From: Bacillota bacterium
Lineage (GTDB): Bacteria; Bacillota; UBA4882; UBA10575
Direction of reading: 5' to 3'
Assembly (NCBI GenBank): GCA_012838955.1
Contig: DUOH01000020.1
Coordinates: forward strand, 1-56,218
Length of the DNA stretch: 56,218 nt
This document shows, piece after piece, positions 1 to 56,218 of the stretch; position 1 is the first letter of the stretch, and every line of letters begins with the position of its first letter. The notes beneath the pieces were generated by a model, which saw nothing but the letters and a program-made list of their open reading frames with translations, made no database searches and was not told the DNA's origin. The translations under genes and the position numbers were made by a program.

Positions 1-800
1 CCCAAAGCCGCGGAGATTTGTTCCGCGGTTTCTTTGACCAAGGGTAAAAGGGTTTCCGTGATTCTCTCCATGGTCAGGCGGGTGGCCGGACCGGAGACGC
101 TCAGAGCGGCAATACACTTTGCCTCCTGGTTAAAGATGGGCGCTGCTACACACTGCAGGCCGACTTCATTCTCCTGCCGGTCCAGGGCAAATCCGTGTTT
201 TTTGACGCGGTGCAGCTCCTTGAGGAGTTGCGCGGGATCGGTAATGGTGTACGGGGTTTTGGCCGGTAATTCTTGATAGGCTAAATACTTCCGGAGGTCA
301 GCCTCGGGCAAGTGCGCCAAGAGTGTTTTACCGGCAGCGGTGGCATAAGCCGCGGCCCGTCTGCCAATATAGGAGCTGCAGCGCAAGGCGGTTGGTTGGC
401 TCAAGTCTTCCACTTTGTCAATGTAGACCACGTCATTACGGTCCAGGATCAGCAGATGGGCTGTTTCCCCGACCTCCATGGCCAGGCGCTCCAGAAACGG
501 ATGGGCGATACTCCGCACATCCAGTTGCTGTAGGTAAGCCTGGCCGATCTCGACTAGGTGGAGACCGATATTGTATTTCCGGGTCTCCGGATCCTGGGTT
601 AAGAAGCCAAACTCCGTCAAGGTAGAGACCAAATGATGGAGGGTGGACTTGTGCATGCCGAGTTCCGTGGCGAGCTCTTTAATGCTCAGGCTGCGCTGGG
701 CTTGGTAGATGGCCTCCATGATCAGGAGCGCTTTTCCTACAGAATTTACTCTATTCTTTTCTGCTGTCGGACGCGCAGACGCCCGCAGGTCTTTCTCCAT
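1..800 (-). CDS. kdgR: IclR-family transcriptional regulator, KdgR-like (3' end outside window)
   Basis: About 266 residues are visible and the gene runs off the left edge, so the C-terminus is missing. An N-terminal winged helix-turn-helix (about residues 35-65, SIKELATELGMHKSTLHHLV) is followed by an IclR-type effector domain with the stretch AAYATAAGKTLLAHL. IclR proteins are usually 245-270 aa, so little is lost. I chose the ATG at 798-800, about 9 nt after GAAGAG; an ATG at 804-806 is possible. It is the last gene of a minus-strand operon after a KDG kinase and KDPG aldolase, starting about 15 nt after the aldolase stop. IclR regulators beside these genes normally repress them until 2-keto-3-deoxygluconate or a relative binds. 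The palindrome at 2626-2640 is its likely operator. The family is certain; the ligand is inferred from neighbours. Confidence 0.88.
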   Translation of the reverse strand, partial: MEKDLRASARPTAEKNRVNSVGKALLIMEAIYQAQRSLSIKELATELGMHKSTLHHLVSTLTEFGFLTQDPETRKYNIGLHLVEIGQAYLQQLDVRSIAHPFLERLAMEVGETAHLLILDRNDVVYIDKVEDLSQPTALRCSSYIGRRAAAYATAAGKTLLAHLPEADLRKYLAYQELPAKTPYTITDPAQLLKELHRVKKHGFALDRQENEVGLQCVAAPIFNQEAKCIAALSVSGPATRLTMERITETLLPLVKETAEQISAAL

Positions 801-816
801 CTGCATCAACTCTTCT

Positions 817-1461
817 TTATTTTCTGGCTGTTTGTACCGCTCTAATGTATTTAGCCGCCAGGGCGCTGAGTTCCTCCCATTTCTTCCCGGCTACCAACTT
901 TTTGTCCACCAAGGCGCTGCCTACGCCGACAAAACAGGCGCCAGCCCTAATGAATTCTCCGGTGTTTTCCAGATTCACGCCGCCGGTGGGAGTGAGCCGC
1001 ACTTGCGGCAGGGGTCCTAAGACATCTTTGAAGAAGGACGGCCCCAGTTTGGTGGCGGGGAAGACCTTGACCACATCAGCCCCGGCCTCCCAGGCTCGCA
1101 GGATTTCGGTGGGGGTAAAGGCCCCCGGGATACAGGGCACGCTGTATCTTCGGCAAACTTTGATCACCTCAGTGTGCAGCACGGGGGAGACCACAAATTT
1201 GGCCCCTGCTAGAATAGCCGCGCGGGCGGTCTCCGGATCCAATACGCTGCCCACTCCGATGATGGCGTCTTCTCCCAATTTTTGTACGGCTTTGCTGATC
1301 GCCGCCAATGCTCCGGGTGAGGTCATGGTAATCTCCAGCGCCCGCACTCCCCCTTTGTGCAAGGCGATGGCGGTCTCCAACAGCTCCGCTGCGTTGTTTA
1401 CCCTGATCACAGCGACGATTCCCGTGTCAATAATGGCCTGTATATATCCTTCTTTATTCAT
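817..1461 (-). CDS. eda: KDPG/KHG aldolase (2-dehydro-3-deoxy-phosphogluconate aldolase)
   Basis: This 214-aa class I aldolase cleaves 2-keto-3-deoxy-6-phosphogluconate to pyruvate and glyceraldehyde-3-phosphate in the cytoplasm, the last step of the Entner-Doudoroff and uronate routes. The Schiff-base lysine is K132 in VKVFPA and the catalytic glutamate is E43 in ALEIT; TPTGG is the phosphate-binding stretch. The length matches the family (about 205-215 aa). The reading frame stays open upstream into the kinase gene, but the ATG at 1459-1461 has AAGGAG about 9 nt ahead of it and gives the canonical N-terminus, so I use it. It lies about 65 nt downstream of the KDG kinase stop and just before the IclR gene, so the three form one operon. 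Confidence 0.95.
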   Translation of the reverse strand: MNKEGYIQAIIDTGIVAVIRVNNAAELLETAIALHKGGVRALEITMTSPGALAAISKAVQKLGEDAIIGVGSVLDPETARAAILAGAKFVVSPVLHTEVIKVCRRYSVPCIPGAFTPTEILRAWEAGADVVKVFPATKLGPSFFKDVLGPLPQVRLTPTGGVNLENTGEFIRAGACFVGVGSALVDKKLVAGKKWEELSALAAKYIRAVQTARK

Positions 1462-1526
1462 TTTTTTCCGCTCCTTCTTTTGAGAAATTTTACTTTCAGG
1501 AAAGAAGGTAGGTGGCGCCTTCATTT

Positions 1527-2552
1527 TTATCTTTGCACCCGGCCGGAGGCGTCGCCGGCCGCCAGGTTCTCGACTTCTTCTACGGAAACCAGGTTGAAGT
1601 CGCCAAAGATGGTATGCTTCAGGCAAGAGGCGGCCACCGCGAACTCCAAGGCCTCTTTGGCGGATTTGCCGGAGAGCAGGGCATAGATTAACCCACCGGC
1701 GAAGGAATCGCCCCCGCCGACCCGGTCGACGATGTGCACCTCATAGATGCGGGAGCGAAAATACTCCCGGCCGTCGTAGAGCAGGGCGGACCAGTTGTTG
1801 TCAGAAGCGGAGAGGCTTTCTCTGAGGGTGATGGCGACTTTCTCCAAGCCGAAACAGTCGGCCAGTTTCTGAGCGACTTCTCTGTACCCTTCTTCGTTTA
1901 GTCTTCCGGTGGTAACATCCGTGGCGGCCGCTTTAATCCCGAAGACTTTTTCCGCGTCTTCTTCATTACCGATCACCACGTCCACATACTCCATTAAGCC
2001 GCTCATCACTTGGTTGGCCTTCTCCGGAGTCCACAACTTTTTTCTGTAGTTCAAGTCGGCGCTGACCTTAACTCCATTGGCTTTCGCGGCTTTCACCGCT
2101 TCAAAGGTGACAGCGGCCGCTCCGTCGCTCAAGGCCGGAGTAATCCCGGTAAAATGGAACCACTGGGCGCCGCTGAAGATTTCGTCCCAAGGGAACTCCC
2201 CCGGCTTTACTTGGGATATGGCGGAGTACGCCCGGTCATAAACGACCTTGGAAGGCCTTTGAGAGGCGCCCATTTCCAGGAAGTAGATTCCCAACCGCTC
2301 TCCGCCTCTGGCGATGTAGTCGGTGCGCACGCCGAATCTGCGCAGGTGGTTGACGGCGGCTTGACCGATTTCGTGTGGTGGCGCTTTGGTGACGAAATAG
2401 GAGTCCAGACCATAATGGGCCAGGGAAGCCGCGACGTTGGCCTCTCCGCCTCCATACACCACCTCAAACTTTTCCGCTTGCACGAACCGTTGATAGCCGG
2501 GGGGTGAAAGACGCAACATGATTTCACCAAAGGTAACCACTTTTTTCTTCAT
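1527..2552 (-). CDS. kdgK: 2-keto-3-deoxygluconate kinase (PfkB family)
   Basis: This 341-aa sugar kinase phosphorylates 2-keto-3-deoxygluconate with ATP to give KDPG, the substrate of the next gene's aldolase. The PfkB/ribokinase fold is shown by the N-terminal GEIMLRL and YGGGEANVA sugar-binding stretches and the C-terminal signature RVGGGDSFAGGL, where D282 is the expected catalytic base. The start ATG at 2550-2552 has GGGAG about 9 nt upstream; an in-frame GTG 27 nt further upstream lacks a ribosome site. It is the first gene of the kdgK-eda-iclR operon, transcribed from the promoter at 2657-2686 and probably repressed at 2626-2640. Upstream uronate isomerases or dehydratases are not in this window, so the sugar source is not known. 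Confidence 0.93.
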   Translation of the reverse strand: MKKKVVTFGEIMLRLSPPGYQRFVQAEKFEVVYGGGEANVAASLAHYGLDSYFVTKAPPHEIGQAAVNHLRRFGVRTDYIARGGERLGIYFLEMGASQRPSKVVYDRAYSAISQVKPGEFPWDEIFSGAQWFHFTGITPALSDGAAAVTFEAVKAAKANGVKVSADLNYRKKLWTPEKANQVMSGLMEYVDVVIGNEEDAEKVFGIKAAATDVTTGRLNEEGYREVAQKLADCFGLEKVAITLRESLSASDNNWSALLYDGREYFRSRIYEVHIVDRVGGGDSFAGGLIYALLSGKSAKEALEFAVAASCLKHTIFGDFNLVSVEEVENLAAGDASGRVQR

Positions 2553-2625
2553 TTTCCCAGTCTCCCTTCGTTTTTCCACACAGAACCGGCGACTGCGGGA
2601 GATAGGTTATATTTGTTTCTTAATA

Positions 2626-2686
2626 TGAAACGCCGTTTCTGTATTCCAATATTTTTAGCATACGCTGATCTCCGGACTTCTGTCAA
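2626..2686 (-). promoter_or_regulatory. kdg operon promoter with KdgR-like operator
   Basis: On the minus strand TTGACA (2681-2686) and TATGCT (2657-2662) are 18 nt apart, a good sigma-A promoter. Just after the expected start lies TGAAAC-GCC-GTTTCT (2626-2640), with perfect arms GAAAC/GTTTC around 3 nt. Enterobacterial KdgR boxes have the same core with a TGAAAC half-site. A repressor here would block early elongation. Confidence 0.7.
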
Positions 2687-2872
2687 GAGGTTTCTGTAAA
2701 ATCTCCGGCCTGCTTTGGTGTGTCAGTCAAGCAGCAGATGACTTACTGAGCACCGGCGGAGGATGAGGACGCCTTAACCAGGAACTCCCTGCAGGAACTG
2801 GAATATCCAGACTAGAAAAGAACTTGTAGCTTATGGAGTTTTTGTATATGGGATTATAGGGGGATTCCGGCG

Positions 2873-4273
2873 ATGAAAGGCATCAAAACATCCCTGGTCA
2901 GACGCGGAAGTTTGTTGTTGGCGCTGATGGTAACGGTTTTTCCGGTCCTCGCGTTCACGGCGTCGGCCCGGGCAACAGAAGCGGAGCCAACCATTAAGGT
3001 GATGACCTTGAACCTGCATAACGGCAGGGATCTGCAGGGGAGGGATAATCTTCAGCGCTTCTTGGAGCTTCTGGCAGAGGAAGAGCCGGACCTGGTCGCC
3101 CTCCAGGAGGTGGAAAGGCGTCATCTGGAGATTTTGCAGTCTACCGGCTGGAACGTGGCGGTCGGCTTTAACGCCAACCGTCCGGACTTTCGTTTTGGAA
3201 ACGTGGTGATGACTCCCCACCGTATTGTCTATGAACGCCACCATTATCTGCCGGGGGAATTGGAACAACGGGGAATCAACGAGGTGGCGGTGGAGATCAA
3301 CGGCCGGTACTTTTATGTGCTCAATACCCACCTGGGACTGAGTAGAGTGGAACGGGAGGGACAAATGGCAGAGATTCTTCGGATCGCGGATTATTTGGAA
3401 GGGCCGCTCTTACTGACCGGCGATTTTAATGTCGGATCTTATGATGCGCTCTTTACCATGCTGCCTCCGGGTTTTGCCGAGGCTGGAAACGTATTTGACT
3501 TACCCAACACCTTTCCTCTGTCCAATCCGAAGTACCGTATTGACCTGATCTGGTTCTCACCGGACTGGGAGCCCCTGGGCGGGCAGGTCTTGCCGTGGGA
3601 ACATTCGGATCATTTACCGGTCACCGCCGAACTCCGACTGAAAACCGGCGCGGGCGCGGACCGGGCTGCAGAGCCCAAGCGGGTGCAGATTCCGGCGTAT
3701 GATTGGCAATACCATCCTGTACTGCCCGACGTCGGAAGAAGGAGCGGAGCAGCGGAGTTTTCCTTCCGGGGCACTGGGAACCAGGGCCTTTCCTCCGCCC
3801 GGCTCACCGTACCCATCTGGCCTGCGCTGTCCTTTACCGGAGTGGTTACTCGGGCGGACCCGGCCTCCGGCCAGTCGGATGCTGATGATGAAGCCAGGTT
3901 GATTGTGGATTATTACTTTAAGGAACTGGACTTCCGGGATTACTTTTCTTTACTGGGTTACCGGGGAAGAGCGGAGTTTTCCTTATTTGCCGAGCACACC
4001 CCGGAGCAGAGGGGGGCCTTTGGCCTCAAGCAGTATTATCGGTGGAGTAATCGGTTGGGGACCAGTTTAATCACGGGGTTTTCCGATAAGTTCTTCTGGT
4101 CTGTGGAAGGCGCCTATCTGCCTACGGAGCGGATCGGCTGGCAACTAAAGATTGATCGGGAGGGGGACTTCTCCACCGGGGTCTCGTATACCGTCAATAA
4201 GCATCTGGTGATCAAGACCAGTTATTCTCTGTCAACGGAGAAACTCACCTTAACCCTGGGGTTCTATGAATAG
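2873..4273 (+). CDS. Secreted endonuclease/exonuclease/phosphatase-fold protein with C-terminal beta-barrel-like domain
   Basis: This 466-aa protein starts with a signal peptide (KR-rich start, hydrophobic residues about 12-30, ASA-x-A cleavage region). Residues about 40-260 are an EEP (DNase I-like) domain: TLNLHNGRD, LQEVERR, NTHLG, LTGDFN and the final EHSDHLPV carry the expected metal-binding and catalytic Asn, Glu, Asp and His residues. Residues about 285-466 are different: repeated 8-11 residue strands with alternating hydrophobic and polar residues and aromatic edges, ending LTLTLGFYE, as in outer-membrane beta-barrels. The substrate (nucleic acid, phospholipid or sugar phosphate) cannot be told. 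The start ATG follows GGGGGA. It is a single gene, with a terminator at 4279-4303. The EEP call is firm; the barrel is inference from pattern. Confidence 0.8.
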   Translation: MKGIKTSLVRRGSLLLALMVTVFPVLAFTASARATEAEPTIKVMTLNLHNGRDLQGRDNLQRFLELLAEEEPDLVALQEVERRHLEILQSTGWNVAVGFNANRPDFRFGNVVMTPHRIVYERHHYLPGELEQRGINEVAVEINGRYFYVLNTHLGLSRVEREGQMAEILRIADYLEGPLLLTGDFNVGSYDALFTMLPPGFAEAGNVFDLPNTFPLSNPKYRIDLIWFSPDWEPLGGQVLPWEHSDHLPVTAELRLKTGAGADRAAEPKRVQIPAYDWQYHPVLPDVGRRSGAAEFSFRGTGNQGLSSARLTVPIWPALSFTGVVTRADPASGQSDADDEARLIVDYYFKELDFRDYFSLLGYRGRAEFSLFAEHTPEQRGAFGLKQYYRWSNRLGTSLITGFSDKFFWSVEGAYLPTERIGWQLKIDREGDFSTGVSYTVNKHLVIKTSYSLSTEKLTLTLGFYE

Positions 4274-4278
4274 TAAAA

Positions 4279-4303
4279 AAACCTCCCAGAAGGGAGGTTT
4301 TGT
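4279..4303. terminator. Bidirectional rho-independent terminator
   Basis: A 9-bp stem (aaacctccc at 4279-4287 with gggaggttt at 4292-4300) and 4-nt loop lies between two convergent genes. An A-run sits on the left, so it acts best as a terminator for the minus-strand gene but serves both. Confidence 0.75.
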
Positions 4304-4324
4304 GCCTACCGGGGGTGTAGGCGG

Positions 4325-4687
4325 TTATAAAACATTAATATTCCAGTTTTGGCCGTTGTTGGTGTCCCAGTTCCCCGCGGGATCTTTGAAACAGAAATTT
4401 ATCTCCCGCTCTCCCTCGAAATAGACGTCCACCCCGAAACTGCCGTCTTCCTCTTTTTCCATCTTTACGGTTTTACCAGGAGTCTTCCAACCGTCAAATC
4501 CGTAGTGCAGAAAGACTTCATTCGCACCGGATTCCTTCAGCAAGCCCTGGTACTTAATGCGAAAGGAATCTACTGAGCGGTTCAGGTCCGAAGAGACCGA
4601 GACGCGGTAATCCGCTAAGGCGCCAAACTCATAATTGTTTTGGGGATTAAATCGTAAAGCCTTCTGCATTCTTTTGACCAAGCCCAT
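4325..4687 (-). CDS. Stand-alone starch-binding module (CBM25-like)
   Basis: This 120-aa protein has no signal peptide. Residues about 50-120 match the CBM25-type carbohydrate-binding fold: NEVFLHYGFDGW, then ...KMEKEEDGSF, then INFCFKDPAGNW and the closing DTNNGQNW motif, whose aromatic residues normally contact alpha-glucan. The first 45 residues are a short polar stretch of unknown role. The start is set by a very strong site, AAAGGAGGTG, 6 nt before the ATG. Such modules usually sit in secreted amylases; here it is alone and apparently cytoplasmic, so it may bind glycogen or act as a regulatory subunit. It is monocistronic and convergent with the preceding gene. Confidence 0.8.
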   Translation of the reverse strand: MGLVKRMQKALRFNPQNNYEFGALADYRVSVSSDLNRSVDSFRIKYQGLLKESGANEVFLHYGFDGWKTPGKTVKMEKEEDGSFGVDVYFEGEREINFCFKDPAGNWDTNNGQNWNINVL

Positions 4688-5162
4688 GCTTACACCTCCT
4701 TTACCTTATTATCTATTCTTCCACCTAAAGCCCTAAATCTGTAGGTGAATGATTACCGATTTCGACAAATGTTGTGAGCACCGCTCCGGTAGGCAGCGGG
4801 CTCTGCTGCCGTTCGCCGGTGGCAGGCGTAAAGCAAGAAGAGCCGAAGTCATACTCGGACTTCGACTCTTCAATCCATAAGAGGTGAAGGGTAAAAGAAA
4901 CTCGTACAGTTAATTACCACCCTGACCTCTGATGGAGTATTTATATATTAACCGGATTTTTCAGGCGCAAACATGGAAAATTCTGAGACTTTTTCGCAGC
5001 TAGGCAGGTTTGTCCGATTATATGCAGAATATTGGTGAATAGTAAGGACGGTGGGCCGTGTCAATCCGCCGGACTGCGGAGAAGAGGGACCGGACGGCGC
5101 CAGACCGGATGGTGACCGCAGGCGGAAGCGGCTGCTCAAAGTAGGAAGAGGAGGAATACTGG
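4688..5162. other. Intergenic region with one long inverted repeat
   Basis: There is no convincing gene. It holds a stem-loop at 4837-4871 with 14-nt arms (gaagagccgaagtc / gacttcgactcttc, one mismatch) and a 7-nt loop, not followed by a T-run. The leader of the following alcohol dehydrogenase lies at the right end; I see no clear promoter. Confidence 0.5.
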
Positions 5163-6326
5163 ATGGAGAATTTTGTCTTTCAGAACCCGACGAAGATTAT
5201 TTTTGGGAGAGACACCGAGCGGCAAGTGGGGATGGAAGTCAAACAGTATACGGATCGGGTCTTGCTGCATTACGGCGGAGGCAGTATCAAAAAGAGCGGC
5301 CTCTATGACCGGGTGGTCGCATCGCTGAAAGAAGCCGGGGTCGACTTTGTTGAGCTCTCCGGAGTGCAGCCGAATCCCAGGATAGGTTTGATCAGAGAAG
5401 GAGTTGAGCTCTGCCGGAAACACGGGATCCGGTTTATTCTGGCGGTGGGCGGCGGCAGTGTCATCGATTCGGCGAAAGGGATCGCCGTCGGTGTGCCGTA
5501 TGAGGGGGATGTCTGGGATTTTTACCTGCAAAAGGCAGTCGTGAAACAGGCTTTGCCTGTCGGTGTGGTGCTGACGATTCCGGCGGCTGGAAGTGAAACA
5601 AGTCCGGCCAGTGTGGTTACGAACGAGGAGGGCGCTTTGAAGCGGGACATCGGCACGGACCTGATCCGACCTAAGTTTGCCATCCTCAACCCGGAGCTCA
5701 CCTTTACGCTACCACCGTACCAGACTGCTTGCGGGGCGGCGGATATTATGGCCCATGTGATGGAGAGGTACTTTACCAGAGTGAAGGAGACGGATCTAAC
5801 GGACCGGCTGTGTGAGTCCACCCTTAGGACGGTGATTAAGTATACTCCCCTGGCTTTGCAGAATCCTACGGACTATGCGGCCCGGGCCGAGCTGATGTGG
5901 GCCAGTACGGTGGCGCATAGTGATTTGTTGGGCACCGGACGGATCGGGGACTGGGCTTCGCACATGATCGAACACGAGCTCAGCGGGATCTATGACGTGG
6001 CGCACGGGGCCGGTTTAGCCGTGGTCTTTCCGGCCTGGATGCAATACGTCTACCAAGAGGATGTGCGTGTCTTTGCCAAATTTGCCACCCGGGTCTGGGG
6101 GGTGGAGCCTGACTTTGCTGATCTGGAAAGCACAGCCCTGGCCGGTATTGAGCGGGTGAAGGATTTCTTCCGCTCCATTGGGCTGCCAGTGACTTTGACT
6201 GAGCTTAAGATAGGGACGGACCGGCTGGAGGAGATGGCTGCCAAGTGCACGGAGAGGGGGCCGGTGGGGAACTTTAAACGGCTGGATCGGGAAGACGTGC
6301 ACCGGATTTACCGGTTGGCCTTGTGA
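5163..6326 (+). CDS. Iron-containing alcohol dehydrogenase (BdhA/YqhD type)
   Basis: This 387-aa group III NAD(P)H-dependent alcohol dehydrogenase interconverts aldehydes (butyraldehyde-like) and alcohols. GGGSVIDSAKG (about residues 94-104) is the coenzyme-binding stretch, with Asp, His and His metal ligands in AADIMAHVME, ASHMIEHELSG and DVAHGAGLAVV. The full length equals that of family members such as butanol dehydrogenase and YqhD. The ATG follows AGGAGGAA. It is transcribed alone or with the polX gene 79 nt downstream. In a fermenter it would regenerate NAD(P)+ by reducing aldehydes; whether the cofactor is NADH or NADPH cannot be decided here. Confidence 0.92.
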   Translation: MENFVFQNPTKIIFGRDTERQVGMEVKQYTDRVLLHYGGGSIKKSGLYDRVVASLKEAGVDFVELSGVQPNPRIGLIREGVELCRKHGIRFILAVGGGSVIDSAKGIAVGVPYEGDVWDFYLQKAVVKQALPVGVVLTIPAAGSETSPASVVTNEEGALKRDIGTDLIRPKFAILNPELTFTLPPYQTACGAADIMAHVMERYFTRVKETDLTDRLCESTLRTVIKYTPLALQNPTDYAARAELMWASTVAHSDLLGTGRIGDWASHMIEHELSGIYDVAHGAGLAVVFPAWMQYVYQEDVRVFAKFATRVWGVEPDFADLESTALAGIERVKDFFRSIGLPVTLTELKIGTDRLEEMAAKCTERGPVGNFKRLDREDVHRIYRLAL

Positions 6327-6405
6327 TCAGCGGCTCTAAGCATGGGCGGGACCGGAAGGTGGCGGAAGAAGATTTTATGCGCTATGGTCCGGCCCGACCA
6401 AAGAG

Positions 6406-8157
6406 GTGAGCGTCATCGACAGGCATGAATTGGCCTGTATCTTTAATGAAATCGGGATCTTGCTTGAATTAAAAGGGGAGAATCCCTTTAAGATCAGGGC
6501 ATACTATAATGCAGCCCGGACTCTGGAGAATCTCCAAGAGGATCTGGAGGTTTTAATCAGGGAGAATCGGTTGCGAGAGACGCCCGGATTTGGGGCGGCC
6601 ATCGCCGGAAAGATCCTGGAGTGGTGGAAGACGGGCAGCATTGAGTATTATGAAAACTTAAAGGCAACCACGCCAGGCGGTCTAATGGAGCTTTTGCGGA
6701 TCCCCGGTTTGGGGCCGAAGAAGGTTGCTGCTCTCTACTCCGCTTTGGGGATTACGGATCTGGCGATGCTGGAAGCGGCCTGCGTAGAGAATAAACTCTT
6801 AACCATCCCCGGCTTTGGCCGGAAGACGCAGGAAAAGATCTGCGCCGGAATTCAGTTCCTCCGGCAACAGCAGGGTGCTTTTTTGTGGACGGAGGGGATG
6901 GGCTGGGCGCTGCGCATCCGGGAAGCACTGGTCGGCCGGGCGGGGATTGAGCGGATTGAGATCGCCGGTAGTCTCCGCCGGTACCAGCCGGTATGCAAGG
7001 ACCTCGCTTTGGTGGTGGCTACCGGTACGCCCCAAGCGGCAACGGCCTATTTGGGCCATGCGGATTTTCACCGTAGTTTGGAGGCGGCGGTGGAGAGTCT
7101 GAACGCGGTAGGGGATGGCAGAAGTTGGCTCAGGCTCAATAATGGGCTGAAGGTAGACTTCATGGTGGTGGCCCCTGAGGCTCTTCCCCATGCTGTACAG
7201 TACTTGACCGGCAGTAAGGAGCATAATGCGGCTCTGCGCCGCCTGGCGCAGGGGATGGGATATAAGCTCACCGCGGAGGGACTCTTTAAGGACGGGCAAA
7301 GGATGTTTTGCCGGGACGAGGAAGAGCTCTATCACCGGTTGGGCCTGGCCTATATCCCGCCTGAACTACGGGAGAACCTGGGGGAGATTGAGGCCGCCGC
7401 CGGGCAGAGCTTGCCGCGGTTGGTGGAAGCGCAAGACCTCAAAGGCCTCTTTCATGTGCACACCACTTATAGCGATGGAGTGAATACCCTGCGGGAATTG
7501 GTGGAGGCGGCGCTCAACAAGGGTTATACATATTTGGGAGTGGCGGACCATAGCCGGGCCGCTGTTTATGCTCACGGGTTAAATGAAGAAGCGCTGCGCA
7601 GGCAGTTTGCGGAGATAGATCAGTTAAACCAGGAATACCGCGGTTTTAAGATCTTCAAGGGGATTGAGGCTGATATCTTATCCTCCGGGGAACTCGATTA
7701 TGACCCGGAGATCTTGGCCAAGTTTGATTTTGTCATCGGTTCGGTCCATTCGCACTTCGGGATGGCTAAGGAGGAGATGACCAACAGGCTCTTAAAGGCC
7801 ATGGATAATCCCTACCTGACTATGCTGGGGCATCCGACCGGCCGGATCTTGTTGGAACGCCCGGCTTATGCGGTGGATCTCCATGCTGTCCTGGCCAAAG
7901 CGGCGGAGAAGGGGATAATTATCGAGTTCAACGCCAGTCCTTACCGGCTGGATTTGGACTGGCGCTGGTGTCGGCAGGCCAAAGAGCTGGGCGTGAAGAT
8001 TACCATCAATCCGGACGCCCATAGTATTAGCGAGCTTGAGCTGGCGCGTAGCGGAGCGATGTTCGCTCGTAAGGGTTGGCTGGAGAAGGATGATGTCTTT
8101 AATACCAAGTCTGCCCAGGAGATCGAGGAGTATTTTCAGGCCCGCGCCTCACATTAG
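6406..8157 (+). CDS. polX: PolX-type DNA polymerase/3'-5' exonuclease with altered polymerase site
   Basis: This 583-aa bacterial family X repair protein has the usual order: 8-kDa-like helix-hairpin-helix region (residues 1-150, including IPGLGPKKV and IPGFGRK), polymerase palm (about 165-300), and C-terminal PHP exonuclease (about 348-575). The PHP metal residues are intact (FHVHTTYSDG, VADHSR, EADIL, VHSHFG, GHPTGR, NPDAH). In the palm, GSLRR (189-192) and TGSKEHN are intact, but the catalytic Asp-x-Asp reads K-D-L-A: A201 (codon GCT, 7006-7008) replaces the second aspartate. D199 and the third aspartate D251 remain. The GTG at 6406 is the likely start but its ribosome site is weak. The exonuclease or AP-site role is probably retained and polymerization impaired. 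Confidence 0.92.
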   Translation: MSVIDRHELACIFNEIGILLELKGENPFKIRAYYNAARTLENLQEDLEVLIRENRLRETPGFGAAIAGKILEWWKTGSIEYYENLKATTPGGLMELLRIPGLGPKKVAALYSALGITDLAMLEAACVENKLLTIPGFGRKTQEKICAGIQFLRQQQGAFLWTEGMGWALRIREALVGRAGIERIEIAGSLRRYQPVCKDLALVVATGTPQAATAYLGHADFHRSLEAAVESLNAVGDGRSWLRLNNGLKVDFMVVAPEALPHAVQYLTGSKEHNAALRRLAQGMGYKLTAEGLFKDGQRMFCRDEEELYHRLGLAYIPPELRENLGEIEAAAGQSLPRLVEAQDLKGLFHVHTTYSDGVNTLRELVEAALNKGYTYLGVADHSRAAVYAHGLNEEALRRQFAEIDQLNQEYRGFKIFKGIEADILSSGELDYDPEILAKFDFVIGSVHSHFGMAKEEMTNRLLKAMDNPYLTMLGHPTGRILLERPAYAVDLHAVLAKAAEKGIIIEFNASPYRLDLDWRWCRQAKELGVKITINPDAHSISELELARSGAMFARKGWLEKDDVFNTKSAQEIEEYFQARASH

Positions 8158-8294
8158 AACCGATTAGCAGTGGACCCTCCATCCGGCTGACTTCTTGGCG
8201 GCCGACGCCGCGCCGGGGAAAAGTTACAAAGGCACAGTCCGTTTCCGGGAAAAAATCATATCCTATTATAAAAACACAAAAGGGGTTGAGATAC

Positions 8295-8396
8295 ATGCCT
8301 GGAATGATGGATGTGTTTAGATCTTCGGATGGGTGGAGCTTCTTACTCTTCTTAATTTTAATCCTCTTGATCTTCGGCGCCTTAGGCGGATGTTAA
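8295..8396 (+). CDS. Small YjcZ-like sporulation membrane peptide
   Basis: This is a 33-residue peptide with a short polar start (MPGMMDVFRSSDGW) and a single hydrophobic span, SFLLFLILILLIFGALGG, ending in Cys. The G-x-FLLFLILxLLIFG pattern resembles the YjcZ/spore-associated small membrane peptides of bacilli and clostridia. AGGGG about 9 nt before the ATG and a strong terminator at 8471-8502 support a real gene. Its place is presumably a forespore or mother-cell membrane. Family assignment rests on pattern only. Confidence 0.65.
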   Translation: MPGMMDVFRSSDGWSFLLFLILILLIFGALGGC

Positions 8397-8470
8397 GAGC
8401 AGGTCATTGATTGACAGGGGGCGCGCCTTTTACCCAAGTTGAACCCGGTAGGGTCTACAGAAAGCTTCAT

Positions 8471-8502
8471 AAAAAAGAAACCGGATAGCCGGTTTCTTTT
8501 TT
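8471..8502 (+). terminator. Rho-independent terminator
   Basis: A perfect 14-bp A/T-ended stem (8471-8484 with 8489-8502, loop atag) ends in T6, after the YjcZ-like gene. Confidence 0.85.
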
Positions 8503-8531
8503 CGGATGGGAAAGGGAGCAACCCCAAGGGC

Positions 8532-8579
8532 AAGGAGGAAGATTAAGGTCACCAGAACCATACAATCTTCCTCCTTTTT
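8532..8579 (+). terminator. Second stem-loop, possible terminator
   Basis: Perfect 13-nt arms aaggaggaagatt (8532-8544) and aatcttcctcctt (8564-8576) with a 19-nt loop are followed by only three T. The left arm includes a ribosome-site-like AAGGAGG that would be hidden in the stem. No gene follows it directly. Confidence 0.45.
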
Positions 8580-8714
8580 CTTGGCGTCCATTGACGGTCG
8601 CCAGCTCTCTGCATTTTTCAGCGAGAGCAGTTATAGCATGTGGAGAACGAAGAGCCTTTATGTATTGTATTTACTGGAAGAGAATCCGTTGCTCTTTTCT
8701 GCGTAGCCTGGTTC

Positions 8715-8743
8715 TTGATTTTATTGATTAAGTAATTTAAGAT
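8715..8743 (+). promoter_or_regulatory. Sigma-A promoter for the ttcA-like gene
   Basis: TTGATT (8715-8720), 17-nt spacer, TAAGAT (8738-8743), about 40 nt ahead of the start codon. Confidence 0.6.
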
Positions 8744-8785
8744 TTTATTGGCATCGAGCTTTTGATCCGGAGGTATGGAGGTATA

Positions 8786-9553
8786 ATGAAGCGAAGACTA
8801 CCGCGAGTTTATAACAGAAAAATGATCCGCGCCATCAAGGAGTTTGATCTGATCAACCCCGGGGACAGGATCTTGATTGGCTTCTCCGGGGGGAAAGACA
8901 GCGCACTGCTCCTGTACGGGCTGGCGATCTTACGGGAACACGGCATCATCCATGCTGATTTGGAGGCTTTAACCATTGATCTGGGTTTTATGCGGCCATT
9001 GGATCCGGAACCTTTGGCCAAGTTCTGTGCGGGACTGGGGATTAAATTCAACTATCTGAAGAAAAATATTGCTTCAGTCGTACAGAACGAGGATAACCCC
9101 TGCGCCCGCTGTGCCCATTTCCGCAGAGGCGTCATGAATAACTTCGCCAAGGAAAAGGGCTTTCAGAAGGTGGCTTTAGCCCACCATCATGATGACGCGG
9201 TGGAGACCTTCTTGATGAGTATCATCTATTCCGGACAGATCAAGACTTTTTTGCCCAAAACCTATTTGGAGCGGAGCGGGCTGACTGTGATCCGTCCCTT
9301 AGTTTATCTGCGGGAGGAAGAGGTCCTTAAAGCGCAGGAGTTTTATGATTATACCCCTGCCCCCAAAGTCTGTCCGTATGACGGTAATTCCTACCGACAG
9401 AAGACGAAGGAACTGATCCGGGAATTGACCGGAGACAGAAGATGGGTCTATGCGAATTTGGCTGCGGCGATGCGGGAGGGTCGTCCCAGCGAATTATGGC
9501 CGCCTGAAAAAACAGGCCTTAAAGTGGGGAGCAAGGACGAAACCCCGGTTTAA
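8786..9553 (+). CDS. TtcA-family tRNA 2-thiolation protein
   Basis: This 255-aa PP-loop ATPase contains SGGKDS (residues 34-39), the CxxC pair C106/C109 in NPCARC, and a further Cys (C196 in KVCPYDG). These features define TtcA-type enzymes, which bind an iron-sulfur cluster and thiolate a tRNA base (C32 in the classical case). The length is slightly shorter than E. coli TtcA. I chose the ATG at 8786-8788 over an upstream in-frame TTG because GGAGG lies a few nt ahead of it. It has its own promoter and is not obviously in an operon. Other members of this family act on different tRNA positions, so the target base is not certain. Confidence 0.85.
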   Translation: MKRRLPRVYNRKMIRAIKEFDLINPGDRILIGFSGGKDSALLLYGLAILREHGIIHADLEALTIDLGFMRPLDPEPLAKFCAGLGIKFNYLKKNIASVVQNEDNPCARCAHFRRGVMNNFAKEKGFQKVALAHHHDDAVETFLMSIIYSGQIKTFLPKTYLERSGLTVIRPLVYLREEEVLKAQEFYDYTPAPKVCPYDGNSYRQKTKELIRELTGDRRWVYANLAAAMREGRPSELWPPEKTGLKVGSKDETPV

Positions 9554-9566
9554 GTGGGGAAATGGA

Positions 9567-9595
9567 TTGACTAGCTGTTAAAAATGCTTTAAACT
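9567..9595 (+). promoter_or_regulatory. Sigma-A promoter for the Cys-rich small protein
   Basis: TTGACT (9567-9572), 17 nt, TAAACT (9590-9595), about 35 nt before the start. Confidence 0.55.
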
Positions 9596-9629
9596 GGTGT
9601 TAGACATAAAAAATATCAAGGAGGGGAAT

Positions 9630-9851
9630 ATGATGGCAGCTTGTGAATTTATCAGCCGATGTCCGTTTTTCAATGATCGGATGAAAGACATGCCTGCTAT
9701 GTCAGAGATTTATAAGAAAAATTATTGTCAGGGCGATCATAGTAATTGCGCCAGATATCAGGTACGGGAGAAGCTTGGTACAGATAAGGTCCCGCCGGAT
9801 TTATTCCCCAATCAGCATGACAGGGCAATGAAGTTGATGGCCGAAGGGTAA
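9630..9851 (+). CDS. Small cysteine-containing protein of unknown function
   Basis: This is a 73-aa soluble protein with four cysteines: one at C-x5-C in ACEFISRCPFF, then YC and NCARYQ in the middle. The ending PPDLFPNQHDRAMKLM is polar. The spacing C...CPFF...YC...CARY resembles small proteins predicted to hold an iron-sulfur cluster or zinc, but I cannot name the family. AAGGAGGGG lies directly ahead of tandem ATG codons (9630 and 9633); either could start. It has its own promoter, lies after the ttcA-like gene and before the Phe T-box. Confidence 0.7.
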   Translation: MMAACEFISRCPFFNDRMKDMPAMSEIYKKNYCQGDHSNCARYQVREKLGTDKVPPDLFPNQHDRAMKLMAEG

Positions 9852-9912
9852 GCCGGGCGCCTATGGCTGATCCACAGGGCGCGAGAGGGTGCGAAATTTT
9901 TCAAACAAGCGC

Positions 9913-9941
9913 TTGTGCTCCATGTTGACCTGTGGTATAAT
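9913..9941 (+). promoter_or_regulatory. Promoter of the Phe T-box transcript
   Basis: TTGTGC (9913-9918), 17 nt, TATAAT (9936-9941), about 65 nt ahead of Stem I of the T-box. Confidence 0.6.
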
Positions 9942-9999
9942 AAATGTCAATTCATCCACGTCCAGATGCGCGCGTGCACGGATGGTAGAAGAAGGTATG

Positions 10000-10330
10000 A
10001 ATAGATTACTTAAAGACGTTGAAGAGGAGAAGTAACCCGGGGAAAGGGTAGAGCGAGCCTCTGACGGTGCAAGAGAGGCCCCGGAAACCGGTGTGAAGTT
10101 CGCCTCGGAGTCGCAGGCTGAAGCCGGGTACGGTTGTAGGCGTCGCCGGATTGTCCCTCCGTTAGCCGGGGACCTCCATCGGGGTAGGACGATTGTCTAT
10201 TCTCTATTTTTATCATCCGTTCCGGTAGTTTTACCCCCGTGGAAGTGAGCGGCCTGGATAGTCTTCAGGCAAATTGAGTGGTACCGCGGAAGTAACCTTT
10301 CGTCTCATGTAGAGACGAAAGGTTTTTTTA
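10000..10330 (+). ncRNA. T-box leader with Phe (TTC) specifier
   Basis: The Stem I marks are present: TTGAAGAGGAGAAGTA (10019-10034), the AGAG/GGTGCAAG distal elements, and on the return strand TGAAG-TTC-GCCTCGG with the specifier TTC at 10099-10101. The T-box core TTGAGTGGTACCGCGG (10274-10289) is followed by a terminator with 13-bp arms (10294-10306/10312-10324), 5-nt loop and T-run. The same alignment in the leader at 18.5 kb gives ACC ahead of thrS, which validates the register. Uncharged tRNA-Phe should therefore allow read-through into the phenylacetate-CoA ligase gene. Confidence 0.88.
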
Positions 10331-10461
10331 TTGCCATAAGCCATAATCAGATCAGTGGATCATCACACCATTTAAGCAGCAGAAGAGAGGACGGAAGCTG
10401 GTCCGCGGATTAGAAAGGGCGGAAGCCCCTGCCATAGTAAAGGCCGGAGTGAGGTGGTAGT

Positions 10462-10503
10462 ATGGAGGAATGGTTTAGCGCGTATACAGCCGGAAGCGTG
10501 TAG
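10462..10503 (+). CDS. Possible 13-codon leader peptide
   Basis: ATG to TAG encodes [13 protein letters not shown], preceded by GAGGTG at about 5 nt spacing, between the T-box terminator and paaK. Three of 13 residues are aromatic (W, F, Y). It may be chance; no attenuator hairpin is clear. Confidence 0.25.
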
Positions 10504-10535
10504 AGGAAACCAAGAGAGATGAGGAGGAGAGTATT

Positions 10536-11843
10536 TTGATTTGGAATCTTGAATATGAAAGTATGTCTCGTCCACGATTGGAAGAATTACAATTGAAGAG
10601 GTTGAAAAAGACCATAAACAGAGTCTATGAAAGGGTGCCGTTTTACCGGGATAAGATGACCGCCGCAGGGGTAAAACCCGATGACATCCGTGGCCTTGAT
10701 GATCTGAAGTACCTGCCGTTTACGACTAAACAAGATCTGCGGGATAATTATCCCTTCGGCTTGTTCGCCGTGCCCATGGATGAAGTCGTCCGGATTCATG
10801 CTTCTTCCGGGACTACCGGTAAAATGACTGTGGTCGGCTATACCAGGAACGATCTTAAAGTTTGGGCGCAGGTGATGGCAAGAACATTTGCTGCCGCCGG
10901 AGGAACCTCATATGACCGGATTCAGGTGGCCTATGGGTACGGCCTCTTTACAGGAGGATTAGGCGCTCATTACGGAGCGGAGATGCTGGGGGCAACGGTG
11001 GTGCCGATCTCCGGGGGGAACACCAAACGTCAACTCCAGATTATGAGGGACTTTAAAGTCACAATGCTGGCTTGTACACCTTCTTATGCTCTATATATGG
11101 CGGAAACCGCCGAGGAGGAAGGAATTGATCTGCATGAATTTCCGCTCAAAGCCGGAGTCTTCGGCGCGGAACCCTGGTCGGAGCAGATGAGAGCCCAGAT
11201 CGAAGCGAAGATGGGGATTAAAGCTATTGATATTTATGGCCTTTCCGAGGTGATCGGCCCTGGAGTAGCCAGTGAATGTTTGGAACAGAACGGGTTGCAC
11301 ATTAATGAGGATCATTTTATCATAGAGGTGATTGACCCGGAAACTGGAGAAAGGTTGCCGGATGGGGAGAAAGGGGAACTAGTCTTTACCAGTCTGACCA
11401 AGGAGGCTTTTCCGATCGTACGCTATCGAACCCGGGATATCAGCCTGCTTTATTCGGAAGCCTGTGCCTGTGGGCGTACGCTGAAGCGGATGAACCGTAT
11501 TCTCGGGCGGACAGATGATATGTTGATTATCAGAGGGGTTAATGTCTTCCCCACGCAGATCGAAAATGTGTTGCTGGAGATCGGCGAGGTTGAGCCCCAG
11601 TATTTATTGGTGGTCGACCGCAAAGGCAACCTGGATGAGTTGGAGATTTGGGTGGAGATCTCCGAGAAACTCTTCTCCGACGAGGTGCGAAAATTAGAGG
11701 ATTTAGAGCATAGGATTAAGAATGAGATCATAAGTACTTTAGGGATCTCGGCGCGTATAAAACTGGTGGAGCCGAAGACCATTCCCAGGAGTGAAGGAAA
11801 GGCCAAGCGGGTAGTGGATAAGAGGGATTTGTATAGTAGTTGA
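10536..11843 (+). CDS. paaK: Phenylacetate-CoA ligase
   Basis: This 435-aa AMP-forming ligase activates phenylacetate (or a related aryl acid) to its CoA thioester with ATP. The P-loop-like ASSGTTGKM (about residues 88-96), [22 protein letters not shown] and the C-terminal [16 protein letters not shown] are the adenylate-forming and PaaK-specific motifs. The length is standard. The start is TTG, 8 nt after AGGAGGAG; no better ATG exists. It lies downstream of the Phe T-box and 80 nt ahead of a double-ACT protein, a pair seen with indolepyruvate oxidoreductases in anaerobes. Under T-box control it would be made during phenylalanine shortage, favouring a salvage role over degradation. Confidence 0.92.
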
Positions 11844-11923
11844 TGGGGAGATTGGCGGGGGTGACGTTATACTTATCCATCTGCGCTTCAGACGCGTGGG
11901 CAAGTTTGTGAGGAGGGGATAAG

Positions 11924-12355
11924 ATGAAGGTAAAACAGATCTCTGTATTTGTGGAGAATAAATCCGGAAGATTATGCGAGGTGACAAAGGCCTTATCAAA
12001 ACAGTCCATTAATATCAGGGCGCTCTGCATCGCTGATACCTCGGACTTCGGCATTTTGAGGCTGATCGTGAATGATCCGGCAAAAGCCGTGCGGGTCTTG
12101 AAAGAAGAGGGCTTTACCGTGGCCACTACGGATATTGTCGCCGCCGAGGTGCCGGATATTCCCGGCGGGTTGGCCGGAGTGTTGGAGATTTTGGGCGGGC
12201 GCGGAATTAATATTGAGTATATGTATGCCTTTGTCGGCAAGGAGAAAGATAACGCCGTCGTAGTGCTGAAGATGGAGGAGATCGAGGAGGCCATTGCGGT
12301 TTTGCAAGAGGCGAAAGTAAAACTGCTCAGAGAGAGCGAGTTGTATAAATTCTAG
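11924..12355 (+). CDS. Double ACT-domain protein
   Basis: This 143-aa cytoplasmic protein is two ACT domains in tandem (about residues 4-68 and 72-140). Each begins with a ligand-site turn typical of ACT domains (ENKSGRLCEVTKAL and DIPGGLAGVLEILG). ACT domains bind amino acids and regulate partner enzymes. Next to paaK, and after a Phe T-box, an aromatic amino acid is the likely ligand. The ATG follows GGAGGGG. The 3' end overlaps the convergent PP-loop gene by 4 nt. It has no catalytic domain, so it probably acts on another protein. Confidence 0.88.
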   Translation: MKVKQISVFVENKSGRLCEVTKALSKQSINIRALCIADTSDFGILRLIVNDPAKAVRVLKEEGFTVATTDIVAAEVPDIPGGLAGVLEILGGRGINIEYMYAFVGKEKDNAVVVLKMEEIEEAIAVLQEAKVKLLRESELYKF

Positions 12356-13395
12356 GTTATTCTGTATTTCTGCGGGAGCGCCGGATCTTTAGTGGCGGTC
12401 ACCCGTTCCTTGCGGAGACGATGTTCTGCTCCGCCCTGCAGTATACGGGCGACAGCTTCTTTACCGGCGGCCAGGTCGCTATAGCGCGTGGATAACAGGG
12501 AGAAGAGGTTAATCTCTTCAGGGGACGGGGCACCGATCCCCATCGCCAGCGGGCCGGGGACTCTGTACGCGCGCGGTTCGCGCGCTTCGTCTATCTTCAA
12601 CAGGAAGAGCCTCTCGTCTCTACGGTTTTTATAAAAGTACCTGAGTATTTTGGAGTTTTCTTCTCGATTGCGGCCGATGATTACCTTAAACTTCGGACTC
12701 AAGCGAAAATGGCGGCCAAGGCCCAGGAGACGCAGGGAGCCGGAGTCCAGTTTTCCTTCGTGTTTGAGCAGGTCAAAGACTTTACGTCCGTACTCCACAT
12801 TGGTCAGGAGACAGCCACCGGCCGGCGCTTGGTAGTTCAGACCGTACTTTTTGGCTAATTCCAGTTGGATTTTTCGTTGTCTTCCTTGAATGGAGGGGCA
12901 GTGCCGCAGGGAGATCCAACCTTTCTCCTCAGGAATGGTGGGTGGAAGGAGACCGGCGGAAAGGGGGCGCACGATCAGGCCGGCCAACCCGGTTTCTTGA
13001 TCAATTACGGGAAATGCCCCTTGGTGTTGGGACTTTGGACGTTGCCCCACCACTTCACCGGTTACCAAGAAGGACGCGCCGATCTCTTTCATGAGGACGG
13101 CCGCTTCCTGCAGGAAGAAGATATGGCAATCCAAACAAGGATTGGCCGCTTTTCCATAGCCGTGTCTCGGTGTTTCTAATATGCGCAGATACCGCTGGTC
13201 CAAGCGGATAATATGTAGTTTAACGTGTAATTGACTGATTAATTCTTTAAGCTGGTTAACCAGCTTTTCTTCTTGCTCCTCCTGGAGAAAGGGCTGGAGA
13301 AAATAGACGGCCTCCACTTCCACACCGGTTTCCTGAATCAGTTTGATCGCCAGCAGACTGTCTAAACCTCCGGAAAACAAAGCAAGAGCCTTCAA
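12352..13395 (-). CDS. PP-loop tRNA thiolase-like protein (MnmA/ThiI-related, NFACT-R-like tail)
   Basis: This is a 347-aa protein. The N-terminal PP-loop SGGLDS, then NPCLDCH and TGEVVGQRP, match the MnmA/ThiI family of tRNA sulfur-transfer ATPases; a later GGCLLT carries another conserved Cys. The C-terminal third (about residues 230-340) has an RNA-binding-like region (GRHFRLSPKFKVIIGRN) resembling the NFACT-R domain. Clostridia carry this architecture beside a standard MnmA, and its tRNA target is not established. The start is probably the TTG at 13393-13395, 7 nt after AAAGGA; an ATG 9 nt upstream sits on top of the ribosome site. It appears monocistronic. Confidence 0.8.
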   Translation of the reverse strand: MKALALFSGGLDSLLAIKLIQETGVEVEAVYFLQPFLQEEQEEKLVNQLKELISQLHVKLHIIRLDQRYLRILETPRHGYGKAANPCLDCHIFFLQEAAVLMKEIGASFLVTGEVVGQRPKSQHQGAFPVIDQETGLAGLIVRPLSAGLLPPTIPEEKGWISLRHCPSIQGRQRKIQLELAKKYGLNYQAPAGGCLLTNVEYGRKVFDLLKHEGKLDSGSLRLLGLGRHFRLSPKFKVIIGRNREENSKILRYFYKNRRDERLFLLKIDEAREPRAYRVPGPLAMGIGAPSPEEINLFSLLSTRYSDLAAGKEAVARILQGGAEHRLRKERVTATKDPALPQKYRIT

Positions 13396-13459
13396 ACGAA
13401 ACATCCTTTCTATTCGTCCGGCGGGTTAATGCCGATAATTAATTAACTTCTTTAATTCA

Positions 13460-14131
13460 TTAATAATGAATGTCCGGGAGAAAATCTTCGTCCCATTCTA
13501 TTGCTTTGGGGGACAGGCCTTCAACCAAGGTCATCCCCGGCGGAAGCTGAAAATACTCGGGGGGAATAGGGTTAATCTTAATCTCTTTTACTTCGACCAG
13601 CAGTTCGGAGACGATTTTTCCGTTGTTGGTGACCCGTTCCAATTTTTTCAGGGTCATCCCCCCCAGCTTGGAAGCGTTCCAGATATAGACTTCCCATTCA
13701 GGCATCGAGGGATCGGTAATCCGGATTTTTGTCGTGTTATAGTCTAAAATTCTTTCGTGCCCCAGATTCTGCCGTTTGATACTTGAAGATTCCACTAGCT
13801 CAAGAGCGAAAATCTCTGGGATCAGGCGGGGATCATAAGGAGAGGCCGAATATTCGGCGCCGCCTTCATCATAGATCCAGATGACTGCTAAATCAGGGCG
13901 GAATATGGTGACGCTCGGCGAAAAGCCCGGAGTAGTCACTACGTGCCGGATGAACTCCCCGGATTGATAGTGCTGAATTTCTTGACTGAATTCGCCCGAA
14001 GTAATAAGCGCCCGGTAGTAGAATTCCGCAGGAAGCTGTGGAGTTGCGGCCGACCGTGGCGCAGTGGCCGGGAGAAAGAGAAAAACAAGGAAGAGTAGAA
14101 GGCATAATCCTCTTTTCATCGATTTAGCCAT
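13460..14131 (-). CDS. Exported LolA-like / outer-membrane lipoprotein-sorting-like protein
   Basis: This 223-aa protein has a signal peptide (MAKSMKRG, then a leucine/phenylalanine-rich core, cleavage near AAT). The mature part is a repeated beta-strand protein: EFYYRALI, HYQSGEFIRHVV, VWIYDEGG, EVYIWNASKLGGMTLKKLE and ISPEYFQLPPGM-like endings. This order resembles the LolA/LolB/RseB half-barrel fold that binds acyl chains. No lipobox is present. The ATG at 14129-14131 is preceded by a G-rich stretch. It is alone, with a possible promoter TTGACT-17-TAAAAA at 14260-14232. Monoderm sporulators also have LolA-fold proteins, so it is weak evidence for an outer membrane. Confidence 0.6.
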   Translation of the reverse strand: MAKSMKRGLCLLLFLVFLFLPATAPRSAATPQLPAEFYYRALITSGEFSQEIQHYQSGEFIRHVVTTPGFSPSVTIFRPDLAVIWIYDEGGAEYSASPYDPRLIPEIFALELVESSSIKRQNLGHERILDYNTTKIRITDPSMPEWEVYIWNASKLGGMTLKKLERVTNNGKIVSELLVEVKEIKINPIPPEYFQLPPGMTLVEGLSPKAIEWDEDFLPDIHY

Positions 14132-14343
14132 TTGGACACCCCCCCAAGTATGTCGCAATATCAATTATCGAGTCAGCACGGCAGGATAATTGGTACAATT
14201 ATTCCATCTTATATAATTTCTGCATGAACTCTTTTTATCCTTTAAAAATAATTAAGTCAAGCAAAGTATACCGCGCACTTTAGTTCAAGCGTGTTCAGGC
14301 GTGAGGGGAAAGGAAAATAAATTCGAGTTTATGATTTAAGGCC

Positions 14344-14372
14344 TTTACAGAATGATATTTTTGCTGTATAAT
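14344..14372 (+). promoter_or_regulatory. tRNA-Leu promoter
   Basis: TTTACA (14344-14349), 17 nt, perfect TATAAT (14367-14372), 12 nt before the mature tRNA 5' end. Confidence 0.8.
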
Positions 14373-14384
14373 AACTTTTGCAGT

Positions 14385-14471
<87 letters not shown>

Positions 14472-14491
14472 ATTTTATATCCAGAGCGCAG

Positions 14492-14516
14492 ACCGCCTGT
14501 GAAGGTGGTTTTCTTT
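14492..14516 (+). terminator. Stem-loop after tRNA-Leu
   Basis: The arms accgcct (14492-14498) and aggtggt (14503-14509) with one G-T pair are followed by TTTTCTTTTT. Confidence 0.6.
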
Positions 14517-14535
14517 TTGAAATAGTGCTATCCAG

Positions 14536-14560
14536 CCACCCACCGGGTGGTTTTTTATTT
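14536..14560 (+). terminator. Second terminator after tRNA-Leu
   Basis: A CCACCC-acc-GGGTGG stem (14536-14550) is followed by TTTTTTATTT. Confidence 0.75.
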
Positions 14561-14650
14561 ATAGATGAAGATGTGTGCTTTGTCGTTTTGTATCTTTCCG
14601 CCCCACCCAGGGAAATCTAGTCTTGAAGATTGATTGAGCAAGGTGATGGT

Positions 14651-15121
14651 ATGTCGAAGAATCTTTACATAGTTGGGACTCTGGCCGGACTGGCCGGTAA
14701 TGCGCTAAAGATGATCATGACCTGGGCCTTTTACTGGCTGGGCTTTCTCGATTATACATTCTGTCATCTCTGCGCCGGAATGGTCATTTCCCCCGCCCGG
14801 ATCCGAGAACCGTTATCCGTCTTCATCGGGGTGCTTCTTGACTATACGGTAGCGTCCTTCTTTGGTTTGTTCGCTTACTATATTTATTTGAAGACCGGCG
14901 GCGGATACTACTGGCTAAGAGGGGTCGGCTTTGGCGTGTTTACCTTCTTGGTCTGTTGCGGCGTGCTCTGCCCTGTATTCTCCGTGGCGACTTCTAGAGC
15001 GCCGCAGACGGCCTTCTTTTATTTACTCCCCAATCTGCTCTATGGTTTATCGATGATGGCCTTTATTTGCAGGCACGCTCCGTACTTTCAGGAGTTGAAG
15101 GATCTTCCGCCAGGGAGGTGA
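14651..15121 (+). CDS. Integral membrane protein of unknown function
   Basis: This 156-aa protein has about four hydrophobic spans (residues about 5-27, 58-82, 95-118, 122-142) with short polar loops and a polar C-terminus. The first helix has G-x3-G spacing (GTLAGLAGNALK). I do not recognise the family; it is loosely similar in size to small sporulation-linked membrane proteins such as YqhR. The ATG at 14651 follows AAGGTGAT; an in-frame TTG 21 nt upstream is less likely. It is a single gene ending in the terminator at 15197-15225. Confidence 0.7.
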   Translation: MSKNLYIVGTLAGLAGNALKMIMTWAFYWLGFLDYTFCHLCAGMVISPARIREPLSVFIGVLLDYTVASFFGLFAYYIYLKTGGGYYWLRGVGFGVFTFLVCCGVLCPVFSVATSRAPQTAFFYLLPNLLYGLSMMAFICRHAPYFQELKDLPPGR

Positions 15122-15196
15122 CTCTTCTTCACCGGTTTCTTTGGGGTTTCGGCCCGTATCCGCTCAGAAAAACTGAACTGATTTTTCCGTAGGAAA

Positions 15197-15225
15197 AGAG
15201 GGCTCTCCGGGAAAGAGCCCTCTTC
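15197..15225 (+). terminator. Terminator between convergent genes
   Basis: A perfect 10-bp stem agagggctct/agagccctct (15197-15206, 15214-15223) with a 7-nt loop; the T-run is short. Confidence 0.6.
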
Positions 15226-15281
15226 ACACCCTGCGTGGTTTTTAAAAAATGTGAAACTATGTATGCGCTCCCTCTTTATGT

Positions 15282-15641
15282 TTATGTATTCGGCTCTACC
15301 TTCTCTGCTTCCAGCAGGTAATTGTGGAAGAAATACTCGGCAACAGCAATCAACAGGAAGAAGGTGATTAAACTACCCATCCCCACATTATTCCCTCTGG
15401 TCATGGCTGCCGCCAGGTAAGCGGTGAAGGCGGCTAATCCGCCGTCCGCCACTGCAGCGGAGAAGTTACCGTATTTGGGAAGGATCATTAAATCTCCGAT
15501 TAAGTAGTTCAGGGCGGTAGCAGCGATACTGGTCCCCAAGACCCAGCCGAGGCTGTTATTATCAATGATGGTAAAAGCAATATAGGCGGAGACCAAGGTG
15601 AGAAGGAACTTGACGATCAGCGCGGTCGTGGTTTTACTCAC
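15282..15641 (-). CDS. DUF2512 (YndM-like) membrane protein
   Basis: This 119-aa protein has four predicted membrane spans. KTTTALIVKFLLTLVS, SLGWVLGTSIAATALNYLIGDLMILP, and AEYFFHNYLL are the characteristic stretches of the DUF2512/YndM family found in spore-forming Bacillota. The function is unknown. The start is GTG (15639-15641) after AAAGGGAGGTG, a strong site. The gene is separate from its neighbours. Confidence 0.85.
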   Translation of the reverse strand: MSKTTTALIVKFLLTLVSAYIAFTIIDNNSLGWVLGTSIAATALNYLIGDLMILPKYGNFSAAVADGGLAAFTAYLAAAMTRGNNVGMGSLITFFLLIAVAEYFFHNYLLEAEKVEPNT

Positions 15642-15845
15642 TGGATTTCACCTCCCTTTAGTGTCGCGCCGGTCTTCGCGACCTGGAGCTCGTATTCCAT
15701 ATGTTCTCCTTTCCCGGCGCCTTTATACGGTCATTCCTGAGGAAGATATAGGTTTGCCAAAGGACGCGCTTTTATGGGTTAAAGTATAAGACCACCCAGA
15801 ATTAGTCAGAATAGAGACAGGCAGGAGAAAGAAAGGAAGTCCTTG

Positions 15846-17186
15846 ATGAATACGAGAAATTTCTTTAATCACGTGATTCTGGGTTTGGTTTTAGGTCTGC
15901 TCTTCTCTATGTTGTTCTGCTCCTCTTCGGCAGCAGCGCTCTCTGGCACAGGAGAGGATTTCTTGAAGCTCCGGGCGCAGGCTGCGATCTTGGTCGACGC
16001 CGCCACCGGGAAGATTCTGTACGCCCAGAATCCGGACGAGTTATTGCCTACCGCCAGTATGGCCAAGATGATGACGGAATATCTGGTGCTGGAGGCGGTT
16101 GACGAAAAGAGAATCAACTGGGAGCAAAAGACGCGCATCAGTGATTATGCTTATAGAATTTCCCAGAACCTCTCGTTGTCCAATGTTCCGCTGCGGAAGA
16201 ATGAATCCTATACAATAAGGGAACTTTATGAAGCCATGGCCATTTACTCGGCGAACGGCGCTACGATTGCCCTGGCCGAATTGGTCGGTGGCTCGGAGGA
16301 TAATTTTGTCCGGATGATGAATGAGAAAGCGGAAGAGCTAGGGCTGAAGGATTATAAGTTCGTGAATAGCACCGGGTTGAATAATAGTGATCTCTTGGGT
16401 ATGCATCCGGCTAATACCGGCCGGAACGAAGAGGATATGATGTCCGCCAGGGCCACGGCGAAATTAGCCTTTCACTTGATTCGCAATTATCCCGAGGTCT
16501 TTACCTTCTCCAGTGTGCCCAAGAGATACTTCCGGGAAGGAACCAAGGATGAGATCTCCATGTCGAACTGGAATTTTATGCTTCCCGGCCTGATCTACGC
16601 CTACGAAGGGGTGGACGGGTTGAAGACCGGCTCCACTACGCTGGCTGGGTACTCCTTTACCGGTACCGCCAAGCGGGGTGAAGTCCGTTTATTGACTGTA
16701 ATCATGAAGACCTCTTCCATAGAGGCACGGTTTGCGGAAACCCGGAAACTGCTGGACTACGGGTTCAACAATTTTTACCGGCACGAGGTGGCGAAGGCCC
16801 GTTACCGGAGTGCAGAAGGGCAAATTCCAGTGGCCAACGGTAGGGAACGGACGGTAGACATTGAAAATACAAAGCCGTTGACTGTGTTGATCAGGAGGGG
16901 AGAGGACCGCCTTTATCAGCCCGCATACAAACTTGATCAGCGGGTGCTTACTTCGGACGGTAGGCTACCGGCTCCGGCGCCAAAAGGAAAGGTCGTAGGC
17001 TTGCTGGTTCCGGAGTATACAGGGGAAAAGGATTATGATTACTTGACCGGCGACGGGCAAGACCTGGAAGGAGTGGAAGTGGTAACAGTTAAAGAAGTGG
17101 AGAAGGCCGGGTTCTTCACTAGAATACTACGGGCGATCGGCCGCTTTTTCGCCGCGATTTGGCAAAGCATAGTGGGGCTTTTTTAA
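15846..17186 (+). CDS. dacF: D-alanyl-D-alanine carboxypeptidase (DacF-like PBP)
   Basis: This 446-aa secreted, membrane-tethered serine peptidase trims D-Ala from peptidoglycan stem peptides. A signal peptide covers residues about 1-33. The penicillin-binding motifs are S71-M-A-K (SxxK), S-A-N in IYSANGA, and K-T-G in GLKTGST. The C-terminal PBP5-like domain ends in a hydrophobic/amphipathic tail (FFTRILRAIGRFFAAIW) that would anchor it. DacF-type enzymes act on vegetative or spore cortex wall. The ATG at 15846-15848 follows AAGGAAG. It is followed by 170 nt without a clear terminator. Confidence 0.92.
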   Translation: MNTRNFFNHVILGLVLGLLFSMLFCSSSAAALSGTGEDFLKLRAQAAILVDAATGKILYAQNPDELLPTASMAKMMTEYLVLEAVDEKRINWEQKTRISDYAYRISQNLSLSNVPLRKNESYTIRELYEAMAIYSANGATIALAELVGGSEDNFVRMMNEKAEELGLKDYKFVNSTGLNNSDLLGMHPANTGRNEEDMMSARATAKLAFHLIRNYPEVFTFSSVPKRYFREGTKDEISMSNWNFMLPGLIYAYEGVDGLKTGSTTLAGYSFTGTAKRGEVRLLTVIMKTSSIEARFAETRKLLDYGFNNFYRHEVAKARYRSAEGQIPVANGRERTVDIENTKPLTVLIRRGEDRLYQPAYKLDQRVLTSDGRLPAPAPKGKVVGLLVPEYTGEKDYDYLTGDGQDLEGVEVVTVKEVEKAGFFTRILRAIGRFFAAIWQSIVGLF

Positions 17187-17363
17187 GAAGTTTGTCAGGG
17201 AAGCCGAAGATCTTCGCGCACAGGCGCGCCTCCCTTCATCATCTCAAAAGAGAAGGCCTGTTCTTTCCAGATGTGCAGAATTCGTATTTTTTTTATAGTA
17301 ATTGAAAGGATTTCGCCCTGCCCATAGTGAATTTACTTAAAGATGTGGTGCGGGGGTGAAAGT

Positions 17364-17933
17364 GTGTTACTAAGTAGAGAAGAAAAGAAGCCCAACAAAA
17401 TACAGGCTTTAAGGAGAATCAGCAGGATTCTGCGGGCGGCGGGTTTTAAGAAGAAAAAATCTTTCCTGCCTTTATACCATGAATTAGTGAAGGGAGGAAA
17501 TTCTTTCGGGGTTGGCTTTGAATTGGAGAAAGGCGGTCACGGAATTGCTGCTGATCTAACTTTGAATGGGCGATATATTGGGCGCGCGGACGAACTCTTC
17601 ACCGATGAGGTGATTGGGGATAATTTTTGGAAATTCACTACCCATGAGGAGTTACTCGCTCAACTGGATGAGATTATGTCATTGGTTTTACATAATTATG
17701 AGGCTATTTTAGACGGTAACCTTGACTTAGATAAAAGGCGCGCAGAATGGGATCGAATACAAGAAGAGTTTTTGCGCGGATTAAATCCGGAAGACCAAGG
17801 AAAGTTGGAAAAGGCGATCCAGGGAAAGATGGAAGAGTGGCGGCGCCGGAGAGCCGGTCAACCTTTACCTTTATGGAAAGATATCTGGGAGGAATTTGGC
17901 TTTTCTGCCGTCTCCGGTAGCGCGCGCAAGTAA
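17364..17933 (+). CDS. Hypothetical cytoplasmic protein
   Basis: This 189-aa protein is rich in charged residues, with no signal peptide or membrane span. Residues about 10-45 are basic (KIQALRRISRILRAAGFKKKKSF). The middle (GVGFELEKGGHGIAADLTLNG) looks like beta-strands, and residues 85-175 are helical with acidic and basic stretches. I do not recognise a family. The start is the GTG at 17364-17366, 5 nt after GGGGGTG; a GTG 21 nt upstream has no ribosome site. It sits after dacF and before a small basic protein gene, with no evident operon partner. Confidence 0.7.
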   Translation: MLLSREEKKPNKIQALRRISRILRAAGFKKKKSFLPLYHELVKGGNSFGVGFELEKGGHGIAADLTLNGRYIGRADELFTDEVIGDNFWKFTTHEELLAQLDEIMSLVLHNYEAILDGNLDLDKRRAEWDRIQEEFLRGLNPEDQGKLEKAIQGKMEEWRRRRAGQPLPLWKDIWEEFGFSAVSGSARK

Positions 17934-17963
17934 CTACCAGTAATGATTGGAGTATCAATTAAC

Positions 17964-17992
17964 CGCCTCCGGTTAAGCTAAAGCCGGAGGTG
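17964..17992 (+). promoter_or_regulatory. Hairpin that covers a ribosome-binding site
   Basis: The arms cgcctccgg (17964-17972) and ccggaggtg (17984-17992) pair with one G-T, loop 11 nt. The right arm is the GGAGG site of the gene starting at 17999, so the fold would block its translation. No T-run follows, so it is not a terminator. Confidence 0.5.
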
Positions 17993-17998
17993 ATTTTG

Positions 17999-18229
17999 TT
18001 GAGCGGTCGGGAGAACCAAGGTGTTAATACCAGACATCCGGAGAGGCCTCCGCGCAAACCGGCGCGGTTGGATCAGTTCGCTGATGACATCTATCGGGAT
18101 CAGGCAGAGATTGCCGAAGAGTTTGGAGTGACCGGGAGAAGAGAAACCAGGCGGGTGCGGGCGTTGACCCGCCCACACGGATACGTCTCTGACAGACGCG
18201 ACCAACGCGGGACACGTGGACGTACTTGA
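17999..18229 (+). CDS. Small basic protein of unknown function
   Basis: The 76-aa product is arginine-rich: starts SGRENQGVNTRHPER, has a middle stretch DQFADDIYRDQAEIAEEFGV that could form a helix, then ends RRDQRGTRGRT. There are no cysteines or membrane spans. A GGAGG site precedes a TTG start at 8 nt. It could bind nucleic acid or be a spore core protein, but no family is recognised. Its ribosome site is inside the hairpin at 17964-17992. Codon use resembles neighbours, so I think the gene is real but with moderate confidence. Confidence 0.5.
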   Translation: MSGRENQGVNTRHPERPPRKPARLDQFADDIYRDQAEIAEEFGVTGRRETRRVRALTRPHGYVSDRRDQRGTRGRT

Positions 18230-18264
18230 GGGTGCAAAGACGTGAACGGAGAAGAGAAAAAAAC

Positions 18265-18293
18265 TTGACGCTTTTGTACGGATGGGCTATAAT
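18265..18293 (+). promoter_or_regulatory. Promoter of the thrS T-box transcript
   Basis: TTGACG (18265-18270), 17 nt, TATAAT (18288-18293). It fits a strong sigma-A promoter about 170 nt before Stem I. Confidence 0.8.
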
Positions 18294-18463
18294 ATGTGTT
18301 AATTTATGAGTACGCGCACGCCAATTGCACGCCTATTGCATATGCGTGGAGTGAATTTCCAGCTGTTTGCTGTGGAAATGCACGACCCGTGTTTGAGTTT
18401 TAAGTTAAGGTTGATTAAATAGTGCATACGAAGTATGCGCAAACTATGCGCAGATGCGTACGG

Positions 18464-18830
18464 ACTTAGGCGATGAAGAGGAGAGTAACCGCAGGCTGAA
18501 GGTTTCAGAGAGAAGGGTGGACGCTGCAAGCCCTTCCCAGAGGCGCGGTGAAAACCACCTCGGAGCTGCCGGAGTAAGTTTTATCTTGATCGGATAAGTC
18601 CTATCTTTTCAGATAGGTATCTTTTCAGATAGGTATCTTTTCAGATCTTTTCAGATATTTTGATTTGATCAGATAAGATGAAAGCCGGACGGTAGGCGCC
18701 GTTACCGCCATGATGAGGAAGCCGGATCCCGGTGCGCGCCTGCTTTTAGCTGGGTGCTGACGGGGTCAATTAGGGTGGAACCGCGAGCAAATTGCCCGTC
18801 CCTGAATACTACAGGGGCGGGTTTTTCTTT
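18464..18830 (+). ncRNA. T-box leader with Thr (ACC) specifier
   Basis: Stem I marks: GATGAAGAGGAGAGTA, AGAGAG/GCTGCAAG distal elements, and TGAAA-ACC-ACCTCGG with specifier ACC at 18554-18556. The T-box core AGGGTGGAACCGCG is at 18772-18785 and the terminator has 10-bp arms CCCGTCCCTG/CAGGGGCGGG (18795-18804, 18812-18821) then a T-run. Between Stem I and the antiterminator sits an unusual run of small hairpins (18600-18656). It controls a Nudix gene and thrS. Confidence 0.92.
18600..18656 (+). repeat. Tandem UUUC-loop hairpin repeats inside the T-box
   Basis: Units are CCTATCT-TTTC-AGATAGG, TATCT-TTTC-AGATA, ATCT-TTTC-AGAT and a final TTTTCAGATA. Each unit is a 4- to 7-bp hairpin with the same tetraloop. 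Confidence 0.75.
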
Positions 18831-18838
18831 ATAACATT

Positions 18839-18966
18839 GCTGCGTCGGCGGGACCCGGAGAACTTTAGGCGAGCAAAGTCGGGCAGGAATTTCTTCCAAG
18901 ATGCGCTGCTGCGCCAGCCGAACCCGGAGAACTTCACAAGAGGCAAGGTTCGACGGGGATTTTCTG
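18839..18966 (+). repeat. Two imperfect tandem copies of a stem-loop element
   Basis: Copies at about 18839-18892 and 18907-18966 share GCTGCG, then ACCCGGAGAACTT, then a GG(C)-AAG return arm and GGGA/GGAAT-TTCT. The first folds with ACTTT/AAAGT and CCCG/CGGG; the second with CGAAC/GTTCG. They lie between the T-box terminator and the Nudix gene. Confidence 0.5.
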
Positions 18967-19056
18967 TATGAGCCTTTTAATCAGAGAAGTTGAGTTACGC
19001 AAAGAATGAAGACTGGTGTCGTGTGTTCCGCGCGACTGGAGAGGAGGGAATGACGG

Positions 19057-19467
19057 ATGGAACCGACGATGGAGATCTGCGCCGGCGGCGTAGTAATCAA
19101 AGACGGAAAGGTCGTGGCCATTAAGCGCAAGAATGGGGTCTGGCTGATGCCCAAGGGGCATGTGGATCCCGGTGAAACCTTGGAAGAAGCAGCCGTCCGC
19201 GAGGTACGGGAGGAGACGGGACTGGTGGCCAGGGCCGGGGTGAAGCTGGGCGAAACCGAATATACCCATCGGGAGGACGGGAGACCGCATCACAAGAAAG
19301 TGCATTGGTTCTATATGGAGGCTGTCTCCGGAGAACTGACTCCGGAAGCGGGGATGTTCACAGATATTAAGCTCCTAGACGAGCAGGAAATAGAGTTATT
19401 AAGCTTTGAGCATGACCGAAAACTGGCCAAACTGGCCCTGACTTTAGTGAAGAAAGGGAAAGGCTGA
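19057..19467 (+). CDS. Nudix hydrolase
   Basis: This 136-aa protein contains a complete Nudix box at about residues 34-56 ([17 protein letters not shown] then REETGL), with the REUXEE glutamates that bind the metal. The N-terminal [12 protein letters not shown] and the C-terminal helix are typical. Its size and the basic [13 protein letters not shown] stretch resemble diadenosine polyphosphate or NTP-cleaning members, but the substrate cannot be read from sequence. ATG at 19057. It is the first gene after the Thr T-box and is followed 66 nt later by thrS, so it is probably raised by threonine shortage. Diadenosine polyphosphates are side products of aminoacyl-tRNA synthetases, which would explain the pairing (inference). 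Confidence 0.9.
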
Positions 19468-19533
19468 GAGTCATCGCTCCTCAGCGGTGAAAAGGACAGG
19501 GTTTGCGGATAGTGACGAAAAGGAGGACTATTA

Positions 19534-21447
19534 ATGAGTAGATTACTCTTGCCGGATGGCAAAATAATGGAGATTTCCAGTGGAGTCCCGGGGAAAGAAG
19601 CGCTGGCGGCGGTTGATCCCGGGTTGAAGAAAGATCTGATCTGCCTGAAGATTAACGGGGATCTGACTGATCTATCCGCCGTTATTCCGGAAGACGGCGA
19701 GGTTTCTTTGGTATTGAAGGGCGATCCGGAAGCCTTGAGTGTGCTGAGACACTCTGCTTCTCATATTATGGCGCAAGCCGTAAAAAGGCTTTATCCCGAG
19801 GCTAAGCTGGCGATCGGACCGTCAATCGCCGACGGGTTCTATTATGATTTTGACCTGCCCCAACCCTTGACTCCGGAAGATCTGACCAAGATTGAGGCGG
19901 AGATGAAGCGGATCATCAAAGCGGATCTCCGGTTTGAACGGGAGTTGATCCCAAGGGAAGAAGCCCTGGCCACCCTGGAAAAACAGGGGGAGAAGTATAA
20001 GATAGAGTTAATTGAGGGACTGGCCGATGAGGAACTCTCCTTCTATCGGCAGGGAGAGTTCATTGATCTATGCCGGGGACCGCATCTTCCTTCCACCCGT
20101 TATGTTAAAGCTTTTAAGTTGATGAGTGTGGCCGGAGCGTATTGGCGGGGGGATTCTTCCCGCGAGATGTTGCAGCGGATCTACGGCACCGCCTTCTTCA
20201 GTAAAGAAGAGTTACAGAATCATCTGGATCTGTTGGCCGAAGCCGCGAAGAGGGATCACCGAAAACTCGGTAAAGAACTTGACCTTTTCTCTACCGATGA
20301 AGAGATTGGCGCCGGATTGATCTTGTGGCATCCGAAAGGCGGACGGATCAGGGAGGAGATTGAGAACTTCTGGCGGAAGGAGCACCGGGCCAACGGGTAT
20401 GAGATCGTTTACTCTCCTCATATCGGACGGGCCGGTTTGTGGGAGACCAGTGGACACTTAGGCTTTTATCAGGAGAATATGTACTCCGCCATGGAAGTTG
20501 AGGACCAGGATTATATCATCAAGCCGATGAACTGTCCTTTTCATATCGCCATCTATAAGAGCAGGGGCCGGTCTTACCGGGAGCTTCCTTTCCGCTGGGC
20601 GGAGCTGGGCACTGTTTACCGGTATGAACGTAGCGGGGTGCTCCATGGACTGTTAAGGGTGCGCGGTTTCACCCAAGACGACGCTCATATTTTTTGCCGA
20701 CCGGATCAGATGCCGGAGGAGATTGACCGGGTGTTAGCCTTCTGCCTCCATATGCTGAAGGCTTTCGGTTTTAGCGACTTCCGGCTTTACCTTGCCACCA
20801 GGCCCGAGGAGTCTGTAGGTGAAGAGGAGCGCTGGCAGGCGGCGACCACCGCTTTGGAAGAGGCGATTAAAAAGACCGGGCTGCCCTATGAAGTGGATGA
20901 GGGGGGCGGAGCCTTCTATGGGCCGAAGATTGATCTGAAGATCAAGGACGCCCTTGGTCGGGAATGGCAGTGTTCCACTATTCAGTTTGACTTTAACGAA
21001 CCGGAGCGCTTCGGGTTGACCTATAAAGGAGCGGACGGCGCCGATCACCAACCATATATGATTCACCGCGCTCTACTGGGTTCGCTGGAGCGATTCTTCG
21101 GGATCTTGATTGAGCAGTACGGGGGGGCTTTCCCGCTATGGTTGGCCCCAGTCCAAGTTGTTGTGCTGCCGGTGCTGCCTGAACATCGGGAATATGCGGA
21201 CCGGATCTGTGCTTGGCTGCGTGAGAACGGAATCCGGGTTGAACCGGACGGCAGAAACGAAAAGATCGGGTACAGGATTAGAGAAGCGCAGGTGAAGAAG
21301 GTTCCCTATATGATTATTGTCGGGGAGAAAGAGGCTGCCCAGGGGACGCTCTCCGTCCGAAGCCGGAGAGAAGGGGACCTGGGGGTCCAAGAGAGGGAGG
21401 TGTTTTTAGCCAGGATCAAACAGGAGATTGAAACCAAGAAGGCCTAG
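19534..21447 (+). CDS. thrS: Threonyl-tRNA synthetase
   Basis: This 637-aa class II synthetase charges tRNA-Thr. Its order is: TGS domain (1-61), editing domain (about 62-225, with HSASH and CRGPH), catalytic core (about 240-535) and anticodon-binding domain (about 540-637). The core has the zinc ligands in MNCPFH, GFTQDDAHIFC and the third His in MIHRALLGS. Class II motif 2 appears as YRYERSGVLHGLLRVRGF. GGAGG precedes the ATG. It sits in a transcript governed by the Thr T-box at 18464-18830, after a Nudix gene. All expected domains are intact. Confidence 0.98.
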   Translation: MSRLLLPDGKIMEISSGVPGKEALAAVDPGLKKDLICLKINGDLTDLSAVIPEDGEVSLVLKGDPEALSVLRHSASHIMAQAVKRLYPEAKLAIGPSIADGFYYDFDLPQPLTPEDLTKIEAEMKRIIKADLRFERELIPREEALATLEKQGEKYKIELIEGLADEELSFYRQGEFIDLCRGPHLPSTRYVKAFKLMSVAGAYWRGDSSREMLQRIYGTAFFSKEELQNHLDLLAEAAKRDHRKLGKELDLFSTDEEIGAGLILWHPKGGRIREEIENFWRKEHRANGYEIVYSPHIGRAGLWETSGHLGFYQENMYSAMEVEDQDYIIKPMNCPFHIAIYKSRGRSYRELPFRWAELGTVYRYERSGVLHGLLRVRGFTQDDAHIFCRPDQMPEEIDRVLAFCLHMLKAFGFSDFRLYLATRPEESVGEEERWQAATTALEEAIKKTGLPYEVDEGGGAFYGPKIDLKIKDALGREWQCSTIQFDFNEPERFGLTYKGADGADHQPYMIHRALLGSLERFFGILIEQYGGAFPLWLAPVQVVVLPVLPEHREYADRICAWLRENGIRVEPDGRNEKIGYRIREAQVKKVPYMIIVGEKEAAQGTLSVRSRREGDLGVQEREVFLARIKQEIETKKA

Positions 21448-21534
21448 GATATTTATGATCATCTCCTTAATTACAGTAATTTCAATTGGCGGATACGTAA
21501 ATATTTATTCCAATGTATACTTGCGTCCAATCGC

Positions 21535-21563
21535 TTGATCCCGGGCCTAAACTTCTGTATAAT
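21535..21563 (+). promoter_or_regulatory. Promoter of the liv operon
   Basis: TTGATC (21535-21540), 17 nt, TATAAT (21558-21563), about 95 nt before livK1. The leader has a small inverted repeat ACGGG-tttta-CCCGT at about 21600-21614. Confidence 0.7.
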
Positions 21564-21658
21564 TTCTATAATCAACTTCTTGCATAATCATGTGGTGATA
21601 CGGGTTTTACCCGTGCCTACCATACTTTTTACAGGAAAATTTAAAGGGGGATTTGATA

Positions 21659-22804
21659 ATGAAAAAATCATCAATCTTATCACTGCTCGGCTTGGCGCTT
21701 TTGTTAAGCGTGGCTTTGCTCTTGACCGGTTGCGGGCAAAAAGAGCCTGATGAAATCAGGATTGGGATCATCGCGCCGCAGACGGGTCCAGTGGCGGCTT
21801 ACGGGGAGGGCGCCCGGGACGGTGCTTTGTTGGCTTTTGATAAGATCAACGCCGCCGGCGGCATCAACGGTAAAAAAATCAAGTACTTCCTGGAGGATAA
21901 TAAAGGAGATCAAGCGGAAACAACCAATGTGGTTAATAAGTTAATCAGTAAAGATAAGGTTATAGCCATTATTGGTCCGGTGATCAGCGGAACTTCCAAC
22001 GTGGCGGCGCCGATCTGTAATAAAGAAAAAATTCCGATGATTACTCCGACCGGTACGGCAGTGGAGATCACAAAAGCCGGCGAGTATATCTCCAGAGTCT
22101 GTTTTCTCGATAGTTATCAGGGATCGGTCATGGCGAAGTTTGCCGTGCAAAATCTGGGGGCCAAGACCGCGGCGGTCCTTTATGACGTGGCCAGTGATTA
22201 CAGTATCGGGATGAAGGATGTTTTTATTGAGAAATTTACGGAGCACGGCGGTGAGGTAATTGAGACTGTCTCCTTTACCAGTGGAGATGCGGATTTCAGC
22301 GCTCAGCTGACGAAGATTAAAGCCGCCAATCCGGATGTGATTTATCTGCCTGCTTACTATAACGATGATTCTCTGGTGCTCCGTCAAGCGCACGGCCTTG
22401 GCATTAAAGCCACTTTCCTCGGGGGAGACGGTTGGGATGCGCAGGAATTGATTGACAGCGCGGGTGCGACCGCGGAAGGTTGTTACTTTACTACCCACTA
22501 TTCGTCAAGCGACCCCTCACCGATCGTGCAGGATTTTCTCCGGGACTATCAAGCAAAGTACAATCGTTTCCCCATTGTCTTTGCGCCGCTGGGGTATGAC
22601 GCCGCTCTTTTATTGGCTGATGCCATCGAGCGGGCTGGTAGCTTGGATCCGGAAGAGATTAAGGATGCTATTAACGCCACCGAAGATTTCCCGGGAGTAA
22701 CCGGCACCCTCTCTCTGGATGAAAACGGGGATCCCATTAAGGATGTAGCGATTGTCACAGTGAAAAACGGCCGGTTTGAACTGGTTACTAAGATGCGGCC
22801 ATAG
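21659..22804 (+). CDS. livK: Branched-chain amino acid ABC transporter, substrate-binding lipoprotein 1
   Basis: This 381-aa extracytoplasmic solute-binding protein (LivK/LIVBP type) has a lipoprotein signal peptide ending LLLTGC, so Cys is the acylated residue. The mature protein is a two-lobe periplasmic-binding fold with IRIGIIAPQTGPVAAYGEG at its start, then IGPVISGTSN and PTGTAVEIT. The Tyr/Asp-rich AQELID and TTHYS stretches are of LIVBP type. The start is the ATG at 21659, after AAAGGGGGA. It is first in a liv operon and is about 60% identical by eye to the second binding protein at 27153. The leucine/isoleucine/valine role is by family. Confidence 0.9.
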   Translation: MKKSSILSLLGLALLLSVALLLTGCGQKEPDEIRIGIIAPQTGPVAAYGEGARDGALLAFDKINAAGGINGKKIKYFLEDNKGDQAETTNVVNKLISKDKVIAIIGPVISGTSNVAAPICNKEKIPMITPTGTAVEITKAGEYISRVCFLDSYQGSVMAKFAVQNLGAKTAAVLYDVASDYSIGMKDVFIEKFTEHGGEVIETVSFTSGDADFSAQLTKIKAANPDVIYLPAYYNDDSLVLRQAHGLGIKATFLGGDGWDAQELIDSAGATAEGCYFTTHYSSSDPSPIVQDFLRDYQAKYNRFPIVFAPLGYDAALLLADAIERAGSLDPEEIKDAINATEDFPGVTGTLSLDENGDPIKDVAIVTVKNGRFELVTKMRP

Positions 22805-22883
22805 GTTCTCATATATTTTGCGCGTGCCATGAGAAGTTGTTTTCTGGTCAGAACCGGGTTTCTTCGCTTGTTGCACGCACATA

Positions 22884-22911
22884 GGCAAAGAGGGGCTATC
22901 CCCTCTTTGCC
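22884..22911 (+). terminator. Perfect 12-bp hairpin between livK1 and livH
   Basis: The arms GGCAAAGAGGGG (22884-22895) and CCCCTCTTTGCC (22900-22911), loop ctat, have no T-run. Such hairpins protect the upstream binding-protein mRNA or partly stop transcription, giving more binding protein than permease. Confidence 0.65.
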
Positions 22912-22968
22912 CTGTTTTGGGCTACGGGTGTTAAATATTGGAAAGTTGATTTTTAAGGGTGTGACGGC

Positions 22969-23844
22969 ATGTCGGAATTTTTACAACAGATTATTAACGG
23001 ATTAAGCCTTGGAAGTATATATGCTCTAATCGCCCTGGGTTATACGATGGTGTACGGTATAATTCAGCTGATTAACTTCGCCCATGGAGATATTTACATG
23101 GTGGGGGCGTTTACCGGCTACTTCGCCATTCTGGCCGGTCTACCATTTCCCCTGGTTCTCTTACTAGCCATGGTATGCCCGGCGATTTTGGGTATGTTTA
23201 TTGAACGTGTGGCTTATAGACCCCTACGCTATTCCCCAAGGATCACGGCTTTAATCACTGCCATCGGGATCTCGCTCTTCCTCGAAAATCTTGGCATTCT
23301 GGTTTTGAGTCCGGATCCGAGGCCGTTTCCTCAGGTCTTTACCAACCCGCCGTTTCAATTGGGACAGGTTACCGTCTCCATTCCGCAGGTGCTTACTTTT
23401 GGAGTGGCCTTGGCCTTGATGGTTGGGTTAACGTTTTTTATCCGTTATACCAAAACCGGAAAAGCCATGCGCGCTTTGGCTCAGGATTTGGAGGCAGCGC
23501 AGTTAATGGGGGTCAATGTGGACAGTATCATCTCAGTGACCTTTATGATCGGTTCCGCCTTGGCCGGCGCGGCCGGGGTGATGGTGGGAATCTTAATCCC
23601 CCGGATTGAGCCGCTAATGGGTATTATGCCGGGGCTCAAGGCGTTTGTGGCCGCAGTGGTTGGTGGGATTGGCAGTATTCCCGGGGCAATGCTGGGTGGA
23701 ATGCTAATGGGTTTGGTGGAGACTTTGACCACGGGTTTCATCTCCTCTACCTGGCGGGATGCCATCGCCTTCGGCTTGCTGATTGTGATCTTACTCTTTA
23801 AGCCATCCGGAATCTTGGGTAAAAACGTACGGGAGAAAGTGTAG
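22969..23844 (+). CDS. livH: Branched-chain amino acid ABC transporter permease LivH
   Basis: This 291-aa integral membrane protein has about eight hydrophobic spans. The N-terminal GLSLGSIYALIALGYTMVYGI, the FAHGD stretch and the C-terminal EAA-like loop (GAAGVMVG..., FVAAVVGGIGSIPGAMLGG) are diagnostic of LivH. It pairs with LivM to form the transmembrane channel. ATG at 22969 follows AAGGGTG. The LivM gene follows directly. Confidence 0.95.
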   Translation: MSEFLQQIINGLSLGSIYALIALGYTMVYGIIQLINFAHGDIYMVGAFTGYFAILAGLPFPLVLLLAMVCPAILGMFIERVAYRPLRYSPRITALITAIGISLFLENLGILVLSPDPRPFPQVFTNPPFQLGQVTVSIPQVLTFGVALALMVGLTFFIRYTKTGKAMRALAQDLEAAQLMGVNVDSIISVTFMIGSALAGAAGVMVGILIPRIEPLMGIMPGLKAFVAAVVGGIGSIPGAMLGGMLMGLVETLTTGFISSTWRDAIAFGLLIVILLFKPSGILGKNVREKV

Positions 23845-23847
23845 GTG

Positions 23848-24876
23848 ATGGCAATGAAGATCGACGTTTCCGGATTGAAAAAGTATTTGCTCCCGGCCGG
23901 TCTGGCTTTTTTGCTCCTGATCAACCTCTTTTTGGTTCTGGAGTTTTTTGGGGTTGAAGTGATTGACCGGTATGTAAAGGGTATTCTGATCTTAATGCAG
24001 ATCAATATAATTCTGGCGGTCAGTTTGAATTTGATTAATGGGGTAACCGGAATGCTCTCTCTGGGACATGCCGGGTTCATGGCGGTGGGCGCTTATGTCT
24101 CCGCCATCTTATCCATCTTTCTTTCCAAGTCCAATCTACCGGAGGTACTCCTCTTTCCTTTGGTCTTGTGCGCCGGTGGTCTGGCCGCCGCTTTCATCGG
24201 TATGTTAATAGGCGTTCCCACGCTCAGGTTGCGTGGGGATTACCTGGCCATCGCTACCCTGGGTTTTGGCGAAATCATCCGGGTGGTCATCTTGAACTTG
24301 GATATCACAAAGGGCGCCCGTGGTTTGCCCGGCATCCCAAACTACACTAATCTGTGGTGGGTGGAGCTCTTTATGGTCCTCTCCGTGCTGGTGATCTGGA
24401 ACATTATCAAATCCAACCATGGACGGGCTTTAGTCTCGATCCGAGAGAATGAGATCGCTGCTGAGGCCATGGGGGTGCATACCACTTACTATAAGGTCAG
24501 CGCTTTTGTGATCGGGGCGTTCTTCGCCGGTTTAGCCGGCGGCTTATTCGCCCATTATCTGGGGTATATCTCGCCCAAGTCCTTTGATTTTATGAAGTCC
24601 ATTGAAATTTTGTTAATGGTGGTGCTCGGCGGTTTAGGCAGTCTGACCGGTTCGGTGATTGCCGCTATTGTGTTAACGGGTCTGCCTGAGCTGTTACGCT
24701 TCTTACAATCTTATCGGATGGTGATTTACTCTTTAACCCTGGTCTTATTGATGCTCTATAGGCAAGAGGGACTCTTCGGCCGGGATGAAGCCAGCGCCGA
24801 ATTGTTGAGGAAATGGTTGACGCCACGAAAGAAAAACCACCCAGGAGGTGAGGCCGGTGAGCCTACTGAAAGTTGA
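23848..24876 (+). CDS. livM: Branched-chain amino acid ABC transporter permease LivM
   Basis: This 342-aa integral membrane protein with about nine or ten spans contains SLNLINGVTGMLSLGHAGFM, then LRGDYLAIATLGFGEIIR and the late LLMVVLGGLGSLTGSVIAA EAA-like loop, all standard for LivM. The C-terminus is polar (PRKKNHPGGEAGEP). A GTG (23845) and two ATGs (23848, 23854) are possible starts; I use 23848. It begins 3 nt after the livH stop and overlaps the livG start. Confidence 0.95.
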   Translation: MAMKIDVSGLKKYLLPAGLAFLLLINLFLVLEFFGVEVIDRYVKGILILMQINIILAVSLNLINGVTGMLSLGHAGFMAVGAYVSAILSIFLSKSNLPEVLLFPLVLCAGGLAAAFIGMLIGVPTLRLRGDYLAIATLGFGEIIRVVILNLDITKGARGLPGIPNYTNLWWVELFMVLSVLVIWNIIKSNHGRALVSIRENEIAAEAMGVHTTYYKVSAFVIGAFFAGLAGGLFAHYLGYISPKSFDFMKSIEILLMVVLGGLGSLTGSVIAAIVLTGLPELLRFLQSYRMVIYSLTLVLLMLYRQEGLFGRDEASAELLRKWLTPRKKNHPGGEAGEPTES

Positions 24877-25624
24877 GGAGATTTCCATCTCCTTCGGCGG
24901 CCTGCGGGCTGTCTCCAATTTCTCTTTAGACTTAGGAGCTCAGGAACTGGTAGGCTTAATCGGGCCGAACGGCGCGGGCAAGACTACGATCTTCAATATG
25001 TTGACCGGTGTCTATCATCCTGAAGCAGGGAATATTATGTTGAATGGCAGGTCCGTGACGGGCATGCCTCCGTATAAGATCAACCGGATGGGGATTGCCA
25101 GGACCTTTCAGAATATCCGGCTCTTTAACGACCTTTCCGTCCTGGACAATGTGAAGATCGCCTACCAATATCTGGGCGGTTATTCTTGGCGAGATGCGAT
25201 CTTCCGGAGTAAAAGGTATCGCCGGAAGGAAAAAGAGATTACCGAGTGGGCAATGGAGCTTTTGTCCATCTTCGGGCTGGCGGAGAATAGGAATGAGCTG
25301 GCCAGGAACCTGCCTTACGGCGCGCAGAGGCGTTTGGAGATCGCCCGGGCCTTGGCTGCCAAACCCAAGCTCCTGCTCTTGGATGAACCGGCGGCCGGTA
25401 TGAATCCCCAGGAGACTATGGACTTGATGAGCTTGGTGAAGAAAGTCCGAGCAGAATTCGACCTGACTATTCTCTTGATTGAACACGACATGAGTTTCGT
25501 GATGAATCTCTGTGAAAGAATTATCGTCTTAGATTATGGACAGACGATTGCCGAGGGAGCTCCCGACGAGATCAAGAGTAATCCCCGGGTGATCCAGGCC
25601 TATTTGGGGGGTGAAGTATCCTGA
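24857..25624 (+). CDS. livG: Branched-chain amino acid ABC transporter ATP-binding protein LivG
   Basis: This 255-aa ABC ATPase has Walker A GPNGAGKTT, the Q-loop in FQNIRLF, signature YGAQRRLEIARAL, Walker B LLLLDEPAAGMN and the H-loop in LLIEHDMSFVM. The insert between Walker A and the signature is characteristic of LivG. The GTG start at 24857 is 7 nt after AGGAGGTG and lies inside the end of livM, implying coupled translation. With LivF it drives uptake. Confidence 0.95.
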   Translation: MSLLKVEEISISFGGLRAVSNFSLDLGAQELVGLIGPNGAGKTTIFNMLTGVYHPEAGNIMLNGRSVTGMPPYKINRMGIARTFQNIRLFNDLSVLDNVKIAYQYLGGYSWRDAIFRSKRYRRKEKEITEWAMELLSIFGLAENRNELARNLPYGAQRRLEIARALAAKPKLLLLDEPAAGMNPQETMDLMSLVKKVRAEFDLTILLIEHDMSFVMNLCERIIVLDYGQTIAEGAPDEIKSNPRVIQAYLGGEVS

Positions 25625-26328
25625 TGCTTGAGATCAAAGAGATGCGTGTGGCTTATGGCGCGATTAAGGCTTTGAAAGGGATCTCCTTCTCTGTGAACGC
25701 CGGAGAGATCGTCACTCTGATCGGAGCGAATGGCGCGGGAAAATCCACAACCTTGAAGACTATCTCCGGTCTGCTGCGCCCGCAGTCCGGTTCGATCATT
25801 TTTGAAGGAAGGGAGATCTCCACGGCGCCTTCATATGAGATCGTATCCTTGGGAATCTCCCAGGTTCCCGAGGGGCGGCGGATCTTTCCCCGCCAGTCCG
25901 TACTGGAAAACCTGGAACTCGGAGCTTATCAACGTAAGGATTATAAAGGAATTAAAGAAGATATACAGCAGGTCTTTTCTTACTTCCCTCGTTTGGCTGA
26001 ACGCCAAAATCAGCTGGCCGGTACTCTCTCCGGCGGCGAACAGCAGATGCTGGCCATCGGCAGAGGCTTGATGAGTAGGCCAAAACTGATGCTCCTTGAT
26101 GAACCGTCAATGGGATTGGCTCCTTTGTTGGTCCAAGATATCTTTAGGATTATTAAAGAGATCAATGCCAACGGCGCCACCATTCTCTTGGTGGAGCAGA
26201 ATGCCAATATGGCGTTGTCCATCGCGAAAAAAGCCTATGTACTGGAGACCGGAAAGATCGTGCTCTCCGGTTCGGCTGAGGAGCTTTCCCGGAACGAGCA
26301 GGTGCGGAAGGCTTATTTAGGAGGATAA
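25624..26328 (+). CDS. livF: Branched-chain amino acid ABC transporter ATP-binding protein LivF
   Basis: This is a 234-aa ABC ATPase: Walker A GANGAGKST, Q-loop near SQVPEGRRIF (a LivF hallmark), signature LSGGEQQMLAIGRGLM, Walker B LMLLDEPSMGLAP and VEQNANMAL. Its ATG shares the TGATG overlap with the livG stop. It is followed 12 nt later by the CBS-ACT gene. It forms the second nucleotide-binding half of the importer. Confidence 0.96.
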   Translation: MLEIKEMRVAYGAIKALKGISFSVNAGEIVTLIGANGAGKSTTLKTISGLLRPQSGSIIFEGREISTAPSYEIVSLGISQVPEGRRIFPRQSVLENLELGAYQRKDYKGIKEDIQQVFSYFPRLAERQNQLAGTLSGGEQQMLAIGRGLMSRPKLMLLDEPSMGLAPLLVQDIFRIIKEINANGATILLVEQNANMALSIAKKAYVLETGKIVLSGSAEELSRNEQVRKAYLGG

Positions 26329-26340
26329 GGAGGAAGAAAG

Positions 26341-27009
26341 ATGCTGGTAAAAAACAGAATGTCAACACAACTCTTGACTGTGAAAGAAGACACTCCGGTG
26401 TTGGAAGCAACTGAACTAATGCGCAAAAACGGTGTTCGCCGTCTGCCGGTGGTGAAGGGAGAAAAGGTAGTGGGGATTGTCACCGAAGATGATCTGTTGC
26501 GCGTCTCTCCTTCCACTGCTACTTCTTTAAGTGTTTTTGAAGTGAACTACTTATTATCAAAGCTTACAGTGAAAGACGCCATGACCAAAGAAGTGATCTT
26601 GATCGATCCCGATGCTACCTTGGAAGAGGCAGCCTTGATTATGCGGGAGAAGCATGTCGGGGCTTTACCTGTAGTAAAAGGCGGGAGACTGGTGGGCATT
26701 ATTACGGAGAGTAACATCTTTGACGCCTTTATTGAGTTGATGGGGTTAAAAGAGACCGGCGCCAGGGTGACCATTGCTACTGAGGATCGTATCGGGGTGC
26801 TGGCTGAGGTCACCGAGATTATTAAGTCGTTTGGGGTGAATATTATCAGTATGGCCGCGATGCATAGACCGGACGACTTGCCGGAGAGCGTCAAAGGTGA
26901 AGTGGTGCTCCGGCTCGATACGAAAGATCCCGGGCAATTGCTGAACGAGCTTGAAAAGCGAGGTTATAAAGTGACGCATGTCGCGCAGATGACTGCGGTA
27001 AACGCGTAG
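26341..27009 (+). CDS. CBS-CBS-ACT sensor protein (AcuB-like)
   Basis: This 222-aa cytoplasmic protein carries two CBS repeats (about residues 5-60 and 76-130) followed by an ACT domain (about 140-215, with TEDRIGVLAEVTEI). CBS pairs bind adenine nucleotides and ACT domains bind amino acids, so it can read both energy state and an amino acid. It belongs to the liv operon, with only 12 nt after livF and AGGAGG before the ATG. A role in controlling the transporter or amino acid catabolism is inferred from position. The target protein is unknown. Confidence 0.85.
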   Translation: MLVKNRMSTQLLTVKEDTPVLEATELMRKNGVRRLPVVKGEKVVGIVTEDDLLRVSPSTATSLSVFEVNYLLSKLTVKDAMTKEVILIDPDATLEEAALIMREKHVGALPVVKGGRLVGIITESNIFDAFIELMGLKETGARVTIATEDRIGVLAEVTEIIKSFGVNIISMAAMHRPDDLPESVKGEVVLRLDTKDPGQLLNELEKRGYKVTHVAQMTAVNA

Positions 27010-27029
27010 GAAATGTTCTAGGTTTGTGC

Positions 27030-27067
27030 TTGACAGAGGTTACCGCCGTTTGTATTATTGCAATAAT
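27030..27067 (+). promoter_or_regulatory. Internal promoter for the second livK with palindromic operator
   Basis: TTGACA (27030-27035), 17 nt, TATTAT (27053-27058). A 14-nt perfect palindrome ATTATTG-CAATAAT (27054-27067) overlaps the -10 and start point, fitting a repressor site. Further stem-loops are at about 27075-27095 and 27112-27132. Confidence 0.65.
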
Positions 27068-27152
27068 TCTATTGGTCGGCGGATTCTTTGCCGACATAGA
27101 TTGGGCAAAAAGAAGCTTCTGAAAGAAGCTTCCGAATGAGGAGGGGGTTTAA

Positions 27153-28295
27153 ATGCGGAGGATCCAGCGTTATTCCTTGATCTTACTCTGTTTCCTGATT
27201 CTTCTGTTTGCGTTCTCCGGATGCGGACGGAAGGAACAAGAGGTGAAGATCGGAATTATGGTTCCCTTATCCGGACAGCTGGCCGTGTACGGGGAAGGAG
27301 TCCGGGACGGCGCTATTTTAGCTTTTGATAAGGTCAATGCCGCCGGGGGTATTGACGGAAAACGGATCGTACCGATCGTGGTGGACAATAAGGCGGATGG
27401 GGCGGAGACAGCCAATGCTTTAAATAAACTGATTACCAAGGATAAAGTGGTGGCTGTAGTCGGTCCGGTGATTAGCGCCACCGCCAATGTGGCCGGCCCG
27501 ATTGCGGTTCGGGAAGGGATTCCTTTGATTACTCCAACCGCGACCGCCATTGAAGTGACTGAAGTCGGCGAGTATGTCTCCCGCACCTGTTTTTTAGATG
27601 ATTTTCAAGGCAGTGTGATGGCGAGATTTGCCGTAGAGAACTTACAGGCGAGGAAGGCCGCGGTCATCTTTGATCTGGCCAATGATTACAGTATCGGGTT
27701 GAAGAATGTGTTTGCCAAAACCTTTGCTGAGTACGGAGGAGAGGTGGTGGAGATCGTCTCCTACACCACCGGGGATTCGGACTTTAACGCGCAGTTGACC
27801 AAGATCAAAGCGGCCAATCCCGATGTGATTTATCTGCCCGCTTACTACTCAGATGACGTGCTCTTCTTGCGTCAAGCCAAGAATCTTGGGATCACCGCCA
27901 CCTTTATGGGAGCCGACGGCTGGGACGCGCAAGAGTTGATTGACGGGGCAAAGGAAGATGCGGAGGGTGTTTATTTCACCACGCACTACACTCCGACCGA
28001 CCCTGCTGAGATCGTACAGAATTTCTTACGGGATTATCAGGGAAAATATAATAAATTCCCCATCGTTCTGGCGGCTTTAGGCTATGATGCGGCCGCTTTG
28101 TTGGCCGAGGCTATTGACCGGGCGGATAGTCTGGATCCTAAGGATATTAAGGAGGCGATCAATAGCACCGTAGATTTTCACGGTGTGACCGGTACGATTA
28201 CTCTGGATGAAAACAGAAATCCGGTCAAAGAAATCACGATTGCCACTGTAAAGAATGGCCGGTTTGAGCTGGTGACTAAACTGCGTCCGGAATAA
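27153..28295 (+). CDS. livK: Branched-chain amino acid ABC transporter, substrate-binding lipoprotein 2
   Basis: This is a 380-aa paralog of the protein at 21659. The signal peptide ends FAFSGC, a lipobox. The mature domain opens VKIGIMVPLSGQLAVYGEG and follows the same order (VGPVISATAN, PTATAIEVT, AQELIDG, TTHYTP). The two paralogs agree closely along their length, with differences in the likely ligand pocket, so they may prefer different amino acids. It has its own promoter at 27030-27058 and its own terminator, so it can be expressed apart from the main operon. GGAGG precedes the ATG. Confidence 0.9.
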   Translation: MRRIQRYSLILLCFLILLFAFSGCGRKEQEVKIGIMVPLSGQLAVYGEGVRDGAILAFDKVNAAGGIDGKRIVPIVVDNKADGAETANALNKLITKDKVVAVVGPVISATANVAGPIAVREGIPLITPTATAIEVTEVGEYVSRTCFLDDFQGSVMARFAVENLQARKAAVIFDLANDYSIGLKNVFAKTFAEYGGEVVEIVSYTTGDSDFNAQLTKIKAANPDVIYLPAYYSDDVLFLRQAKNLGITATFMGADGWDAQELIDGAKEDAEGVYFTTHYTPTDPAEIVQNFLRDYQGKYNKFPIVLAALGYDAAALLAEAIDRADSLDPKDIKEAINSTVDFHGVTGTITLDENRNPVKEITIATVKNGRFELVTKLRPE

Positions 28296-28311
28296 AAATC
28301 GTGTAGATCAG

Positions 28312-28335
28312 ACCCACGCTTAGCGTGGGTTTTTT
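28312..28335 (+). terminator. Terminator of the liv region
   Basis: ACCCACGC-tta-GCGTGGGT (28312-28330) followed by a T-run. Confidence 0.9.
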
Positions 28336-28649
28336 CATGCAATCATTTATTTCTGCGATAAGGGAGGAATACCTTCCGGCCCAGAAAATCCCTTTCTTTT
28401 GTGGCGCAAGAAAAGAGGAAAGAGATATTTTGCAAGAGAATACTTATATTACCTGATCTGAGGCGGAAGCGCCCCGCGCATTGGTATCCGGCGCACCTTT
28501 GCCTGTATGAATGCATATATTACTTTAGCGCCCGGCGGAAGGAGTGGCACTGTAGCGGTTAAGGCGGACATAAGTAAGGATGTTCAGTATTACCCGTCTG
28601 CTTCCAGGCGCAAAAGAAGTGTGAATAGACCAGCAGGAGGAGTCTGTAG
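28336..28649. other. Intergenic region, no gene seen
   Basis: No ORF with a ribosome site and no clear hairpin terminator or promoter was found. The right end carries the AGGAGG of the next gene. Confidence 0.4.
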
Positions 28650-29975
28650 ATGAGGAATACCATAAGTAGATTTGTAATCCAAATTATCTTGGTCAGTTTC
28701 CTTTTTTTTCTAACCAGCACTCAGTCGTATAGGATCAGATCATTCTTGTTTCCAACGAAAACTCCTCAACAAAGCGGTTATGGATTGAAGATGATCACCT
28801 ATGAATCCGGCCTCAATTCGGATCTGCGGGCTATTGACATTGCGCAGTTGGAGGCGGCCGCTTCCAACCGGATCAAACCAATTCCGCAACCGGAAAATAT
28901 CTGGGCTGTCTATTCCACCGGTTGGGCGGCGGGCCATCCGAGATTATTCAATGAGTTACTACGGTTTATTGATGAAACTTGTATCAATTCGCTGGTGGTT
29001 GACGTCAAAGATGACAGCGGGGCCGTGAGTTATTATTCGGAGGTGCCCTTGGCGCAGGCGATTGGCGCCTGGCGCCCTAAAATGGATCCCCAGCGGATTT
29101 TACGGGTTTTAAAGGAGCACGGAGTCTACCCCATCGCCCGGGTGGTGGTGTTTAAGGATCCAATCTTGGCGAAGAAACGTCCGGAACTGGCGGTAAAAAA
29201 TAAAAACGGGGAAGTGTGGCGTGATCATAAGGGGTTGGCCTGGGTAGATCCGAATAGTAAGGAAGTATGGGATTATAATATTCAAATTGCCAAAGAAGCG
29301 ATTGAAATGGGTTTTCCGGAGGTGCAGTTTGATTATGTCCGTTATGCCAGTGACGGGCCGGTTAATGAGTGTGTTTATCCCTTTACTCAAGACTTGGACA
29401 AGGCGCAGGTGATCCAAGATTTTCTGGAGTATGCCAGGGAAGAGCTTGAGGCGACTGGGGCGGTTCTGTCGGTGGACGTTTTTGGTCTGGTCTGTTCGAA
29501 CCAGGGTGATTTAGGGATTGGGCAAAACTTGGAGAAGATAGCTGATGCTGTTGGAGTATTATCTCCCATGGTCTATCCCTCCCATTACTACAAGGGGACT
29601 TATGGGATTAAGAATCCCGACACCGAACCCTATCTTACAGTTTATAAGAGCCTGCTCGACGCGCAAAAGAGACTCAAGGATGCACAGGTGGAGATTCGCC
29701 CGTGGCTGCAGGATTTTTCTTTGGCCAGTAAGTATGGGCGGGCTGAGATCTTGGCTCAGATTAGGGCGGCCAGAGACGCGGGGGTGCAGAATTGGCTCTT
29801 TTGGAATCCGAGTTGCCGGTATAATAGCGCCAACTATCCGGGGAGAGATTTTTTCTATCAGGACCCTCCACCCCTTGGTCGGCCTGACTCCATCGTGGAG
29901 AGGACGAGTCAGGAGAGTGGAGAGGCAAGACCGGCGGCGGAATTGAGGGAAGAGGGACACGATTTTCAAAGTTAA
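28650..29975 (+). CDS. Putative glycoside hydrolase (DUF4015)
   Basis: This 441-aa protein starts with a single membrane span or uncleaved signal (about residues 7-25) and then a DUF4015 domain, a TIM-barrel relative of GH families. Stretches include AVYSTGWAAGHPRLF, VVDVKDDSGAVSYYSE, GVYPIARVVVFKDPILAK, VQFDYVRYASDG, VDVFGLVC and LSPMVYPSHY. These Asp-rich strand ends are the family's presumed active site. The domain occupies about residues 85-395 and the tail is polar. Substrate is unknown; spore or cell-wall polysaccharide is a reasonable guess. ATG follows AGGAGGAG. Confidence 0.85.
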   Translation: MRNTISRFVIQIILVSFLFFLTSTQSYRIRSFLFPTKTPQQSGYGLKMITYESGLNSDLRAIDIAQLEAAASNRIKPIPQPENIWAVYSTGWAAGHPRLFNELLRFIDETCINSLVVDVKDDSGAVSYYSEVPLAQAIGAWRPKMDPQRILRVLKEHGVYPIARVVVFKDPILAKKRPELAVKNKNGEVWRDHKGLAWVDPNSKEVWDYNIQIAKEAIEMGFPEVQFDYVRYASDGPVNECVYPFTQDLDKAQVIQDFLEYAREELEATGAVLSVDVFGLVCSNQGDLGIGQNLEKIADAVGVLSPMVYPSHYYKGTYGIKNPDTEPYLTVYKSLLDAQKRLKDAQVEIRPWLQDFSLASKYGRAEILAQIRAARDAGVQNWLFWNPSCRYNSANYPGRDFFYQDPPPLGRPDSIVERTSQESGEARPAAELREEGHDFQS

Positions 29976-30118
29976 TCCACCCCTGGCGCGCTGGAATTTA
30001 AGAAGGATCTTTACTTCCGGGGCAGGAATTTAATATTTATAATCTAATATCTATTATGAAGCGTTGTACGTATGCGAATAGGTACAAACGATTACCAGAG
30101 GAAAGGTGTGGTATTAAC

Positions 30119-30757
30119 TTGAGCCAAAACGAGCAGTTAACGACGGAATTTATGAAGATGGGAGAAGAAGTAAAGAACATTGTAAAACGTTCTCTTAACG
30201 CTTTGGTTAAAAAGGATGCTCAAGAAGCGCTGGATATTATCTCGTACGATGATATTATTGACAATCAATTGATTGTGGTTGAAGACAAGGCCACCCAGAT
30301 TCTGGCCGACCGTAATCCAACAGGACAGGAGCTTCGGAGATGTCTATCGATGTTGAAGATCGCCATCAGCTTGGAACGCATCGCCGATTTGGCCACGAAC
30401 ATCGCAGAGCGTACCTTGGAGATGAAGAATGAAGAGTTCATTAAGCCGTTGATCCATATTCCGAAACTGGCGGAGCTCGCCGTGAATATGCTGGATGTAT
30501 CGTTAAAGGCTTATGTGGAGAATAACCCGGACTTGGCGGAAGCCGTCTGCAAAAAGGATGAAGAAGCGGATAACCTGTACGATGAGTTGTATCAGGAATT
30601 GATGGGCATTATGACAAAAGCGGAAGAGCTGAGCTTCACCAGGCAAGCCATCCTGCTCTTGTTGATCGGCGGTTATTTCGAGCGGATCGCCGATTACGCC
30701 ACGAATATCGGGGAAGAAGCCATCCTGATTAACACCGGTAAACGCGTGAAGTTTTAG
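30119..30757 (+). CDS. phoU: PhoU-type phosphate transport regulator
   Basis: This 212-aa helical protein has two PhoU repeats, each carrying the metal-binding E-R-I-A-D motif: LERIADLATNIAE and FERIADYATNIGEE. The PhoU fold regulates phosphate uptake by working on PstSCAB and PhoR, or on Na/Pi carriers. No pst or pho genes are adjacent. I prefer the TTG at 30119 (10 nt after AAGGTG) over the ATG at 30056, because a TATAAT at 30038-30043 would put the transcript start almost on that ATG. The related protein at 44659 has a PhoU-like tail of its own. Confidence 0.88.
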   Translation: MSQNEQLTTEFMKMGEEVKNIVKRSLNALVKKDAQEALDIISYDDIIDNQLIVVEDKATQILADRNPTGQELRRCLSMLKIAISLERIADLATNIAERTLEMKNEEFIKPLIHIPKLAELAVNMLDVSLKAYVENNPDLAEAVCKKDEEADNLYDELYQELMGIMTKAEELSFTRQAILLLLIGGYFERIADYATNIGEEAILINTGKRVKF

Positions 30758-30819
30758 GCTTCACTGATGCGCCGTTCCGGAGTGGGGTTATGTGCAATCA
30801 GGTATCGAGTCTGAAGTAT

Positions 30820-30880
30820 AATGGCCATGAGGATGTATGGGATAAACGATCTATTCCATGACATTTATGGCCATTTTTTT
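30820..30880 (+). terminator. Terminator-like inverted repeat after phoU
   Basis: The arms aatggccat (30820-30828) and atggccatt (30867-30875), with inner partly paired sequence, are followed by T5. The distance between arms is long. Confidence 0.5.
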
Positions 30881-30928
30881 CATTTGGTTTGGGTTGGAAG
30901 AATACACCCAACGCCGGTTTGCGGATAA

Positions 30929-30957
30929 TTGACAATCTGCGCGAAGACTGGTAAAGT
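30929..30957 (+). promoter_or_regulatory. Promoter of the Skp-like gene
   Basis: TTGACA (30929-30934), 17 nt, TAAAGT (30952-30957), about 95 nt before the start. Confidence 0.7.
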
Positions 30958-31054
30958 TAGTGATCTAAAGGTAACTAAATATTTTGGCAGGAAATCTGAG
31001 AGATGTACCGAAAAAATAATAAGATAACGCATAAAAAATATGGGGCGGTTGAAA

Positions 31055-31642
31055 ATGAAGAAAAACCTATTTATCCTGATTATGCTCCTTTCTCTTTTAG
31101 TATCATGCGTGGTTTACGGAGCGGGCTTTGGTTCCGACTCAAAATTTGCGGTGATTGACTTGAATCAGATAAAACAAGAATCCCTTGCCTATCAAAGGCT
31201 GGAAGAGGATGTCAGAAAACTCGGAGAGGAACTGGAAGAGTATAAGGGTGAGATCTTAACCGTGCACACCAGGAAAGTAAGGGAACTGACTGCCGAGTAT
31301 GAAGCCGCAGTAGCCGGTAAGAGCGGGGATGAGGCTGAGCGGTTGCGGAAGGATTATCAGAAAAAAGTGCAGGAACTGGCGGAAGAAGCCCAGAAAAAAA
31401 TGGATACAAAGCAAAGGGAGTTAGAGTTGATCCAGGAAGAGAAGAATCTGGCGTTTAATGAAAAATTAGATGCCGCTGTTTTGAGGATGGTAAATAGATG
31501 GAATTTATCATGTGTGCTGCATAAGGGCGGAGTAACGGTTGGCGGCAGGGATATTACCAAGACGGTGATGAAGCGGATTGATAAGGAGTATAAGCCTTCT
31601 TTCTGGAGCAGGATCTTTGGGAGAAAATCTTCTGTTAATTAG
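31055..31642 (+). CDS. Skp/OmpH-family periplasmic chaperone-like protein
   Basis: This 195-aa exported protein has a signal peptide with a possible lipobox (SLLVSC). The mature part starts KFAVIDLNQI, the classic OmpH beginning, followed by a long charged coiled coil (about residues 45-130: KLGEELEEYKGEI..., KKVQELAEEAQKKMDTKQRELELI) and a short beta-rich end (CVLHKGGVTVGGRDIT). Skp holds unfolded outer-membrane proteins in the periplasm of diderm cells. Position and length match. No BamA or lipid A genes are in view. The ATG at 31055 is preceded by GGGGCGG. Several Bacillota with outer membranes carry such genes, but the fold also occurs in other exported proteins. Confidence 0.75.
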   Translation: MKKNLFILIMLLSLLVSCVVYGAGFGSDSKFAVIDLNQIKQESLAYQRLEEDVRKLGEELEEYKGEILTVHTRKVRELTAEYEAAVAGKSGDEAERLRKDYQKKVQELAEEAQKKMDTKQRELELIQEEKNLAFNEKLDAAVLRMVNRWNLSCVLHKGGVTVGGRDITKTVMKRIDKEYKPSFWSRIFGRKSSVN

Positions 31643-31717
31643 TTAATGTGCGTACCGTGGTTTGAAGCAAGGCCGGTGACGTACAGTAGTGACCAGTGAC
31701 CAAAGGGGATGGATGGA

Positions 31718-32578
31718 ATGGCAAAAAGATGCGCAACGGAGGCGAAGTCAACCCGGAAGGAGAGAAATGTCTTGATCACCGGCGCCTCTTCCGGGATTGG
31801 CGCCGCCATAGCGGAATGTTTGGCTGATCAAGGATTCCGGGTCTGGGGAACCACACGGAGCCTGGCTAAAGTGGCGGATTTACCAAAATCGTTCTCTGAG
31901 AAGGTGTCCTTTATCGAACTTGATGTCACGGATGAACAGTCTGTGGCAAAAGGAGTGGCGGACTGTTTGAAACAGGCCGGTAAGATCGACATCTTAATCA
32001 ATAACGCCGGATACGGAGTATTCGGTTCTGTGGAAGAGTTTCCGGTGGAAAAAGCCGTGACTTTATTTGAAACCAATTACTTCGGGGCTCTCCGCATGAT
32101 TCAGGCGGTCTTGCCTCAGATGCGGGCTTCTGGTGAGGGGTTAATCATCAACATTACTTCTTTGGCGGGAAAGTTTGTGATTCCCTTTCAAGTTCATTAT
32201 TCCGCCTCCAAGTACGCGCTGGAGGCTTTAACTGAGGGCTTGCGACAGGAGTTAAGGCCTTTTGGGGTGAAGGTGGTGGCGGTGGCGCCCGGTGATATTA
32301 AGACAAACTTCAATAAGATGACGGACTTCGGCTGTAGAGCCGATTCCCCTTATCAGCGGTGGGCAGACGTTTGTTGGCGGGTGATTGAGGAAAACTTGGA
32401 GAAATCGCCGCCTCCGGAGGTGATCGCCAGGAAGGTCTGGCAGATTGTGCGAAAGAAGAATCCCCGCGGCTCTCATCCGGCTGGTGACTTTATCTCCACC
32501 AAACTGCCGTTCATTAACAGATTCCTACCTGCGAGCTTACGGGAGAAGTTGACCAGGATGTTTTATGGCATTAACTGA
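31718..32578 (+). CDS. Short-chain dehydrogenase/reductase
   Basis: This 286-aa classical SDR has the Rossmann motif TGASSGIG (residues 21-28), NNAGYG (95-100), the catalytic S148, Y161 and K165 (YSASK), and a later PGDIKTNF loop. It uses NAD(P)(H) on an unknown alcohol or keto substrate. The C-terminal 30 residues (FINRFLPASLREKLTRMFYG) are amphipathic or membrane-facing, as in retinol- or sterol-dehydrogenase-like members. ATG at 31718 is about 9 nt after AAAGGGG. No operon partner. Confidence 0.92.
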   Translation: MAKRCATEAKSTRKERNVLITGASSGIGAAIAECLADQGFRVWGTTRSLAKVADLPKSFSEKVSFIELDVTDEQSVAKGVADCLKQAGKIDILINNAGYGVFGSVEEFPVEKAVTLFETNYFGALRMIQAVLPQMRASGEGLIINITSLAGKFVIPFQVHYSASKYALEALTEGLRQELRPFGVKVVAVAPGDIKTNFNKMTDFGCRADSPYQRWADVCWRVIEENLEKSPPPEVIARKVWQIVRKKNPRGSHPAGDFISTKLPFINRFLPASLREKLTRMFYGIN

Positions 32579-32586
32579 CCGGACAG

Positions 32587-32730
32587 GGGGAGAGGGACCT
32601 TGTCCGGACTACCTTCGACTATCTTCGGGCGAAGGATAGACAAAGGGATAACAGAAAAAGGGAGAGGGATCGTGTCTGAACTACCTTTATACTTTGCAGA
32701 TAAAGGAAACTCAGACAAGGTCCTTCTCTC
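32587..32730 (+). repeat. Direct and inverted repeats able to form alternative hairpins
   Basis: A 28-nt direct repeat (about 32588-32615 and 32660-32687, both gggagaggga...g-act-acctt) is followed by an inverted partner at 32711-32730. GGACCTTGTC in copy 1 pairs perfectly with GACAAGGTCC in the third element, while copy 2 pairs less well with it. It sits between two convergent genes, likely as a terminator. Confidence 0.5.
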
Positions 32731-32750
32731 TTCTTCTGATGTCTGGTGTT

Positions 32751-33791
32751 TTATAAGAAAAAGATGTTATTTTTTCGATATTCCTCGATCATCTCCTCCG
32801 GCCAGATACTGACTTGCACTTCTCCGACATGCGCCTTCTTCAGGAGGAGCATGCAAAGCCGGGATTGACCGATTCCTCCGCCAATGGAGAGGGGGAGTTG
32901 GTCATGGAGGAGTTTCTGATGAAAACTATAAGTCAGCCGTTTTTCCTCTCCGGTAATTTGCAGTTGGCGCAGTAAGGCCTCTTTATCCACTCTAATCCCC
33001 ATGGATGAAAGCTCTACGGCTCTTTTTAGCACAGGATTCCACACCAGGATATCGCCGTTCAAGCCTTTTTTCCCATCTGTGGTAGGGGTTGACCAGTCAT
33101 CATAGTCCGGCGCCCGGCCGTCATGGGGTTGTCCGCTCTTTAAGTCCGCACCGATCCCAATCAGAAAGACCGCGCCTTTTTCCCGGCAGATGGCATCTTC
33201 CCGCTCTTTGGGGGTAAGCTGGGGATAGAGTTCTTCCAGTTCTTCGCTGTGGATGAAGGTGATGTCTTGGGGTAGTGTAGGTTCGAGCGCCGGGTATTGC
33301 GCAAAAATCCGATCCTCCGCTTCTTTGATTACGGAATAAATCTGCTTGACTGTTTTAATCAGATAATCCAGGTTCCGCTCATCTCTGGAGATAATCTTCT
33401 CCCAGTCCCATTGGTCCACATATAAAGAGTGAAGGTTATCCAGTTCTTCGTCGGGTCTGATCGCATTCATATCCGTATATAACCCTTCACCTTCTGCAAA
33501 TCCGTACTCCGCCAAGGCCATCCTCTTCCATTTGGCCAAGGATTGCACGATTTCAGCCTGTTCATTATGGAGGGCTTTGACTTTAAAGGTGACCGGTTTT
33601 TCCACCCCACTTAGGTCGTCATTGACGCCGGTTCCTGACTTTACGAAGAGAGGGGCGCTTACCCGCTGCAGATTCAAGCGGCCGGCCAGGTTTATCTGGA
33701 AAAAATCTTTAATCATTTTGATGGCTCTCTCTGTTTCTCGCAGGTCCAAGAGGTTTTTGTAGTTCTTTGGAATGATCCCATTTACTTTCAT
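32751..33791 (-). CDS. asnA: Aspartate-ammonia ligase (asparagine synthetase A)
   Basis: This 346-aa ammonia-dependent enzyme makes asparagine from aspartate, ammonia and ATP. The class II synthetase-like core includes [18 protein letters not shown] at the N-terminus, [34 protein letters not shown] in the centre, and [14 protein letters not shown] near the end. All are AsnA hallmarks. The start is the ATG at 33789-33791 (7 nt after AAGGAGA); an in-frame extension upstream lacks a site. It is monocistronic. Confidence 0.97.
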
Positions 33792-33953
33792 AAGTAATAT
33801 CTCCTTCTCAATCTGTGTCTGCATACCCCCGACTATCTAAAGATATGTGTATGGGAGCCCACGCGCTAAGTATAAAGATATCTTCTTCGCTTTGAGTGGA
33901 TGAAATCCTTTTTAAAAAATTGTCAAATTTAGTATTCTATATTGATAAAAAAA

Positions 33954-34000
33954 GAGCGTACCAAGGGTGTGCGCACGGCTGTGCGCACACTATTTCGCTC
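33954..34000 (-). terminator. Terminator of the double P-loop ATPase gene
   Basis: On the minus strand an outer stem GAGCG/CGCTC encloses a perfect 10-bp inner hairpin (gtgtgcgcac/gtgcgcacac) and is followed by TTTTTTT. Confidence 0.7.
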
Positions 34001-34043
34001 CGCATCGGGGGATGCCGAAGAAAAGAGAAGGTTTTTGCCTTAT

Positions 34044-35144
34044 TTACCTTAGTATGCTGGCCAGGGTTTGGCGCCTCAGTTCTTCAATACCGGTAAAATC
34101 CATATGCGGAATATAACACGCTTCCAATTTGTCATGGAGGCTTTTGGCCCTCTGTAACCAGCTGATGGCTTTTGATAAAAGGTCCTCATAGACTGCTTGC
34201 GCTTCCCTGGCGGCTTCCTTTGCTGACTGGTCCGCCGGATGCAGTAACGGTGTTAGATCAATGACTTCGGCACCTTGAGGCGTGTAGGCATGCGGGTGAT
34301 GAGCAGAGATTAGCCCGGTCCGAAGCTGAGGAAGCCAAAGATGCTCCGGCTTTTCCGGCAGTAAAGGGCAGTAGAAGGTCTCGGTCCGGTAGCCTTCTTC
34401 TACCGCTGTGGCCAACATTCGCTCGAGGATCAACTCTTTTCCGCTACCCGGCGGACCGTTCAGGACGAAGATTTTTCCGCCTTCTTCTCCTGCCGGAAAG
34501 ATGGTTTCCAAGTGATGAACAAGGCCTTTGGGTGTGATGGCGCTGGCAAACATTTTCCGGTGTTCTGTGCAGAAGGTGTGCGCGGGCGGATTTCGACGGG
34601 AAAACATTTCTGCTCTGATCTTTGCTCCTAATTCGGATAAGACCTCCGGGCGCACCAGCTTTTGCTGGATCGAGAGTAGACGCCGGTAGATTTCACCGGT
34701 CATGCGCAGGTAAGTGTAGGCCTGGGTGAAACAGTCTTTTATTTCCCCGTTCATCTCTATGATCCGGTCTTTATTCTCTCTGAGTCCGGATTCGTTCCAG
34801 AACTGCCCGAGATTAAGGATCTCCTCCACTACCCCGGGGTTCTTCGGGTCCACCACGTGGGGAGCGGTGGCGTCAATGAGGGCGGTCTGCAATTTCGGGA
34901 TAACCAAGGCATCCAAGGAGTCCGGATCCGAAGAGCAATGATGGTATTCCAGGCCGTAACCTTTTTGCCGCATGGTGTCACCAATCTGTCTCATAAAGGT
35001 GGATTTTCCTACGCCGGGGCCTCCTTTAAGTAGAAAGACCCGGATGGCGTCGGCCTTAACGATCTGGTCATAAAAAGAGTAAAAACCTGAACTACTGTTG
35101 CCGCCGGGGAACATTCGCCTGATTGAACCGTGTTGTCCGGTCAT
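34044..35144 (-). CDS. Double P-loop ATPase (PRK06851-like)
   Basis: This 366-aa cytoplasmic protein is two similar ATPase halves. Half 1 has Walker A GGPGVGKST (41-49). Half 2 has GPPGSGKE (230-237), where the usual Ser/Thr after Lys is Glu. Both halves follow the same plan of a loop with FMRQIG / ILERML helices. Family members occur in Bacillota with no assigned function, though they are found mainly in spore formers. The start is the ATG at 35142-35144, preceded by AAAGGAGG; 54 nt of open frame upstream is rejected. It is a single gene. Confidence 0.8.
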   Translation of the reverse strand: MTGQHGSIRRMFPGGNSSSGFYSFYDQIVKADAIRVFLLKGGPGVGKSTFMRQIGDTMRQKGYGLEYHHCSSDPDSLDALVIPKLQTALIDATAPHVVDPKNPGVVEEILNLGQFWNESGLRENKDRIIEMNGEIKDCFTQAYTYLRMTGEIYRRLLSIQQKLVRPEVLSELGAKIRAEMFSRRNPPAHTFCTEHRKMFASAITPKGLVHHLETIFPAGEEGGKIFVLNGPPGSGKELILERMLATAVEEGYRTETFYCPLLPEKPEHLWLPQLRTGLISAHHPHAYTPQGAEVIDLTPLLHPADQSAKEAAREAQAVYEDLLSKAISWLQRAKSLHDKLEACYIPHMDFTGIEELRRQTLASILR

Positions 35145-35366
35145 AAAGTACCCTCCTTTTATTAAAGTATTGGGCAGAACAAAATGGTTGTGTTTCAACT
35201 TATGCCTAAGGCTGCCGACAGGTTCATTGACCGTGTCCTTTTTTCACTTCCGCTAGTTTTGGTTGCGGGCGGGCGCGGGACCAAAAAAATTTCTTCGGCC
35301 CAGTCATCTGCCAAGCCTCTCGTTAATATAATGATCCCTGTAATAAAAAAAGACGGAGGTTTTGCT

Positions 35367-35513
35367 TTGAGACAAAAAATCCATGAGAAACTAAGAAAAC
35401 ACCTGATTTTACTTGGTGACACCACCGGTCTTAAGGAACTCCAATCCACAGCCGGCCGGGAGAGAGAGGAGTCGTGCCGGAGAGCTCAGTGCGGACGGGA
35501 GGAAGTCTTCTAA
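35367..35513 (+). CDS. Small hypothetical protein
   Basis: This 48-aa protein begins at TTG, with GGAGG at 7-8 nt upstream. It is charged and helical: RQKIHEKLRKHLILLGDTTG, then LKELQSTAGREREES and two Cys near the end (CRRAQC). A TATAAT at 35327-35332 could be its -10. The open frame continues further upstream without a ribosome site. The family is not recognised. Confidence 0.45.
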   Translation: MRQKIHEKLRKHLILLGDTTGLKELQSTAGREREESCRRAQCGREEVF

Positions 35514-35564
35514 AACTACAGGCCGATCAAGCGCGTACACTTCGGGTACGTGGTAGAAATTAAA

Positions 35565-35605
35565 AGCAAAAAGGTATTCCATATACAATGGGATACCTTT
35601 TTGCT
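35565..35605 (+). terminator. Long A/T-ended hairpin, probable terminator
   Basis: Arms of 16 nt (35565-35580 with 35590-35605) pair with one G-T and a 9-nt loop. The 3' arm includes a T5 run. Confidence 0.6.
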
Positions 35606-35685
35606 ATACTATACCCTGTACCCTATTAAAAAAGTATGGTAAAATATTAGGGAGTTCCGATCATAAACCAAAGGGTGGTGGAGAA

Positions 35686-36237
35686 ATGAAGAAGAACCTG
35701 AAGAACTTGTTATTTCTTGGGGGTGTACTGCTTTTACTGGCGGGTATTACCTTGTTACCGTTGATGGAGAGAGAAAAGTCCCGGGCGGAAACGGAAGACA
35801 GAGAGCGGGTGGCTCCGGTGCAAGGAGCGTTCGCCCCGAACTTCTCCTTGTTTAATCTCTCCGGGGAGCAGGTAGAATTAAAGGTCGTTTATGAGCAGAG
35901 TGATCTGACCATCTTGAATTTCTGGGCAACCTGGTGCGGACCTTGCCAAAGGGAGATTCCGGATTTTAACCGGTTTGCTCAGGAGTACAGAGGGCGGGGA
36001 GTGGCGATTGTCGCGGTGAATCTTCAGGAAAAACCGGCACAGGTCAGAGAGTTCGTCCGGAAACAGGCGATGGAGTTTCCGGTTCTTTTGGATACCGAAG
36101 CCAAGGTGGCCAGGGAGTATTATGTCACCGCCATTCCCACTACTTTCTTTATCGACCGGGAAGGACGGATTCGCCTGGTGCACCGGGGAATGCTGGACTA
36201 TGACCGGCTAGTCCGGGTGGCCGAGGAATTTTTATAA
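35686..36237 (+). CDS. resA: ResA/TlpA-type thiol-disulfide oxidoreductase
   Basis: This 183-aa membrane-anchored thioredoxin-like protein has one N-terminal span (about residues 7-26) and an extracytoplasmic thioredoxin domain with W-C84-G-P-C87 (FWATWCGPCQRE) and the cis-proline AIPTTFF. ResA-type proteins reduce apocytochrome c or other exported thiols. It directly precedes ccdA (about 18 nt), forming the usual electron-delivery pair. No cytochrome c genes are nearby, so spore-coat, sporulation or other exported substrates are also possible. ATG follows a GGTGG site. Confidence 0.92.
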   Translation: MKKNLKNLLFLGGVLLLLAGITLLPLMEREKSRAETEDRERVAPVQGAFAPNFSLFNLSGEQVELKVVYEQSDLTILNFWATWCGPCQREIPDFNRFAQEYRGRGVAIVAVNLQEKPAQVREFVRKQAMEFPVLLDTEAKVAREYYVTAIPTTFFIDREGRIRLVHRGMLDYDRLVRVAEEFL

Positions 36238-36255
36238 GGAAGGAAGGGGATGATC

Positions 36256-37002
36256 ATGGAGACTCCCGGCCTTTTTCTGGCTTTTCTCGCCGGTTTATTG
36301 TCCTTCTTTTCACCGTGCGTCTTGGCGGTAGCCCCCGGCTATTTGGCGATGCTCTCCGGAACATTGCCCCAGGCGGAGGATGAATCCGGGCTGTCACAGG
36401 CGATGAAAAGAAAAGCCCTTGCCGGAACGGTCTTTTTTATTATCGGTTTTACCTTGGTCTTTATCTTGATGGGCACGGCCTTGTCCGTTCTGGGCCGACT
36501 TTTACTCCAGTACCGGCTAGTCTTTCTCAGGATCGGCGGAGGCCTCCTCATTCTGTTGGGCCTTTTTCAACTGGGGTTCATCAAGTCATTCACTTTGCAT
36601 AGAGAGTTCCGTTTTCAAGTAAAGAAGGGTCTCACCGGGCCGGTGGGTTGGTTGGTGACTGGAGCCGCTTTCGCCTTTGGCTGGACGCCGTGCGTGGGAC
36701 CGATCTTAAGTATGATTCTGGTGGTGGCCGCCAGCGCAGAACGGGTTTTTACCGGGGTGACGCTCTTATTCTTTTATTCCCTCGGGATGGCTATCCCCTT
36801 TCTCTTGCTGGCCGTAGCTTTTTCCACCTTTTATGCCTGGTATCGCCGGGTGCTTCCTTATTCGGGCCTGCTCGGGTGGGTCACCGGAGGACTGCTGATC
36901 GTCGTTGGACTCTTGTTGTTCTTTGATGAATTCAAAGTCATCTCCAGCTGGTTCAATCAGTTCTTTGGGAACTGGTCGCTCGAGGAATTCCTGGAGAAGT
37001 AG
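36256..37002 (+). CDS. ccdA: CcdA-type thiol-disulfide carrier protein
   Basis: This 248-aa polytopic membrane protein (about six spans) transfers electrons from cytoplasmic thioredoxin to exported thioredoxin-like proteins. The conserved cysteines are in FFSPCVLAVAPGY (near the N-terminus) and FGWTPCVGPIL (central), matching the CcdA pair. The start ATG at 36256 is preceded by AAGGAAGGGG. The upstream resA and this gene form an operon, and the T8 terminator at 37334-37365 is a likely 3' end. Confidence 0.93.
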   Translation: METPGLFLAFLAGLLSFFSPCVLAVAPGYLAMLSGTLPQAEDESGLSQAMKRKALAGTVFFIIGFTLVFILMGTALSVLGRLLLQYRLVFLRIGGGLLILLGLFQLGFIKSFTLHREFRFQVKKGLTGPVGWLVTGAAFAFGWTPCVGPILSMILVVAASAERVFTGVTLLFFYSLGMAIPFLLLAVAFSTFYAWYRRVLPYSGLLGWVTGGLLIVVGLLLFFDEFKVISSWFNQFFGNWSLEEFLEK

Positions 37003-37033
37003 CCGGTGGAGAGCGTTTGCGGAGCAACCCGAG

Positions 37034-37228
37034 TCAAAGCAGAGGATGTCCTGTTAAATCTCGAAAAAAGGGATCAGGCTCGGCTGTTCTGTGCTTGAAT
37101 ATTAAAGCTTGTGACAAGACCTGGCAGGAGTCGACCTCTTCTTCTCTGCGTACCGCTTCGGTGAGCAGCCCAAATTCGAGGTTAAGGCGTAATTGAACAT
37201 GCCGGTTTTTTCTTCGTCGACGTCGCAC
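37034..37228 (-). CDS. Small basic protein, possibly Spo0E-like
   Basis: This 64-aa product starts at GTG 6-7 nt after GGAGGTG (an ATG at 37282 is an alternative, longer start). It has an Arg-rich start (MRRRRRKNRHVQLRL), then helix-like EFGLLTEAVRREEEVDSCQVLSQALIFKH. The VLSQALIFK stretch loosely recalls the Spo0E-family LSQ-LD motif, but the LD is missing, so the match is weak. It lies convergent to ccdA. I am unsure the gene is real. Confidence 0.35.
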   Translation of the reverse strand: MRRRRRKNRHVQLRLNLEFGLLTEAVRREEEVDSCQVLSQALIFKHRTAEPDPFFRDLTGHPLL

Positions 37229-37333
37229 AGTATTCACCTCCGTTTTCCTGAATTCCACAGAGGAGATGGTTTTCCTTTCCATAAATTTACAATATTCTTA
37301 CGAAAATTCACTGATTGTCTTGGTCTCTGAATG

Positions 37334-37365
37334 ATCTTGAGCTTCGGACGCTCAAGATTTTTTTT
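37334..37365 (+). terminator. Rho-independent terminator
   Basis: ATCTTGAGC (37334-37342), 7-nt loop, GCTCAAGAT (37350-37358), then T8. It is about 330 nt after ccdA, so ends either that transcript or a small RNA. Confidence 0.8.
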
Positions 37366-37661
37366 ATTTATCCGGAGCGTCTATGCGGAAAGAGTAGGTT
37401 CCTCTGGCGCGCCGTGTTAGGCAATTATAAAAATCAGGTGCTCCTCGGTAGCCTTGATACTTACCGGACTGTTCCGCCTGTACCATCCGGCAGGTTGCGC
37501 TGATCATTAATGATGACTAAGGACTTGAGCACATTTTCGGCAGGATTATAGAATGCTCGTACCTTTCGGAATATGATGGTAGTACCTAGGGCTAGAGGTA
37601 TTAATCGGTGGTTGGCTGTGAGTAATCCATGGTCTGTGGGCTCAACTAAGGAGGTATAAGT
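37366..37661. other. Upstream region of cotJ, no gene seen
   Basis: The region holds no convincing ORF. A sporulation-type promoter would be expected here but I could not fit a clear sigma-E or sigma-K site. Confidence 0.4.
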
Positions 37662-37808
37662 ATGTATGAGATGAACCAGAATTTGCGCCTGGCTAGGGCG
37701 TATGTTCCTTTTCAGGTCTTCAGTCAAAGGTGGGAACCGCTTGAAGGATTGATGAAGGGAACAATCTTTCCAGAACTTTACTTCCCCTATAAGAGAAGGG
37801 AGTATTAA
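37662..37808 (+). CDS. cotJA: Spore coat protein CotJA
   Basis: This 48-aa product has the CotJA pattern LARAYVPFQVFSQRWEPL followed by LMKGTIFPELYFPYK. CotJA is required with CotJC for a coat-associated complex. The gene begins with ATG after AAGGAGG and ends 12 nt before the cotJB start, so cotJA-B-C form one operon expressed in the mother cell. Confidence 0.9.
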   Translation: MYEMNQNLRLARAYVPFQVFSQRWEPLEGLMKGTIFPELYFPYKRREY

Positions 37809-37820
37809 GGAGGTATGAAC

Positions 37821-38075
37821 GTGGATAGGGAACAATTGGCTTTACTAAAAGAATTAATGGCCCTTGAATTTACCGCCCTCGAATTACACTTGTATTTGGA
37901 TACTCATCCCAATGACCAAAGGGCGTTAATGGAGAATAATTCAGCATGTCAAGCGGCGCAAGCTGCCAGAGAACGCTATGAAAGCTGTTACGGCCCGCTC
38001 ACCTTCTGTGCGCAGAGTGGTTTTCCTTGGCAGTGGATCAGCGATCCTTGGCCGTGGGAAATTTGTTATGAATAA
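37821..38075 (+). CDS. cotJB: Spore coat protein CotJB
   Basis: This 84-aa helical protein follows the CotJB plan: LLKELMALEFTALELHLYLDTHP, then ALMENN..., AARERYESCYGPL and the final W-rich PWQWISDPWPWE. I choose the GTG at 37821, 6 nt after AAGGAGG; the ATG at 37815 directly abuts the site. CotJB is a mother-cell coat protein whose role is not well defined. Confidence 0.92.
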   Translation: MDREQLALLKELMALEFTALELHLYLDTHPNDQRALMENNSACQAAQAARERYESCYGPLTFCAQSGFPWQWISDPWPWEICYE

Positions 38076-38088
38076 AGGGGGAGTCTAA

Positions 38089-38661
38089 ATGTGGTTTTAT
38101 GAAAAGAAACTGCAATACCCGGCAAAGGTCGGCCGGGCCAACCTGCAGATGGCGAAGTTCCTAATCACTCAATACGGCGGGCCGGATGGAGAGTTGGCCG
38201 CTTCCATGCGGTACCTGACTCAGCGATATACGATGCCGGTCCCACAGGCCAAAGGACTCTTAACGGATATCGGCACGGAGGAACTGGCACACTTGGAAAT
38301 TATCGCGACTTTGGTCTATAAACTGATGGATGGCGCTTCGGTTGATGAGATCAAAAGAGCCGGTCTCGGCGCTTATTACGCCGACCATGACAAGGCGTTG
38401 TACTTGGTGAACGGTGAGGGTGTGCCTTGGACAGCAGCGTACATTCAGAGTAAGGGCGATCCCATCGCTGATCTTCATGAAGACATGGCGGCCGAGGAAA
38501 AGGCGCGGGCTACTTATGAATGGTTGATTAACCTGTCCGATGATCCGGATCTCAATGATACCCTCCGGTTCTTGCGGCAAAGAGAGGTGGTGCATTTCCA
38601 AAGGTTTGGAGAGGCTTTACAGATTGTCCAGAATTATTTGGATTGTAAAAAAGTGTATTAG
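38089..38661 (+). CDS. cotJC: Spore coat protein CotJC, Mn-catalase-like
   Basis: This 190-aa four-helix-bundle protein is of the manganese catalase family. The metal-ligand pattern is visible: ELAASMRY, TDIGTEELAHLE, AAEEKARATYEWL and REVVHFQRFGEAL (Glu and His in paired helices). CotJC sits in the spore coat and probably protects against peroxide. ATG follows AAGGGGGAG. The cotJABC order and spacing match Bacillus and Clostridium operons. Confidence 0.95.
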   Translation: MWFYEKKLQYPAKVGRANLQMAKFLITQYGGPDGELAASMRYLTQRYTMPVPQAKGLLTDIGTEELAHLEIIATLVYKLMDGASVDEIKRAGLGAYYADHDKALYLVNGEGVPWTAAYIQSKGDPIADLHEDMAAEEKARATYEWLINLSDDPDLNDTLRFLRQREVVHFQRFGEALQIVQNYLDCKKVY

Positions 38662-38717
38662 TAAGGACTTTTTTCTTCTCCACCGTTCGGACGCGCGTCG
38701 CGTTTTTTTGGAAAGCT

Positions 38718-38737
38718 CACCAGCCAACTGGCTGGTG
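38718..38737. terminator. Stem-loop between cotJC and the LOG gene
   Basis: CACCAGCCA-ac-TGGCTGGTG (38718-38737) lies between convergent genes, followed by a loose T-rich stretch. Confidence 0.65.
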
Positions 38738-38805
38738 GGTTCATTCTTTTCTTTGCTGCATCAATTAAGAGCCGGGGACGAGCGGAAAATAAGTCTGTGG
38801 TAGGC

Positions 38806-39546
38806 TTATTCTATCCCAGCCCGCCTACGGGTTTTTGTCACTTTTTCAATAATGGAGACGGCTTCGCGGGGATCATCGGTCAGGGAAAAAAGGGCCAAGT
38901 CCTCCCGGCCGAGGCAACCGGTGTGTAGTGGAGAGTTTTTTAACCAGTCAATCAAACCTTGCCAATAATCCCGGCCGAAGAGGATGACGGGAAAGTGGTC
39001 GATCTTGTCGGTCTGCACTAAAGTTAAGGCTTCGAAGAGTTCGTCCAGTGTTCCGTAGCCTCCAGGGAAGATTAAAAAGCCCACGGAGTATTTGATAAAC
39101 ATTAATTTACGGACGAAAAAATACCGGAACCGCAATGTGATGGTCTGGTATTCGTTGTGAACGGGTTCATTGGGCAGTTGAATACTGCACCCTACGGAGA
39201 TCCCATTTGCTTCCAAGGCGCCCTGGTTGCCCGCGGCCATCAACCCCGGCCCCCCTCCGGTGATTACGGCATACCCGGCTTTCACCAGGAGCCTTGATGT
39301 CTCCCGGCAGGCTTCATAGTAGGCGTTCCCCGGTCCCAACCGCGCGGAGCCAAAAATGGAGATTGCCGCCGGAAGACAGGAAAGGGCGTCAAACCCCTCC
39401 ACTATTTCTCCTTGGATGCGCAGTACCCGCCAGGGATCTTCAGCGATGAAATCCGCCTGCTCTAAGGTCCCGGTAGCAGCGGGAGTTTGCAGTAATTCTT
39501 TATCTTCATTATCTCGAAGACCAACAGGGTTTTTTAAAGACTCCAT
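38806..39546 (-). CDS. LOG-family (TIGR00730) Rossmann protein
   Basis: This 246-aa protein carries GGGPGLMAAGNQGA and the PGGYGTLDELFEALT motif, the catalytic signature of LOG-type nucleoside-5'-monophosphate phosphoribohydrolases, once annotated as lysine decarboxylases. Family enzymes free a base from a nucleotide (cytokinin activation in plants, or nucleotide turnover in bacteria). It also has an N-terminal extension of about 40 residues. GGAGG precedes the ATG. It is monocistronic. Confidence 0.9.
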   Translation of the reverse strand: MESLKNPVGLRDNEDKELLQTPAATGTLEQADFIAEDPWRVLRIQGEIVEGFDALSCLPAAISIFGSARLGPGNAYYEACRETSRLLVKAGYAVITGGGPGLMAAGNQGALEANGISVGCSIQLPNEPVHNEYQTITLRFRYFFVRKLMFIKYSVGFLIFPGGYGTLDELFEALTLVQTDKIDHFPVILFGRDYWQGLIDWLKNSPLHTGCLGREDLALFSLTDDPREAVSIIEKVTKTRRRAGIE

Positions 39547-39728
39547 CTTGATTCCTCCCAGCAGATATTATTACCTCTTTTCCGGGGAAGACAAGGAAGA
39601 TCTATAGTTTTTTGTGGATAATATCTTTTCTTTTATAGGAAATACTAGAAATGACGCGCTCTGCTTCCAGATCGTGTGGGGCGTTGTCGTGACAAGATTC
39701 CGTAAGGAGAGCAGACGGAGGTGACTGT

Positions 39729-39926
39729 TTGGCCCGAAAAGAAGAGGCAGAACCGAAGAAGAAGCAGAACAGGTTGAAATGGGAAGTTGCTGAAGAATTA
39801 CATCTCCAAGACGATTTGGCGAAGGGAGGTGATGAACTCTCAGTACGCGAGGCCGGTAAGATCGGAGGCCAGATGGTTAGAAAATTAGTGAAAAAAGGCA
39901 AGGAAGCCATGACGAAGAAGGAATAA
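39729..39926 (+). CDS. Small acid-soluble spore protein, alpha/beta type
   Basis: This 65-aa protein includes KWEVAEELHLQDD and LSVREAGKIGGQMVRKLVKKG, the two halves of the alpha/beta SASP DNA-binding signature (KWEVA... and SREAGxxGGxMV). These proteins coat spore DNA. The TTG start is 4 nt past GGAGGTGA. It has a good terminator at 39958-40003. Confidence 0.9.
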   Translation: MARKEEAEPKKKQNRLKWEVAEELHLQDDLAKGGDELSVREAGKIGGQMVRKLVKKGKEAMTKKE

Positions 39927-39957
39927 CCAGCCGGAGGTGATGGTGTCACAGTACGCG

Positions 39958-40003
39958 CACAGAATCCGCGTTCACAGCCACTGTAACGCGGATTCTGTGT
40001 TTT
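39958..40003 (+). terminator. SASP gene terminator
   Basis: A perfect 15-bp stem (39958-39972 with 39985-39999) is followed by TTTT. Confidence 0.85.
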
Positions 40004-40394
40004 AGAAGATATTTTCCAAGGTCAGGCTCTGTTGATCAGCAATCTGGGTGGCCAGTTGTTTCATGGCGCTAATCTCCGCCAGCAGAAACGGGGTGATCTC
40101 CGGCGCTTCTCCTCGTAGGAATAAGGCTTTGACGCGGGCGAGCACCAACTCAAATTCTTCGAGTTCATGATGGTCGATGAGGAGCACCCATAATCTGCGC
40201 CAGCTCATCCAGAGCGTTTCGATGATGTTCAGCCGGTCTTGGGTTTCCGCCCGGTTTTCCGCCAGGATGCTCTCTTCCAAGCCGGTCAAGGCGGATTGTA
40301 ACTTTGCGGCCTGTTTTTTCAGGGCTGATTCGGTATATATACCGCTACCAATCAACAAGGCCAGTAGGAACAAGACGATGATTATAATTCGCAT
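40002..40394 (-). CDS. DUF4363 membrane-anchored protein
   Basis: This 130-aa protein has one N-terminal span (MRIIIIVLFLLALLIGSGIY) followed by a helical, probably extracytoplasmic domain. Pairs of a DUF421 protein and a DUF4363 protein are common in spore formers and their function is unknown. The ATG at 40392-40394 follows GAGGTG. It lies downstream of the DUF421 gene (133 nt), presumably in one transcript. Confidence 0.8.
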   Translation of the reverse strand: MRIIIIVLFLLALLIGSGIYTESALKKQAAKLQSALTGLEESILAENRAETQDRLNIIETLWMSWRRLWVLLIDHHELEEFELVLARVKALFLRGEAPEITPFLLAEISAMKQLATQIADQQSLTLENIF

Positions 40395-40526
40395 CTTTTT
40401 CACCTCATTACTTTCGCGGACCGTGTATTTAAGCAGCCGGGCGCGTGGGGGATTCTCCGCCGCTACTTAACGAGTTGGCGGAGGAAGCAAAACAAGCTCC
40501 GGCTGAGCGCCTGGAGGGCGCGGATC

Positions 40527-41225
40527 CTATTTTTCATCCGCTCCTCCCGAAGGGTGGTGTTTCAATTGATAAAGGAAGCGGCCTTTTGGGTCCAGGGTAG
40601 CGATGAGCACTTGTTTTAGGTCACTGATTCCAAAGCTGCTCAGCGTTTGCCGGAGCCACTCTTCAGTCAGATTCAGCTGACGCAGGGTTTCGTCTTGAAT
40701 GACGCCGTCCAAGACCAGATCGTGACCGGGGCCTTGGTTTTTGGCGGTTAGATTCAGGTCTTCCGGGGTAACCGGTTTTTTGTCGGGTTTAGACATTACG
40801 CTGAGACTGCCGTCCGTCTCCAAGATGGCATACTCCACATCATGCACGTTGAAGAATCCTTTGCCTCTCAACTGTTCGAGGAGATCATCCAGGCTGTACA
40901 GGTTTTTTTTCAGTTCATCGTAGCTGATCCGCCCGGCTGCCATCAACAGGTCTGGCTTTCCACAGATTAGTTCCCGGAATTTCCGGCTCTTCAGTGACAG
41001 AAAAGAGATGGTGATTTGGGCGATCAAAAGAGTAAATACTGGGATGATCCCGTTTATTAAGGCCAATCTCTTATCTTGCATGGGTACGGTGACCAAATCA
41101 GCGATGATGATGGTGACTACCAACTCTACTGGTTGTAACTCGCCGATTTGCCGCTTGCCCATCACCCGCATGACGATCAGCACTAACAGGTAGAGCAAGA
41201 GTGTGCGGACGAAGATGATTAACAC
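40527..41225 (-). CDS. DUF421 (YetF-like) membrane protein
   Basis: This 232-aa protein has three N-terminal spans (up to about residue 85) and a soluble C-terminal alpha/beta domain. The first segment FVRTLLLYLLVLIVMRVMGKRQIGEL and the KPDLLMAAGRISYDELKKNL stretch are diagnostic. The start is GTG at 41223-41225, 7 nt after GGAGG. YetF-family proteins are linked to spore or envelope physiology; exact role unknown. Confidence 0.92.
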   Translation of the reverse strand: MLIIFVRTLLLYLLVLIVMRVMGKRQIGELQPVELVVTIIIADLVTVPMQDKRLALINGIIPVFTLLIAQITISFLSLKSRKFRELICGKPDLLMAAGRISYDELKKNLYSLDDLLEQLRGKGFFNVHDVEYAILETDGSLSVMSKPDKKPVTPEDLNLTAKNQGPGHDLVLDGVIQDETLRQLNLTEEWLRQTLSSFGISDLKQVLIATLDPKGRFLYQLKHHPSGGADEK

Positions 41226-41373
41226 GATAAAATCCTCCGGAGCAAGTTTTCGTTTCAATAATTCAGTTTAACCGAAAAATCTGCTCTAATGCGTTTTCCC
41301 TTGGATCTTATCTTTAGGGGCTGGTGTAAACAACTATTAAACCTGCGTATTTTGTATTCATTACTTCAACCCC

Positions 41374-41402
41374 TTGACAGGCGGAGGGGCGGCTCATATA
41401 TT
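41374..41402 (+). promoter_or_regulatory. Promoter of the nfn operon
   Basis: TTGACA (41374-41379), 17 nt, TATATT (41397-41402), about 205 nt before nfnA. Confidence 0.7.
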
Positions 41403-41545
41403 CTACTTTAGGCAGACCCGGAGGCGGCGAGGTACAGAAGAAAACATCCGGTGATTTATTCAAGAATAAGTTGGCTCTATCACGAGCACCGCGCGCTTGC
41501 ATGGACTTTTATCTAGTGATACAATAATGTTGTTTTACGGCTCTA

Positions 41546-41583
41546 CCGCCTCTCCAAACATGGAATGGATTTTGGAGAGGCGG
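41546..41583 (+). promoter_or_regulatory. Strong 13-bp hairpin in the nfnA leader
   Basis: CCGCCTCTCCAAA (41546-41558) pairs with TTTGGAGAGGCGG (41571-41583), loop 12 nt, 25 nt before the start codon, with no T-run. A binding site or RNA structure, not a terminator. Confidence 0.6.
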
Positions 41584-41608
41584 CTTGGTATGGAAATGAG
41601 GGATTACG

Positions 41609-42439
41609 ATGGCAAAGATACTTGACAAGCAAGAACTGGCGCCCAATATTCAGAGGTTCGTTTTGGACGCGCCCCAGATCGCCGCCAAGGCGCAACCCGG
41701 ACATTTTCTCATTGTCCGCCATAGTGAGCAGGGTGAGCGTATTCCATTGACGGTGGCTGATTTTAACCGGGAAGCGGGGACGATCACTATTGTTTGCCAA
41801 GGCGTCGGCAAGAGCACAAAGGAGATCAACCGGCTGCAGCCGGGGGACGACTTCCTTGATGTGCTGGGCCCTTTGGGAACAGTTTACCCCATAAAAAAAC
41901 TGGGGACCGTGGTTTGTGTGGCCGGTGGGTTGGGCGTGGCTCCTTTATACCCCAAAGCCAAGGCTTTGGCGGCCGCCGGAAACCGGATCATTACCATCAT
42001 CGGCGCTCAACGTAAGGAGTTATTAATTATGACCGAAGAGATGGAGGCGATCAGCGCCCGGGTTTTGTATGCCACGGATGATGGAAGTGTTGGTTATAAA
42101 GGGTTTGTTACTGGCCCCTTGCGGGAGATCTTGGCCACCGAAAAGGTGGATGAGGTCTTGGCCATCGGGCCGGTACCGATGATGGCCGCCTCCGTGCAAG
42201 TGGCGAAGGAGTTTAAAACGCCTATTATGGTGAGTTTGAATGCGTTGATGATTGACGGGACAGGCATGTGTGGCGGCTGCCGGGTGACGGTCGGCGGAGA
42301 GACGAAGTTCTGTTGTGTGGATGGTCCGGCCTTCAACGGTCATCAGGTGGATTTTGAGGGGTTACTGAAGAGGCAGCGTTTTTATAGAAGTATGGAAGAA
42401 GAGGCGGAACACAGATGCCGTTTAGAGGGGGGCGAATAA
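41609..42439 (+). CDS. nfnA: NfnA, ferredoxin-NADP+ reductase-like subunit (sulfide/dihydroorotate dehydrogenase-like)
   Basis: This 276-aa FAD- and [2Fe-2S]-containing subunit resembles dihydroorotate dehydrogenase electron-transfer subunit and NfnA. FAD binding: RIPLTVADF and GKSTKEI. NAD(P)-binding: GGLGVAPLYP. The cluster cysteines lie in DGTGMCGGCRV and KFCCVDGP. With NfnB it forms the electron-bifurcating NADH-dependent reduced ferredoxin:NADP+ oxidoreductase. ATG after a weak site. The stop overlaps the NfnB start. Confidence 0.92.
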   Translation: MAKILDKQELAPNIQRFVLDAPQIAAKAQPGHFLIVRHSEQGERIPLTVADFNREAGTITIVCQGVGKSTKEINRLQPGDDFLDVLGPLGTVYPIKKLGTVVCVAGGLGVAPLYPKAKALAAAGNRIITIIGAQRKELLIMTEEMEAISARVLYATDDGSVGYKGFVTGPLREILATEKVDEVLAIGPVPMMAASVQVAKEFKTPIMVSLNALMIDGTGMCGGCRVTVGGETKFCCVDGPAFNGHQVDFEGLLKRQRFYRSMEEEAEHRCRLEGGE

Positions 42440-43839
42440 TGAGCCACAGACAGGAGATGGCAAAGCAAGACCCGGCAGTACGCAAGAGAAATTTCCAAGA
42501 GGTGGCTCTAGGTTTTACACCGGAGCAAGCCATAGCCGAGGCCAAACGTTGTTTGCAATGCAAGAGGCCGCTCTGTCGGGAAGGATGCCCGGTGGAGATT
42601 GATATACCGGACTTCATCGCTCAGGTGGCCGCCGACGATCTGGTCGGAGCTTTACGAACCATACAGAAGAAGAATAGTCTGCCTGCTATCTGCGGGCGGG
42701 TCTGCCCTCAAGAGAATCAGTGCGAGTTCAAATGTGTCTTGGGGAAAAAAGGCGATCCGGTCTCCATCGGAGCTTTAGAAAGGTTTGTCGCGGATTGGGG
42801 CCGGGAGAATGGGGTGGAGATCACAGCAGCTGATCTCCAGCAGAACCAGGTGAAAGTGGCGGTAATCGGTTCCGGACCGGCCGGTTTGGCGGCTGCCGCC
42901 GACCTGGCCCTTCTCGGCTATGAGGTGACCCTCTTTGAATCTTTACATGCGGCTGGCGGCGTTTTGCGGTACGGAATTCCCGAGTTTAGGCTGCCGAAGT
43001 CCATTGTCGATTATGAAGTCGGGAACTTGGTTAAGCTCGGAGTCAAGATAAAAACTAATTATTTGGTAGGACAGACTGTAACCATTCCGGAGCTTTTCGC
43101 CCAGGGTTATCAAGGGATTTTTATCGGAACAGGCGCCGGCTTGCCGCACTTTTTGGGGATCCCGGGGGAGAATTTAAATGGAGTATATTCAGCAAATGAG
43201 TTTCTGACCAGGGTGAATCTGATGAAGGCCTATCTTTTTCCGGAGTATGACACCCCGATCAAAGTCGGAGCGCGGGTTGCAGTGGTAGGTGCGGGAAATG
43301 TGGCGATGGACGCCGCCCGGACCGCCTTACGTTTGGGCGCGCAAGAATCTTATATTGTGTACCGGCGCTCCCGGAACGAGATGCCCGCTCGGCTGGAGGA
43401 AGTAACAAACGCAGAGGAAGAAGGCGTGATCTTTCATTTGCTCACCGCTCCTGTGGAGATTTTAGGTAATGAAGAGGGCGAGGTCAGAGCGATGGTCTGT
43501 CAACGGATGGAGCTTGGTGAGGCGGATGCTTCCGGCCGACGCCGTCCGGTGCCGGTGGCTGGTTCCGATTTTGAACTGCCTGTCGATACGGTGGTGGTCG
43601 CCATCGGGCAGGGACCCAATCCCATTCTTTTACGGAGTACGGATGGTCTGAAACTCAATGAGCGCGGATATATTGAAACGGATCCGGAGACACTAATGAC
43701 CAGCATTCCCGGGGTGTTTGCCGGGGGAGATATCGTTACCGGCGCCGCAACGGTCATCGCGGCGATGGGGGCGGGGAAGAAAGCCGCCAGAGCAATGGAC
43801 CGCTACCTTCGGACGAAAACCGGACCGCCCCGGCGGTAG
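42439..43839 (+). CDS. nfnB: NfnB / NADPH-dependent glutamate synthase-like subunit
   Basis: This 466-aa flavoprotein has an N-terminal Fe-S domain (RCLQCKRPLCREGCPVEIDI, then CGRVCPQENQCEFKC), FAD-binding GSGPAGLAAAADLALLG, NAD-binding GAGNVAMDAARTALRLG and a C-terminal GDIVTGAATVIAAMGAGK. The start is the ATG at 42439, in a TAATG overlap with the nfnA stop. Beside nfnA, the pair is best assigned as NfnAB, balancing NADH, NADPH and ferredoxin in fermentation; the alternative name GltA small subunit is less likely as no large subunit is present. Confidence 0.93.
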   Translation: MSHRQEMAKQDPAVRKRNFQEVALGFTPEQAIAEAKRCLQCKRPLCREGCPVEIDIPDFIAQVAADDLVGALRTIQKKNSLPAICGRVCPQENQCEFKCVLGKKGDPVSIGALERFVADWGRENGVEITAADLQQNQVKVAVIGSGPAGLAAAADLALLGYEVTLFESLHAAGGVLRYGIPEFRLPKSIVDYEVGNLVKLGVKIKTNYLVGQTVTIPELFAQGYQGIFIGTGAGLPHFLGIPGENLNGVYSANEFLTRVNLMKAYLFPEYDTPIKVGARVAVVGAGNVAMDAARTALRLGAQESYIVYRRSRNEMPARLEEVTNAEEEGVIFHLLTAPVEILGNEEGEVRAMVCQRMELGEADASGRRRPVPVAGSDFELPVDTVVVAIGQGPNPILLRSTDGLKLNERGYIETDPETLMTSIPGVFAGGDIVTGAATVIAAMGAGKKAARAMDRYLRTKTGPPRR

Positions 43840-43925
43840 GGGAAGATCTTCCGGTAAGGCGGGGGATGATAATGGTAAGTTGGCAGAAGAAGAGTCTACC
43901 GACGGGGACAGGAAGAAAATGTTTC

Positions 43926-43954
43926 TTGCCAGCAATTAAGATCTATGGTATTAT
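43926..43954 (+). promoter_or_regulatory. rnpB promoter
   Basis: TTGCCA (43926-43931), 17 nt, TATTAT (43949-43954), 12 nt before the P1 helix. Confidence 0.75.
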
Positions 43955-43966
43955 AAATAATCCTGG

Positions 43967-44405
43967 CCCCAACTACACCGGGTAACCGCGGGCACACTCT
44001 TCTCCCCAGGGGAGGAGGCGCCGAAAGGCAGTGTCTGAGGAAAGTCCGAGCTCCGCAGGGCAGGGTGCTGGATAACGTCCAGTGGGGGCGACCCTAAGGA
44101 AAGTGCCACAGAAAAGAAGACGCCGAATGGCAGTCCAGTCTCTGACCGGTCTGTTTCATGGCAAAGCTGAAAAGGTGCGGTAAGAGCGCACCAGCGGCTG
44201 AGTAATCAGTCGGCTTGGTAAACCCCACCCGGAGCAAGACCGAATAGGAGGGAGTGTACACCTTAGTGTGTACACGAAGACGGCCCGTCTTTCCCTCGGG
44301 TACGGTCGCACGAGACGGCAGGTGACTGCCGTACCAGATAAATGGTTACCAGCGGCTATGTTGCGCATAGCCGTTACAGAACTCGGCTTATAGGTGTAGT
44401 TGGGG
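43967..44405 (+). ncRNA. rnpB: RNase P RNA
   Basis: This is the catalytic RNA of RNase P, about 440 nt. P1 is closed by CCCCAACTACACC (43967-43979) with GGTGTAGTTGGGG (44393-44405). Conserved blocks GAGGAAAGTCCGAGCTC, GGTAAACCCC, AGATAAATGGTTACC and ACAGAACTCGGCTTATAG are all present. It is bacterial class A in layout as far as I can tell. Ends were set by the P1 stem. Confidence 0.95.
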
Positions 44406-44414
44406 TAAGCAACG

Positions 44415-44445
44415 GCTCGTAGGTATTATACTACGGGCTTTTTTT
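44415..44445 (+). terminator. rnpB terminator
   Basis: GCTCGTAG (44415-44422) with CTACGGGC (44431-44438), one G-T, then a T7 run. Confidence 0.9.
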
Positions 44446-44658
44446 ATACCCAAAATGACCGTCCCCTGCTGTAGGCCGGTGGTCCACGCCCGTCTTCATC
44501 GGAGGGGGACGATACCTTATTCTGTGGGCAGAAGGTTCTGGAAGAGGGAACTCCTCCTGCTTTGGTGAATTAAATAGACAACCCGGAGGCGGAAAGCCGG
44601 GTTACGGGTTGAAAGAAACTAACAGAGATGAACACTAAAAGGGAATGAGGTAATAAAT

Positions 44659-46401
44659 GTGGTTGGAGTCTTTATGAGCTTAATCGGTGGTCTTGGTCTG
44701 TTTCTCTATGGAATGCAGATCGCCAGTGACGGCCTGCAAAGGGCGGCGGATGCCAGGTTAAAGAGTATTTTGGAGGTCCTGACCAATAACAAAATCGTCG
44801 CTGTTCTGCTCGGAACGGTGATCACTGTCTTGTTACAAAGCAGCGGCGCCACCACTGTTATGCTGGTCGGATTGGTCAGCGCTTCACTGATGGGGTTGGA
44901 TCAGACCATCGGTGTGATGCTGGGAGCCGGGTTAGGGACAACTCTCACTGTTCAGCTTATTGCGTTTAATGCAACGGATTATTCCCTATTATTTATCGGC
45001 CTCGGATCATTGATGATTTTAGCGGCAGGTAGCAGCCGTCGGTCCGGCAATAAACAACGGGTGCTGATCATCAAATATGTCGGGCAGGTGGTTTTGGGAT
45101 TTGGCTTGATCTTCTTTGGTATGCATATTATGACCCAGGCCTTAACTCCACTACGCTCCAATCCTTATTTTATCCAAGTTCTCCTCGATTTGGAGGACAA
45201 ACCTGTTTTAGGAGTCTTGGCGGCTACGGTTTTTACAGGAATCATTCATAGTAGCGCAGCTACTATTGGGCTAACCCTCTCCCTGGCGAATCAAGGCTTG
45301 ATTACTTTGGACTCAGCCATCCCTCTGGTTTTAGGGGCGAATATCGGAACCTGCGTTACTGCTTTACTCTCCTGTCTGGGAACTACTAGGGAGGCTCAGC
45401 GAGTGGCTTTTTTACATATCTTTACCAAAACCAGCGGAGCTCTGCTTTGTCTATTGTTCATGCCTGTCTTCGTTGATTTGATAGGCCTAACTGCCACCAG
45501 CCTCAGCAGAGAGATTGCCAACGCCCATACCATCTTTAATACCCTCTTGATCTTCATCTTTCTTCCTCTCTCCTCTCACTTGGCGCGTTTCGCCGTGCGC
45601 TTGCTTCCGGACCGGGCGGCAGATGCTGGGCTGTCTCAGTCGCTATACTTGGACGATCGGTTATTGGACACCCCGGCGCTGGCTTTGGTTCAAGCAACCA
45701 AAGAGACTGTACGCTTGGGAGAGATAATTCAAGGGATGATCCAGGAGGTAATGAAACTTTTTACCGCAAAAGACAGAAGAATTATGATTGAGATTTTGCA
45801 GAAAGAAGAAGAAGTCGATAAACTCTCCGCACAGATCAGCAAGTACCTGACGGCTCTGGCCGGACACAATATGACGCCGGAAGAATCCCAGAAGGACATC
45901 ACCCTACTTTATGTGGTAAACGATCTGGAGCATATCGGCGATGTTGTGGAAAACTTGGCTCATCTGGCCGAAAAGAAACTTCATTTAAATCTGGACTTTT
46001 CTGCGGAGGGTAAGGAAGAACTCTTTCATCTGCATGAATTAGTCTCAACTCAATTGAAGAACGTTTTAACGGCTTTTACTTCAGACAACAAAGAATTGGC
46101 CGAGACAGCACTGGACCAGTGGATGGTTATCCGGAATTTAGAGAGGTACCTGCGAATGTCACACGTAAAAAGGTTGCATGAAGGGAAGGGCCTTTCGCAG
46201 AATAGCAGCATTATTCATTTGGACTTAATCAATTATCTTCAGCAAGTGGCTGACCACTCCGCCTCAATCTCCTATACGGTCTTGGGCAGGCTGGAATCTC
46301 CCGTGTTTACTGAAAAACCGGGGGATAATCAATCCTTGGTGCCTGGTTTTTCCACAGGTTCTTTTTCTTCGTCAGAATACTCCGGTAGCAAGATTAGATA
46401 A
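44659..46401 (+). CDS. Na+/phosphate cotransporter with PhoU-like tail (NptA-type)
   Basis: This is a 580-aa protein. The N-terminal half has the two inverted Na/Pi-cotransporter repeats with the QSSGATT and HSSAATIGL motifs (about residues 52-58 and 198-206) and about nine membrane spans. The C-terminal 220 residues are a cytoplasmic PhoU-like helical domain (ELVVNDLEHIGDVVENLAHLAE). Such proteins import phosphate or keep low-affinity exchange. The start is GTG at 44659, after a GAGGTAAT site. The second PhoU gene at 30119 may relate functionally. A monocistronic unit after rnpB. Confidence 0.92.
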   Translation: MVGVFMSLIGGLGLFLYGMQIASDGLQRAADARLKSILEVLTNNKIVAVLLGTVITVLLQSSGATTVMLVGLVSASLMGLDQTIGVMLGAGLGTTLTVQLIAFNATDYSLLFIGLGSLMILAAGSSRRSGNKQRVLIIKYVGQVVLGFGLIFFGMHIMTQALTPLRSNPYFIQVLLDLEDKPVLGVLAATVFTGIIHSSAATIGLTLSLANQGLITLDSAIPLVLGANIGTCVTALLSCLGTTREAQRVAFLHIFTKTSGALLCLLFMPVFVDLIGLTATSLSREIANAHTIFNTLLIFIFLPLSSHLARFAVRLLPDRAADAGLSQSLYLDDRLLDTPALALVQATKETVRLGEIIQGMIQEVMKLFTAKDRRIMIEILQKEEEVDKLSAQISKYLTALAGHNMTPEESQKDITLLYVVNDLEHIGDVVENLAHLAEKKLHLNLDFSAEGKEELFHLHELVSTQLKNVLTAFTSDNKELAETALDQWMVIRNLERYLRMSHVKRLHEGKGLSQNSSIIHLDLINYLQQVADHSASISYTVLGRLESPVFTEKPGDNQSLVPGFSTGSFSSSEYSGSKIR

Positions 46402-46525
46402 GAAGTGGGCAATAGAGTGGATGCCCCGGCCGGATTTTTATTCTATACTTAATCTGGAGATGAAAAAGGAGACTGACTATGGAAGGCTTTAGGTGATTTA
46501 AAACAAATTCAACAGGAGGAAAAAG

Positions 46526-47890
46526 ATGACAAAGATGATTTTTCCAGAGAACTTTGTGTGGGGGGCGGCCACCGCTTCCTATCAGATTGAAGGAGCGGTC
46601 TCTGAGGATGGGCGCGGTGAATCGGTCTGGGACCGGTTTGCCCATACGCCGGGCAAGATTAAGAACGGAGACACCGGTGATGTGGCCTGCGACCATTATC
46701 ACCGGTATAAGCAGGATGTTGCGCTGATGAAAGAGATTGGACTTTCAGGTTATCGCTTCTCCCTGGCTTGGCCGCGCTTGTTTCCCAAAGGCACAGGACG
46801 TCCCAACCCCAAAGGAGTAGATTTTTATAATTCTTTAATCGACGAGCTGTTGGCGGCAGGAATTGAACCGGCGATCACTTTGAATCACTGGGATCTCCCC
46901 CAAGCCCTGCAGGAGCTTGGCGGTTGGATGAAACGCGATACTATTGAGTTTTTTCTGGAATATGCCGATTTTGCTTTTGAAACTTTCGGGGATCGCGTAA
47001 AAAAATGGATCACCCATAATGAGCCGGCGGTAATCGCCTTTAACGGGTATCTCTTTGGCGATCATGCTCCCGGACTGAAAGACCCGGCTGCAGCCTTAAG
47101 GGTGGCTCATAATCTACTGGTTTCTCATGGAAAGACTGTGGCCAGATATAGGGAATTGGGGCAAGAGGGAGAGATCGGCATCGCCCCCAATCTTGTACAC
47201 GTGTGCCCGGCTACAGATTCGCCTGAGGATCAGGTGGCGGCCAGGGTTTATGATGGTTTTCAAAACCGCTGGTTCCTTGATCCGGTGTTCCGTGGCGCTT
47301 ACCCCCAGGATATGCTGGATTTATATACAGAAATGGGCATCGCGCCACCAATTGAAGCAGGCGATCTGGAGTGGCTGGCCCAAAACCCCGTTGATTTTTT
47401 GGGTATCAACTATTATACCAGGTCGATTGTGAAGAAAGCCGCTGGGGAATCCCTACTGAATCTGGGGTTTGAACACGTTGGGTCGGAGGATCCCCAGGCG
47501 GCATTCACCGAAATGAACTGGGAGATCTTCCCGCAAGGCCTATATGATGTGTTGGTCCGGGTAACCAGAGACTATCAAGCTCCCTGTATCTATATTACGG
47601 AAAATGGCGCCGCTTTTAAGGATGAGATCTGCCAAGACGGGGTGATCATTGATGAAGACCGCATTGACTATCTAAAAGCCCATTTTTCCGCCGCTCACCG
47701 CGCCCTACAAGATGGCGTACGGCTGGCAGGATACTATGTTTGGACGCTCATGGATAATTTCGAGTGGGCGTTAGGTTACACTAAACGTTTTGGACTGTTC
47801 GGCGTGGACAATGACACCCAGGAGCGGATCTGGAAGAAGAGCGCGCAGTGGTATCGCCAGGTGATTAAGGATCACGGAGTACAGGGGTAG
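46526..47890 (+). CDS. GH1 beta-glucosidase
   Basis: This 454-aa cytoplasmic glycosidase hydrolyses beta-1,4-linked glucosides or related sugars by retention. The GH1 N-terminal signature FVWGAATASYQIEGA is at residues 10-24; the acid/base E166 is in T-H-N-E-P (the third position is usually Phe, Leu or Ile) and the nucleophile E359 in YITENGAAF. The C-terminal WTLMDNFEWALGY is standard. The ATG follows AGGAGGAAAA. No transporter or PTS gene is adjacent, so the sugar route is not seen. Confidence 0.95.
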   Translation: MTKMIFPENFVWGAATASYQIEGAVSEDGRGESVWDRFAHTPGKIKNGDTGDVACDHYHRYKQDVALMKEIGLSGYRFSLAWPRLFPKGTGRPNPKGVDFYNSLIDELLAAGIEPAITLNHWDLPQALQELGGWMKRDTIEFFLEYADFAFETFGDRVKKWITHNEPAVIAFNGYLFGDHAPGLKDPAAALRVAHNLLVSHGKTVARYRELGQEGEIGIAPNLVHVCPATDSPEDQVAARVYDGFQNRWFLDPVFRGAYPQDMLDLYTEMGIAPPIEAGDLEWLAQNPVDFLGINYYTRSIVKKAAGESLLNLGFEHVGSEDPQAAFTEMNWEIFPQGLYDVLVRVTRDYQAPCIYITENGAAFKDEICQDGVIIDEDRIDYLKAHFSAAHRALQDGVRLAGYYVWTLMDNFEWALGYTKRFGLFGVDNDTQERIWKKSAQWYRQVIKDHGVQG

Positions 47891-48130
47891 TGAAGAGGTA
47901 TTCCAGAGGATGATCGGGACAACCGGCGATTCCGATCACGGCACATCCGCGAGTAACTGGAGAATGATCAGGGATGAGTGCCGTTTTTAGTAATATAAGA
48001 TTACTTGTCACCGGTGGGTGGGCCAAAGGGAAGCGTCACTCTTGATAACGGTAGGGAATATTATAGGAAGGCCAAGACCCGGGGGAAGAGTCACGTGAGA
48101 TACTTCAGTCCAAAGATTGATGGTGGTATA

Positions 48131-48859
48131 ATGCAAGATGGTTTTAGACTTGCAGACCAGGAGCTTCAAGTGGCGGTCATCTATAGGAACAGAAAGACCC
48201 TGGAGATCAGGGTGCTCCCCGCTGGCATTGTGAGAGTGGTGGCGCCCCGGGGGACTACGGACCGCTTTATCAGGAATTGCCTGGCGCAAAAGGCCGGCTG
48301 GATTCGGAAGAAATTAGCTGAAGCGCAGGCCAGGGAGAGGCTGCTGCCGAAACGGGAGTATACTTCCGGGGAGGTCTTCCTGTTTTTAGGGGAAGAAGTG
48401 ACTTTGACCGTGGTCGGTAATGCGCTGCTCCAAAAAGCCACGGTGCGCCTGGACGGGCAGGGCACAGGCGCCGGTCGGCTCATCGTGGAAACCCCCTCCG
48501 GGGACAGGACGGTAATCAAGGAAGCTCTGGAAGAATGGTATAAACAGAAGGCCATCGAGGTTTTTACGAAGAGAATAGAATTTTATGGAGACAAGATCGG
48601 CAAGAAACCGGAGCGGATTAAATTATCAAATGCCACGAAGCGATGGGGGAGTTGTACCTCAAGAGGAACAACCTTGTTGAACTGGAGAGTAGTCATGGCC
48701 CCGGCGCGAGTCATTGATTATCTGGTGGTTCATGAGTTAAGCCATCTCATACACATGAATCATTCGGCTGCTTTTTGGCGACAGGTGGCGGAAGTGATCC
48801 CGGATTATCGGGAGCAAAAAGATTGGTTGAAGAAGAACGGCTATAAGCTTCTATACTGA
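48131..48859 (+). CDS. YgjP-like metallopeptidase (WLM/DUF45)
   Basis: This 242-aa zinc peptidase-like protein has the HELSH motif (201-205) with a downstream Glu-containing stretch HMNHSAAFWRQVAE, and RWGSCTSRG at 171-179, all standard for YgjP/DUF45. Function is unknown; E. coli YgjP hints at RNA or protein repair roles. The in-frame open sequence upstream (from 48005) lacks a ribosome site and overlaps a spacer; the ATG at 48131 is preceded by GGTGG at 4 nt. Monocistronic. Confidence 0.85.
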   Translation: MQDGFRLADQELQVAVIYRNRKTLEIRVLPAGIVRVVAPRGTTDRFIRNCLAQKAGWIRKKLAEAQARERLLPKREYTSGEVFLFLGEEVTLTVVGNALLQKATVRLDGQGTGAGRLIVETPSGDRTVIKEALEEWYKQKAIEVFTKRIEFYGDKIGKKPERIKLSNATKRWGSCTSRGTTLLNWRVVMAPARVIDYLVVHELSHLIHMNHSAAFWRQVAEVIPDYREQKDWLKKNGYKLLY

Positions 48860-49118
48860 TCGAGGAGTCATTGGCGGTTGTCCGGCTGAAGCAACCGGTT
48901 TTAACATTTTGGCAGCGATTTTTCGGGTTTTGTTTTCTACGGATATGCACAGGATAGACAGTATAAGATCTAGTAATCAGTTGCCCAAGGGCGAGCCGTG
49001 GTCATCTTTTTTTTCGTGAAAAAGAGGGTTTTTTCGTGCTGTGCAGAATAAAAAAGAGAAATATTAGAAATGTTAAGATTAAGTAAAATATTTCCGTCTG
49101 ATTCTATGTATCCGAGAG

Positions 49119-49400
49119 GTGTTTCCAATATTACAGATGATGGTAGAAGAAGAGAACGATGGCGGCAGAGTGCGGAAAAGCCCAAAAACAGCAGATGATC
49201 AAGGGTATCTTATCTCTCTGAATTCCACAAAATTCTTGGCCGAGATGCTGCGGAGCCCGCAAACAAAAGGAGATGTGAAAGTAGACTTTGACTTAATTAA
49301 ATCCCGCTATTTACGTCCATGGCAGTTGTTTTGTATAATCTTAATTATTATAGCCGTGCTAATCGTGGGCGCCACGGTTTTTACGATCAGTTTTACCTAG
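49119..49400 (+). CDS. Single-pass membrane protein of unknown function
   Basis: Up to 93 aa: polar N-terminus rich in charged residues (EEENDGGRVRKSPKT), middle FLAEMLRSPQTKGDVKVDFDLIKSRYL, and a C-terminal span FCIILIIIAVLIVGATVFTI. It looks like a tail-anchored protein. The GTG at 49119 overlaps AGAGGTG; an ATG 18 nt later (49137) is an alternative. No family was recognised. Confidence 0.55.
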   Translation: MFPILQMMVEEENDGGRVRKSPKTADDQGYLISLNSTKFLAEMLRSPQTKGDVKVDFDLIKSRYLRPWQLFCIILIIIAVLIVGATVFTISFT

Positions 49401-49445
49401 AGTTACAGCCGGAGTGCGCCGCGCCAGGAATGACCGAAAAAACAA

Positions 49446-49474
49446 TTGCATCCTCCAGAATAATATGCTATTAT
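49446..49474 (+). promoter_or_regulatory. tRNA-Arg promoter
   Basis: TTGCAT (49446-49451), 17 nt, TATTAT (49469-49474). Confidence 0.75.
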
Positions 49475-49496
49475 TATTAAGTAACACTTTTAAGGT

Positions 49497-49573
<77 letters not shown>

Positions 49574-49662
49574 GCTAAACCCCTTAATAGGTAATTAGAT
49601 GTATAATAAGAATCCCAAATTACTGCTAAATTGCTGCTAAGAAAATAATAATACTTAACATT

Positions 49663-49689
49663 AACCTTCCGAATTCCGGGAGGTTTTTT
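49663..49689 (+). terminator. tRNA-Arg terminator
   Basis: AACCTTCC (49663-49670) pairs with GGGAGGTT (49678-49685), then T-run. Confidence 0.75.
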
Positions 49690-49982
49690 ATTTAAAAAAA
49701 ATTATTAATCTCGGCTCTTAACTGTCGCCCGTTCCTTTATTTCCGGCGCAGTGGGGGAATGAGTGTTCAAGGCCATGCGGATTTCACGGGTCTTAATGAA
49801 AAATTGCGAACTAGACTAGACACAATCGGCTACCGGTTTTGAGAGGCTTGTCTTTTAAATTTTGATTTATATAAAAAATCCAAAAAATGGGGAGGAATAT
49901 AGAGAAAAGTATAGAATGTATTTTTAACCATTAGTTACATTATATTACTAAAATTAATATAAATTCCAAAGGGGTATTGAAG
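49690..49982. other. AT-rich intergenic segment, no gene seen
   Basis: AT-rich sequence with no ORF having a good ribosome site. Its base composition is clearly lower in GC than the upstream 49 kb. Confidence 0.45.
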
Positions 49983-50135
49983 ATGCTCTTTTTTACGAAA
50001 AGAAAGAAGAAAACATATCACAAACATAAAAGCCAGCAATTTGAGGAATTTGTCGCGGCTTCAGGAAGGAACCCGATCGCAGCAGGCGGTGGGGTTTTAT
50101 TTTTTATTGATTCGACAAAAAGTTATATTATGTGA
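49983..50135 (+). CDS. Small hypothetical protein
   Basis: This 50-aa basic peptide starts MLFFTKRKKKTYHKHKSQQ, then EFVAASGRNPIAAGGG and a short hydrophobic VLFFIDSTKSYI. An AAAGGGG site lies 7 nt before the ATG. It lies in the AT-rich segment, upstream of the giant gene. No homology recognised; the codon pattern is not decisive. Confidence 0.4.
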   Translation: MLFFTKRKKKTYHKHKSQQFEEFVAASGRNPIAAGGGVLFFIDSTKSYIM

Positions 50136-50296
50136 CATAAATATTCTATTAGTTTTTATGGAATGGTGTTTCAGTTACTATTTAAATATTCTTAAACTGC
50201 TTTTGTTACCCGAATATTTGGTTTGGTAATGATCTGATGTTATCTTCTGCTTTTATTTTGAAGCAAGCCATTATTTGTGAAAGTGGGGCGAGGATT

Positions 50297-53200
50297 ATGC
50301 CAACAAAAAAAGGATTATCTTCAATGTTTTTTGTTCTAGTTGTTTTGGTGTTGATAAACTGCATTCCACTGACTGTTTTAGGGATGAGTCACCCCGTATT
50401 AAATATACAACTTACGACTCCAAGCGAACCCTTTTCTAAATATTACTTTACGAAGGAAAATACTCTTGAATACTCCATTCCGGTGTGGTATTCGCTTAGT
50501 GTTGGAGATAAGGGAGGAGGCGGTGAAAACAAACAGTGGCCTCATAATAGTATATATATTTGTTCATCAACGGAGACCATAACTACTACTGTAGTTGATT
50601 TAGGTAGAGATAGTAGTAGCTCGAATAAATTTTACCTTCCAAAGAATCATGGTTTCTATGTTACAGCAAACACAGGCGCATATTCATATTGGTATAAACG
50701 TAATGATCGTTATGCTTATGTATGCAATATATATATTGATTATCAAATTGATGAAACGCCACCGGAGTGCCCTGGAATTCCAATGATTACAAATTTAGGT
50801 CCGGGTGGCTTATATAATGGCGTATATTACATTAACCCTGGGCATGACAGGCTAGAATTAAAATGGTCGGCTATCAAAGACCAAGGGACATACTATAGAG
50901 GAGAAACAGTAACAAGTGGTTTGAAAAAATACCTAATAGAGAGGACGGATTCAATAGGCACAATTCTCGGGACAGAAGAAATTAACGAAGTTAAGGGGAT
51001 AGACGGTTTTATTACTGGGGTTATTTCTCTTCAAGATCAAAATGTGTATCAGATAAGAATCAGAGCAATAGACTATGCTAATTTGAATTCCGTAGGGGAA
51101 AGCATTGCCGTGATGCTTGATACCACTCCTCCGACCATGCCGGGATTTATAGAGGCAACCCCGGGTCAGGGCGGATTCTCTAATTCTACTACGGTTACTT
51201 GGTCCTGGGGCGAATCCATAGATGAGATCGGTGTATTAAAAGAGTACAGAGTACGGATTGAAACCGCCGACGGGGAAGTGGTGAAAGACTGGACAACAGT
51301 TGATCTGGATATAACCAGCTTCACATGGGATAACCTTATAGATGGCGAGACTTATGTTTGTCAAGTGAAAGCCGTTGACTATGCGGGTAATGAAAGTATA
51401 GTCAGAACAGGGGGAACCATTACTATTGACTGTTCCGTACCGGAAGTGCGGTTGCCGGATTATCCGGTCAGTCTCGAGGGAACTGAGGCTGTTTTCACGT
51501 GGATGCCGGTTAACGATGGCCTGAATGGGAGCGGTATAAAAGAATACGAATACGCAGTTACCGAAGGGCCGGGTTCTCCCGAAGCTTGGGAGAGCACAAC
51601 CGGGACAAGTGTGAAATTTCAGGAAATATCCGCGGACCGGGATTACTACTTCTGGGTACGGGCTGTTGATCGTCTTGATAATAAGAGCGCAGACTGGACA
51701 AGCTATGGACCGTTTCCCACCTTTAGGGTAGTCGGACCGGAGGATGGGTTTCATAGCAATATTCTAACCCATGCTTTCGGTGTGGAGAAAGTTCACGAGA
51801 TCAAAGGGGATGATCTTTGCTTTAAGGTGGGTTATAAAAGAGCGGATACTGACAATTTATACAGTGATTTGGTGCAAGAACGGGTTACTCTGGAATTGCC
51901 GACAGACGGGATCTGGGAGTGGTGGTTGGAGGTCTATGAGTCTAAAGACGGGGTGGGAATCATCAGCGAATCAAAACAGACCACCAAGAAATACAGGTTA
52001 AATATAGACAAAACCGCTCCGGAGGGCGCCTTTGGCCTCACCTCAGTCGAAGGCGCGGATCTTAACGAATACACCAACAACCCAGACGTGATTTTAAGCA
52101 ACATAAGTCTTCACGATCAATTAGGGACAGTGAGGTCGGGCGTAAAAACCATCTATCTATGGAACGGAACGAAACGTCCTGCTGAATTCATCCGGCTTCA
52201 TGATTCTGATCTACCGACTAATATAACGGAAAATGTCCTTCAAGAAGTGGGCGGCGGATTAAAAGGAGTACAAATTGACTTTACCAGCGCAGCAGAAGAA
52301 AAGTTCGTTCCGGAGTTACCTTGGCGGCTGGCCGTGGGTGAAGACGGCGAACGCCAAATAAACTTGGAAGTTCGAGATTTAGCAGGGAATATGATGGATG
52401 AAGCAGTCTCCAAAGTTTTGAAACTGGATACTAAAGCCCCGGTAGCGCCAGTCTTCACCGGTTGCGGGTATACGGATCTCTTGCTGAGTTTTAATTGGTA
52501 TCTGATTGATGAAGAAAATGTTTACGGCGAAAGAGATCTGGAGCGGTTTCGCCTTTGGTTCTCCGACGGTACAGAGAGGATCATCCTGCCGCAGAAAGAT
52601 GAAGAGGTTGTCCATAAATATAATGGCAGTTATACATTGGATACCGCTCCCATTGGTTATAACCAACCAGTAGTTGTCCAGGTATGCGCGGAGGATAAGG
52701 CCGGTAATAAATCCCACTTCGTTCAGCATACCGGATACACCAAGGCTAAATTGGGAGAAGTGGTCGTCGGCAGCTTCCGGGAAGGATATAGCGAGGAATC
52801 GCAACACTTCTTTACCTTTGAGACCTCCGGAGGAATAGCCGCTGCCGAAGTATTGGAAGTCTGTACGGACAGTTCATTTGAGGAAGTTACGGTGTTTACA
52901 GGGGAAGCCGGGAGATTCACGGCAACGGATTTGACGCCGTATCCGGACGGAGAGTATTGGTATAGAGTCGTCGTTCTGAATGCAGACCAAATCAGAACAG
53001 AGGGTAAGGTGGAATATTATAAAGTACCGAACTATGCTCCGGCCAAACCGGATCAAACAAAAATGACTCCTGTCGGCTTTGCCGCCTGTGATGTGAAGTT
53101 TGTTTATGAACAAAAGAACGTGGACTGTGATGGTCACCCCTTAACCTATGAGGTATATTGGGCAGAAGGAAACAATCCGTCGCTTGCTGATTTTTCTTTG

Positions 53201-56200
53201 GCCCCTGGTAATCAGGGGGACGGGTTCACCTTGTCCCTGGAAGAGAAGGATCATGGGAAATGGTATTCTTGGTTGGTGAAGGTCTGCGATAAATATGGGG
53301 TTTGCAACCAAAGCGATCCGGTCAGATTTATACTGGATGCCGTGCCCCCTGCCTTGACACTGCAAATTCCCCACGGTTTATATACAAATCTACAGGAATT
53401 GCCATTTACAGCCAGTGATGAGCTGAGCGGCGTCCAAAAGATTGAATATCAGATGACGGACGCTTCAACCAATATAAAAGGCGAAGTCAGAGTATTGCCA
53501 AAGGACGCCACCGGCGTACCTCTGGTGGAAGGGTACTATCATTTGACGGTTACAGTGACGGATTATGCCGGGAATATTACTACCGAGACGGTTAATAATT
53601 TACGGGTGGATCATAATCTTCCCGAATTATCCGGGATCACCGTTGATCTGGCGACGGATGGCGTTGCTTACTATACCGCTATTCCCCAAGCGCCAGTCAC
53701 TTGGCAAGCAACCGATGACTACGCCGGGATTAAAGGCTTATGGTATTGGGTAAGAAGAGACCGGAACGAGCCGTTGGGCGCAGGAAAATATCTTCTGTTG
53801 TGCCCGAAGACGGAATCTACGGCTTCGTATGCCTTGTCGCTAAATTTGGGAAATGAAAGCGGCCGTTACTATTTGGCAATGGCCGTTCAAGACGAGGCCG
53901 GTAACAGGTCGGAGATTGCCCAGATTGATCAGGCGATAATCTTTGATCAGACACCGCCGGAGATTACCTTTGCGGTATCCGGATCCACCAACTACGGTTC
54001 CAATTATTACCTCTCCTCCCTGGAACAGCTGGTCCAGGAGGCGTGCTCAGCACAAGACGAAGAGAGCGGTATTGCACAGGAAGAGTATATCTTGGTTGAT
54101 GTCGGCGCAGACCTGGAGTTAAAAACAGCTACTGAGTGGACGGAAGTATTGGGAACAACACTTGAACCGGGCAGGAAATATCAGATTAACTATAGAGCCG
54201 GGAATCGGGCGGGGATCACTGGAGAGGCTAAGGGACCGGAGTTTATCTATGACTACACTCCACCCTACAGTTTAAGTGTAGAGGTGCCTGACTACCAAGT
54301 GGTAAGCGGTGAAAAAGTTCGCTTCTACTGCCACGCGCTGGATGACGAATCGCCAATCACTGAATATAAAATTTCTTTAAGTTCCGGTCAGGAAGAAGTG
54401 ACAGCAGTAGGCGGTTCTCCGGAGATTTGGTTGGAAGTACCGGTTATGCCGGATGGCGTATATGACGTAACGCTGGAAACAAAGAACGCCGCCGGACTTT
54501 GTCAAAAAGATTCTGTGGGGAGAGTCATCATCAATAACCACCAGGAACAGGTGGTAGTTAGGGATCAGGGTCCTTATATCATGTTCCAGGACAAGTTCTT
54601 CGGCTCCTGGCGATATACAGGGGTTGGCCAGGTCAAACAGGCCTGGTACAGGTTGATTGAAGGTAGTGGGCTGGTCGAAACCGGAGTCGACTGGACTGAA
54701 GCTCAAGATGAGTTAATTATGTTGACCGGGCTTCAGCTTGCACAAGGCAAGACCTATCAATTGGAAGTTAAAGTCGAGCTGACGGCTGGTCAAATACTAG
54801 TGGGAAGAAGTCCCGGGGTAACGGTGGATATAACCAAACCGGAGATTACAAAGGTGGAGACGCCTTCCTTCACTACTTCCTGGGACATCTGGTTCAGGTG
54901 GGACGGAGCAGATCCGGAGTCCGGGATTTATCAAGTAGAGGCCGCTTTGGGCACGGATTTTTACCGGACGGATGTTACCAACGGCTGGGTACGGATTAAC
55001 GAGTCCGAATCCAAGTTAATCTGCGACGCTGATGGAAATAGGCTGGTTCTGGATTTAGAGGAGACTAACCGCTATTACCTGACGCTCAGAGTCACGAACG
55101 GAGCGGGGTTAACCACGGAAATGGCGGCTTCCAGTATTGTGATTGATGATACCGCGCCGCCACTGCCGGTGGTGATGGATCAGGGTTCCTATATAAACAC
55201 CGAACCCGAACAGCCTTTTGAGGCCAATTGGATCTGGTCCCCCCGCGATCCGGAAAGTGGAAACGCCAAGTACGAATGGGCGATTATTACCTACGGAGAG
55301 AAGATAAACCAGGAAACAGTCTGGAGGGCAGGGGATGATTCAAAACGGCTCTCTTTGACCATGGAAGAGTTTGCAAGGCAGCACGAGACTACTTATTATG
55401 TGGTAGTCAAAGTAACAAACGGCGCCGGCCTTTCCAGTATAGGGTATAGCGACGGAATCATGGTAGATAAAGATGCGCCTTTCCTGACCAAAGTCGTCTT
55501 GTTGGATGCGGCCAATTACAATGATCCGGAAGCGGAAGAAGTTAATTATATCAGTAGTAATGCCGGTCCCAGCGGACAGGGCTTAAGGTTGTGGATTGAC
55601 TCGTGGGAACCCACCTCCGAGATTGATAATTACCTTTACAACTGGGCTCAATTAGGTCTTTTAGACCTGGAGGAGCGCTTTAGTTCCGAGGAAGAGATTA
55701 TTAAGATCGAAAGAATTGAAATTGACGAAGGCGTGATCACAGTTTTTCTGGGTGAGACACGCAATCAAGCGGAACTGGTCTCGGATACCGGGTATTCATC
55801 AGGGGTGGTGCTGGACACCAAAGCGCCGAAGATCACCAATTTACGCGGGTGTTTTACTGGTAATCGCTTACTCTTTGACTGGGAGGTGGAAGAGAGTGTT
55901 TCGCCACTGGTCAGGTACGAGTATGCTTTACTTACAGAGAATGAATATGCACAATTGATTGAAGACGAAGACTATGAAGTTTTATGGAGGGAAGCCCCTG
56001 ATCTAAGCAGGAGATTGTCTCTTGACGCTACGGAAATTCCGGATGGACGCTATTACTTAGTGGTCAGAGGTTTCAATGCCGCTGGTTCTTATTCCAGACG
56101 GCAGGGAGAGTTAAATGAGTGGGGGATTAGCCCTTTGGTGCTGGTTGACCGGACCGCGCCGGTCATCAAAACGGAGGGATTTATTGTGCCGCAGTTTGTT

Positions 56201-56218
56201 GATGATACTTTAAAGGCA
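50297..56218 (+). CDS. Giant secreted multi-domain surface protein (Ig/FnIII-like repeats), 3' end outside window
   Basis: At least 1974 residues, open to the window end without a stop. A signal peptide (MPTKKGLSSMFFVLVVLVLI, ending near TVLG) is followed by about fourteen linker motifs of type D-x-T-x-P-P (for example DETPP, DTTPP, DKTAP, DTKAP, DQTPP, DITKP, DDTAP, DRTAP) at residues about 152, 274, 378, 571, 711, 1013, 1105, 1217, 1320, 1510, 1616, 1723, 1840 and 1951. Between them, YYFWVRAVD, YYLTLRVTN and YYVVVKVTN-like strands and V-x-D-x-A-G-N turns repeat, as in bacterial Ig-like/FnIII modules. Spacing is irregular (about 90-300 aa). The frame is intact at every check. Likely cell-surface or S-layer-associated; the C-terminal anchor is not visible. 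The first 270 residues are AT-richer than the rest. Confidence 0.85.
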   Translation, partial: MPTKKGLSSMFFVLVVLVLINCIPLTVLGMSHPVLNIQLTTPSEPFSKYYFTKENTLEYSIPVWYSLSVGDKGGGGENKQWPHNSIYICSSTETITTTVVDLGRDSSSSNKFYLPKNHGFYVTANTGAYSYWYKRNDRYAYVCNIYIDYQIDETPPECPGIPMITNLGPGGLYNGVYYINPGHDRLELKWSAIKDQGTYYRGETVTSGLKKYLIERTDSIGTILGTEEINEVKGIDGFITGVISLQDQNVYQIRIRAIDYANLNSVGESIAVMLDTTPPTMPGFIEATPGQGGFSNSTTVTWSWGESIDEIGVLKEYRVRIETADGEVVKDWTTVDLDITSFTWDNLIDGETYVCQVKAVDYAGNESIVRTGGTITIDCSVPEVRLPDYPVSLEGTEAVFTWMPVNDGLNGSGIKEYEYAVTEGPGSPEAWESTTGTSVKFQEISADRDYYFWVRAVDRLDNKSADWTSYGPFPTFRVVGPEDGFHSNILTHAFGVEKVHEIKGDDLCFKVGYKRADTDNLYSDLVQERVTLELPTDGIWEWWLEVYESKDGVGIISESKQTTKKYRLNIDKTAPEGAFGLTSVEGADLNEYTNNPDVILSNISLHDQLGTVRSGVKTIYLWNGTKRPAEFIRLHDSDLPTNITENVLQEVGGGLKGVQIDFTSAAEEKFVPELPWRLAVGEDGERQINLEVRDLAGNMMDEAVSKVLKLDTKAPVAPVFTGCGYTDLLLSFNWYLIDEENVYGERDLERFRLWFSDGTERIILPQKDEEVVHKYNGSYTLDTAPIGYNQPVVVQVCAEDKAGNKSHFVQHTGYTKAKLGEVVVGSFREGYSEESQHFFTFETSGGIAAAEVLEVCTDSSFEEVTVFTGEAGRFTATDLTPYPDGEYWYRVVVLNADQIRTEGKVEYYKVPNYAPAKPDQTKMTPVGFAACDVKFVYEQKNVDCDGHPLTYEVYWAEGNNPSLADFSLAPGNQGDGFTLSLEEKDHGKWYSWLVKVCDKYGVCNQSDPVRFILDAVPPALTLQIPHGLYTNLQELPFTASDELSGVQKIEYQMTDASTNIKGEVRVLPKDATGVPLVEGYYHLTVTVTDYAGNITTETVNNLRVDHNLPELSGITVDLATDGVAYYTAIPQAPVTWQATDDYAGIKGLWYWVRRDRNEPLGAGKYLLLCPKTESTASYALSLNLGNESGRYYLAMAVQDEAGNRSEIAQIDQAIIFDQTPPEITFAVSGSTNYGSNYYLSSLEQLVQEACSAQDEESGIAQEEYILVDVGADLELKTATEWTEVLGTTLEPGRKYQINYRAGNRAGITGEAKGPEFIYDYTPPYSLSVEVPDYQVVSGEKVRFYCHALDDESPITEYKISLSSGQEEVTAVGGSPEIWLEVPVMPDGVYDVTLETKNAAGLCQKDSVGRVIINNHQEQVVVRDQGPYIMFQDKFFGSWRYTGVGQVKQAWYRLIEGSGLVETGVDWTEAQDELIMLTGLQLAQGKTYQLEVKVELTAGQILVGRSPGVTVDITKPEITKVETPSFTTSWDIWFRWDGADPESGIYQVEAALGTDFYRTDVTNGWVRINESESKLICDADGNRLVLDLEETNRYYLTLRVTNGAGLTTEMAASSIVIDDTAPPLPVVMDQGSYINTEPEQPFEANWIWSPRDPESGNAKYEWAIITYGEKINQETVWRAGDDSKRLSLTMEEFARQHETTYYVVVKVTNGAGLSSIGYSDGIMVDKDAPFLTKVVLLDAANYNDPEAEEVNYISSNAGPSGQGLRLWIDSWEPTSEIDNYLYNWAQLGLLDLEERFSSEEEIIKIERIEIDEGVITVFLGETRNQAELVSDTGYSSGVVLDTKAPKITNLRGCFTGNRLLFDWEVEESVSPLVRYEYALLTENEYAQLIEDEDYEVLWREAPDLSRRLSLDATEIPDGRYYLVVRGFNAAGSYSRRQGELNEWGISPLVLVDRTAPVIKTEGFIVPQFVDDTLKA

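Follow-up and report, generated by a model that had tools for sequence, protein, structure and literature searches.

A 466-residue protein of a diderm Bacillota bacterium joins, in a single chain, a predicted secreted phosphodiesterase to a C-terminal domain with the modelled fold of a small outer-membrane β-barrel. Our computational analysis finds two domains, an intact active site, a barrel fold, a diderm genome and a conserved fusion of single origin. We think it fairly probable that the protein is an outer-membrane-anchored phosphodiesterase, likely facing the periplasm. The outer membranes of Bacillota are central to the debate over whether the last bacterial common ancestor was a diderm, and to our knowledge few outer-membrane proteins have been described from Bacillota lineages other than Negativicutes. 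The fusion offers a defined, testable example of an enzyme tied to the outer membrane in largely uncultured bacteria.

Architecture and spread of the fusion

The window, that is, the whole 56,218-nucleotide stretch of DNA that was analysed, carries the gene as a 466-aa open reading frame (ORF) on the + strand, exactly at 2873–4273, with an ATG start and a TAG stop. Its parts are listed below with the evidence for each.

2873–4273, + strand: whole gene, comprising signal peptide, EEP phosphodiesterase domain, linker and 12-stranded barrel domain (ORF list, sequence and five full-length homologues)
2873–2974, + strand: predicted Sec signal peptide, residues 1–34 (read from the translation; cleavage probably after ASARA)
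2990–3640, + strand: EEP (DNase I-like) catalytic domain, residues 40–256 (PF03372 match, structural matches and residue invariance)
3419–3430, + strand: GDFN catalytic motif, residues 183–186 (alignment of homologues)
3605–3613, + strand: SDH catalytic motif, residues 245–247 (alignment of homologues)
3641–3736, + strand: linker, residues 257–288, a coil ending in the conserved P-x-LPD (pLDDT of about 40 for residues 260–289)
3737–4270, + strand: predicted C-terminal outer-membrane β-barrel domain, residues 289–466, 12 strands (models, PDB matches and amphipathic alternation)
3929–3943, + strand: DFRDY, residues 353–357, centre of the conserved 13-residue turn that joins strands 4 and 5 (alignment; assigned to the periplasmic side)
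4031–4045, + strand: QYYRW, residues 387–391, at the end of strand 6 (invariant in six full-length homologues; assigned to the periplasmic end)
4241–4270, + strand: last strand, KLTLTLGFYE, residues 457–466, at the position of the C-terminal β-signal (strand 457–465 in the model)
4281–4302, + strand: hairpin followed by a T-run, terminator-like, immediately 3′ of the stop codon (read from the sequence)

At the N terminus, direct reading of the translation gives a KR-rich n-region, a hydrophobic core and an A-x-A motif where ASARA meets TEA, and an N-terminal hydrophobic segment is also present in all five homologues (5/5). The PF03372 match that follows spans residues 44–247 of 466 and the complete profile (positions 1–225 of 225; E 1.9e-18), scoring 67.4 bits against a curated cut-off of 24.5. 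Eight catalytic or metal-binding positions (N47, E79, H153, D184, N186, D224, D246 and H247) are invariant in six homologues, and the catalytic residues correspond to positions mutagenised in Rv0888 (PMC4733049); judged by sequence, the active site of the EEP domain is intact. Fold searches with the full-length model, which are dominated by the EEP domain and uninformative on the barrel, matched this domain to 4ruw (Z 28.4) and also to Tdp2, nSMase and exonuclease III. The enzyme is predicted to hydrolyse phosphodiester or phosphomonoester bonds. The substrates of EEP members range over nucleic acids, lipids and sugar phosphates, and no one substrate is indicated for the window enzyme.

A search of 61 related genomes returned five full-length homologues, 35–40% identical and from the same order or class. 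Pairwise matches reach residues 440–452 of the window protein, and the C-terminal domain is therefore homologous by direct search; in the homologue alignment, mean pairwise identity is 51% for the EEP domain and 27% for the barrel domain. By profile search the C-terminal domain occurs in 7 of the 29 genomes of the class, in one case as a contig-end fragment, and in a 398-genome sample of the phylum no genome outside the class matched. As a control, EEP-only proteins of the same class stop 2–18 residues past the EEP domain, which argues that the C-terminal domain was added to the enzyme and does not belong to it. A tree built from 32 EEP domains groups the fused proteins in one clade (100/100 support), and a single fusion event is enough to explain them. 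No conserved gene neighbourhood was found around the homologues. At one of them (L041:582–2998), PhoU and Na/Pi cotransporter-like genes lie divergently upstream; this pair is not repeated at the others, and we claim no link to phosphate starvation. The recurrence of 2-oxoacid oxidoreductase genes near L041, L132 and L133 seems to reflect common descent in a single family.

The C-terminal barrel domain

A profile scan (E up to 1) gave no Pfam match outside the EEP domain of the window protein, a Pfam scan of the ~178-residue C-terminal domain gave nothing credible at E up to 10, and comparison of the barrel-domain profile with PDB chain sequences gave chance matches only. On these searches, the domain represents a new barrel family, one without a Pfam model.

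AlphaFold, applied to the whole window protein, places consecutive antiparallel strands after residue 292, with confidence of 80–90 from residue 400 and pLDDT below 50 for residues 333–366. Modelled alone, the barrel domain forms a 12-stranded up-and-down β-structure (pLDDT 83, pTM 0.75), with the caveat that the lead of this model is the homologue L043 (L010 and L043 are one protein), the window sequence being included in the alignment; the barrel domain of L043 is ~26% identical to that of the window protein, and the high-confidence model is the homologue's. The alignments behind the models are shallow (6–7 sequences). Strand order agrees between the two models, and the strands, 12 in number, are 7–12 residues long.

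Top Foldseek matches in the PDB are almost all outer-membrane barrels (NanC at 2e-5, FapF, KdgM and COG4313). Structural alignment gave Z 18.8 both for KdgM (2.0 Å over 154 of 178 residues) and for FapF (2.1 Å over 170 residues), 16.3 for NanC, 12.5 for OMPLA and 14.3 for a designed 12-stranded transmembrane barrel. From the near-whole-domain alignment to closed outer-membrane barrels we infer that the modelled barrel, of 12 antiparallel strands, is itself closed.

The amphipathic pattern expected of such a barrel was also sought by a column-averaged β-alternation test, which is independent of any structure library. It gave z 4.6 against shuffles over residues 285–466 and 0.1 for the EEP domain; on the strands of the AlphaFold model, alternation reached z 5.9, equalled by 0 of 5,000 shuffles. 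In the window protein, 42 of 56 lipid-facing positions are hydrophobic and two charges occur among them, whereas the lumen-facing positions are hydrophobic in 15 of 54 cases and carry 14 charges (7 K/R, 7 D/E). Lipid-facing positions are almost uncharged in all homologues; the charges at lumen positions are balanced and vary across the full-length homologues (2–10 K/R and 4–10 D/E). The last strand of the window protein, LTLTLGFYE, is a less canonical β-signal than those of the homologues; the signal is textbook in L010/L043 and L008/L041 and extended in L007. Homologue C-terminal ends are rich in aromatic residues (WQFGWSYRW, WQIRWSYQY), and another ends in WNYSI.

These results support a small, transmembrane-type outer-membrane barrel. 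An earlier note on this DNA had described a complete EEP domain with a signal peptide, followed by about 180 residues of alternating strands, each of 8–11 residues, that resembled such a barrel. The full-profile PF03372 match and the visible Sec signal peptide bear out the first part of that description and the alternation scores the second; the modelled strands cover a slightly wider range of lengths, and structure prediction returned a transmembrane-type 12-stranded barrel, not a sandwich or jelly roll.

Host envelope and position of the enzyme

The source genome (2.52 Mb, 98% complete, 0.01% contamination) encodes four Omp85 proteins: two BamA-like with POTRA domains, one short and one patatin–Omp85 fusion. 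A TamB of 1,600 residues adjoins BamA, and OmpH/Skp, LpxC, LpxD, LptF/G and LptA/LptC/LptD_N-type proteins are also encoded. BAM machinery and a periplasmic chaperone are thus present (two POTRA–Omp85 proteins, OmpH/Skp and TamB). These genes lead us to expect an outer membrane, as does the presence of Omp85 throughout the class (29 of 29 genomes), which as a whole appears diderm. The earlier remark that Bacillota rarely have an outer membrane holds generally but apparently not for this class, and the outer-membrane assembly genes, which the same note had proposed seeking, are there. Among Bacillota, diderm members have been described in Negativicutes, Limnochordia and Halanaerobiales (PMC10628300).

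A compact cluster (L124:880–19576; G000:C45) contains LptA/LptC-type, LptF/G-like permease, LpxD, Skp, BamA and TamB genes, adjoined by a gene for a 638-aa protein. The LptD barrel model PF04453 has no match in the source genome; LptD would here either have diverged strongly or correspond to a candidate in the cluster, a 739-aa protein at 4030–6249 (− strand) of L124 with a sub-threshold LptC match only. A second OmpH/Skp-like gene, distinct from the copy in the cluster, lies in the window at 31040–31642 (PF03938, E 6.8e-11). Elsewhere in the genome, a peptidase MA/β-propeller gene is directly followed by the short, 379-aa Omp85 gene (L127:7136–10013; G000:C18), possibly as a two-gene outer-membrane unit, and short Omp85 proteins of ~370–450 aa occur in several related genomes. 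Next to lpt genes, L126:461–1906 (G000:C14) encodes a candidate OmpM-type tether of 481 aa, whose N terminus matches SLH weakly (E 0.015) and whose C terminus is barrel-like. The patatin–Omp85 protein (743 aa, PlpD-like; L129:1655–3886; G000:C66) is a second, unrelated enzyme–barrel fusion of the source genome.

The membrane side and the substrate class given below, like a channel role for the barrel, are inferences. In the mechanism we propose, Sec would export the protein, the BAM machinery would fold the C-terminal 178 residues as a small transmembrane barrel of 12 strands, and the ~30-residue linker would keep the N-terminal EEP domain tethered to it, the enzyme most likely lying on the periplasmic side, next to the inner surface of the outer membrane. 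Candidate targets would be envelope lipids or LPS, or else phosphorylated nutrients or nucleic acid on their way into the periplasm. Even-stranded outer-membrane barrels have both ends in the periplasm; with 12 strands, the N and C termini of this barrel would lie on the periplasmic side, and the enzyme would then most likely be periplasmic as well. Pairwise identity is 0.35 in the assigned periplasmic halves of the strands versus 0.19 in the outer halves (sign-flip p 0.004), and 0.47 in periplasmic turns, 0.45 in the linker and 0.15 in outer loops. The turn between strands 4 and 5 is the best-conserved part of the barrel domain (D353, R355, D356, Y357, S359 and R364 invariant), P282, L284 and P285 of the linker motif are likewise invariant, and the P-x-LPD linker, the D-x-RDY turn and QYYRW appear to form one face beside the enzyme. 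The outer loops of outer-membrane proteins are generally variable, so a conserved periplasmic face is not enough on its own to locate the enzyme on that side. PlpD, an outer-membrane protein with an N-terminal enzyme and a C-terminal barrel, has been shown to keep that enzyme in the periplasm (PMC11116518), and the source genome has a patatin–Omp85 fusion of its own; the behaviour of PlpD and the conserved face together favour periplasmic placement.

The C-terminal domain might instead be a soluble β-rich binding domain (a β-sandwich, jelly roll or calycin-like barrel) on a protein that is merely secreted, a reading compatible with the lack of a sequence match to any outer-membrane protein family, one weak Foldseek match to a DUF3598 protein and a final strand that is not a textbook β-signal in the window protein. 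We consider this very improbable, because the fold match lists are full of closed outer-membrane barrels (Z up to 18.8 over almost the whole domain), lipid-facing positions are almost charge-free in all homologues, the homologues' C-terminal strands are aromatic and the hosts are strictly diderm. The main rival reading is that the barrel serves, as in type Va autotransporters, to help the EEP domain across the outer membrane, leaving the enzyme displayed on the surface or released, as in EstA. Autotransporters have the same order of parts (signal peptide, enzyme, linker and C-terminal 12-stranded barrel) with the enzyme outside, the barrel aligns with NalP and BrkA (Z 15.3 each) and with EstA and EspP (14.9 each), and the ~30-residue linker would be long enough to span it. 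However, 12-stranded barrels that are not autotransporters fit better (KdgM and FapF), and the linker is a proline-containing coil, of low confidence and with no helix in either model. The Pfam scans (E up to 1; E up to 10 for the domain) gave no autotransporter β-domain match, and the barrel has ~178 residues where the autotransporter domains compared have ~245–305. A literature search for EEP autotransporters found none, and we judge surface display or release unlikely.

An enzyme-coupled pore like that of SpmT overlaps with the anchored phosphodiesterase and adds conductance: a narrow channel of the KdgM/NanC type, whose tethered EEP domain would process passing substrate or free products for uptake. 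The nearest folds belong to small, specific porins (KdgM, NanC and an oligogalacturonate porin), the lumen positions are polar and charged in the window protein, and the channel part of SpmT is reported to transport glucose and phosphocholine (PMC4827864). Yet the lumen charge is balanced without being conserved, the lumen may be plugged, either by the linker or by the conserved turn of 13 residues, and a common fold does not show conductance; we see a channel as possible, if on balance doubtful. In a bolder form, which we offer as a rather unlikely speculation, the protein would be the founder of an enzyme–porin family in diderm Bacillota, in which a minimal ~178-residue, 12-stranded barrel with an evolved docking face (P-x-LPD, DLRDY and QYYRW) would hold the phosphodiesterase where its own channel opens into the periplasm, to process entering substrate. 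The anchored, probably periplasmic phosphodiesterase remains the reading that we prefer.

Relation to known systems

SpmT/Rv0888 of Mycobacterium tuberculosis is the nearest functional analogue of the window protein, and PlpD and EstA are the nearest architectural ones. SpmT is listed as a fusion of an EEP domain with an outer-membrane channel (TCDB 1.B.79, PMC4827864) and described as a putative pore–sphingomyelinase fusion (PMC4827864, PMC6712060), so a fusion of this kind, which was new to the earlier note, has a precedent, although the one known EEP–channel fusion has the opposite domain order. Both proteins combine an EEP-family hydrolase and a putative outer-membrane pore domain in one chain, with corresponding catalytic residues. 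In SpmT, however, the pore is N-terminal and the EEP domain C-terminal (PMC4827864), whereas here the enzyme precedes the barrel; its membrane is the mycobacterial outer membrane (Actinobacteria), and its family is listed with ~8 predicted strands against 12 here.

PlpD and the patatin–Omp85 proteins, one of which the source genome encodes, likewise place an N-terminal enzyme before a C-terminal outer-membrane barrel, but consist of a patatin lipase, POTRA and a 16-stranded Omp85 barrel in place of an EEP domain and a 12-stranded barrel without POTRA; patatin, POTRA and Omp85 Pfam matches are absent from the window protein. EstA and the type Va autotransporters share the succession of parts, yet EstA is a GDSL esterase, and autotransporter barrels are longer, with a Pfam match that the window protein lacks and a linker helix that neither model, of low confidence in the linker, predicts for it. 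KdgM and NanC, with FapF the closest barrel folds (Z 16.3–18.8), carry no fused enzyme, and sequence identity of the three to the barrel domain is 7–9%. Secreted EEP-only proteins of the same class (for example L014, L026 and L027) share the EEP domain, several with a signal peptide, but have no barrel and fall outside the fused clade. Outer-membrane enzyme–barrel fusions are therefore already known as a kind; new here are the barrel family and, for EEP enzymes, the domain order, which suggests that such fusions arose repeatedly, from varied enzymes and varied barrels.
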